This document shows positions 1 to 37,341 of a stretch of 37,341 nt of DNA, one piece after another; position 1 is the stretch's first letter, and every line of letters starts with the position of its first letter. Position numbers and translations under genes: made by a program. The notes under the pieces were generated by a model. The model did no database searches. It saw only the letters and a list, made by a program, of their open reading frames with translations, and had not been told where the DNA came from. Where the stretch lies: NCBI GenBank assembly GCA_900314575.1, contig OMVS01000014.1:1-37341 (forward strand), read 5' to 3'. The stretch comes from an uncultured Olsenella sp. Its GTDB lineage: Bacteria > Actinomycetota > Coriobacteriia > Coriobacteriales > Atopobiaceae.

Positions 1-39
1 TCGCGCCGCTACCTGGACGTGTCACTGCTGCACGAGTAG
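1..39 (+). CDS. C-terminal end of an unidentified gene (partial)
   Basis: The frame that begins at the first base is open and ends in TAG at 37-39, giving a 12-residue tail ending in LDVSLLHE. A hairpin follows the stop almost at once, which fits a gene end. There is too little sequence to name a family. It could equally be chance, since any frame cut by the window edge looks like this. Confidence 0.3.
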   Translation, partial: SRRYLDVSLLHE

Positions 40-47
40 CCGTACCG

Positions 48-69
48 GACGGCGGGCCGCCCGCCTGTC
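48..69 (+). terminator. Hairpin after the partial left-edge gene
   Basis: GGCGGG at 51-56 pairs with CCCGCC at 60-65 around a 3-base loop, and GAC/GTC extend the stem across a bulge. It lies 12 bases after the stop at 39. No T-tract follows on the plus strand, so it is at best a weak terminator. Confidence 0.3.
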
Positions 70-162
70 AGAAAGTGCGCAAGAAACTTGACGGTACCCG
101 CCGAGCAGGCGGAGCCACGCTCCCTGCGCGCGGCTCGCACAGGATTTGCATAAAATTGGCAC

Positions 163-196
163 AAAAAGGCCTCCCCCGCAATGCTTGAGGGAGGCT
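163..196 (-). terminator. Rho-independent terminator of secG
   Basis: On the minus strand an 8-bp GC-rich stem (168-175 with 189-196, one G-T pair) is followed directly by five T (A163-A167 on the plus strand). It lies about 50 bases past the secG stop and closes the secG end of the glycolytic block. Confidence 0.75.
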
Positions 197-245
197 CACG
201 TGCAGGGAGGCTCTGCAGAACGCGGCTGGCGCGCGTCCGTCGAGG

Positions 246-500
246 CTACATCCCGATGGTGCCGGTCGGGAAGGTCAGCGCCATGATGAGGACGCAGACG
301 CCGAAGGTGACGGCGGTGATGATGGTCAGGCGATCGAGGTTCTTCTCCCAGACGCCGGAGCCCGCGGTCGCGTTGTACATGGAGGACGCGATGAGGTCCG
401 AAACGCCCGTTCCCTTGCCGGAGTGCATGAGGACGAGCACGATCGTCAGGAAGGCCGAGATGGCCATGAGGACGAGCAGGATGATGTTGAGGACGCTCAC
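246..500 (-). CDS. secG: SecG, preprotein translocase subunit
   Basis: This 84-residue membrane protein is the small non-essential subunit of the SecYEG export channel. Two hydrophobic segments (about residues 2-25 and 58-78) flank a polar loop containing HSGKGTGVSDL and a GSG turn, the usual SecG layout and length. I chose the GTG at 500 because GAGGGAG lies 5 bases upstream and the protein then begins directly with the first membrane helix; the longer in-frame extension is not SecG-like. It follows tpiA on the same strand across a 313-base gap that holds a terminator-like hairpin, so it probably has its own promoter. secG after tpiA is the common actinobacterial order. Confidence 0.92.
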   Translation of the reverse strand: MSVLNIILLVLMAISAFLTIVLVLMHSGKGTGVSDLIASSMYNATAGSGVWEKNLDRLTIITAVTFGVCVLIMALTFPTGTIGM

Positions 501-554
501 GAAGACTCCCTCTGTGCGTGACGCGCACTTGCATAGACAATCCAACGTATCGAC

Positions 555-581
555 ATTAGCACATGCCGATGCACGGGCCAA
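555..581 (-). promoter_or_regulatory. Possible secG promoter
   Basis: Minus-strand TTGGCC (576-581) and GCTAAT (555-560), preceded by TGT, resemble a -35 and an extended -10 with a 15-base spacer, about 55 bases before the GTG. The match is modest. The rest of the 501-813 gap holds the tpiA hairpin and nothing else I can recognise. Confidence 0.28.
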
Positions 582-732
582 GGGGTGCACAAACCGTCCA
601 GAGCCTGCGCTCCCCCACCGCCGCACGGACGCCGGCCGCACCCGTGGCGTCCTCGCGAGCGCCGCGTCGGCCGCGCGCCATCGGGTGCACCGTCGCGGCG
701 TCCTCCAACAGCCGGGGGTCTGGGCGAGAAGG

Positions 733-768
733 AATCGGGGCCCGGGCGCCATCGCCCGGACCCCGATT
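733..768 (-). terminator. Terminator-like hairpin after tpiA
   Basis: AATCGGGG (733-740) and CCGGGCG pair with CGCCCGG and CCCCGATT (761-768), a 16-position stem with one mismatch and a CCAT loop. On the minus strand it is followed by TTCC-TTCTC, a weak T-rich stretch. It lies 45 bases past the tpiA stop and separates tpiA from secG. Confidence 0.65.
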
Positions 769-813
769 CGTCGCGTCTTCGGTCGAGCCCGCGGGCCCGC
801 CGCTGCCGAGCCG

Positions 814-1578
814 CTACATGGCGGCGCGCACCATCTCCGCGAAGGAGTCGGCCTTGAGGGAGGCACCGCCGACGAGCGCGCCGTCGACGTCGTCCTTCTC
901 CAAGAAGCCGCCCACGTTGCCCGGCTTGGCGGAGCCGCCGTAGAGAATGCGGACGCCGTCGGCCGTCTCCTGGCCGAAGACCTCGGCGAGGGTCCGGCGG
1001 ATTGCGCCGCAGACCTCCTCGGCGTCGTCGGCCGTGGCGGTCTTGCCGGTGCCGATGGCCCAGATGGGCTCGTAGGCGATGATGTACTTGGAGGGGTCAG
1101 ACAGGTCGAGGCCCTCGGTGTCTCGCCTGACCTGGTCGCACACGAACTCGACGTGCTTGCCGGCCTCGCGGACCTCGAGGGACTCGCCGCAGCAGCTGAT
1201 GGGGACGATGCCGTGCTCCATCAGCTTCTTGGCCTTCTTGTTTACGTCCTCGTCCGTCTCGCCGAAGTAGCCGCGGCGCTCGGAGTGGCCGATGATGCAG
1301 TAGGTCGCACCGACGGACTCGAGCATGGACGGGGAGGTCTCGCCCGTGTAGGCGCCGGACTCCTCGAAGTAGACGTTCTGCGCGGACAGCGCGAAGGGGG
1401 CCTGCTCCTGCTCGATGACCTCGGCGACGCCCTTGAGGTCGACCGCGGGCGGGGCCACGATGACGTCCACGTCGCCCACGCCGCCCTTGAGCTCGGCGGC
1501 CAGGCCGCTCGCGAGCTCGACGGCCTCGCTGAACGTCTTGTTCATCTTCCAGTTGCCTGCCATCACATGGTTACGCAT
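814..1578 (-). CDS. tpiA: Triosephosphate isomerase
   Basis: This enzyme interconverts dihydroxyacetone phosphate and glyceraldehyde 3-phosphate in the cytoplasm. At 254 residues it has normal family length. The substrate-binding N9 and K11 (GNWKMN), the electrophilic H98 (IIGHSERR), the catalytic base E170 (AYEPIWAIGTG) and the phosphate-binding loop (LYGGSAKP) are all present. The ATG at 1578 overlaps the end of pgk by 8 bases, so the two genes are translationally coupled. The order gap-pgk-tpiA is the standard glycolytic operon. Nothing in the sequence looks damaged. Confidence 0.97.
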   Translation of the reverse strand: MRNHVMAGNWKMNKTFSEAVELASGLAAELKGGVGDVDVIVAPPAVDLKGVAEVIEQEQAPFALSAQNVYFEESGAYTGETSPSMLESVGATYCIIGHSERRGYFGETDEDVNKKAKKLMEHGIVPISCCGESLEVREAGKHVEFVCDQVRRDTEGLDLSDPSKYIIAYEPIWAIGTGKTATADDAEEVCGAIRRTLAEVFGQETADGVRILYGGSAKPGNVGGFLEKDDVDGALVGGASLKADSFAEMVRAAM

Positions 1579-2770
1579 CGAGAAGCGCCTCCACTCCGGG
1601 AAGGGCCTTGCCCTCGACGAGCTCCATCGAGGCGCCGCCGCCCGTGGAGATCCAGCTCATCTTGTCGGCAAGGTCGAACTTGTTGATGGCCGCGACGGAG
1701 TCGCCGCCGCCGATGATCGAGGTGCCGCCGTTGGCCTTGACCTCGGCGACCGCGCGCGCGACGGCCTCGGTGCCATGCGCGAACTGGTCCATCTCGAAGA
1801 CGCCCATGGGGCCGTTCCAGAAGACGGTCTTGGCGCCCTTGATCGCGTCGCCGAAGAGCTGCTCGGTCTTGGGGCCGATGTCCATGCCCATGCGGTCGTC
1901 GGGGATGTCGTCGGAGCTGACGACCTCGCCCTTGGCGTCCTCGCCGAAGTGGTCGGCCACGACGTTGTCCACGGGGAGAAGGACCTTGACGCCCTTGGCC
2001 TCGGCCTTCTTGAGCATCTCGCCGGCGCGCTCGACCCAGTCCTCCTCCTTGAGGGAGGTGCCGACCGTGTGGCCCTGCGCCAGGAAGAAGGTGTAGGCCA
2101 TGCCGCCGCCGATGATCAGGGTGTCGGCGGAGTCGATGAGGTGGTCGAGGACGCCGATCTTGCTGGAGACCTTGGAGCCGCCGACGATGGCGACGAAGGG
2201 GCGCTCCGGCTCGGCGAAGATGGAGGTCAGGGTGTCGACCTCCTTCTCGAGCAGGAAGCCGGCGACGGCCGGGATGTAGGCGGCCGGGCCGACGACCGAG
2301 CCCTGCGCGCGGTGGGCGGTGCCGAAGGCGTCGAGGACGAAGATGTCGCCGTAGGAGGCGAGCCTCTTCGCGATCTCGGGGTCGTTCTTCTTCTCGCGCT
2401 TGTCGAAGCGGACGTTCTCGAGGACCAGGATGTCGCCCGGCTTGACGGCGGCGACGGCCTCGGCGGCCTTCTCGCCGTAGGTGTCGTCGACGAACTTGAC
2501 GTCGTAGCCCGTGAGCTCGGCGAGCTTCTCCGCGGCGGGCCTGAGCGAGAGCTCGGGCTCGGGGCCATCGCCCTTGGGACGGCCGAGGTGGCTCATGAGC
2601 ACGATGCCAGCACCGTGCTCCTTGAGGTACTTGATGGTCGGGATGGCGGCGCGCACGCGGGTATCGTCCGTCACGACGCCGTCCTTCAGGGGCACGTTGA
2701 AGTCGACGCGCATGAGGATGCGCTTGCCCTCGACATCCACGTCTCGGACGGTCTTCTTAGTGAAAGCCAT
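1571..2770 (-). CDS. pgk: Phosphoglycerate kinase
   Basis: The enzyme makes ATP from 1,3-bisphosphoglycerate and ADP in glycolysis. It has 399 residues, as expected. The N-terminal domain shows the signature RVDFNVPLKDG and the substrate-binding SHLGRPKG; the C-terminal nucleotide domain has VGGSKVSSKI and a glycine-rich GGGDSVAAI loop. I chose the ATG at 2770 because TAGGAGAG lies 3 bases upstream and the protein then starts MAFTKKTVRDVD. An upstream in-frame ATG at 2848 would add 26 unlike residues and run through a hairpin. It lies between gap and tpiA and overlaps tpiA by 8 bases. Confidence 0.97.
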   Translation of the reverse strand: MAFTKKTVRDVDVEGKRILMRVDFNVPLKDGVVTDDTRVRAAIPTIKYLKEHGAGIVLMSHLGRPKGDGPEPELSLRPAAEKLAELTGYDVKFVDDTYGEKAAEAVAAVKPGDILVLENVRFDKREKKNDPEIAKRLASYGDIFVLDAFGTAHRAQGSVVGPAAYIPAVAGFLLEKEVDTLTSIFAEPERPFVAIVGGSKVSSKIGVLDHLIDSADTLIIGGGMAYTFFLAQGHTVGTSLKEEDWVERAGEMLKKAEAKGVKVLLPVDNVVADHFGEDAKGEVVSSDDIPDDRMGMDIGPKTEQLFGDAIKGAKTVFWNGPMGVFEMDQFAHGTEAVARAVAEVKANGGTSIIGGGDSVAAINKFDLADKMSWISTGGGASMELVEGKALPGVEALLDA

Positions 2771-2790
2771 GCTCTCTCCTAACCGTTGCA

Positions 2791-2836
2791 TACGAAAGAA
2801 GGGCGCGGCCGCGGCTTTGAAGCTGCAACCGCGCCC
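2791..2836 (-). terminator. Intercistronic hairpin between gap and pgk
   Basis: GGGCGCGG (2801-2808) pairs perfectly with CCGCGCCC (2829-2836), with further pairing inside. On the minus strand it is followed by TTCTTTCG. It lies 25 bases past the gap stop and just before the pgk ribosome site. It probably ends or trims part of the gap message, so that gap can be made in excess over pgk-tpiA. Confidence 0.5.
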
Positions 2837-2860
2837 CTCGGGCCTCATGTCTAGGACTGG

Positions 2861-3883
2861 CTAGGCAACGAACTTCTCGAAGTACTTGATGGTGCGGACC
2901 ATCTGGGAGGTGTAGGAGTTCTCGTTGTCGTACCAAGAGGTGACCTGGACGAGGGTCTGGCCGTTGCCGAGGTCCTGGGCCATGGTCTGGGTGGCGTCGA
3001 AGATGGAGCCGTGGGTCTCGCCGACGATGTCACGGGAGACGATCTGGTCCTCGTTGTAGCCGAAGGTCTCGGGGATGGTCTCGGCATAGGCCTTCATGGC
3101 AGCGTTGACCTCGTCGGCCGTGACGGTCTTGGCGACGACGGCGTAGAGGTTGGTGAGAGAGCCGGTGGGCGTCGGGACGCGCTGGGCGGCACCGATCAGC
3201 TTGCCGTTGAGCTCGGGGAGGACCAGGCCGATGGCCTTGGCGGCACCCGTGGAGTTGGGGACGATGTTCTCAGCGCCGGCGCGGGAGCGACGGAAGTTGC
3301 CCTTGCGCTGCGGGCCGTCGAGGATCATCTGGTCGCCGGTGTAGGCGTGGATGGTCGTCATGATGCCGGAGACGATCGGGGCGAAGTCGTTGAGGCCCTT
3401 GGCCATGGGAGCAAGGCAGTTGGTGGTGCAGGAGGCGGCGGAAATGATGTTGTCCTCGGCCGTCAGGGTCTCGTGGTTGACGTTGTAGACGATCGTCGGC
3501 AGGTCGTTGCCCGCGGGAGCGGAGATGACGACCTTCTTGGCGCCGGCGTTGATGTGCGCCTGGGCCTTGGCCTTGGAGGTGTAGAAGCCGGTGCACTCGA
3601 GGACGTCGACGCCGAGCTTGCCCCAGGGCAGGTTATTGGCATCCGGCTCCTTGTAGATGGTGATCTGCTTGCCGTCGACGGTGATGGAGTCCTCGCCGAA
3701 GGTGACCTCGTGGTCACGGGAGTAGTTACCCTGCGTGGAGTCGTACTTCAGGAGGTAAGCGAGCATCTCCGGGGAGGTGAGGTCGTTGATGGCGACGATC
3801 TCGGTGCCCTCGTGCGCGAACATCTGACGGAAAGCCAGACGGCCGATGCGGCCAAAGCCGTTAATTGCAACCTTAACTGCCAT
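2861..3883 (-). CDS. gap: Glyceraldehyde-3-phosphate dehydrogenase
   Basis: This is the NAD-dependent oxidising step of glycolysis, with 340 residues. The Rossmann start INGFGRIGR (residues 7-15), the catalytic cysteine C152 in [12 protein letters not shown], its partner H179 ([10 protein letters not shown]) and the C-terminal WYDNE motif are intact. D34 (AINDLT) at the end of strand two favours NAD over NADP. The ATG at 3883 is preceded by GAAAGGAGAAGGC. It is the first gene of the gap-pgk-tpiA block and has a clear promoter in front of it, so it is the operon head rather than a continuation of whiA. Confidence 0.97.
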
Positions 3884-3946
3884 GCCTTCTCCTTTCGCAA
3901 GGCCCTCTGAGGCCGATCCCCAGACGGGTCAATGCCTTCCTCTCAC

Positions 3947-3975
3947 AGTATAGCCACAAAGATGCCTTTGATTAA
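3947..3975 (-). promoter_or_regulatory. gap operon promoter
   Basis: On the minus strand TTAATC (3970-3975) and TATACT (3947-3952) are spaced by exactly 17 bases, giving an untranslated leader of about 55-60 bases before gap. The -10 matches the sigma-70 consensus at five of six positions. The local drop in GC supports a promoter. The rest of the 3976-4172 stretch past the whiA stop holds only a short imperfect hairpin near 4148-4166. Confidence 0.6.
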
Positions 3976-4172
3976 ACACGAGATTCCACGCCCGCCCCGG
4001 CCGGGAGTCCTGCGGGCCCGCGCGTGGCTGTGAGCTGGGGTTTCTCCGCCGCAGGCGCTTTCAGATGTCCGCGAATCCTGGTCAACTTATGCGCGTGCGC
4101 CGGCGATTCTCCACAAATCGGCGACCGGTTTTACTACCGCTTGCCTAGCGAGAAGGACCTTTCGCCCAAACC

Positions 4173-5180
4173 TCAATCGCCCTTTCGGGCCCCCTCGGCG
4201 GCCTCGCCGGCCTCGCCGGCCCCCTCGCCGGCCGCACGCTCCCCCTCGGCGGCCTCGGCGGCGTCCACCATGGCCTGGAGCCTGAGCAGCCGGTGGTACA
4301 TGGCGGACTTCGACGCCTCGGGGGTGGCGAGGCTGCCGAGCTCGGCGAGCGAGGCGCCGGGGTGGCGCTCCCTGAGCTCGCAGAACTCCCTGAGCGCGGG
4401 CGGGAGCGACCTCAGCCCCACGGTCGAGCGCACCCGGTCCACGAGGAGGCGCTGGTCGAGGGCGGAGGCGGTCTGCCTGGCCTGGTTGGCGATCTCCGCG
4501 TTCACCCTGCGCTGGACGTCGTTCTTGACCGACTTGAGCTCGCGCACGCGCGCCACGGTGTGCGCCGAGCGACCGGCGCCCATCACCTGGAGCATGCTCT
4601 CCACGTCGTCGAAGCTCTTGAGGTAGATGGCGAAGGCGCCGCGCCGGTGGTTGAGGCGGGCCTGGATGCCCAGGGAGGAGAGGACGTCGGCCAGGCCGCG
4701 CGCGAACTCCTCCCCCACCACCGCGATCTCGAGGTGGAAGTCGCCACGGGGGTCGGCGACGAAGCCGCCGGCCATGAAGGCGCCCCGGACGAAGGCGGCG
4801 CGGCAGCACGCGGACCCGAGGAGGCGCTCGGGAACGCCGGGGTGGATCTTGAGCCCGGGATCCAGGATCTGGAGCCGCTCGAGCTGGGAGGCCAGCCGGT
4901 CCTGCTCGGGGATCTCTATCAGGTAGTTGCGCGCCTTGTGCAGCACGGAGCGCCTCACCGTGAGCAGGGTCTCCAGGTCGAGGAGCTCGTGGGTGAGCTT
5001 GATCGTGCTGCGCGCCACCGCGCCCGTCTCCGTCGAGACGCGGATCGAGTGGCGCCCGCTTCCCGTGAGCGTGAGGGTGCCGCAGATGCGCATGAGGGCG
5101 GAGAGCTCGGCCAGCCCGCAGCCCTCGCAGTCGCCCTCCACGCGGGAGAGCTCGTCTTTCACCTCCGCCGTGAACGACAT
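4173..5180 (-). CDS. whiA: WhiA, DNA-binding division/sporulation regulator
   Basis: WhiA proteins have an N-terminal degenerate LAGLIDADG homing-endonuclease fold and a C-terminal helix-turn-helix; in streptomycetes WhiA acts with WhiB on division genes, in other Gram-positives its role is less clear. Seen here: an N-terminus typical of the family (SFTAEVKDELSRV), the segment CCRAAFVRGAFMAGG, and a helix-turn-helix region around LRERHPGASLAELGSLATPEASKSAMYHR. Residues after about 305 form an Ala/Glu/Gly tail encoded by imperfect GGCCTCGCC-type repeats, probably disordered. The gene starts 4 bases after the rapZ stop, so the two are co-transcribed. The usual partner yvcK is absent between them. 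Confidence 0.93.
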   Translation of the reverse strand: MSFTAEVKDELSRVEGDCEGCGLAELSALMRICGTLTLTGSGRHSIRVSTETGAVARSTIKLTHELLDLETLLTVRRSVLHKARNYLIEIPEQDRLASQLERLQILDPGLKIHPGVPERLLGSACCRAAFVRGAFMAGGFVADPRGDFHLEIAVVGEEFARGLADVLSSLGIQARLNHRRGAFAIYLKSFDDVESMLQVMGAGRSAHTVARVRELKSVKNDVQRRVNAEIANQARQTASALDQRLLVDRVRSTVGLRSLPPALREFCELRERHPGASLAELGSLATPEASKSAMYHRLLRLQAMVDAAEAAEGERAAGEGAGEAGEAAEGARKGD

Positions 5181-5184
5181 GGCG

Positions 5185-6147
5185 CTACCGCGCCCCGCCC
5201 TCGGGGTGGCGCGCCGCCACGGAGGCCGGGCTCACGTCCGCGCGCGAAAGGTCGCGGTGCGAGAGCGCGACGTGGTATCCCGCCTGCTCGAGGTGGGCGG
5301 CGGTCGCCGCGGCGATGGCGACGCTGCGGTGCTGCCCCCCGGTGCAGCCGATGGCCACGTTGACGCGCGCCTTGCCCTCCGTGATGTAGCCGGGCAGCAC
5401 GACGTCGAGCATGCCGAACCACCGCTCCGAGAAGCGCCTCGTGATCTCCTGCGTAAGGACGAAGTCGCGCACCTTCGCGTCGAGGCCGGTCAGACGGCGC
5501 ATCTCGGGGTCGTAGAACGGGTTCGCGAGGAAGCGCACGTCCACGAGGAGGTCGGCCTCCTGCGGCATGCCGTACTTGAAGCCGAACGAGAAGACGCTCA
5601 CGTCGAGGAGCTGCTGCTCCCCCAGGGAGGAGAAGGCCTGCCGCACGCGGCGCCGCAGCTCGTTGGCGTGCAGGTGGCTCGTGTCTATCACGAGGTCGGA
5701 GTGGTCCTTGACGCTCTCGAGCTGCCTGCGCTCACGGCCGATGGCGTGCTCGATGCTCTCGCCCGCCACGGCGATGGGGTGGCGGCGGCGGTTCTCGTTG
5801 TAGCGCCTCATCAGCTCCTCGGTGGAGCAGTCGAGGAAGACGACCTTGTAGGAGAGCTCGTGGGAGGGCAGCTCATCGAGGGCGTCGTTGAGCTCGTCGA
5901 AGAGTCCCTGGGAGCGGACGTCGCAGGTGACCGCGAGGTGGCGGCCGACGCCGTTGTTGATGCCCACGATCTCTGCGAGCTGCAGGATCAGGCGGGGCGG
6001 GAGGTTGTCGATGCAGAAGTAGCCCATGTCCTCGAGGGCGTGCATCGCCTGGGTCCTGCCGCTGCCCGACATGCCCGTGATGACCACGATGTCCGGGACG
6101 CGGCTCTGCGCCTCGGCGGCCCGCATCTCCACGCTTGCGTCGCTCAT
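5185..6147 (-). CDS. rapZ: RapZ/YvcJ-family P-loop nucleotide-binding protein
   Basis: Family members bind nucleotides; in enterobacteria RapZ guides RNase E to the sRNA GlmZ to control amino-sugar synthesis, while the actinobacterial role is not settled. The 320-residue form starts at the ATG at 6147, with AGGGG 8 bases upstream; an ATG two codons earlier is also possible. Walker A reads GMSGSGRT at residues 25-32, with arginine where most proteins have lysine, as is usual in actinobacterial homologues. The following LEDMGYFCIDNLP and the C-terminal CTGGQHRSV are family signatures. It is the first gene of a rapZ-whiA pair; a weak TATCCT lies upstream. Confidence 0.92.
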   Translation of the reverse strand: MSDASVEMRAAEAQSRVPDIVVITGMSGSGRTQAMHALEDMGYFCIDNLPPRLILQLAEIVGINNGVGRHLAVTCDVRSQGLFDELNDALDELPSHELSYKVVFLDCSTEELMRRYNENRRRHPIAVAGESIEHAIGRERRQLESVKDHSDLVIDTSHLHANELRRRVRQAFSSLGEQQLLDVSVFSFGFKYGMPQEADLLVDVRFLANPFYDPEMRRLTGLDAKVRDFVLTQEITRRFSERWFGMLDVVLPGYITEGKARVNVAIGCTGGQHRSVAIAAATAAHLEQAGYHVALSHRDLSRADVSPASVAARHPEGGAR

Positions 6148-6290
6148 GCACATCACCCCTGGAAGTGCGACGGGACAAACCCACGCCGCCAAGGATACGC
6201 GAACGCGCGGGCGCGCGCAGCGACGCTCGCCCACCCCCATGCGGACTACAGGCGAGAAGGACACGCCACCGCACGCCCGCCTGAACGCAC

Positions 6291-6321
6291 GAGGCCCCCG
6301 GGCGTCGTGCCCGGGGGCCTC
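6291..6321 (-). terminator. Strong hairpin ending the nan/opp operon
   Basis: A perfect 13-bp GC-rich stem (6291-6303 with 6309-6321) closes over a GTCGT loop, 25 bases past the nanE stop. The minus-strand 3' flank (GTGCGTTCAGG) has no real T-run, so it may need another factor or may serve as a 3' stabiliser. Confidence 0.65.
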
Positions 6322-6346
6322 TGCCCTCTCCTTCGGGCGGGGGCGG

Positions 6347-7036
6347 CTATCCCTCGATGGCGGCCTTGAACCACTTGGTCAGGCTCGTGGGGTGCGTGAT
6401 GCCCGTGCCCACGACGACCGACCAGGCGCCGGCCTCGATGGCGGCGGCTCCGTCCGCCGGAGTGTGGACGTGGCCCTCGCACACGATGGGCAGCCCCGGG
6501 AACTCCTCGGTCGCCTGGCGGAGAAGGGCAAGGTCTGGCCCCTCGTCCATGGTGGTCTGGATGGCCGGCTTGTTATGGCTGAGCGTCGTGGAGACGAGGT
6601 CGCAGCCGCAGGCGACGCCGCGGCGGATGTCCTCGATGGTCATGCAGTCGGCCATCACGAGCGTCTCACACTGGGCGCGCAGGTCGCGCACGGTCTCCTC
6701 GAAGGTGCGGCCGTCAGGGCGCGGACGGTCGGTGGCGTCGAGCGCCACGACGTCGGCACCGGCGTTGACGCAGGCCACGGCGTGGCGGAGGGTCGGGGTG
6801 ATGTAGACGCCCTCGTGCCCCTCCTTCCACAGGCCGATGACCGGAATCTCGACGCGGCCCTTGATGGCGGCGATGTCGGACAGGCCCTGGCAGCGGATCG
6901 CGGCGGCGCCGCCCTCCTCGCACGCCTGGGCCATCTGCGCCATGGTCTCCGGGTGGCGCAGGGGCTCGCCCGGGTAGGCCTGGACGCTGACAATGAGCTT
7001 GCCCCTGAGGGACTCTACGAGCGGTGAAATCTCCAT
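6347..7036 (-). CDS. nanE: N-acetylmannosamine-6-phosphate 2-epimerase (NanE)
   Basis: NanE turns ManNAc-6-P into GlcNAc-6-P, linking sialic acid breakdown to amino-sugar metabolism. The 229-residue protein is a TIM-barrel of normal length with family motifs SVQAYPGEPLR, IGLWKEGHEGVYITPT (K71 is the likely catalytic lysine), VALDATDRPRPDG, ADCMTIED, STTLS and the C-terminal VVVGTGITHPTSLT. The ATG at 7036 follows GGGGAGAGGAC; upstream in-frame sequence overlaps the kinase gene and is not real. It is the last gene of the operon, after the aldolase and ROK kinase, which is the order of reactions reversed. No nagA or nagB is in the window. Confidence 0.9.
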   Translation of the reverse strand: MEISPLVESLRGKLIVSVQAYPGEPLRHPETMAQMAQACEEGGAAAIRCQGLSDIAAIKGRVEIPVIGLWKEGHEGVYITPTLRHAVACVNAGADVVALDATDRPRPDGRTFEETVRDLRAQCETLVMADCMTIEDIRRGVACGCDLVSTTLSHNKPAIQTTMDEGPDLALLRQATEEFPGLPIVCEGHVHTPADGAAAIEAGAWSVVVGTGITHPTSLTKWFKAAIEG

Positions 7037-7059
7037 GTCCTCTCCCCTGCCTCTGATGA

Positions 7060-7084
7060 GGGCGGGCCCTCCGGGCGCCCGCCC
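7060..7084 (-). other. Intercistronic hairpin between ROK kinase and nanE
   Basis: GGGCGGG (7060-7066) pairs with CCCGCCC (7078-7084). It lies in the 56-base gap between the two genes, 8 bases past the kinase stop. It is one of a series of GC hairpins between the genes of this operon. Confidence 0.45.
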
Positions 7085-7092
7085 AACGTGCC

Positions 7093-8058
7093 TTACGCGA
7101 ACTCCGCGTACCCGGAGCTGACGACGTTCTCGGCCGCGCCGACCAGCGGCGCGTCCCCGCCGAGCGAGCCGGAGACGACCGGGGTCTTGGCGACGGGCGG
7201 CATCACCGACTCGTTCCAGCCGCGGGCCATGGCGTCGTGCCAGGCGGGGCCGCACTGGGCGACCGAGCCGGACAGGATGACACAGTCCGGGTCGAACATG
7301 TTGCACATGCTGCCCAGGACCTCGCCGATGGCGTGGCCCGAGCGGGCCTCCGCCGCAATCGCCGCCTCGTCGCCCGCGGCGGCGAGCCTGTCGATGTAGG
7401 CGCCGTCGACGGGGTCGCCCGCGGGCGTGAGCTCGCTGCCGCCGAGCTCGAGGTACCTGTCGATGATGCCGGGGCCTGCGGCGATGGGCTCGAGGTGGCC
7501 GGTCGCGCCGCACGAGCACGGGACGCCGACGGCGTCCGTGCAGCAGACGTGGCCGATGTGGCCCGCCTCGTTGTGGGCGCCCAGCAGGATGGAGCCGGCG
7601 TTCACGAAGGCGCCTCCGATGCCGGTGCCCACGGCGACGACCAGGCAGCTGGACTTGCCGAGGCCCGCCCCCCAGCGCGCCTCGCCGAGCGCGTGAGCGT
7701 GCACGTCGTTCATGACGCGCGCCTGCACGCCGAAGGCGGCCTCGAGCTCCGCGCCCAGGTGCGTCCCGCCCCAGCCGGGCATGATCTCGTTCGCGTAGGT
7801 GACGTCACCAGTCCTGGGGTCGATGACGCCCGCGGAGGAGACGCCGATCCCGTCGATGGCGGCACCCGTCTCCTCGATCACGCGGCGCACGGACTCGATG
7901 GCGCGCTCGAGCACGACCGCGCCGCCGCGCTTGGCCTCCGTGGGGACCTTGCCAACAGCATCGACCCGCGGCCTCTCGCCGGGGACGAGCGTCACCAGGG
8001 CCGATGCGATCTTGGTGCCGCCGATGTCGAGCGCCACCACGCGCTTGGTGTCTGCCAT
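7093..8058 (-). CDS. nanK: ROK-family sugar kinase, probable N-acetylmannosamine kinase
   Basis: By context it phosphorylates ManNAc released by the aldolase to ManNAc-6-P, the NanE substrate. The 321-residue protein has the ATP-binding DIGGTK (residues 11-16), the catalytic D118 in MNDVHAHALGE, and the second phosphate loop VGTGIGGAF. The ROK zinc motif usually ends CxCGxxGCxE; here it is C181-S-C183-G-ATG-H188-L-E, with histidine replacing the third cysteine. The ATG at 8058 follows GGAGGAGGCACAAGGC. Substrate choice within the ROK family cannot be read from sequence alone; a glucokinase or another acyl-amino-sugar kinase is possible, but the nanA and nanE neighbours favour ManNAc. Confidence 0.8.
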   Translation of the reverse strand: MADTKRVVALDIGGTKIASALVTLVPGERPRVDAVGKVPTEAKRGGAVVLERAIESVRRVIEETGAAIDGIGVSSAGVIDPRTGDVTYANEIMPGWGGTHLGAELEAAFGVQARVMNDVHAHALGEARWGAGLGKSSCLVVAVGTGIGGAFVNAGSILLGAHNEAGHIGHVCCTDAVGVPCSCGATGHLEPIAAGPGIIDRYLELGGSELTPAGDPVDGAYIDRLAAAGDEAAIAAEARSGHAIGEVLGSMCNMFDPDCVILSGSVAQCGPAWHDAMARGWNESVMPPVAKTPVVSGSLGGDAPLVGAAENVVSSGYAEFA

Positions 8059-8083
8059 GCCTTGTGCCTCCTCCTGCTCGTCC

Positions 8084-8115
8084 GGGGCCCGGGCGCCGCC
8101 AGGCGCCCGGGCCCC
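8084..8115 (-). other. Perfect 14-bp hairpin between nanA and ROK kinase
   Basis: The arms at 8084-8097 and 8102-8115 are fully complementary, made only of G and C, and close over GCCA. The hairpin lies inside the operon, between the aldolase stop (8165) and the kinase start (8058), with no T-run. It probably sets message stability or partial termination. Confidence 0.6.
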
Positions 8116-8164
8116 TCTCGTCCACTGGCTTCCGCCTCGCCCTGCTACCTGGGCCGCCCTGTGC

Positions 8165-9091
8165 CTAGGCCTCGAGCAGCCCGTTCTCGACGAGGACCTT
8201 GCGGATTGCCTCGACGTTGGCGCCCTCGAGGGGCTTGACGGGACGGATCATCATGTTGGAGTCGAAGACACCCATGAGCCACAGGGCGGTCTTGAAGGAG
8301 CCGACGCCGGCGCCGTAGCCGACCACCCCGCTCGTCACGTCGAAGATGTGGCTGATCTCGTTGATGCGCTCCTGCTCCTTGCGGGCCGCCTCCCAGTCCT
8401 TGGCCTGGGCGTCCTTCCACATCCGGACGTAGCCGTAGGGCTCGACGTTGGCGAGGCCGGGCACCGACCCGTCGGCGCCGGAGAGGTAGGCGCAGTCCAC
8501 GACCATCTCGTGGCCGGAAAGGACGCTCAGGGGGTGGCCCGCCTTGGCGTTGGCCTCGCAGAGGTAGCGGAAGCTGATGTCGTCGCCGGAGGAGTCCTTG
8601 ACGCCGGCGAGCACGCCCTCCTCGCCCAGCCTGACCAGGAGCTTCCAGGGGAGCTTCACGTGGACGCAGACGGGGATGTCGTAGGCGAAGATCGGGGCGT
8701 CGAGCTCCTCGTGGAGGATGCGGAAGTGGTTCTCGATCTCGGCCATGCCGCCCAGCGCGTAGAAGGGGGCGGTGGCGACGAGGGCGTCGGCGCCCAGGGC
8801 GAGGGCCTGACGGCCGTGCTCGAGGACGCGCTCGGTCTCGGTGTCGATGACGCCCACGAGGACCGGGACGCGGTGGTCGACGATGCGGACCGCCTCGCGG
8901 ATGATCTGCTCGCGGCGCTCGTCGGTCACGAAGGCGACCTCGCCCGAGGAGCCGAGGAAGAACAGGCCGTCGACGCCCGCGTCGATCATGCGGTTGATGC
9001 TGCGCTCGAACGAGGGGACATCGAGGGCGCCCTCGGGCGTGTCGGGCACGACGACGGGCGGGACGACGCCGGAGATCTTGAAGTCGGACAT
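8165..9091 (-). CDS. nanA: NanA/DapA-family aldolase, probable N-acetylneuraminate lyase
   Basis: Members cleave or form 2-keto acids through a lysine Schiff base; NanA splits sialic acid into pyruvate and ManNAc. The 308-residue TIM-barrel has the Schiff-base K165 (GVKDSSGD), the proton-relay Y137 (FAYDIP) and a carboxylate-binding GSSGE at 47-51. Classical NanA has GSTGE there, so another sugar-acid aldolase (for instance a KDG-type) is the main alternative. Function is assigned from the family plus the ROK kinase and NanE genes that follow. The ATG at 9091 has GGAGAG about 11 bases upstream, slightly far. It lies after oppF across 121 bases with hairpins. Confidence 0.75.
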   Translation of the reverse strand: MSDFKISGVVPPVVVPDTPEGALDVPSFERSINRMIDAGVDGLFFLGSSGEVAFVTDERREQIIREAVRIVDHRVPVLVGVIDTETERVLEHGRQALALGADALVATAPFYALGGMAEIENHFRILHEELDAPIFAYDIPVCVHVKLPWKLLVRLGEEGVLAGVKDSSGDDISFRYLCEANAKAGHPLSVLSGHEMVVDCAYLSGADGSVPGLANVEPYGYVRMWKDAQAKDWEAARKEQERINEISHIFDVTSGVVGYGAGVGSFKTALWLMGVFDSNMMIRPVKPLEGANVEAIRKVLVENGLLEA

Positions 9092-9140
9092 TGTTTTGCT
9101 TCTCTCCTTCTCGTGGGTTCTTAGCTGGGCTCCTGATGGG

Positions 9141-9182
9141 CCCCGGGCGACCGGGACGGGCGTCCGGGGAGGCCGCGCGGCC
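9141..9182 (-). other. Intercistronic hairpins between oppF and nanA
   Basis: CCCCGG (9141-9146) pairs with CCGGGG (9164-9169), and next to it GGCCGCGCGGCC (9171-9182) is a perfect palindrome. They fill much of the gap between the transporter and catabolic halves of the operon and may lower expression of the downstream genes. Confidence 0.4.
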
Positions 9183-9212
9183 GCGTGTGCGCCCGGCGGC
9201 CGGCTCTCAAGC

Positions 9213-10040
9213 CTACTGCCCCAGCTTGGGGTGCAAGAGCGACGGGGCGGCCCCCAGCAGGGTCTTAGTGTAGGCGTCCTGCGGGTGCTCGAACACCTGC
9301 TTCGCCGGGCCCTGCTCCATGATCTGGCCGTGGTTCATCACGATGATGCGATCGGAGATGTAGCGGACCGTCTGGATGTCGTGACTGATGAAGATCATGG
9401 AGAGGCCGAGGTCGTGCTTGAGGTCCGTCAGGAGGTTGAGGATCTGGGCGCGGACCGAGACGTCGAGGGCCGAGGTGGGCTCGTCGGCGATGATGGCCTT
9501 GGGGTTGAGCGACATGGCGCGGGCGATGGCGACGCGCTGGCGCTGGCCGCCGGAGAGCTGCCCCGGCAGCGCCCTCAGGGCGGAGTGCGGCAGGCCGACG
9601 AGCTCGACCAGCTCGTTGATGCGACGCTCCTGCTCGGCGCTGCTCCCGACCTTGTGGACCAGCAGCGGGTCGAGCAGCTGCTCGCGGACGACCATGCGCG
9701 GGTTGAGCGCGGTCGCCGGGTCCTGGAAGACGACCGAGACCACGCGGCCGATCTTCTTGCGCAGGTCGGCCGTCCTCTTGGTGACGTCGGTCCCCATGAA
9801 GTAGACCTTGCCGCTGGTGGGCGACTGCAGGCCGCACATGACGTTCGCGGTGGTCGACTTGCCGCAGCCGGACTCGCCGACGATGCCGATGGTCTCCCCC
9901 GGCATGAGCTTGATGGTGACGCCCTGCACCGCGTGGACGAGGTTCGGGTGGATCAGCGAGCCCGTGCGGGTCCTGAAGGTGACGGAAATGTCGTCCAGGA
10001 AGATGATCGGCTCCGTGGAGGCGCTGTTCTCTTCTGCCAT
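9213..10040 (-). CDS. OppF-type ABC transporter ATPase
   Basis: This is the second ATPase subunit of an oligopeptide/dipeptide-family importer. It has 275 residues with Walker A GESGCGKST (55-63), Q-loop FQDP, signature LSGGQ (162-166), Walker B AIIADE (182-187), D-loop SALD and switch H220. The C-terminus is short, ending in HPQDAYTKTLLGAAPS-LLHP; the last part is typical of the Opp/Dpp C-terminal region, though no cysteine cluster is seen. Its ATG at 10040 follows GGAGG and lies 3 bases after the stop of the permease-ATPase fusion. It would pair with the ATPase half of that fusion. The substrate is inferred from the operon, not the protein. Confidence 0.9.
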   Translation of the reverse strand: MAEENSASTEPIIFLDDISVTFRTRTGSLIHPNLVHAVQGVTIKLMPGETIGIVGESGCGKSTTANVMCGLQSPTSGKVYFMGTDVTKRTADLRKKIGRVVSVVFQDPATALNPRMVVREQLLDPLLVHKVGSSAEQERRINELVELVGLPHSALRALPGQLSGGQRQRVAIARAMSLNPKAIIADEPTSALDVSVRAQILNLLTDLKHDLGLSMIFISHDIQTVRYISDRIIVMNHGQIMEQGPAKQVFEHPQDAYTKTLLGAAPSLLHPKLGQ

Positions 10041-10043
10041 GGC

Positions 10044-12083
10044 CTAGGCCTCCTTCGCGAGGTTGTCGAGGTACGGGACGAGACCGTTCTCCCTGAGGTA
10101 GGCATCCGGCAGCTCCGAGAACCTGTGGTGGGCGTCGCCGGGCAGGTCCTTCAGGACGGGGTGGACGTCGAGGCCGAGCGTCGGGTGGCTCGAGCGCGGC
10201 GCGAAGCGGTCGCCAGCCGGGAAGTCCTCCGGGGAGGGGACGGAACCGGGCACCTGGTGCAGGCGGGAGCCGTCCTTGGCGCCTTCCTCGATGGAGAGAA
10301 CCGAGCCGAGCAGGCCACGGGTGTACTCGTGGATCGGGTTGGTGAGCAGCTCCTTGGTGGGCGCCTGCTCCACGATCTGGCCGGCGTACATGACCGTGAT
10401 CTCAGAGGCGACCTCGGCGACGAGCGCCAGGTCGTGCGAGACGAAGATCATCGCGAAGCCGAGCTTGGCCTGCAGGTCGTTCAGGAGCTTGATGACCTGC
10501 TTCTGGACGGTGACGTCGAGGGCGGTCGTGGGCTCGTCGCAGATGACCAGCGACGGGTCGCGGGTGAGCGCCATGGCGATGAGGACGCGCTGCCGCTGGC
10601 CGCCGGAGAGCTCGTGCGGGTAGCTCTCGAGCGTGCGCTTGGGGTCGAGGCCGACGAGCTCGAGGAGCTCCTCGGCGCTGCGGGTGCCGCCGCGGCTCGT
10701 GAGCTGCTTCATCTGGGTGGAGATGAGCATGGAGGGGTTGAGCGAGGAGAGCGCGTCCTGGTAGACCATAGCGAGCTCGGTGCCGAGGAGCTTGCGGTGC
10801 TCCTCGGAGGAGAGCTTCAGCAGGTCCTGGCCCTTGTAGAGGATCTGGCCCGTGAGGGTCTCCTTGGGGTCGGTCAGGTTCATGATCGCCTTGGTGGTGA
10901 TGGACTTTCCGCAGCCCGACTCGCCGACGAGGGCCATGCACTGGCCGGGGCGCACGTCGAAGCTGACGTTGTCCACGACCTTGGTGTCGCCGTGGCTCTC
11001 GAAGCTGATGCTCAGGTCCTTGACCTCGAGCAGCGGCTTCACGGAGAAGTCCGGCACGTGGCGGTCGGTGCGCCTGAGCTCGACTGCGCGCAGGTCGGAC
11101 AGGCGGCGGTTGAGGGAGGCTGCCTGCTCGGCGTAGGCGCGCACCGGGTCGGAGGCGAGGATGTCGTCCTTGCGGCGCGACTCGGCGTTCTCGACCTCGA
11201 CGGGCGCGCCGGGCGCGGCGGCCATTGCGTCGGTCAGGCCCTCGGCGAGGATGTTGAGCGCGAGGCAGGTGACCATGATGGCCAGGCCGGGGAACAGGGC
11301 CTGCCACCAGCGGCCGGCGAGGACGCCGGCGCGGGCGTCGGCGAGGATGTTGCCCCAGGTCGGGGTCGGCTCGGTGATGCCGGCGCCGATGAAGGTCAGG
11401 GACGCCTCGAAGATGATCGCGTCGGCGACGAGCGTCACGGTGAACACCATGATCGGGGCGATGCAGTTGCGCAGGACGTGGCGCCACAGAATCCAGGGCG
11501 CGCGGGCGCCGGAGACGATGACGGCACGCACGTAGTCCTCGCCGTACTCCGACACGATGTTGGCGCGCACGATGCGGGCGATCTGCGGCGTGTACATGAA
11601 GCCGATGGAGAAGATGATGGCGGGCACCGAGTTGCCGAGGATCGTCACGAAGACGGCGGCCAGGGCGATGCCGGGGAAGGACATGATGATGTCCAGGATG
11701 CGCATGATCACCTCGGAGACGACCTTGCCCGAGACCGCGGCAATCGCGCCGATGATGGAGCCGAACACGAGCGCGAACAGGACGGATCCGAAGCCGATCA
11801 CCAGTGAGTAGCGGCCGCCGTAGAGCATGCGCGACAGGATGTCGCGGCCCTTGTCGTCGGTGCCGAAGAGGAAGCCGCTGCCAGGGGCCTGGCGCGCGGT
11901 GAAGATGTCGGTGGGGTTGTGCGGGGCGATGACGGCCGCGAGAACGGAGAGCAGCACCACGGCTACGAGGAGCACGAGGGCGATCTTGGAGCCGGTGCTC
12001 ATCTTCTTGAGCCCGCCGAGCTTGGCGCCCCTGGCGGCGGCCTCCTCGAGCTGCTCCGCCTGTTCCTTTCTCTTAGTAATCAT
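10044..12083 (-). CDS. Fused OppC permease and OppD ATPase
   Basis: One 679-residue chain carries an importer permease and an ATPase. Residues 1-300 are OppC-like: a first membrane helix at about 33-53, the extracytoplasmic GTDDKGRDILSR motif, further helices and an EAA loop (about 179-210) that contacts an ATPase. A linker of about 50 residues leads to an OppD-like domain with Walker A GESGCGKS (387-394), Q-loop YQDALSSLNP, signature LSGGQ (492-496), Walker B LVICDE and a long C-terminal region. It begins 2 bases after oppB and ends 3 bases before oppF. Such fusions are known among actinobacterial Opp/Dpp systems. Reading is continuous, so it is not a frameshift artefact. Confidence 0.92.
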   Translation of the reverse strand: MITKRKEQAEQLEEAAARGAKLGGLKKMSTGSKIALVLLVAVVLLSVLAAVIAPHNPTDIFTARQAPGSGFLFGTDDKGRDILSRMLYGGRYSLVIGFGSVLFALVFGSIIGAIAAVSGKVVSEVIMRILDIIMSFPGIALAAVFVTILGNSVPAIIFSIGFMYTPQIARIVRANIVSEYGEDYVRAVIVSGARAPWILWRHVLRNCIAPIMVFTVTLVADAIIFEASLTFIGAGITEPTPTWGNILADARAGVLAGRWWQALFPGLAIMVTCLALNILAEGLTDAMAAAPGAPVEVENAESRRKDDILASDPVRAYAEQAASLNRRLSDLRAVELRRTDRHVPDFSVKPLLEVKDLSISFESHGDTKVVDNVSFDVRPGQCMALVGESGCGKSITTKAIMNLTDPKETLTGQILYKGQDLLKLSSEEHRKLLGTELAMVYQDALSSLNPSMLISTQMKQLTSRGGTRSAEELLELVGLDPKRTLESYPHELSGGQRQRVLIAMALTRDPSLVICDEPTTALDVTVQKQVIKLLNDLQAKLGFAMIFVSHDLALVAEVASEITVMYAGQIVEQAPTKELLTNPIHEYTRGLLGSVLSIEEGAKDGSRLHQVPGSVPSPEDFPAGDRFAPRSSHPTLGLDVHPVLKDLPGDAHHRFSELPDAYLRENGLVPYLDNLAKEA

Positions 12084-12085
12084 GT

Positions 12086-13042
12086 CTACACCGTCCTAAT
12101 GCGCGGGTTGATAAGGATGTAGAGCATGTCGACCACGATGTTGATGACGATGAACGAGAGCGCGACGACGATGACGACCCCCTGGACGAGGTTGGTCTCG
12201 TTGCCCTGGATGCCCTCGAGGATGGCGGTGCCCATGCCCGGGAGGTTGAAGATGACCTCGATGACGACCGCGCCGCCCATGAGGTAGCCGATCTTCATAC
12301 CGAGGGTGGTGACGGGGGTGATGAGCGCGTTGCGCAGGACGTTGCGCCCCACGATCACCGACTGCGGCAGGCCGCCGCCCTTCGCGGTGCGGACGTAGTC
12401 CTTGTCGAGCTCCTCGACCATCGCGGTGCGGACGATGCGCGTCATCTGGCCGGTCAGCGGGAAGGCCAGGGCGATGCAGGGCATGAGCATGCGCGCGAAG
12501 TAGCCGCCGGGGTTGCTCGTGAAGGCGGGCAGGGCGCCGGAGGCGGGCAGGGCGTGCATGTAGCTCGAGAAGAGCAGGATGAGCAGGACGGCGAGCCAGA
12601 AGGAGGGCGTCGCGATGCCCGCGATCGAGATGACGCGGATCACCTGGTCCGGCCAGCGGTCGCGGTAGAGCGCGGCAAGCACGCCGAGCAGGAACGAGAC
12701 GATCGCGCCGATGATGAGGCCGATGAAGGTGAGCTGCATGGTGACCGGCAGGGCCCTGCTGATCCTCTCGCCCACCGAGTAGTTGGCGGCACCGTAGGTG
12801 CCGAGGTCGCCGTGGACGAGACCCCCCATGTAGCGGCCGTAGCGGACCAGCAGCGGGTCGTCCAGGCCATGCTCCTCGTGGTACTGGGCGACGGCCTCGG
12901 GCGTCGCGGACTCGCCGAGGGCGTTGTACGCCGGATCGACGTGCGAGAACGACATGAGCACGAACACCAGGATCGTCACGCCGAGTGCCATGATCGGCAG
13001 GGCTATGAGACGACGACCGATGAGACGCAGCAGGTTGTTCAC
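12086..13042 (-). CDS. OppB-type ABC transporter permease
   Basis: This 318-residue membrane protein would form the import channel with the permease half of the downstream fusion. A first helix at about 12-31 is followed by the family's extracytoplasmic domain (GLDDPLLVRYGRYMGGL...GDLG), five more helices and an EAA loop around 210-226 (EELDKDYVRTAKGGGLP). The GTG at 13042 is used: GAGAGGGG lies 3 bases upstream and the protein then starts NNLLRLIGRRL, as usual for OppB. It comes 197 bases after the binding-protein gene, a gap that contains two hairpins. Confidence 0.92.
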   Translation of the reverse strand: MNNLLRLIGRRLIALPIMALGVTILVFVLMSFSHVDPAYNALGESATPEAVAQYHEEHGLDDPLLVRYGRYMGGLVHGDLGTYGAANYSVGERISRALPVTMQLTFIGLIIGAIVSFLLGVLAALYRDRWPDQVIRVISIAGIATPSFWLAVLLILLFSSYMHALPASGALPAFTSNPGGYFARMLMPCIALAFPLTGQMTRIVRTAMVEELDKDYVRTAKGGGLPQSVIVGRNVLRNALITPVTTLGMKIGYLMGGAVVIEVIFNLPGMGTAILEGIQGNETNLVQGVVIVVALSFIVINIVVDMLYILINPRIRTV

Positions 13043-13100
13043 GTTCCCCTCTCCTCTCCTGACTATTCCCCTATTGGTATAACAAATACGCTCTCCTGAA

Positions 13101-13144
13101 AGCCCGAGTAGATTCTTCCAGGTCCACCTGAGTCTACTCGGGCT
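13101..13144 (-). other. 12-bp stem-loop between binding-protein and oppB genes
   Basis: The arms at 13101-13112 and 13133-13144 are perfectly complementary (CCCGAGTAGA and its complement inside), with an inner AGGT/ACCT pair. With the hairpin at 13209 it makes a double structure after the binding-protein gene. A CCTGAAA at 13095-13101 partly resembles the operator repeats in front of the operon. Confidence 0.5.
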
Positions 13145-13208
13145 CGAGTTGCGAGACAGGCACGAGGATATTACGCCTCGGCGGCGAAACGTCTCCGTAC
13201 CGCACTGT

Positions 13209-13228
13209 CGGGCGCCCGAAGGCGCCCG
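13209..13228 (-). terminator. Hairpin just after the binding-protein gene
   Basis: An 8-bp perfect stem with a CGAA tetraloop lies 12 bases past the stop at 13240. No T-run follows. Its place fits the known pattern of a 3' stabilising or attenuating hairpin that keeps the binding protein in excess of the membrane subunits. Confidence 0.55.
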
Positions 13229-13239
13229 CCGGAGGTCCG

Positions 13240-14832
13240 CTACGCGCTGACGGTGTTGGAGCCGACGAAGTACAGGCCCGTGGTGCCGATGCCGGAGAAG
13301 TTCTCGATCTTGGTGCCGTTGGCGTTGGCGGAGTCACGCCAGGAGGCCGTGGTGGTCTGGACCTGGATCACCGGGTAGAGCGGCACGTTCTCGGAGAGGA
13401 GGTCGAAGCACTTGTTCCAGGTCTGCTGGCGCTCGTCGCCGGACTGGCCGAGGGCCTCCTGCATGAGGGAGCTGAGCTGCTTCCACTCATCGGACTCGAT
13501 CCAGGGGCAGCGGGTCTTCATCCAGACGTTGTTGCCGTACCACCAGTTCATGAGCAGGTCGGGGTCGGCGCCGAAGCAGGACGGGTCGCCCGGGGCAAGC
13601 AGCAGGTCGTAGGTGTTGTCGCCCTGGTCGATGGCGGCGTAGGTCGCCGCGGAGGTGTCCGTCTTGATCGTGGTGCTGAAGCCGAGGGCGTCGAGGTCGT
13701 TCTTGACCTGCGTCGCCATGGCGACGACCTGCTCGTTGTCGGTCGTGCGCAGCTCGATTGCGCCCGGGGTGATGCCCGCCTCCTTGATGAGGGACTTGGC
13801 CTTCTCGACGTCGTAAGTGTAGACCGTCGAGGCCCTGTGGTAGTTGGAGAAGCTCTCGGGCAGGTAGGAGGTCGGCGCCTTTGCCATGCCGGCGAAGGCG
13901 TTCTGGATCATCTGGTCGTAGTTGAGGGCGTACATGACGGCCTGGCGGACCTTGACGTTGTCCCAGGGGGCCTTGGCGACGTCGAACATCATGAAGCGGG
14001 TACCGAAGCCGTCGACCGTGTCGATGGAGCAGCCGGCGCTCTCGAGCTGGGAGACGGCGTCGGCGGTGACCATCTCCATGACGAGGGTGGAGCCCTCCTG
14101 CTGGGCGGTGACGCGAGCCGTGGCGTCCTTCAGGACGTCGTAGTGGATCTTGTTGTCCTTGGCGGGGAAGCTGCCGTTGTAGTTGGGGTTGGGGACGAGC
14201 TCGACGGTGTTGTCCGTAATGGAGTCGTACATCCAGGGGCCGGAGCCGATGGGCTTGTTGGTCATGTCGTCCTTGGTGGAGGAGGCGGGGACGACGCGCA
14301 CGATGGCGAGGCGGTCCTTCAGGAGCGCGAAGTTGGGGACCGTGGTCTTGACGGTGAGGGTCTTCTCGTCCTTCTTCTCCACGGAGGCGATCGGCGTCAG
14401 CATGGAGACGTAGATGTTGCCCTCGGCGGAGGCGCGGGCGAAGGACTCGATGACGTCCTCGGGCGTGACGGCGCTGCCGTCGGAGAACTTCGCGCCGTCG
14501 CGCAGGGTGATCTCGTAGGTGGTGTCGTCGACCTGCTTGGGGTCGCCGGTCGCCAGCTCCGGGAAGGTGCTGTAGTCGTGGTAGTCGATGCCGTAGAGGC
14601 CCTCGACGACGTGCCAGTTGGTGCCGAGCGCCAGCGCCGAGGAGGTGCTGGAGGGGTTGTAGTTCTGCGTGGAGTACGCGGTGCCGGCCGTGATGGTGCC
14701 GCCGCCGACGGTGCCGCCGGTGGAGCCGCCCTCGGAGCTGGAGCCACCACAGCCCGCGAGCGCGAGGCTGGCGGCGGCCGTGGTACCGGCCAGGCCGAGG
14801 AAAGAACGACGCGACAGGTTCATGTCCTTCAT
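13240..14832 (-). CDS. Family-5 solute-binding lipoprotein (peptide/sugar-acid importer)
   Basis: This 530-residue protein is the extracellular receptor of the importer. Its N-terminus is a twin-arginine signal (SRRSFLGLAG) that ends in a lipobox (LALAGC, C28), so it should be exported folded and lipid-anchored. The mature part is of the SBP_bac_5 type (Opp/Dpp/Nik/Sat), with a Ser/Gly-rich tether, ALGTNWHVVEGLYGIDY, TYEITLRDGAKFSDGSAVTPEDV and KVRQAVMYALNYDQ. The ATG at 14832 follows GGGGGAT; an ATG three codons later is possible. Family-5 receptors mostly bind peptides, but SatA of Haemophilus ducreyi shows that some bind sialic acid, which fits the genes downstream. It is first in the operon. 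Confidence 0.9.
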   Translation of the reverse strand: MKDMNLSRRSFLGLAGTTAAASLALAGCGGSSSEGGSTGGTVGGGTITAGTAYSTQNYNPSSTSSALALGTNWHVVEGLYGIDYHDYSTFPELATGDPKQVDDTTYEITLRDGAKFSDGSAVTPEDVIESFARASAEGNIYVSMLTPIASVEKKDEKTLTVKTTVPNFALLKDRLAIVRVVPASSTKDDMTNKPIGSGPWMYDSITDNTVELVPNPNYNGSFPAKDNKIHYDVLKDATARVTAQQEGSTLVMEMVTADAVSQLESAGCSIDTVDGFGTRFMMFDVAKAPWDNVKVRQAVMYALNYDQMIQNAFAGMAKAPTSYLPESFSNYHRASTVYTYDVEKAKSLIKEAGITPGAIELRTTDNEQVVAMATQVKNDLDALGFSTTIKTDTSAATYAAIDQGDNTYDLLLAPGDPSCFGADPDLLMNWWYGNNVWMKTRCPWIESDEWKQLSSLMQEALGQSGDERQQTWNKCFDLLSENVPLYPVIQVQTTTASWRDSANANGTKIENFSGIGTTGLYFVGSNTVSA

Positions 14833-14940
14833 GTGATCCCCCATTCGTAGAGTCCCTCGCGCAGCGGCGGGGCCAAGGCGGAGGGCCCCGGCCGGTTGGC
14901 GCACGTCGCTGCTGCGCTTGATTCCCAGAGTATGGGGGCC

Positions 14941-14969
14941 ATTACATTTAGGGAAGCCAGTTTCGCCAA
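14941..14969 (-). promoter_or_regulatory. Promoter of the opp/nan operon
   Basis: On the minus strand TTGGCG (14964-14969) and TGTAAT (14941-14946) are spaced by 17 bases; the -10 matches consensus at five of six positions. A leader of about 100 bases would result. A second candidate -10, TATATT at 14978-14983, has a poor -35 but lies immediately downstream of the direct repeats, as expected for an activated promoter. Confidence 0.5.
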
Positions 14970-15006
14970 ATGAGACAAATATAGGGGCCTGACGGTAGAA
15001 TGAACG

Positions 15007-15040
15007 CTGTTTCCTGAAAGAATTAGCCTGTTACCTGAAA
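15007..15040 (-). promoter_or_regulatory. Two direct 13-bp repeats, candidate operator of the opp/nan operon
   Basis: CTGTTTCCTGAAA (15007-15019) and CTGTTACCTGAAA (15028-15040) differ at one base and are spaced 21 bp start to start, two turns of the helix, so a regulator could bind both on one face. The first copy read on the minus strand contains the small palindrome TTTC-AG-GAAA. No regulator gene is in the operon. A weaker copy (10 of 13) lies at 13089-13101, before oppB. Confidence 0.55.
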
Positions 15041-15053
15041 ATCTATATGACAT

Positions 15054-17081
15054 TTAATCCTCGTTGGTGCCCCCGTCGCCGCCCTCTGCGCCCGCAAGCC
15101 GTCCACCCAGCGCCTCGCGCTCCGCATCCCAGGCGCGCAGGGCGCAGAAGACCGCCTCGGCGACCTGCTCGGGGATCCCCCTCACGGAGGCGATCTGGTC
15201 GACGCTCGCGGCGCGCAGCCGCTTCATGGAGCCGAAATGGCGCAGGAGCGCGCGCTTGCGCGTGGGCCCCACCCCCGGCACGTCGTCCAGGACGGAGACG
15301 GTCATGGCCTTGTCGCGCAGCTCGCGGTGGAAGGTGATGGCAAAGCGGTGGCTCTCGTCGCGCACCTGCTTGATGAGGTAGAGGGAGGCCGAGCCCGAGG
15401 GAAGGACGATCGGCGTCTCGTCCCAGGGCACGAAGACCTCCTCGTCGCTCTTGGCGAGGCCGCAGCAGGGTATGTCGAGCCCGAGCCGGTCGAGCTGCTC
15501 GAGGGCGGCCGAGAGCTGGGGCTTGCCGCCGTCGAGGACGAGGAGGTCCGGCGCCTTGCCGAAGCGCTCGTCGGCCATGGTCTTGGGCCTGTAGCGCCTG
15601 CCCAGCACCTCGCCCATCGAGACGAAGTCGTTGGCCTCCTCGAGCGGCGTCTGGATCTTGAAGCGGCGGTACTGAGACTTGTCCGGGCGCCCGTTGGTGA
15701 AGACCACCATCGAGGCGACCGTGAAGCGCCCGTGCAGGGTCGAGATGTCGAAGCACTCGATGCGCATGGGGGGCGCATCGAGGGCCAGGGCGCTCTCAAG
15801 CTGGAGAAGGGCCTGGTTGGTGCGGTCGTCCGCGTAGCCGGTGCGCACCATGTAGCGGTTGAGGGCGTGGTGGGCGTTGGCGGCCGCCATCTCGAGCAGG
15901 TGGAGCTTCTCGCCGCGCTGCGGCCGCCTGACGCGGCAGCGCCTGCCGCGCTTCTCGGAGAGCCACTCCCCCACCACCTCGGCGTCCGGCAGGTCCACCA
16001 TGAGGTCGACCTCGGAGGGGATGTCGGCCGTCTCGTCGTAGTAGCGCTTGAGGAAGCCCCCCTGGAGCTCGACCTCGTCCACGTCGTTGCCCTTGTTGAG
16101 GACGAACTCGCTCGAGCGGATCGTGCGGCCCTCGCGCACCACGAAGACGCAGGCGGCCGAGATGGTCTCCTCGCGGTAGAAGCCGATGAGGTCGAGGCTC
16201 ACGGCCGACGAGAAGACCACCTCCTGCTTAGCGTTGAGCGCGCCGATGACGTCGAGGCGGTGCTTGATGCGCCCCGCGCGCTCGAACTCGAGCTCCGAGG
16301 CGGCCTCCTGCATCTGGGAGGTGAGCTCGTCGACAACCTCGGAGCGCTTGCCCGAGAGGAAGCGCTCGACCTGGCTCACGTGCCGGGCGTACTCGACCGT
16401 GTCGATCGCGCCGACGCAGACGCCCGGCCCCCGGCCGACGTGGTAGTCGAAGCAGGGCCTGCCGCTCTCGGCCAGAAGCAGGTTGGCGACGGCCGCGTCG
16501 TCCGGGTTCTTCTCCAGCATGCGCCTCACGCGCTTCCACTGCGCGCAGCCGGCCGAGCAGATGGGGATGACCTTGCGCAGCGTGTCGATCATGTCGCGCG
16601 CGGCGTGGGCGTCGGTGTAGGGACCGAAGTAGCGGGTGCCCTTGCGGTGGCGCTCGCGCGTGTACTTGATCGCGGGGAAGACGTCGGACTCCGTGATGGC
16701 GATGTAGGGGTAGCTCTTGTCGTCCTTGAAGTCGACGTTGAAGTAGGGGTGGTACTGCTCGATCAGGTTGCGCTCGAGCACGAGGGCCTCGTGCTCGTTG
16801 CCGACCACGATGTAGTCGAACGAGCGCACCACCTGCATCATCAGGGGAATCTTGGCGCGGTCGTCCGCGAGGGTCGTGTACTGGCGCATGCGAGCGCGCA
16901 GGTTCTTGGCCTTGCCGACGTAGATGACCTGGTCCTGGGCGTCCTTCCAGAGGTAGCAGCCGGGCTCGGTGGGGACCTGGTCCACCTGCTCGGCTATCGA
17001 GGGCAGGCCCTCCGCCTCGGGCGTGGGGGCCTTGAGGTCCGCCTGTATGTCCGGCTCGTAGCCGGGGTCCTTGATCGTCAT
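15054..17081 (-). CDS. uvrC: UvrC, excinuclease ABC subunit C
   Basis: UvrC makes both cuts in nucleotide excision repair. The 675-residue protein has an N-terminal GIY-YIG nuclease (PGCYLW...YVGKAKNLRARMRQY, about 35-115), a UvrB-interacting segment (about 240-275), an RNase H-like nuclease (FDISTLHG, LVLDGGKPQL, HRFAITFHR) and C-terminal helix-hairpin-helix motifs. Four cysteines bind an iron-sulfur cluster in E. coli UvrC; here C175, C210 and C222 match, but the third position is G218, and a spare C179 lies nearby, with an insertion of about 25 residues between C179 and C210. No ribosome site precedes the ATG at 17081, and a -10 lies 7 bases before it, so the message is probably leaderless. 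Confidence 0.96.
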   Translation of the reverse strand: MTIKDPGYEPDIQADLKAPTPEAEGLPSIAEQVDQVPTEPGCYLWKDAQDQVIYVGKAKNLRARMRQYTTLADDRAKIPLMMQVVRSFDYIVVGNEHEALVLERNLIEQYHPYFNVDFKDDKSYPYIAITESDVFPAIKYTRERHRKGTRYFGPYTDAHAARDMIDTLRKVIPICSAGCAQWKRVRRMLEKNPDDAAVANLLLAESGRPCFDYHVGRGPGVCVGAIDTVEYARHVSQVERFLSGKRSEVVDELTSQMQEAASELEFERAGRIKHRLDVIGALNAKQEVVFSSAVSLDLIGFYREETISAACVFVVREGRTIRSSEFVLNKGNDVDEVELQGGFLKRYYDETADIPSEVDLMVDLPDAEVVGEWLSEKRGRRCRVRRPQRGEKLHLLEMAAANAHHALNRYMVRTGYADDRTNQALLQLESALALDAPPMRIECFDISTLHGRFTVASMVVFTNGRPDKSQYRRFKIQTPLEEANDFVSMGEVLGRRYRPKTMADERFGKAPDLLVLDGGKPQLSAALEQLDRLGLDIPCCGLAKSDEEVFVPWDETPIVLPSGSASLYLIKQVRDESHRFAITFHRELRDKAMTVSVLDDVPGVGPTRKRALLRHFGSMKRLRAASVDQIASVRGIPEQVAEAVFCALRAWDAEREALGGRLAGAEGGDGGTNED

Positions 17082-17088
17082 GCGTCAG

Positions 17089-17094
17089 AGTATA
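17089..17094 (-). promoter_or_regulatory. uvrC -10 element, probable leaderless start
   Basis: Minus-strand TATACT ends 7 bases before the uvrC ATG, so transcription should begin at or next to the start codon. No Shine-Dalgarno sequence is present, and no clear -35 is seen because a GC hairpin occupies its place. No LexA-type box is visible here. Confidence 0.5.
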
Positions 17095-17097
17095 CCC

Positions 17098-17150
17098 GCC
17101 GGGCGGGCGCGCCGCGGGGCGTCGCCCCGCTGCCGCCGCACCCGCCCGGC
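17098..17150 (-). terminator. Nested hairpin ending the FemAB/ATP-grasp gene
   Basis: An outer perfect 10-bp stem (17098-17107 with 17141-17150) encloses an inner 7-bp stem (17114-17120 with 17124-17130). It lies 12 bases past the stop of the fusion gene and directly before the uvrC -10. No T-run follows, so it may be a terminator of the kind common in GC-rich actinobacteria. Confidence 0.6.
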
Positions 17151-17161
17151 GCGACCTCCCC

Positions 17162-19435
17162 CTAGAAGGAGGTCTCGGTCGGCTCCGGGTAGAAGGTCTG
17201 GAACTTGCGGATCTGGTTGCGCTCGGTGAGCTCCACGGCCAGCCGGTGGCCGGGGTTGCGGTCGCCGAGGTAGCGCTGCGGGTCGAAGACCTTGCCCGAG
17301 GACGCCAGCTCGCGCACCTCCTCGAGGAGGTCGCCCGAGACGTACTTCTCCACGAGGACCACCGGCACGACGGTGAAGAGGCCCTTCTCGAAGATCTTGA
17401 CCGCGCGCGGCTTCTTGTGGTCGATCACGTCCTCCACGCAGCAGCGCATGGGGTTGATGCCGCCGGCGACGTTGTAGTAGGAGCCGCGGCCGATCCGCGG
17501 GTTCATGTCCATGAAGACCACCCGGCCGGTCCTCGGGTCGCGCTTGGTGTCGAAGTTGCAGAAGCCCCGGTAGGGGTAGCCCTTCTCCTCGAGGTGCTTG
17601 AGCAGGGCCTCGATCTTCTTCCAGCTGTCCGGCATGGGACGCGAGATCATCGCGACGGGGTTACCGAGCATGGTGGGCGCGTGGTCCTCGAGGAGGACCT
17701 GCGCCGAGCCGTACATCGCCAGCGTGCCGTCGCTCGCCACGTAGACGGTGAGGCAGTCGATGTTGGTGTCGTCGCCCTCGATGAGCTCCTGGACCAGGAA
17801 CTCGCCGTGGAAGCCGGCGGCGCGCAAATCCGCCCAGAGGGCGTCGAGCTCGGACTGCTCGTGGAGGAAGTAGACCTTCTTGAAGCCCTGGGCGTAGAGG
17901 TGGTCGTAGCGCGCCGAGACGGCGGGCTTGGCGACGACGGGGAAGGCGAGGCCGCAGGGGGCGACGGGGGCATCGCCCGCAAGGTCGACGTACTCGGTCC
18001 TCGGGACGTCGATGCCGACCTCCTCGCACAGGGCCTGGAAGCGGGCCTTGTCTGAGACGAGCTCCACGACCTCCTCGGAGGGGACGGCGTAGAAGACGTT
18101 GGCGGGCAGGCGGTCCTTGGCCCCGTTGATGGCGTAGATCACGCCGTCGGTGTTACCCGTGAGGAAGACCTTCTTGTCCGGGTTCTCCTGCGCGATCTGG
18201 GTGACGGCGCGGACGATCTCGTCGGAGGTGACCTTGGCGATGGGGCGCACGTCGAAGATGTCGGAGTGCTGGATCGCCGCGATCGGGGCGGACGCCAGGC
18301 AGACGCTCTTGCAGTGGTAGGCCGCGTGCATCTCCGCGCCGAGCGAGTACGCGCCGATGTCGCCGCCCACGATCACGGGGACGAGGTCCTCGCGCGGCCT
18401 CTCGCGCAGCGCGCGCTCGGCCTCGGCGGCCTTGCGCTCGCGGCGCGCGGCGACGAAGCCGTGGGCCTGCGTGAGCAGCGCGTAGAGGGCCTGCTTGATC
18501 GGGAGGTCGCGGTCGGGCGCGACCGGGGTGACCTCCTTGGAGAACTTGCACTTGAACTCGTTCAGGCCCATGAGGGACGGCGCGAAGTCGGAGCCGATGC
18601 CCATCATGTCGTAGGCCGTGCAGCCCTTCTCGCCCGCCAGGTCGCGGCACTCCCAGAAGACCAGCCCGTCGGTGACGTGCGCGCGCTGGAACTCGGTGCG
18701 AGAGGCGCCGTAGTAGCGCGTCGCGCGGGTGCCGTTGATGGTGACGATCGACCAGGTCACGACCTTGCCGTCGACCCTGCCCGCGTACAGGCGGCAGTGG
18801 GAGGGCCCGAGGATGCGGAGCATGTCCTCGTAGTCCGAGGCCGGCGCGGGCTCGAAGCCGTCGCGCCGCCCGGTCTCCACGATCACGTCGTAGTACTCGG
18901 AGAAGGACTCGCGCGCCCGCTCGGTCTCGTCGGCGTAGGACGCCGGGCTCTCGCGCAGCGCCTTGCGGACGTCGCGGCGGCCGCGGGTCTTGAAGCGGGA
19001 GAGTACGTCCTCCTCGGAGCCGGTGAGGTCGATCACGACCGTCTGGTCGTAGGGGATGGTAGACAGGACGGCGTGGGTCTCGGGCAACTCGGCGCGGACG
19101 GCCAGGCGCACGAAGACGACCTTGGAATCGCGGGCGCGCACGCACTCGGCGATCGCGGCGAGCGCGGCGGACTCCTGCTCGGGGGTGGGTTCGGCGACCC
19201 AGGCGGGACCGTGGCCGGAGCGCAGGTAGTGGTAGCCATGGGTCTCGAAGTCGAGGAAGCTCACGAAGGCGACGGCCGCGCCGTCCTCCTCGACCACGAA
19301 GGAGCCCCACTGGCTGCGGCCGGGGACGGTGTCCTGGTAGCGGGCCCACACCTCCGTCTGCTCGATGGGCAACTCGCAGCCGAGGCCCTTTGCCTCGGAC
19401 TCCAACTGATCGAAGCTGACCTCTCTAAGCTGCAT
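17162..19435 (-). CDS. FemAB aminoacyltransferase fused to a D-aspartate-ligase-like ATP-grasp domain
   Basis: The 757-residue protein has two parts. Residues 1 to about 345 look like FemA/FemX peptidoglycan bridge enzymes: TVVIDLTGSEEDVLSRFKTR, RRDVRKAL, GFEPAPASDYEDML, YYGAS and a YDMMGIGSDF...LNEFKCKFS core. After a charged linker (331-350) comes an ATP-grasp enzyme (352-757) with VVAKPA (K503), VQELIEGDDTN, LLEDHAPTMLGNPV, FCNFDTKRDPRTG and the metal-binding MDMNPRIGRGSYY (D643, N645). These resemble Aslfm, the Enterococcus faecium ligase that puts beta-D-Asp on the stem-peptide lysine. Likely cytoplasmic, acting on lipid II or its precursors. The ATG at 19435 follows GGAGG. MurJ lies upstream and an aspartate racemase beyond, which supports the D-Asp role. 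The fused FemAB half may add another residue or bind the lipid substrate. Confidence 0.82.
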   Translation of the reverse strand: MQLREVSFDQLESEAKGLGCELPIEQTEVWARYQDTVPGRSQWGSFVVEEDGAAVAFVSFLDFETHGYHYLRSGHGPAWVAEPTPEQESAALAAIAECVRARDSKVVFVRLAVRAELPETHAVLSTIPYDQTVVIDLTGSEEDVLSRFKTRGRRDVRKALRESPASYADETERARESFSEYYDVIVETGRRDGFEPAPASDYEDMLRILGPSHCRLYAGRVDGKVVTWSIVTINGTRATRYYGASRTEFQRAHVTDGLVFWECRDLAGEKGCTAYDMMGIGSDFAPSLMGLNEFKCKFSKEVTPVAPDRDLPIKQALYALLTQAHGFVAARRERKAAEAERALRERPREDLVPVIVGGDIGAYSLGAEMHAAYHCKSVCLASAPIAAIQHSDIFDVRPIAKVTSDEIVRAVTQIAQENPDKKVFLTGNTDGVIYAINGAKDRLPANVFYAVPSEEVVELVSDKARFQALCEEVGIDVPRTEYVDLAGDAPVAPCGLAFPVVAKPAVSARYDHLYAQGFKKVYFLHEQSELDALWADLRAAGFHGEFLVQELIEGDDTNIDCLTVYVASDGTLAMYGSAQVLLEDHAPTMLGNPVAMISRPMPDSWKKIEALLKHLEEKGYPYRGFCNFDTKRDPRTGRVVFMDMNPRIGRGSYYNVAGGINPMRCCVEDVIDHKKPRAVKIFEKGLFTVVPVVLVEKYVSGDLLEEVRELASSGKVFDPQRYLGDRNPGHRLAVELTERNQIRKFQTFYPEPTETSF

Positions 19436-19513
19436 GGGGCCTCCAAGCGGGCGCGGGGCCCGACGTCGGTTCTGTGCCGGCCGGGCGCCCCTCGGGGCGG
19501 CGGCGTCCTAGCG

Positions 19514-19519
19514 ATTCTA
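19514..19519 (-). promoter_or_regulatory. Possible -10 for the FemAB/ATP-grasp gene
   Basis: Minus-strand TAGAAT matches the sigma-70 -10 at five of six positions, about 80 bases before the ATG and just after the murJ terminator hairpin. No matching -35 is seen. Confidence 0.3.
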
Positions 19520-19560
19520 CGGCACCGCACGGGCGCGGGGCCGCTTTGCACGGTAGCTAC

Positions 19561-19584
19561 AGAAAGCCGCGCGCGGCGCGCGGC
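19561..19584 (-). terminator. Terminator of murJ
   Basis: GCCGCGCGC (19566-19574) and its complement (19576-19584) form a near-perfect GC hairpin; on the minus strand it is followed by TTTCT. It lies 24 bases past the murJ stop. It separates murJ from the fusion gene, though read-through may occur. Confidence 0.6.
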
Positions 19585-19607
19585 CAGCCCGCAGGCGGCC
19601 GCCGCTA

Positions 19608-21350
19608 TCAGTGCGACCTGCGGAGAAGGGCCTTGACCTCCCGGGACTCGGGCATCTTGGTGGCGAGCGCGAGGCCGTAGGTGACCGCGACCGCCGGCAC
19701 GCCGCCGGCGACGCAGTACAGGACGCTGCCGAGGAGCGAGTGGACCTCTCCCAGGACCGAGGTCACGCCCGCCAGCACGAGGGCGCCCACGGCCGCGCCG
19801 GCGAGGCCGACCGCGAGCGAGCGCAGCGCCGAGGCGGCCATCCGGGAGACGCCGACGTGCCCCAGGGTCCTGCGCAGGCTGAAGAGGGCCACCACGTCGA
19901 TCGCCGCGTAGTACAGGGTCGAGGAGAACGCCACCCCCGCGAGCCCGAAGGGGCCGACCGCCCAGAGGCAGAAGGCGACCTGCACCGCGGCCCCGACCAC
20001 GGCCGCCACGGCGTAGGCCATCATGCGGTGCAGCGAGGAGCAGACCTTCTGCAGGAGGGTCGAGACGCCGTAGGCGGGCAGCGCCGTGGCGAGGAAGACG
20101 AGGTAGACGGACATCTCCGCGAGCGCCTGGGAGTCGATGCGCCCGGCGGCGAGGAGGTAGGAGAGCTCGGGGGCGAACACCATCAGGTACATCATGAACG
20201 GGACGAGCCAGAAGTTGATGCGGTTGACGCCGAACAGCAGGCCCCGCTTGAAGGAGTCCATGTCCCCGTCGGAGGCGTACTGGGAGAGCTCGGTGAACAG
20301 GGCGACCGTGATGGGGACCGCGAAGACCGAGTAGGGCAGCATGTACCAGATGCGCGAGTAGTACGCGATCGAGGGCCCGGCGGCCGTGACCTGCGAGGCA
20401 GCCGACGACATGACCGAGACCGTCGGGAAGGACGCGATCGTGACCACGAGGGTGGGCAGGCCGATGGAGAGCATGTCCCTGAGCGCCGGGTCGTGGAAGT
20501 CGACCAGGAGGCGCAGCCGGATGCCGTGGCGCTTGAGGGAGGGCACCTGGAGCAGCACCTGCACGAGGACGCCCAGGGGGTTGCCAAGCGCGAGCGAAAG
20601 GATGGCGACCGTGGGGTTGGACTTGGCGAAGACCAGATAGAGCACGAAGGAGAGGGTGCAGATCACGTTGTTGAAGATCGGCGCCGCGTTGCTCCAGAAG
20701 TAGTCGCGCTCCGCGTTCAGGATGCCCGAGAGGATCGAGGAGAGCGCGTAGAGCACGACCTCGATCGCGAAGAAGCGGAAGAAGTAGACCGACAGGTCGT
20801 GGTCGAAGCCCTCGGCGGCGCCGGCGGAGTTGGTCCAGATGACGAAGTCGGCGAAGACGAGGGAGACGGCCGTCAGGACGAGCATGAACAGGCCGACGAT
20901 GGCGATGAGGTTGGAGGCGTAGCGGTTCGAGCCCTCCCGCCCGAGCCTCTTCCTCACCTGGATGTAGGTCGGCAGGAACGCCGTCATGATCACGCCGCCG
21001 GCCACGAGCTCGTAGAGCATGTTGGGCATGTTGTTGGCGACGGTGTAGACGCTCGCGAGGCCCGTGACGCCCAGCGCGATCGACTGGCCCCAGGTGCGCA
21101 TGAGGCCCGTGATGCGCGAGATGACGACAAGGACGCTCATCATCGCGGCGGACCTGGCGACCGAGCCGGCAGAGCCGTCCTGGGGGGCGTCGCCGGTCTC
21201 GGGCCGTGCGGGCCCGGCCTGGTCGGGCCCGGAGCCCCCTGCCGCAGGGGCCGCCGCGGCGGCGTCCGCGCCCTTGGGGGCCTCCTGAGCGCCTGCCCCC
21301 GCCTCCCCCGCCTCGCCGGACGGCCTCCTGAGATGCTTCGGTTCTGCCAT
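19608..21350 (-). CDS. murJ: MurJ, lipid II flippase
   Basis: MurJ moves lipid II across the cytoplasmic membrane for peptidoglycan synthesis. The 580-residue protein has the MOP-superfamily layout: about 14 hydrophobic helices, the N-terminal SVLVVISRITGLMR and the conserved NNMPNMLYELVAGGVIMTAFLPTY region, with Arg residues of the central cavity in place. Residues 1 to about 60 form an Ala/Gly/Pro-rich, probably disordered cytoplasmic extension, common in actinobacterial MurJ. I chose the ATG at 21350 because GAGAGG lies 6 bases upstream; an ATG two codons earlier has no room for a ribosome site. It is divergent from the racemase gene and upstream of the FemAB/ATP-grasp ligase. Confidence 0.93.
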   Translation of the reverse strand: MAEPKHLRRPSGEAGEAGAGAQEAPKGADAAAAAPAAGGSGPDQAGPARPETGDAPQDGSAGSVARSAAMMSVLVVISRITGLMRTWGQSIALGVTGLASVYTVANNMPNMLYELVAGGVIMTAFLPTYIQVRKRLGREGSNRYASNLIAIVGLFMLVLTAVSLVFADFVIWTNSAGAAEGFDHDLSVYFFRFFAIEVVLYALSSILSGILNAERDYFWSNAAPIFNNVICTLSFVLYLVFAKSNPTVAILSLALGNPLGVLVQVLLQVPSLKRHGIRLRLLVDFHDPALRDMLSIGLPTLVVTIASFPTVSVMSSAASQVTAAGPSIAYYSRIWYMLPYSVFAVPITVALFTELSQYASDGDMDSFKRGLLFGVNRINFWLVPFMMYLMVFAPELSYLLAAGRIDSQALAEMSVYLVFLATALPAYGVSTLLQKVCSSLHRMMAYAVAAVVGAAVQVAFCLWAVGPFGLAGVAFSSTLYYAAIDVVALFSLRRTLGHVGVSRMAASALRSLAVGLAGAAVGALVLAGVTSVLGEVHSLLGSVLYCVAGGVPAVAVTYGLALATKMPESREVKALLRRSH

Positions 21351-21520
21351 GGACATCCTCTCGCGGGGTAGACTCTTGCTTGTCGTCCGTTCGCGCGAGC
21401 GGGCCGAGCGCCCAGGGCTGCCTCGCACCCACGCGTTTTTCTCGTGGGAAGGGTACCCTCGCCGCCGGCGGACGGCCGGCCGAAGCCGCACACAAACACC
21501 AACTCTACGGAGATGCAGCC

Positions 21521-22249
21521 ATGCACAAGCCTGTTCTCGGCATCGTCGGCGGGGTGGGCCCGCTCGCCACCGCCTACTTCATGGAGGCGATCATCAAGAA
21601 GACGCCGGCCGCGCGCGACCAGGACAACATCCCCATGATCGTGTTCAACGATCCGCAGATCCCCGACCGCACCGCCTACATCCTCGACCACGGAATGCCC
21701 GACCCGCAGCCCGAGATGGTGAAGGTCGCGCGCTGGCTCGAGGACGCTGGCGCGGACTACCTCGCCATCCCCTGCAACACGGCGCACTACTTCTACGACG
21801 CCATCGCCAGCTCGGTCGGGGTACCGGTCCTCAACATCATGAGCGAGACGGCCCGGCGCATCTCCAGGACCATCGGCACCGGCGGCACCGTGGGCCTCAT
21901 GGCGACCGACGGCACCATCGAGTCGGGGGTCTTCCAGGGCTACTTCCGCGAGGCGGGCCTCGAGACCATGACCCCTGGGGACGACGACCGGCGCACCCTC
22001 ATGTCGCTCATCTACGACTGCGTGAAGGCGAACAGGCCCTACGACGCGGACGAGTTCCTCGGCGTGGTCCGCCGCCTGCGCGACGCGGGCTGCGACGCCG
22101 TGGTCGTGGGCTGCACCGAGCTCTCCGTCATCTTCCAGGACCTGCGCGAGCGGCCCGACTACCTCTTCGACTCCCTCGACATCCTGGCCGGGCGCTGCGT
22201 CGAGCTCTACCTCGACGCCCGCGAGGCCGGCGGCATGGTGGAGATGTAG
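21521..22249 (+). CDS. Aspartate racemase family protein
   Basis: Members interconvert L- and D-aspartate (or glutamate) without cofactor, using two cysteines. In the 242-residue protein these are C85 (AIPCNTAHYF) and C198 (VVGCTELSV), and the family start LGIVGGVGPLAT is present. The ATG at 21521 has CGGAGA 8 bases upstream and gives the usual length; an ORF reaching further back to 21380 runs through the divergent promoter region. It faces away from murJ across 170 bases and converges on hisI with only 18 bases between stops. D-Asp made here would supply the ATP-grasp ligase. A glutamate or broad-range racemase is an alternative. Confidence 0.85.
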   Translation: MHKPVLGIVGGVGPLATAYFMEAIIKKTPAARDQDNIPMIVFNDPQIPDRTAYILDHGMPDPQPEMVKVARWLEDAGADYLAIPCNTAHYFYDAIASSVGVPVLNIMSETARRISRTIGTGGTVGLMATDGTIESGVFQGYFREAGLETMTPGDDDRRTLMSLIYDCVKANRPYDADEFLGVVRRLRDAGCDAVVVGCTELSVIFQDLRERPDYLFDSLDILAGRCVELYLDAREAGGMVEM

Positions 22250-22267
22250 CGAGGCCCCACGCCCGCG

Positions 22268-22648
22268 CTACTCCCCCGTGAGCTCGCGGAAGAAGCAGCT
22301 CCTGTGGCCCGTGTGGCAGGCGGGGCCGGGGGAGTCGACCTCGTAGACGAGGGTGTCGGCGTCGCAGTCCACGAGGACGCGCTCGACGCGCTGCACGTTG
22401 CCGCTGGTGGCGCCCTTGTTCCACAGCTCCTTGCGGGAGCGCGACCAGAACCAGCTCGTATGGGTCGAGAAGGTCAGGCGGATCGCCTCCTCGTTCGCCC
22501 AGGCGACCATCAGCACCTCGCCCGAGCCCGCCTGCTGGACCACGACGGGGACGAGGCCCCGCTCGTCGTAGCCGATCGCGGCCTCCGCGAGCGTCACCTC
22601 GCCCAGCGCCTCGCCGGCGTAGCTGCCGGCGCCGTCCTTCTCCTCCAT
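22268..22648 (-). CDS. hisI: Phosphoribosyl-AMP cyclohydrolase
   Basis: This is the third step of histidine synthesis, opening the adenine ring of phosphoribosyl-AMP. The 126-residue single-domain protein has the metal-binding DCDAD (D94, C95, D96, D98) and the zinc cysteines C111 and C118 in CHTGHRSC, plus SRSRKELWNKGATSGN. The ATG at 22648 follows GGGAGGACCC. It is not fused to hisE, and hisE is not in the window. It is separated from the main his operon by a divergent gene, so it must be transcribed on its own. Confidence 0.95.
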   Translation of the reverse strand: MEEKDGAGSYAGEALGEVTLAEAAIGYDERGLVPVVVQQAGSGEVLMVAWANEEAIRLTFSTHTSWFWSRSRKELWNKGATSGNVQRVERVLVDCDADTLVYEVDSPGPACHTGHRSCFFRELTGE

Positions 22649-22732
22649 GGGTCCTCCCCTCCCCGCCGGCCGCACCACCCGGCCGGCCGACGTACCTGCC
22701 TCCTGTTGTCATCTGGCCCCGGGACGTCCGAG

Positions 22733-22799
22733 GCACGCCCGGTGGCACGCCCGGGGCACGGCCGGGACACGGCCGGGACACGGCCGGGACACGGCCCCA
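22733..22799. repeat. Six tandem 11-bp GC-rich units
   Basis: Units of the form RCACGSCCGGG start at 22733, 22745, 22756, 22767, 22778 and 22789. Units 2-6 have an exact 11-bp period; the first is followed by one extra base. The array lies in the 271-base gap between the divergent hisI and the ATPase-like gene, about 85 bases before hisI. It may be a slippage minisatellite or a helically phased protein-binding array. Nothing else in the gap is recognisable as a promoter. Confidence 0.75.
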
Positions 22800-22919
22800 G
22801 AGTAGCCCATCCGAGGGCCCTGGGCGAGCGGTGGGCGCCGCTCTCCGAATACGTGGTTTGCGCGATCGCCCGTATGGATAAACCCTTTGATATTCGTCGG
22901 TTCGGCGGTTGGGGTGGCC

Positions 22920-23807
22920 ATGTCAGTCAGCGCGTATTCCATCGGACGGTGGCCCGCGGGGGTCGCGGGCGGGCGCACGGGCGCGGCGCCGTCGCCGAGG
23001 CTCGCCTTCGAGGACGAGCCCTGCCCGGGGGCGTCCTGGGACGACCTCGACTGCGAGCTGCTCGAGACCTGCCGCGAGGCCCTCGGCTACCGTGGCTCCG
23101 ACGAGGGGTTCCTCGCAGAGGCCGGCTACCTCAGGAACGACGCGCTGACCAACGGCGCTGTCATCATGTTCGCCCGAAGCCCGAACCTCCTCCTCCCCTG
23201 CGCGCGCGTGCACGTCGGCAAGTTCTCCGCGGTGTCTGCGGGCGAGGAGCCCATCTGCATCCGCGACCTCATCCTCGACGGGCCGCTGCCCATCCTCATC
23301 AGCCTGGCGGAGGAGACCGTCGCGGAGCTCACCGGTCACGTGACCTTCCTCGACACGGACGGCAGGCTCAGGCAGGTCAGGGACTACCCCCGCCAGACGT
23401 GGGTGGACGGGCTCATTGGGGCGCTCATGCACCGCTCCTACCGCAGCTCGAGCTACGTGCACATCACGATCTTCAACGACCGCATGCAGATCGTCTCCCC
23501 GGGCACGCCCACCCGCGAGGAGGACGGCAGCAGCACCACGATGCGCACCTCCCTCATGGAGAGCCGCAACCCGCGCATCAGCCACACCCTCGCCGCCCTC
23601 GGCATCTCGCGCGAGTCCGTCGAGCGCGACTCCACCCTCTTCGACCACGTCACGAGCCTCGAGCACCCCGTCTTCGACGAGCTCGACGTGCTCGACGGCC
23701 AGTCCGTGAGGCTCACCATCAAGAGCAACATCGAGGCCTGGGACCAGCTCCTCAAGGAGAACGCGGTCGACGGCAGGATGCTCCTCTCGCCCATCTACTC
23801 GGTCTAG
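22920..23807 (+). CDS. Degenerate AlbA_2/HATPase_c_4-family protein lacking its N-terminal domain
   Basis: The 295-residue protein matches the C-terminal part of the large family of putative regulators with an AlbA_2 (Schlafen-like) DNA-binding domain and a GHKL-type ATPase-like domain (COG2865). Seen: LRNDALTNGAVIMFARSPNLLLPCARV (71-97, in part), then YPRQTWVDGLIGALMHRSY (156-174) and FNDRMQIVSPG (185-195). The family usually reads REALVNALVHRDY there; the N-box asparagine is G167 and the preceding acidic pair is altered, so nucleotide binding is doubtful. The AlbA_2 domain is absent and not found upstream. The ATG at 22920 has only a weak GGGGTGG; a TTG at 22887 is possible. Function unknown. 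Confidence 0.7.
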   Translation: MSVSAYSIGRWPAGVAGGRTGAAPSPRLAFEDEPCPGASWDDLDCELLETCREALGYRGSDEGFLAEAGYLRNDALTNGAVIMFARSPNLLLPCARVHVGKFSAVSAGEEPICIRDLILDGPLPILISLAEETVAELTGHVTFLDTDGRLRQVRDYPRQTWVDGLIGALMHRSYRSSSYVHITIFNDRMQIVSPGTPTREEDGSSTTMRTSLMESRNPRISHTLAALGISRESVERDSTLFDHVTSLEHPVFDELDVLDGQSVRLTIKSNIEAWDQLLKENAVDGRMLLSPIYSV

Positions 23808-23830
23808 GGGGCGCAGCAAGCGCCTCGGCA

Positions 23831-23869
23831 GCCGGCCGGGGCCGGGCGCGGGCCGCGCATGTGGCCGGC
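23831..23869. terminator. Compound hairpin between convergent genes
   Basis: GCCGGCC (23831-23837) pairs with GGCCGGC (23863-23869), enclosing GCGCGG/CCGCGC (23846-23858). It sits between the stops of the ATPase-like gene (plus) and hisF (minus) and could end transcription from both sides. Confidence 0.5.
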
Positions 23870-23892
23870 CAGGTCGCGCCCGGAAGGCCCGA

Positions 23893-24660
<768 letters not shown>

Positions 24661-24662
24661 GG

Positions 24663-25424
24663 CTAGCTCCTCGCCCCCCGCTCGCCCGGGCCCGCGGCGG
24701 CCGCGAGCGCGTCCTCGAGCGTGAATCCTCCCTCGTAGAGGGCCCTTCCGGTAATGGCGCCCTCGATGGTCCCCGGGCCCGCCGCCGCGAGCCGCTCGAT
24801 GTCCGCGAGGCTCGCGATGCCGCCCGAGGCGACGACCGGGAAGCCAGCAGCCGCGGCGACCCTCCGGTAGGCCTCGACGTCGATGCCGCACTGCATCCCG
24901 TCTCGGGCTATGTCCGTGAAGACGAGGTGCCTGAAGCCGATGCCCGCGAGCCTCGAGACGAGCTCCTCGACCGAGAGGCCCTCCCCCTCGCGCCAGCCGT
25001 TGACCCTGACCATGCCGTCCCTGGCGGCGACGTCCGCCACGACCAGTTCCGGGAAGCGCCCGGCCGCCTCGGCGGCGAAGGCGGGGTCGCGCACGAGGGC
25101 CGTGCCGATCGCGACGCGGCTCGCGCCGGCCTCCGCCAGCCGCTCCACCGCGCCGATCGAGCGCACGCCGCCGCCCGCGTCGACCTTGATCCCCCCGACC
25201 TCGCAGATCGAGCGGATGGCCCGGGCGTTTCTCGCCCGGGCGTCCTCGTCCTCCTCGAAGGCCGCGGAGAGGTCCACCACGTGGACCCAGGCGGCACCGC
25301 GCCTCCTGAAGTCGCGCGCGACGGCGGCCGGGTCGTCCGAGTAGACCTTCATGCGGGACCTCTCGCCCCGCTCGAGCCTCACGACCTGGCCGGCTACGAG
25401 GTCTATGGCGGGAAACAGGATCAT
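24663..25424 (-). CDS. hisA: ProFAR isomerase
   Basis: HisA performs the Amadori rearrangement of ProFAR to PRFAR in histidine synthesis. The 253-residue TIM-barrel has the two catalytic aspartates D8 (FPAIDL) and D131 ([10 protein letters not shown]), and phosphate loops DAGGGVRS and ASGGIAS. In some actinobacteria this enzyme (PriA) also serves tryptophan synthesis; the sequence seen here does not decide that, and no trp gene is present. The ATG at 25424 overlaps the hisH stop by 4 bases (ATGA), showing tight coupling. Confidence 0.96.
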
Positions 25425-26104
25425 GCCACCCCTCCTCGCTCGACGATCCCGACGAAGTTGCGCAGGATGGCGAGGCCGGTGCGCGAGGACTTCTCGGGAT
25501 GGAACTGGACGCCGAGGACGTTGTCGCGCCAGACCCCCGACGCGAAGCTGCGCGTGTAGTGGGTGCGCGTCGCCACGATGGCGGGGTCCACGTCGTCGGA
25601 GACCGCGTAGGAGTGCGTGAAGTAGACGTTGGCGCCCTCGGCGACCCCCGCGAGCAGCGGGCAGGAGCGGCCGTGCTCGGTCAGGTGGATCTGGTCCCAC
25701 CCGACGTGGGGCACCTTGAGCCGCTCGGAGGAGAGCCTCGTGACGGAGCCGGCAAGCACGCCCAGCCCCTCGGCCCACACGTCCTCCGCCGCGTGCTCGT
25801 GCGTGCGCTCGTCGCCGCGCTCGAACAGCACGTGGAGGCCGAGGCAGATGCCCAGGAAGGGCACGCCGCGCGCGACGCCGCCCAGGATGGCGTCGGCCTC
25901 GCCGGACGCGCGGAGGTAGTCCATCGCGTCCTCGAAGGCGCCGACGCCCGGCACCACCACGGCGTCCGCCGCGGCTATCGCCGCCGGGTCGTCGACGACG
26001 CTCGCATCGCCGCCCGCCTCCGTGACGGAGCGCAGGACGCTCGACAGGTTGCCCTTGTGGTAGTCGACGATCGCGATCCTCCTCGAGCGCGCGGGCGCCG
26101 CCAT
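25421..26104 (-). CDS. hisH: Imidazole glycerol phosphate synthase, glutaminase subunit
   Basis: HisH frees ammonia from glutamine for HisF. It is a class I glutamine amidotransferase of 227 residues, with nucleophile C87 (LGICLGLH), the PGVGAF oxyanion-strand region and the His-Glu pair in VQFHPEKS. Its ATG at 26104 overlaps the hisB stop in TGATG; a GTG one codon earlier is equally possible. It overlaps hisA by 4 bases. hisF is not its direct neighbour but lies two genes on, in the same operon. Confidence 0.96.
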
Positions 26105-26691
26105 CACAGGACCCCCTTCGTGGACGGGACGCCGACGACGCGCGGGTCGCGCTCGACGGCGACGCGGAGCGCCCTGGCGCAGGACTTGAAGGTCGCCTCG
26201 ATGATGTGGTGGGCGTTGGTGCCCGCGAGCTTGCGCAGGTGCAGCGTGAGGCCTGCCTGGCGGGCGAAGCCCGCGAAGAACTCCTGCGCGAGCTCGCAGT
26301 CGAAGGTCCCCACCTTGTCCGGGCCGATCTCCACGTCCCAGAAGAGCTCGCCGCGACCCGAGACGTCGACGGCGGCAAGCACGAGGGCCTCGTCGAGCGG
26401 CACGGCGACGTCCCCGAACCTCCTGATGCCGCTCCGGTCGCCCAGGGCCTCGGCGACCGCCTGCCCGAGCACGATGCCCGTGTCCTCGACGGTGTGGTGG
26501 TCGTCGACCCAGGTGTCGCCCTTCGCGTGCACGCTGAGGTCCATCAGCGAATGGCGGCCGAGGGCGTTGAGCATGTGGTCGAAGAAGCCCACCCCCGTCT
26601 GGACGTCGCAGGCACCCGTGCCGTCGAGGTCGAGCGCGACCTCTATGTCCGTCTCCCCGGTCCTCCTCGAGACCGTTGCGCTCCTACCCAT
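26104..26691 (-). CDS. hisB: Imidazoleglycerol-phosphate dehydratase
   Basis: The enzyme dehydrates IGP to imidazole acetol phosphate. At 195 residues it is the monofunctional form, without the phosphatase domain of enterobacterial HisB, so histidinol-phosphate phosphatase must be encoded elsewhere. Both metal-binding repeats are seen: DDHHTVEDTG and NAHHIIEATFK, with GFFDHML near the start. Its ATG at 26691 overlaps hisC by 8 bases. Confidence 0.97.
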   Translation of the reverse strand: MGRSATVSRRTGETDIEVALDLDGTGACDVQTGVGFFDHMLNALGRHSLMDLSVHAKGDTWVDDHHTVEDTGIVLGQAVAEALGDRSGIRRFGDVAVPLDEALVLAAVDVSGRGELFWDVEIGPDKVGTFDCELAQEFFAGFARQAGLTLHLRKLAGTNAHHIIEATFKSCARALRVAVERDPRVVGVPSTKGVL

Positions 26692-27790
26692 TGCGCACCT
26701 CCTTGGTGAGCCTCGCGAGCTGCGAGGCGACGCGGTCGTTCTCTTCGGGCGTGCCGACGGTCACCCTGAGGCACCCCTCCAGCCCCGGCGTGGACGAGAA
26801 GTCCCTGACGAGGATCGAGCACTCGTCGCGCAGGGCGAGCCAGACCTCGTGGGCGCGAGGCACCCTGACGCAGAGGAAGTTGGAGCTGCTCGGCCACACC
26901 CTGACCCCCTGTCCCGAGAGGGCGGAGAGGGCCGCGCTCAGCCGCTCGCGCTCCGAGACGATCTTGGCGATCGTCGGCGCGAAGGCGTCGCGGTCGTCCA
27001 GAATGGTGCAGGCCGCCGCCTGGACCAGGGAGTCCACCGTATAGGGCTGCCTCACCGCGGCGAGCGCCCCGACCACGGAGGGATCGGCGAGCACGTAGCC
27101 GAGCCGGCCGCCCGCGAAGGCGAAGGCCTTCGAGAGGGTGTGGAGCACGACGAGGTTGGGGTGGGTCGCGAGGAGCGGCTCTGCGCTCGCGCCCGCGGGG
27201 GCGAACTCTCCGTACGCCTCGTCGGCCAGCACGATCCCCGGGCAGGCCTCGCAGACCCTCGCGACGTCACCGGGGGCCATCACGTCGCCCGTAGGGTTGT
27301 TCGGCGAGCAGATCACCACGATGCTCGCCGTACGGGCCGCCTCGACGAGGGCGTCCACGTCGGGCAGCAGCGTCTCGGCATCGCGCGGGACGTCCACCAC
27401 CTCGGTCTCGACGAGCTCGGCGTACAGGCGGTAGACCGAGAAGGTCGGCGGGCAGTTGACGAGCACGTGCCCCCTCCCGCCGAACGCGAGGAAGAGGTTG
27501 AAGATCAGCTCGTCGCCGCCGTTGCCGACGCACACCGACTCCGGGCGGACGCCGTGACAGCGAGCGACCCTCTCCCTCACGCCGTCGGCGAGCGGGGCGG
27601 GGTAGCGGTTCACGCAGACCTCCGCCAGGGCGGCCTGGACCCTCTCGCGCACCTCGGGCGGCATGCCGTAGGTGTTCTCGTTGGCGCTGAGGTTCACCTC
27701 GACGGGCGAGAAGCCCGGGTCGTAGGGCTCGAGGGCCGCCGCCGAGGGGCGCATGAGGGCCCGGACGGGAGCGGATATCGATATCGCCAT
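26684..27790 (-). CDS. hisC: Histidinol-phosphate aminotransferase
   Basis: This PLP enzyme converts imidazole acetol phosphate and glutamate to histidinol phosphate. The 368-residue fold-type I aminotransferase has LSANENTYG, the PLP-anchoring GNGGDELI, CSPNNPTGD, ADEAYGEF and the Schiff-base K221 in HTLSKAFAFAGGRLGY. The ATG at 27790 follows AGGGGAG with a 6-base spacer, and the hisD stop is only 10 bases upstream. A GATATCGATATC run near codon 3 is coding and has no evident role. Confidence 0.96.
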   Translation of the reverse strand: MAISISAPVRALMRPSAAALEPYDPGFSPVEVNLSANENTYGMPPEVRERVQAALAEVCVNRYPAPLADGVRERVARCHGVRPESVCVGNGGDELIFNLFLAFGGRGHVLVNCPPTFSVYRLYAELVETEVVDVPRDAETLLPDVDALVEAARTASIVVICSPNNPTGDVMAPGDVARVCEACPGIVLADEAYGEFAPAGASAEPLLATHPNLVVLHTLSKAFAFAGGRLGYVLADPSVVGALAAVRQPYTVDSLVQAAACTILDDRDAFAPTIAKIVSERERLSAALSALSGQGVRVWPSSSNFLCVRVPRAHEVWLALRDECSILVRDFSSTPGLEGCLRVTVGTPEENDRVASQLARLTKEVRNG

Positions 27791-27800
27791 GGCGGCTCCC

Positions 27801-29198
27801 CTACCTCACCTTGAAGTCGAGCCTGGGCGTGCCGGGCGCCTCGAGCGCCTGCGGCCAGGCCGTGCGCGTCGCGTCCTCGCAGGCGGCCACGGGGTCGTCG
27901 AAGCGCTCGGCTCCCTCCTCGACGAGCCTCCTGCGCAGGCCCACGGAGAGCGCGTGCGCCCAGAGGCCCTCGCCCTGGGCGAGCGTCTGCGCGGCGGGCG
28001 CGTCGGCGGCGAGCCCGGCGGGAGAGTAGCTGATCACGCTCGAGCGCTTCACGAAGTCGTAGACGCCGAGGGGGTTCGAGAAGGCCGCGGTACCGCCGGT
28101 CGGCAGGGTGTGGTTGGGGCCGGCGACGTAGTCGCCCAGGGGTTCGGAGCTCCAGGGGCCGACGAAGATGGCGCCGGCGTTCTCGATGGAGCCGAGCACG
28201 TCGAAGGCGTTCGCCGTGTGGAGCTCCAGGTGCTCGGGGGCGACGACGTTCACCGCGTCCACGGCGCGCTCGAGGTCCTCCGCCACGACGACGACGCCGT
28301 GCTCCAGCGACGCCCTCGTGATCTCCTCGCGCGGGCTCTGCGAGACGAGGCGCTCCGTGGCCTCCTCCACCCGCGCGGGGAGCGCGGGGTCGCAGGTGAC
28401 GAGGTAGCAGGTGGCCATGGGGTCGTGCTCCGCCTGGGCCATCAGGTCGGCCGCGACGACGACGGGGTCGGCCGTGGAGTCGGCGAGGACGCAGACCTCG
28501 GAGGGGCCGGCCACCATGTCGATCCCCACGTCGCCCGAGACGTAGCGCTTGGCGGCCGCGACGTAGGCGTTGCCGGGGCCCACGATCTTCACGACCTTGG
28601 GGATCGACTCGGTCCCATACGCCGCCGCGGCGATCGCCTGTGCGCCGCCCACGGCGTAGACCTCGTCCACGCCGGCGACCGCGGCGGCGGCGAGCGTGTA
28701 GGCGGACAGCGAGCCGTCGCGCTGCGGCGGGGTGAGCATGATGACGCGCCCGACGCCGGCGACCTTGGCGGGGATCGTGTCCATGAGCACGGTCGAGGGG
28801 TACTGGGCGCGCCCGCCCGGGACGTAGACGGCGACGCTCGGGACGGGCGTCACCTTGACACCGAGGATGGTGCCGTCGGGCTTGGCGGAAAACCAGCTCT
28901 GCTCCACCTCGCGCTCGTGGAAGTCGCGGATCTGGTCGTAGGCGCGCCTCAGCGCGGAGACGAACTCCGGGTCCACCATGTCGAGGGCGCCGCGGACGAC
29001 CTCGTCGTCCACGCGGAAGTCCTCGGGGCACGCGCCGTCGAACTTGGTGCAGTACGCGCGCAACGCCTCGTCGCCCCTCTCCCTGACGTCGTCCACGATG
29101 GCCTTCGCGGACTCCATGACGCTCTCGGGGAGCGCCCCCTTGCGCTCCAGGTCCTCGTTGGTGAGGGCGCGGTCGCCCCTCAGTTCTATGGTCCTCAT
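27801..29198 (-). CDS. hisD: Histidinol dehydrogenase
   Basis: HisD carries out the last two oxidations to histidine, using NAD and zinc. Core motifs are intact: YVPGGRAQYPST, VGPGNAYV, MVAGPSEV, QAEHDP, PEHLE and GPNHTLPTGG. The ATG at 29198 follows GAGGGG and matches family starts; the longer in-frame extension overlaps hisZG and is not used. The 465-residue length is more than usual: after the normal end near SVGLR there is a tail of about 43 residues ending PRLDFKVR, whose role is unknown. It lies 25 bases after hisZG. Confidence 0.95.
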   Translation of the reverse strand: MRTIELRGDRALTNEDLERKGALPESVMESAKAIVDDVRERGDEALRAYCTKFDGACPEDFRVDDEVVRGALDMVDPEFVSALRRAYDQIRDFHEREVEQSWFSAKPDGTILGVKVTPVPSVAVYVPGGRAQYPSTVLMDTIPAKVAGVGRVIMLTPPQRDGSLSAYTLAAAAVAGVDEVYAVGGAQAIAAAAYGTESIPKVVKIVGPGNAYVAAAKRYVSGDVGIDMVAGPSEVCVLADSTADPVVVAADLMAQAEHDPMATCYLVTCDPALPARVEEATERLVSQSPREEITRASLEHGVVVVAEDLERAVDAVNVVAPEHLELHTANAFDVLGSIENAGAIFVGPWSSEPLGDYVAGPNHTLPTGGTAAFSNPLGVYDFVKRSSVISYSPAGLAADAPAAQTLAQGEGLWAHALSVGLRRRLVEEGAERFDDPVAACEDATRTAWPQALEAPGTPRLDFKVR

Positions 29199-29223
29199 CG
29201 GCAACCCCTCGCTTTCCTTGTCG

Positions 29224-30885
29224 TTACCTGCCTGAGACGGCCTCGGCGAGGCGCGCGGCGAGCGCACGAATGCGCGCGTCGCAGCGGTACGCCGCCGGGC
29301 CCGCGAAGAAGCGGGCCGTGCACTCGAGCACGTCGTCGACGACCACGAGGTCGTTCTCGCGCAGCGTCGTGCCCGTGGCCGTGATGTCCACGATCCGGTC
29401 GGTCATGCCCACGATCGGGCCGAGCTCGATGTTGCCGTGCAGCTGCACGATGTCCACCTGCTGGCCGATGCGGTCGTAGTACTCCTGGGTGATCCGCGGG
29501 TACTTGGTGGCGACGCGGATGGTGCCGCGCCAGGCGTAGTCGCGCTCCGCCTTGCCCCTCGTGGCCGCCGGCTCCGCGACGACGAAGCGGCAGCCGCCGT
29601 ACGCGAGGTCCACGAGCTGCAGCAGGTCTATGCCCGCCTCGATGAGCGAGTCCCTGCCGCAGATGCCGCAGTCGGCGCCGCCGTAGCCCACGAAGGCGGG
29701 GGCGTCCTGCGCCCTCACGATCACGTAGTCGACGCCCTCCTCGTGCACGATGAGCTTGCGGCCCGGGTCGCGCAGGCCCTCGACGGGCAGGCCCGCCTGC
29801 TCGAGCAGGGCGACCGTGTCCGGGAAGAGCGACCCCTTGGGGATCGCGATGCGCAGGGGACGCTCGGCGACGCGCACGCCCGGCGTGACGACGCCCGACC
29901 CTCCCTGCTCGCCGAGCACCTCCTGCAGCCTCTCGAGGCTCATCGCGAAGCCGCAGGCCGCCACCCCCTCGCAGCCGAGGTGGTCGAGGACGGCGTCGTA
30001 GCGACCGCCCGAGGCGAGGGAGGCCGCGATGCCCTCCGCGTAGCCCTTGAAGATGATGCCCGTGTAATAGTCGAAGGAGTTTATGATCGAGAAGTCGAAG
30101 CGGAGCCTCCCCTGCCCCACGAGGACCGAGCAGCTCGAGACGAGCTGGCGGAGCTCCTCGGTGCCACGCTCGCGCGCCTCGACGCCGGCCGCCCCCAGGA
30201 GCTCGTCGATGCGGTCGATGACCGCGACGTCGCCGTTCAGGCGCGGCACCTCGTGCAGGGCGCGCCTCTGAGCGTCCGTGAGCCCCTCCGTGGCGTCCAC
30301 GTACTCGTCGAGGGTGACGAGGTCGGACTCGTGGACGTAGCCGAGCACGCGCCCGGAGAACTCGTCGGAGACGTCGCAGGCGGACAGCAGCGAGGTCAGC
30401 GGGCAGACCGACCCGCAGACGATCCGCCAGTCGGGGACGTTCAGCCGGGAGAGGACCTCGGCGAGGAGCTGGACCACCTCGGGCTCCGAGCTCTGGCCGC
30501 AGCCGCCCACGAGCTCGACGCCGAGCTGGGTGAACTGGCGCGGCTGCCCCTTGAGCGAGGGCTCCTCGCGCACCACGGGAGCGGCGTACCTGAAGCGGCA
30601 GGGCAGCTCGTCGCGCGAGACCCTCGATGCCACCAGGCGCGCGATGGGCAGCGTGAGGTCGGGGCGCAGCACCAGCAGGCTGCCGTCTGAGTCGAAGAGC
30701 TGGAAGGGGGTGTCCTGGATCCTTCCGCCCCTCTCGAGGCAGGCACGGTCCTCGAGCAGGGGGGTCTCGACGGGGAGGTAGCCATGCTCGGAGAAGCACG
30801 ACCTCACGACGCCCTCGATCCGCTCGCGGGCGAGCGCCTCCTCGGGCAGAATGTCTCTGAAGCCTCTCGGTGTTCCTGCGATCAA
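29224..30885 (-). CDS. hisZG: Fused HisZ-HisG ATP phosphoribosyltransferase
   Basis: One 553-residue chain combines the regulatory and catalytic subunits of the first histidine enzyme, which joins ATP and PRPP. Residues 1 to about 328 are HisZ, a HisRS-like protein without tRNA ligation: TPRGFRDILPEEA, QFTQLGVELVG, ASGGRYDAVL and GFAMSLERL. Residues 344-553 are the short-form HisG: LRIAIPKGSLFP, GADCGICGRDSL and the PRPP-binding DITATGTTLREND. Short HisG normally needs a separate HisZ, so the fusion fixes a 1:1 ratio. The start is a TTG at 30885 after GGAGGGAGCACC; no ATG fits. It heads the his operon. Confidence 0.95.
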   Translation of the reverse strand: MIAGTPRGFRDILPEEALARERIEGVVRSCFSEHGYLPVETPLLEDRACLERGGRIQDTPFQLFDSDGSLLVLRPDLTLPIARLVASRVSRDELPCRFRYAAPVVREEPSLKGQPRQFTQLGVELVGGCGQSSEPEVVQLLAEVLSRLNVPDWRIVCGSVCPLTSLLSACDVSDEFSGRVLGYVHESDLVTLDEYVDATEGLTDAQRRALHEVPRLNGDVAVIDRIDELLGAAGVEARERGTEELRQLVSSCSVLVGQGRLRFDFSIINSFDYYTGIIFKGYAEGIAASLASGGRYDAVLDHLGCEGVAACGFAMSLERLQEVLGEQGGSGVVTPGVRVAERPLRIAIPKGSLFPDTVALLEQAGLPVEGLRDPGRKLIVHEEGVDYVIVRAQDAPAFVGYGGADCGICGRDSLIEAGIDLLQLVDLAYGGCRFVVAEPAATRGKAERDYAWRGTIRVATKYPRITQEYYDRIGQQVDIVQLHGNIELGPIVGMTDRIVDITATGTTLRENDLVVVDDVLECTARFFAGPAAYRCDARIRALAARLAEAVSGR

Positions 30886-30949
30886 GGTGCTCCCTCCTCC
30901 GGCGCTCCATCCTCTGGCGCTTTAGCGCACTACAGCGCTCGCGGTCGAT

Positions 30950-30967
30950 ACTTTAGCATAGTAAAGT
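30950..30967. promoter_or_regulatory. Palindrome in the his operon promoter region
   Basis: ACTTTA-GCATAG-TAAAGT is an inverted repeat with 6-bp arms in an AT-rich spot, about 65 bases before hisZG. Read on the minus strand it contains TATGCT, a possible -10. Between it and the start, GCGC-containing small inverted repeats (30917-30940) could fold in the leader. It may be an operator; no histidine regulator is nearby. Confidence 0.45.
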
Positions 30968-31036
30968 GTTGCGCCACCCCGGCCACATCTCCCGTAATGA
31001 GCGGGTAACATCCGCCCGGAGCTGGGAGGGAGCACC

Positions 31037-31528
31037 CTAGCGCGTGATGTCCGAGAAGCGCGCGCCGATGAACTCCGCCAGGGCGACGGGCGAGAGCTCG
31101 AGCAACAGCCCCCTCCTGCCACCCGAGATGCCGATCGTGTCGAAGAGCTGGGCGGTCTCGTCGATGAGGGTCGGGAACTGCTTGCGCATCCCGACGGGGG
31201 TGCATCCCCCGCGGACGTAGCCGGTGAGGTCCTCGAGCTCCTTGGTCGGCAGCATCGAGAGGCTCTTCTCGCCCGCGGCGGCCGCCGCCTTCTTGAAGTC
31301 GAGCTCGCAGGCGACGGGGATGCAGCAGACGACGTGGTCGCCCGAGGGCGCCACGCACACGAGGGTCTTGAACGTGGAGTCCACGTCCTGACCGCTCTCC
31401 TCGGCGAGCCTCACGCCGAGCCCGCGGGAGGTGTCCTCCTCGACCACCTGCCGGTAGGTGTAGGCGACCCCGCCGCGCTCGAGCTCGCGCATCGCGTTGG
31501 TCTTCTTGAACTTCTCCTGCTTCGCCAT
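31037..31528 (-). CDS. ybaK: YbaK/EbsC-family Cys-tRNA(Pro) deacylase
   Basis: Family members hydrolyse Cys-tRNA(Pro) made by mistake by ProRS. The 163-residue protein has the conserved lysine K54 in DSTFKTLV, a VVCCIPVACELDFKKAA strand-helix, LTGYVRGGCTPVG and the C-terminal SGGRRGLLLELSP. The ATG at 31528 lies one base after the uvrA stop, so it is translated from the same message. No functional link with uvrA is obvious. A weak CCCG/CGGG hairpin near 30988-31002 is the only terminator candidate. Confidence 0.93.
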   Translation of the reverse strand: MAKQEKFKKTNAMRELERGGVAYTYRQVVEEDTSRGLGVRLAEESGQDVDSTFKTLVCVAPSGDHVVCCIPVACELDFKKAAAAAGEKSLSMLPTKELEDLTGYVRGGCTPVGMRKQFPTLIDETAQLFDTIGISGGRRGLLLELSPVALAEFIGARFSDITR

Positions 31529-31529
31529 G

Positions 31530-34436
<2,907 letters not shown>

Positions 34437-34516
34437 TCGCGGAGTCCGTCCCACCTCGGTCCGGGGCATGCGCCCCATTCTCTGACGGGGACTAGTCTAC
34501 ACGCGCCGCAGGTGGT

Positions 34517-34545
34517 ATGATGTGAGAACACACGTTCTACATCAA
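34517..34545 (-). promoter_or_regulatory. uvrA promoter
   Basis: On the minus strand TTGATG (34540-34545) and CATCAT (34517-34522), each four of six against consensus, are exactly 17 bases apart. The LexA-type box lies wholly in the spacer, where bound repressor would block RNA polymerase. The leader would be about 75 bases. Confidence 0.5.
34526..34537. promoter_or_regulatory. LexA (SOS) box upstream of uvrA
   Basis: GAACACACGTTC fits the Gram-positive SOS box core GAAC-N4-GTTC; one more base on each side extends the symmetry (A...T). It lies 90 bases before uvrA, a classical LexA target, and 100 bases before mrp, so it could affect both. Confidence 0.65.
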
Positions 34546-34559
34546 ATGGAACGAGGTGG

Positions 34560-34590
34560 CCCGAGGGCGTTCGCGCGCCTCGGGTAGAAT
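34560..34590 (+). promoter_or_regulatory. Hairpin and possible -10 before mrp
   Basis: CCCGAGG (34560-34566) pairs with CCTCGGG (34578-34584), and TAGAAT (34585-34590) follows at once, 47 bases before the mrp ATG. Another -10-like TATGAT lies at 34516-34521. Which one is used cannot be told from sequence. Confidence 0.35.
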
Positions 34591-34637
34591 CCAGACGTCA
34601 TGCACACCGCGCCGAGGGCGCAAGGGAAGGAGAACCC

Positions 34638-35501
34638 ATGGACGATGAGGAGAGGGACCAGATTCGCCGCGAGGCAGACGCGGCGTTCGGCAAGAGGGAG
34701 CCGCAGGGCCCCGAGGTCTTCGAGATGGAGCCGAACTCGAGCGTGAAGCACGTCATCGGCGTCGTGTCGGGCAAGGGCGGCGTCGGAAAGTCGCTCGTGA
34801 CCGGAATCCTCGCGACCGAGCTCGCTCGCGCGGGCAGGCGCGTGGGCATCCTCGACGCCGACATCACCGGGCCGTCCATCCCCAAGATGTTCGGCCTGTC
34901 CGGCGAGCACGCCTTCGCCCAGGACAACCTGCTGCTCCCCGCCACGAGCATCACAGGGATCGAGATCATGAGCACCAACCTCGTCCTGGAGAACGAGACC
35001 GACCCGGTGCTGTGGCGCGGCCCCATGCTCTCCGGCGTGCTCAGGCAGTTCTGGGGCCAGACCAACTGGGGCCAGCTGGACTACCTGCTCGTCGACATGC
35101 CCCCGGGAACCGGCGACGTCGCCCTGACCGTCTTCCAGTCGCTGCCCATCGAGGGCGTGGTGATCGTCACCTCTCCGCAGGACCTCGTGCAGGTCATCGT
35201 GAGCAAGGCCGTGAACATGGCCTCGATGATGGACGTGCCGGTCATCGGCCTCGTGGAGAACATGAGCTACCTCGCCTGCCCGCACTGCGGCGAGAGGATC
35301 GAGCCGTACGGGCCGAGCCACCTCGACGAGATCGCGCGTCAGTTCGACCTCGACGTCCTCGGGAGGCTGCCGATCGACCCCGCCATCGCCAAGGCGTGCG
35401 ACGAGGGCACCGTCGACACCGCCCTCCCCGAGGGGCTGCTCCCCAAGGCCATCGAGCTCGTGGAGAACACGGCCGCCTTCGACGAGGCGAAGGGGGTCTA
35501 G
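34638..35501 (+). CDS. mrp: Mrp/ApbC-family iron-sulfur carrier ATPase
   Basis: Mrp/NBP35-type P-loop proteins bind and pass on Fe-S clusters. The 287-residue protein has the deviant Walker A SGKGGVGKS (44-52), the switch LDADITGPS, VDMPPGTGD, and the cluster-binding C214-P-H-C217. The N-terminal DUF59 domain of many Mrp proteins is absent, and the first 35 residues carry no cysteine motif. The ATG at 34638 follows AAGGAGAACCC. The stop abuts the GTG of the broken flavoprotein gene, so they were one operon. Confidence 0.93.
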   Translation: MDDEERDQIRREADAAFGKREPQGPEVFEMEPNSSVKHVIGVVSGKGGVGKSLVTGILATELARAGRRVGILDADITGPSIPKMFGLSGEHAFAQDNLLLPATSITGIEIMSTNLVLENETDPVLWRGPMLSGVLRQFWGQTNWGQLDYLLVDMPPGTGDVALTVFQSLPIEGVVIVTSPQDLVQVIVSKAVNMASMMDVPVIGLVENMSYLACPHCGERIEPYGPSHLDEIARQFDLDVLGRLPIDPAIAKACDEGTVDTALPEGLLPKAIELVENTAAFDEAKGV

Positions 35502-36164
35502 GTGCCGCGTCCGCCCAAGGGCCGCTCCCGCGCCGAGGAGAGGCGCAGGCTCGAGGACGAAGCCGCTCGCGTCGAGGTCGGCGACTCCTGCGACGTCTGC
35601 GTCCTCGGCGCGGGCGCCGCGGGGCTCGCGGCGGCCATCGCGAGCGCCGAGGCCGGCGCCTCCACGGTGGCGCTCGAGCGGGGGCTCTCCTGCGGGCAGA
35701 AGATCCTCGCCACGGGCAACGGCCGCTGCAACCTCTCCAACCGCGACCTCGACTTCTCCCGCTACAACGACCCTGCCTTCGTGGCCGAGGCCGCCGGCGC
35801 GCGCTTCGGTGAGGACGTCGTCTCCCTCATGGAGGGCAGCGGCCTCATAGTCGCCGAGGAGGACGGGAGGCTCTACCCGCTCAGCAGGCAGGCGGCGTCC
35901 GTGCGCGACGTCCTGCTCGCCCGCGCGCGCCGGGCCGGCGCGCTGCTCGCACCCGGACGCGATGTCACGCGCGTCGAGCGCTGCGGCCAGGGCCTGCGCG
36001 TGCGCTACGCACTCGCGTGCGGCGAGGGAGGGACGGCGCGGGAGCGCTCGATCTACGCCCGCTGCGTCGTGGTGGCGCTCGGCGGCGGCGCACCCCTCCC
36101 CGCCCTGCTCGGGCGCGGCCTCGGCCTCGAGGCGCGTAATCTCCTGTTCGAGTTCCTGATCTGA
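35502..36164 (+). pseudogene. Truncated BaiN/HI0933-family flavoprotein
   Basis: The 220 codons give the N-terminal half of a flavoprotein that is normally about 400 residues. Seen: an FAD-binding GAGAAG (36-41) and the family signature GQKILATGNGRCNLSN (65-80), then FGEDVVSLMEGSGL and ARCVVVALGGGAP, where the family would continue through a second FAD contact and a C-terminal lid. Instead the frame drifts into RNLLFEFLI, encoded by the antisense of another gene's start, and stops. The GTG at 35502 directly follows the mrp stop with GGGGG before it. The 3' half is not found in the window, so this is a deletion or rearrangement end, not a frameshift. Activity is unlikely. Confidence 0.75.
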
Positions 36165-36188
36165 CATGAGCTCATATGCGGTGGGCAT
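36108..36188 (-). pseudogene. 5' remnant of a second broken gene facing the flavoprotein
   Basis: A minus-strand ATG at 36188 has an excellent ribosome site (GAGGAGG, 6 bases) and starts a plausible protein: MPTAYELMSDQELEQEITRL, with the look of a coiled-coil N-terminus. After about 25 residues the frame runs antisense into the flavoprotein gene and becomes compositionally nonsensical. I read it as the beginning of a gene whose remainder was lost in the same event. The left boundary given is approximate. I do not recognise the family. Confidence 0.42.
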
Positions 36189-36299
36189 GGGCCCCTCCTC
36201 GTGACGGCTGCATGGACGGATACGGATGCGGTTGCGGTGCGCCCAGAACGCGTCCCGGGCTGCCGAGGCGCGGCAGTTGGCGCACAGCGGCGAGAAAGA

Positions 36300-36305
36300 A
36301 GTATA
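36300..36305 (-). promoter_or_regulatory. -10 element for the broken minus-strand gene
   Basis: Minus-strand TATACT lies about 110 bases before the ATG at 36188. No good -35 was found. It supports the view that the fragment was once an expressed gene. Confidence 0.3.
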
Positions 36306-36333
36306 GCGCGACGCCCTGTAGGCGTGATGCAGC

Positions 36334-36342
36334 TGGTACCAT
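36334..36342 (+). promoter_or_regulatory. Extended -10 of the small gene, possible leaderless start
   Basis: TGG followed by TACCAT ends 7 bases before the ATG at 36350, so transcription would start at about the start codon. No ribosome site is present, in agreement with a leaderless message. Confidence 0.4.
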
Positions 36343-36349
36343 GGGTTTC

Positions 36350-36655
36350 ATGATGAGAAACACAGACACACACGAGCATCGCACCGCCCGTAGCGTCACG
36401 CACGGGGGGCTGCGCGCACCGGAGTACGGCGAGCTGCAGCAGCTGGTGAACGAGCTCTACTACCACAACATGTCCGGTGCGGTCTCCAAGATCGACGTGC
36501 TCACGCGCGCCGAGATCGACGACCTGTGCGATGACCTCATGGAGGTCGTCGACCTTCTCCCCGCGGGAAAGTACAAGCGCGGCCGGCTGTGCGACCAGCT
36601 CAACAGCATCGTGACGGCCCACGGCTGGGGCAACGTCTACGGAACGGTGGAATGA
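36350..36655 (+). CDS. Small conserved-looking protein of unknown function
   Basis: The 101-residue product is soluble, with no signal or membrane segment. After a polar N-terminus rich in Thr/His/Arg (1-25), the rest looks like a compact helical domain: ELQQLVNELYYHN, SKIDVLTRAEIDDLCDDLMEVVDLLP, then a basic YKRGRLCDQLNSIVTAHGWGN and GTVE at the end. I do not recognise the family. The start could be the ATG at 36350, 36353 or 36341; none has a ribosome site. The stop codon lies inside the left arm of a REP-like hairpin. Its acidic middle and basic end suggest a binding protein, but that is only impression. Confidence 0.6.
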   Translation: MMRNTDTHEHRTARSVTHGGLRAPEYGELQQLVNELYYHNMSGAVSKIDVLTRAEIDDLCDDLMEVVDLLPAGKYKRGRLCDQLNSIVTAHGWGNVYGTVE

Positions 36656-36685
36656 GACAAAGGGACAGTCCCCTTGTCTCATTCC
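36649..36685. repeat. REP-like palindrome overlapping the small gene's stop
   Basis: A 12-bp arm GGAATGAGACAA (36649-36660) and its complement (36674-36685) enclose a further GGGAC/GTCCC, with one mismatch and almost no loop. The core GGGACAGTCCC flanked by GACAA/TTGTC is, from memory, a form seen in dispersed repeats of many gut bacteria, often linked with REP-associated tyrosine transposases. None is in the window. It would also act as a terminator. Confidence 0.7.
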
Positions 36686-36828
36686 CGGCGCGAAATCGGC
36701 GCCAGAAGGCACGTAATGGTAAGCGAATACGATTAAAGCTAACACTCCGGCGTCTTTTCCTCGCCGGAAGGGGCTTCTCGTACGGAATTCCATCAGAAAC
36801 CCCTGCTCTGGCGCCATTTTCTCGCCGG
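36685..36828. repeat. Three related ~22-bp imperfect hairpin repeats
   Basis: Copy A at 36685-36706 (CCGGCGCGAAAT then CGGCGCCAGA), copy B at 36746-36768 (perfect 7-bp arms TCCGGCG/CGCCGGA) and copy C at 36807-36828. B and C are in the opposite orientation to A; A and C agree closely when one is reversed. They lie in the 190-base gap between the small gene and the glutaredoxin. Copy C lies 18 bases past the glutaredoxin stop and could be its terminator. Confidence 0.6.
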
Positions 36829-36845
36829 AGCGAAAAACTTCGACG

Positions 36846-37163
36846 CTAGAACGAGCAACCGCCACCGATGGTGCACGAGGCGCCCGCCGCAGGGGCGTCT
36901 TCCTCCTCGCCCTCCGCATGAGCAGAGAATTCCTTGCCCAGATAGGCGATAATGTCATCCGACTCGTACATGGCCTTGCCGTCTATGAAGAGGCACGGCA
37001 CCTGGCGCTTGCCGCCGACCTCGACCAGGCGGTCGCGGTCGGCCGCGGACTCGTCGATGTTGTGCAGCGGAAGCACGATGCCGTTGGCGTCCATGAACGC
37101 CAGCACCTTGTGGCAATAGGGGCATCCGTTCTTAATGTAGAGCTGAAGATCCTTCTCGGCCAT
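36846..37163 (-). CDS. Glutaredoxin-like protein with a cysteine tail
   Basis: Glutaredoxins reduce disulfides with glutathione or another thiol. The 105-residue protein has a dithiol active site C14-P-Y-C17, the cis-proline P56 in QVPCLFIDG and a YESDDIIAYL helix. After the normal end near residue 81 a linker with EGEEEDA leads to a tail SCTIGGGCSF with C97 and C103. The tail is not part of the family fold and might form a second disulfide or a metal site. The ATG at 37163 follows AAAGGAA; upstream in-frame sequence is not glutaredoxin. Actinobacteria of this group often lack glutathione, so the true partner is open. A weak TATACG -10 lies near 37208. Confidence 0.9.
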   Translation of the reverse strand: MAEKDLQLYIKNGCPYCHKVLAFMDANGIVLPLHNIDESAADRDRLVEVGGKRQVPCLFIDGKAMYESDDIIAYLGKEFSAHAEGEEEDAPAAGASCTIGGGCSF

Positions 37164-37277
37164 GCTGTTCCTTTCAGAGAGAGCGTCAATTACGATACTG
37201 ACCTGCGTATACCCCGATTGGGGCCGCCACAGAAATGGTATTTGACAAGTTGCAAATCTCCACAGGATCGATGCCGC

Positions 37278-37291
37278 CGTCAGCGCTGACG
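37278..37291. repeat. 14-bp perfect palindrome near the right edge
   Basis: CGTCAGCGCTGACG is fully self-complementary. It lies upstream of the glutaredoxin promoter region in the last 178 bases, where I see no gene. It may be an operator or hairpin; the window ends too soon to tell. Confidence 0.35.
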
Positions 37292-37341
37292 ATTGGTCGC
37301 GCGTCGTCATCGGGCTGTTGAATCGGGCCTCAATAAAGACG

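Follow-up and report, generated by a model that had tools for sequence, protein, structure and literature searches.

A FemAB–ATP-grasp fusion in an uncultured Olsenella: a probable single-chain, two-step synthase of the peptidoglycan bridge

Introduction

Cell walls of the A4 and A5 types, whose bridges are Xaa-D-Asp or Xaa-D-Glu, have been taxonomic markers for decades, and the bridge type influences how phage lysins and immune receptors recognize the wall. We know of no identified enzyme that adds D-Glu to a bridge or that makes bridge D-Ser. The transferases of the FemX/MurM/FemAB group (including the W. viridescens and S. aureus FemX) share with the fusion protein described here their fold (Z 26–28), Pfam matches over the cut-off and, probably, the role of adding the first bridge residue in a tRNA-dependent manner, but the identity is only 16–20% and the fusion additionally bears a C-terminal ATP-grasp ligase. 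The Asl ligases (Aslfm of E. faecium and AslA of L. lactis) are similar to this ATP-grasp half in superfamily, length, catalytic residues and cell-wall bridge context; however, they have GCGD, GRSS and NLA where the clade containing the fusion ligase (class A, see below) has NTD, GRNS (here GRGS) and NPM, and the fusion ligase belongs to a separate clade, is joined to a FemAB domain and mostly occurs without a racemase. PylC, which links a D-amino acid to the side-chain amine of Lys and whose structure (4ffm) contains the product, is the best ligase-fold match having a known reaction, although it acts in the pyrrolysine pathway and is only 15% identical to the ATP-grasp half. Stepwise cytoplasmic bridge assembly, as predicted for the fusion, is carried out by BppA1/BppA2 and FemABX, where a separate tRNA-dependent enzyme adds each residue, whereas the fusion would place a tRNA-dependent and an ATP-dependent step on one chain. 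A literature search for a published account of a FemAB–ATP-grasp fusion yielded nothing usable. The fusion is presented here as a testable candidate enzyme for both steps of Xaa-D-Asp or Xaa-D-Glu bridge formation, together with a comparison that offers a rule for predicting the bridge type of gut and oral actinobacteria from their genes.

The Fusion Gene and Its Two Domains

The window analyzed is the whole 37,341-nucleotide stretch of contig OMVS01000014.1 (assembly GCA_900314575.1) from an uncultured Olsenella sp.; its relevant features are listed in Table 1. An earlier note on this DNA had described one 757-residue frame joining a FemX-like aminoacyltransferase to an ATP-grasp domain, a description borne out by the frame itself, Pfam matches, AlphaFold folds and 10 other genomes.

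Table 1. Features of the fusion locus, with positions in the window
Feature	Position	Strand	Description
uvrC	15054..17081	−	Conserved downstream neighbour of the fusion
FemAB–ATP-grasp fusion gene	17162..19435	−	757 aa, single open frame
Class-A ATP-grasp ligase half	17165..18385	−	Residues 351–757; alignment, tree, AlphaFold fold
Changed active-site motif GRGS	17480..17491	−	Residues 649–652 (class-A norm GRNS); alignment
Charged helical linker	18386..18460	−	Residues 326–350; alignment of fusions, AlphaFold model
FemX-like aminoacyltransferase half	18461..19435	−	Residues 1–325; PF13480/PF02388, FemX fold, alignment
murJ (lipid II flippase)	19608..21491	−	627 aa; upstream of the fusion, same strand; PF03023
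Asp/Glu-type amino-acid racemase	21512..22249	+	Divergent from murJ; PF01177, TIGR00035; ATG at 21512
hisI	22268..22678	−	Conserved neighbour of the racemase

In the domain search that the note had proposed, two FemAB/GNAT profiles matched the N-terminal half over their cut-offs, PF13480 at residues 152–283 (2.5e-10, 41.1 bits, cut-off 22) and PF02388 at residues 229–324 and those only (5.2e-10, 39.2 bits, cut-off 24), whereas the ATP-grasp matches of the C-terminal half, though present, were all below cut-off. The full-chain AlphaFold model (mean pLDDT 93.8) likewise placed a FemX fold (residues 1–325; 6snr, Z 28.0 over 310 residues; 1ne9, Z 26.1) before an ATP-grasp fold (residues 348–742; 2pn1, Z 25.8; PylC, Z 24.6) on one chain, with a long helix spanning residues 315–345; since the pTM was 0.67, the relative position of the two halves is uncertain. 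The pair F294-K295 of the FemX half is unchanged in 11/11 fusions and, judged by position, presumably matches F304-K305 of W. viridescens FemX, the Phe-Lys pair serving the aminoacyl-tRNA. In the ATP-grasp half, K503, Q549-E550, D629, K631, N645 and R647 are conserved, and K503, N645 and R647 are among the residues common to Asl. A search of solved structures with the ATP-grasp halves returned no Asl entry, and identification as a D-Asp ligase from the fold alone was rejected because the ATP-grasp fold suits many ligases.

Distribution of the Fusion and Conservation of the Locus

The fusion is carried by 11 of 140 family genomes, including this one, and the fusion or ligase occurs once per genome. 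The 11 frames, which have a mean column identity of 66% in the alignment, are beyond chance, and the same single frame recurs in 10 other genomes, which excludes an assembly error. It was gained or lost at least five times on the tree, and a single origin in one clade was rejected (AU p 1e-38). One candidate, Collinsella tanakaei ET10, was discarded because it has a stop as well as separate genes. Unfused neighbouring genes are the commoner state of the FemAB and ATP-grasp pair, which, together with a GTG at the domain border, would suit a reading in which one half is inert or a recent accidental read-through ends up as two proteins, by cleavage or by separate translation. This is very improbable, however, given 11 intact fusions whose two halves both retain their catalytic residues, together with at least five changes on the tree.

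In dozens of genomes, a FemAB gene and an ATP-grasp gene, often accompanied by a DegT gene, lie between uvrC and murJ, and uvrC marks this locus throughout the Atopobiaceae and Coriobacteriaceae. The note's placement of MurJ upstream of the fusion, with a racemase divergent from MurJ, agrees with the frames and profiles; the murJ product matches PF03023 (4e-56, 190.8 bits, cut-off 27.4) and scores 209.7 bits against TIGR01695, below the strict cut-off of 235.55. The linkage to MurJ is present here, but MurJ adjoins the fusion in just 7 of the 11 fusion loci.

These contexts also bear on whether the product is a cell-wall component. The best PDB sequence matches of the FemAB half are aminoacyl-tRNA-dependent peptide synthases solved with streptothrisamine, and glycan loci also contain ATP-grasp and DegT genes; the fusion might then make a natural product or decorate a glycan, as do FemAB enzymes of the Sba18/Sbb17 type. 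We consider this quite unlikely, because the best fold match is FemX, in many genera the genes are flanked by murJ and uvrC, with presence and absence agreeing with known wall types, no biosynthetic cluster is nearby, and the fusion contains the only PF02388 match in the genome. Its C-terminal half is also the only ATP-grasp of this ligase family detected there. A cell-wall bridge role for a chain uniting FemAB and D-amino-acid-ligase-like halves, as the note had envisaged, is supported by the folds, the locus and the comparison of species.

Position of the ATP-grasp Half among D-Amino-Acid Ligases

In the tree, the ATP-grasp half falls, with Actinomycetaceae enzymes, in a distinct 64-row clade with a support of 100, here termed class A. 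The lactobacillar Asl and the enzymes of B. adolescentis and O. uli lie outside it, and the lactobacillar Asl and O. uli enzymes are termed class B. The half is 42% identical to an enzyme of Arcanobacterium (from a D-Glu-bridge family), 29% to the D-Asp-linked enzyme of O. uli and 23% to Asl, which was represented by the L. curvatus enzyme for the identity and by lactobacillar Asl in the trees. The resemblance of motifs to Aslfm claimed in the note hence stands at the superfamily level, but not as closeness (23% identity to the lactobacillar Asl), and its assignment as an Asl-type D-Asp ligase is not supported in that form, another sub-clade matching better (42% versus 23%), an outcome that the note itself had listed as refuting. 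Within the Atopobiaceae, a FemAB gene is present in 34/39 class-A genomes versus 44/89 class-B genomes (p 6e-5), which suggests that the acceptor of class A is the FemAB product.

This copy has GRGS at residues 649–652, with loss of the class-A Asn at 651. Among class-A-only genomes, the motif is changed in 7/7 racemase-bearing versus 3/29 racemase-free genomes (p 1.4e-5, uncorrected); motif and racemase each changed three times on the tree, and a sign test was not significant. The raw counts are strong, but the link is only suggestive because the independent origins are few. As the changed motif tracks the racemase, D-Asp is a possible donor here. These counts, the shared superfamily and an intact racemase 2 kb from the fusion would fit an Asl-type half that puts D-Asp directly on stem residue 3, with FemAB adding something else or nothing. 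Such a direct transfer is nevertheless unlikely: class A is a fully supported clade that excludes Asl and O. uli, 8/11 fusions have no racemase, and class-A genomes usually have a FemAB gene (34/39), unlike single-residue class-B genomes.

The Racemase and the Donor

The racemase matches PF01177 (2e-44) and TIGR00035, both over cut-off, and retains the cysteine motifs PCNTAH and GCTELS. It is close to the fusion yet divergent, on the far side of murJ, and is present in 3/11 fusion genomes; since the other 8 lack it, the racemase does not belong to the module, and the two do not form a conserved unit. Across the family, it is present in 8/39 class-A versus 33/89 class-B genomes (p 0.07, a weak difference), and since many class-B genomes also lack it, its absence does not exclude D-Asp.

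The default donor of the class-A clade is probably D-Glu from MurI. A two-step synthase strictly for D-Glu, forming L-Xaa-D-Glu and leaving the racemase to, for example, D-Asp or cysteate metabolism, is a sub-case overlapping our preferred explanation and a reasonable possibility, though we would not favor it. With D-Glu already supplied by MurI, a D-Glu bridge would not require a racemase of its own, as would suit the 8/11 fusions without one, and the racemase exceeds the cut-off of the CuyB cysteate-racemase profile (NF052483; 232.9 bits, cut-off 190). The nearest class-A members outside the Coriobacteriia include that of B. boum, whose bridge is Lys-D-Ser-D-Glu. The others are from Actinomycetaceae with D-Glu bridges (PMC6113628, PMC5720513). 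Against strict D-Glu use, Asn651 is lost in this copy, the D-Asp-linked racemase of O. uli also passes NF052483 (223.8 bits), so that the CuyB label is not decisive, and two other members of the genus (G114 and G229) are without the racemase, which within the genus thus tracks this fusion. For this Olsenella, D-Asp supplied by the neighbouring racemase appears about as likely as D-Glu or slightly more; in our own apportionment, D-Asp has an even chance, D-Glu somewhat less and any other donor little.

Proposed Mechanism and Tentative Rule for Bridge Types

Taken as a whole, the fusion is probably a single-chain, two-step peptidoglycan bridge synthase with the predicted product L-Xaa-D-(Asp or Glu). 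The FemX-like half would draw its substrate, an L-amino acid that is most likely serine, from aminoacyl-tRNA and attach it, on a lipid-linked or nucleotide precursor, to the amine in the side chain of the third stem residue (Lys or Orn). The ATP-grasp half would then use ATP to activate a D-dicarboxylic acid at its side-chain carboxylate and join it to the amine of the newly added residue, and MurJ would flip the bridge-bearing product. The note had put D-Asp first and perhaps a residue from the FemAB half second; the reverse order, with the FemAB half acting first on the residue-3 amine, is the most likely.

For the Coriobacteriia, bifidobacteria and Actinomycetaceae, we tentatively propose a rule in which FemAB adds the first residue, class A adds D-Glu (or D-Asp where motif 649–652 is changed and a racemase gained), class B adds D-Asp, and the conversion of a first Ser to D-Ser falls to a DegT-family PLP enzyme. 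If this rule is true, the present fusion is its extreme form, with tRNA-dependent and ATP-dependent steps merged in one chain. Literature searches on wall types yielded nothing usable for A. minutum, A. fossor, P. umbonata or most of the bifidobacteria. The bifidobacterial bridge types and most of the bifidobacterial genome identifications are assumed in what follows. Bifidobacteria with Lys-D-Asp bridges have class B and a racemase without FemAB; B. minimum, B. longum, B. catenulatum and B. animalis, whose bridges have no acidic residue, have FemAB only; and B. bifidum (Ser-D-Asp) and B. boum (Ser-D-Glu) have both FemAB and ATP-grasp.

O. uli, with an L-Orn-D-Asp bridge (PMC3035265), has an ATP-grasp gene and an adjacent racemase and no FemAB. 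The bridge of A. parvulum is published as L-Lys-D-Asp, and its genome contains no homologue whatever, so D-Asp bridges must also arise by some route other than this family. In A. haemolyticum (L-Lys-L-Lys-D-Glu) there is just a distantly related pair (26–27% identity), and its D-Glu can therefore not be credited to class A proper. The published Actinomycetaceae bridges end in D-Glu (PMC6113628, PMC5720513, PMC3035375), and class-A-like ligases that neighbour a FemAB gene occur widely in this family, 113 of 121 genomes matching the fusion.

Fusion Protein and Its Locus

The earlier note read the window as holding a single 757-residue frame that joins a FemX-like enzyme to an ATP-grasp domain, with MurJ upstream and a racemase divergent from murJ, and both the open frames and the Pfam matches confirmed this arrangement. 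Residues 152–324 of the fusion were assigned to FemAB/GNAT domains by Pfam, and the C-terminal half gave weak, sub-cut-off scores to carbamoyl-phosphate-synthase-like ATP-grasp models. The full-chain structure prediction proposed in that note recovered both folds: an AlphaFold model (mean pLDDT 93.8, pTM 0.67; 41-row alignment) matched FemX over residues 1–325 (6snr, Z 28.0; 1ne9, Z 26.1) and ATP-grasp ligases over residues 348–742 (2pn1, Z 25.8; PylC, Z 24.6). PylC, which has a like fold, is a useful analogue of the ATP-grasp half, since its reaction links a D-amino acid to lysine through the side-chain amine.

In many Atopobiaceae and Coriobacteriaceae, a variable gene set lies between uvrC and murJ/hisI, comprising FemAB (belonging to one of at least two families), ATP-grasp and DegT-family genes and sometimes a racemase gene. 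The uvrC–murJ interval of the window contains the fusion alone, which is the only PF02388 match and the only ATP-grasp of this protein family in its genome.

Coordinates of the window genes and of three DegT/DnrJ-type genes
Gene	Position	Strand	Basis or context
uvrC	15054–17081	-	reading of window
FemAB–ATP-grasp fusion, 757 aa	17162–19435	-	open frame
murJ	19608–21491	-	open frame and Pfam MurJ
Racemase, divergent from murJ	ATG 21512, end 22249	+	Pfam Asp/Glu racemase
DegT/DnrJ-type PLP protein	L045:10555–11739		with FemAB and ATP-grasp genes; homologues in ~52 Atopobiaceae genomes
DegT/DnrJ-type PLP protein	B. bifidum L236:4589–5656		
DegT/DnrJ-type PLP protein	B. boum L151:9173–10258		

Two Ligase Classes and Recurrent Fusion

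Within the family of the window genome, ATP-grasp homologues comprise class A, with 44–58% identity to the window half, and the others, termed class B, with 26–38%. In a 106-row tree, class A formed one clade (support 100) containing the window protein, more than 12 Actinomycetaceae rows, and B. boum and relatives, with lactobacillar Asl, B. adolescentis and kin, Collinsella and O. uli outside it. In pairwise comparison, the window half matched the Arcanobacterium ihumii enzyme at 42% identity, that of O. uli at 29% and L. curvatus Asl at 23%; the O. uli and L. curvatus ligases shared 31%. The L. curvatus ligase gene adjoins a racemase gene and aspS and has an aspartate transaminase/decarboxylase gene alongside, which is the order expected of AslA-RacD from the racD-aslA described in L. 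lactis (PMC4155827). Two class-A genes per locus were observed at L056 and L302 (G177, G275), an exception to the rule of one per genome.

Among 140 genomes of the family, Olsenella and Atopobium included, 70 had the FemAB half and 128 the ATP-grasp half, nearly always as single copies; both occupied one open frame in 11, the window's included, and these were aligned. The fusions were scattered on the ATP-grasp tree (at least five changes), where a single fusion clade was rejected (AU p = 1e-38), and the FemAB tree required seven changes of fusion state. We infer that neighbouring genes have fused recurrently. The FemAB protein of G229, a genus mate, is sister to the window FemAB half (support 99/93), and the ATP-grasp gene of that genome is separate and of class B; the window protein therefore resembles a mosaic in which one ligase partner has been swapped for another. 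Comparison within the genus (L037, L307) showed separate FemAB, DegT and class-B ATP-grasp genes in G114 and G229, as against a fused class A and a racemase in the window genome.

Gene Content and Wall Types

The bifidobacterial genomes of B. boum (L151) and B. minimum (L177) were identified from record names, and the others are presumably the species named here. B. adolescentis, B. angulatum, B. indicum and B. coryneforme, whose bridge is Lys-D-Asp, carry class B and a racemase without FemAB; B. longum, B. catenulatum, B. animalis and B. minimum, whose bridges have no acidic residue, carry FemAB only. FemAB, class B, a racemase and DegT are present in B. bifidum (Orn-D-Ser-D-Asp), and FemAB, class A and DegT in B. 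boum (Lys-D-Ser-D-Glu). O. uli (G126), with a published L-Orn-D-Asp bridge (PMC3035265), has class B and an adjacent racemase, and no FemAB of the families searched. Matches to the fusion occurred in 113 of 121 Actinomycetaceae genomes, many with a class-A-like ligase and a FemAB neighbour, and the published bridges of that family are L-Lys-L-Lys-D-Glu (PMC6113628, PMC5720513, PMC3035375). This pattern across species suggests that FemAB adds the first residue, class B D-Asp and class A D-Glu. There are exceptions: no homologue of either half was found in A. parvulum (G082, L185), whose wall is L-Lys-D-Asp (PMC3035223), and the D-Asp ligase there must therefore be something else; A. haemolyticum (G538, L282), with a published L-Lys-L-Lys-D-Glu bridge, has just a distant adjacent FemAB/ATP-grasp pair (26–27% identity).

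Of the 44 class-B genomes with FemAB, 43 also have a DegT-family gene, against only 3 of the 34 class-A genomes with FemAB. The DegT/DnrJ-type PLP protein is a candidate maker of bridge D-Ser, since exactly two of 24 tested genomes carry its gene, those of B. boum and B. bifidum, the species with D-Ser in the bridge. Both L-Orn-D-Ser-D-Asp and L-Orn-D-Ser-D-Glu bridges have been published for Actinotalea (PMC8878594). The gene was found in none of the 11 fusion genomes, and we thus predict that their bridges hold an L-residue.

Class A is accompanied by a FemAB gene in 34 of 39 genomes, and 45 of 89 class-B genomes have none. The acidic residue of A4 bridges is usually distal, and this layout, together with the near-constant company of FemAB with class A and its absence from many class-B genomes, leads us to infer that FemAB acts before the ATP-grasp half. 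The FemAB half would move an L-residue from aminoacyl-tRNA onto Lys/Orn, the ATP-grasp half would add a D-dicarboxylic acid onto that residue, and MurJ would export the product. As a general rule, ATP-grasp ligases attach the D-residues of bridges, and Fem ligases the L-residues and glycine (PMC2922099); the fusion unites both kinds.

Racemase and Donor

The window racemase is ~60–73% identical to racemases directly adjoining class-B ligases in other genomes. The racemase is uncommon with class A (8 of 39 genomes) and occurs in 3 of the 11 fusion genomes. The module proposed in the earlier note is partly supported: the fusion's anatomy, folds, conserved catalytic residues, genome distribution, locus and clade membership are established, the co-occurrence survey argues against fusion and racemase as one module, and the supposed likeness to Aslfm gives way to the class-A placement.

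The motif at residues 649–652, a few residues past catalytic Asn645, is GRGS in the window; other changed forms are GRAS, GANS, GASS, GCNS and GNNS. Canonical GRNS was found in 26 genomes, all without a racemase, and changed motifs in all seven class-A-only genomes carrying a racemase and in three without one. This association (p = 1.4e-5, uncorrected for kinship) is only suggestive because about three independent origins underlie it. A donor shift from D-Glu to D-Asp is possible in the window lineage, and D-Asp, earlier argued from Aslfm similarity, stays alive as donor, for the window organism alone, through the motif–racemase link instead; the donor of the window ligase may be either D-Asp or D-Glu. 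In several genomes with changed motifs, a third, longer FemAB-type protein (~433 aa by eye; L050:5992–8493, L098:7622–8929, L096:6980–8281) is placed between FemAB and the class-A ATP-grasp.
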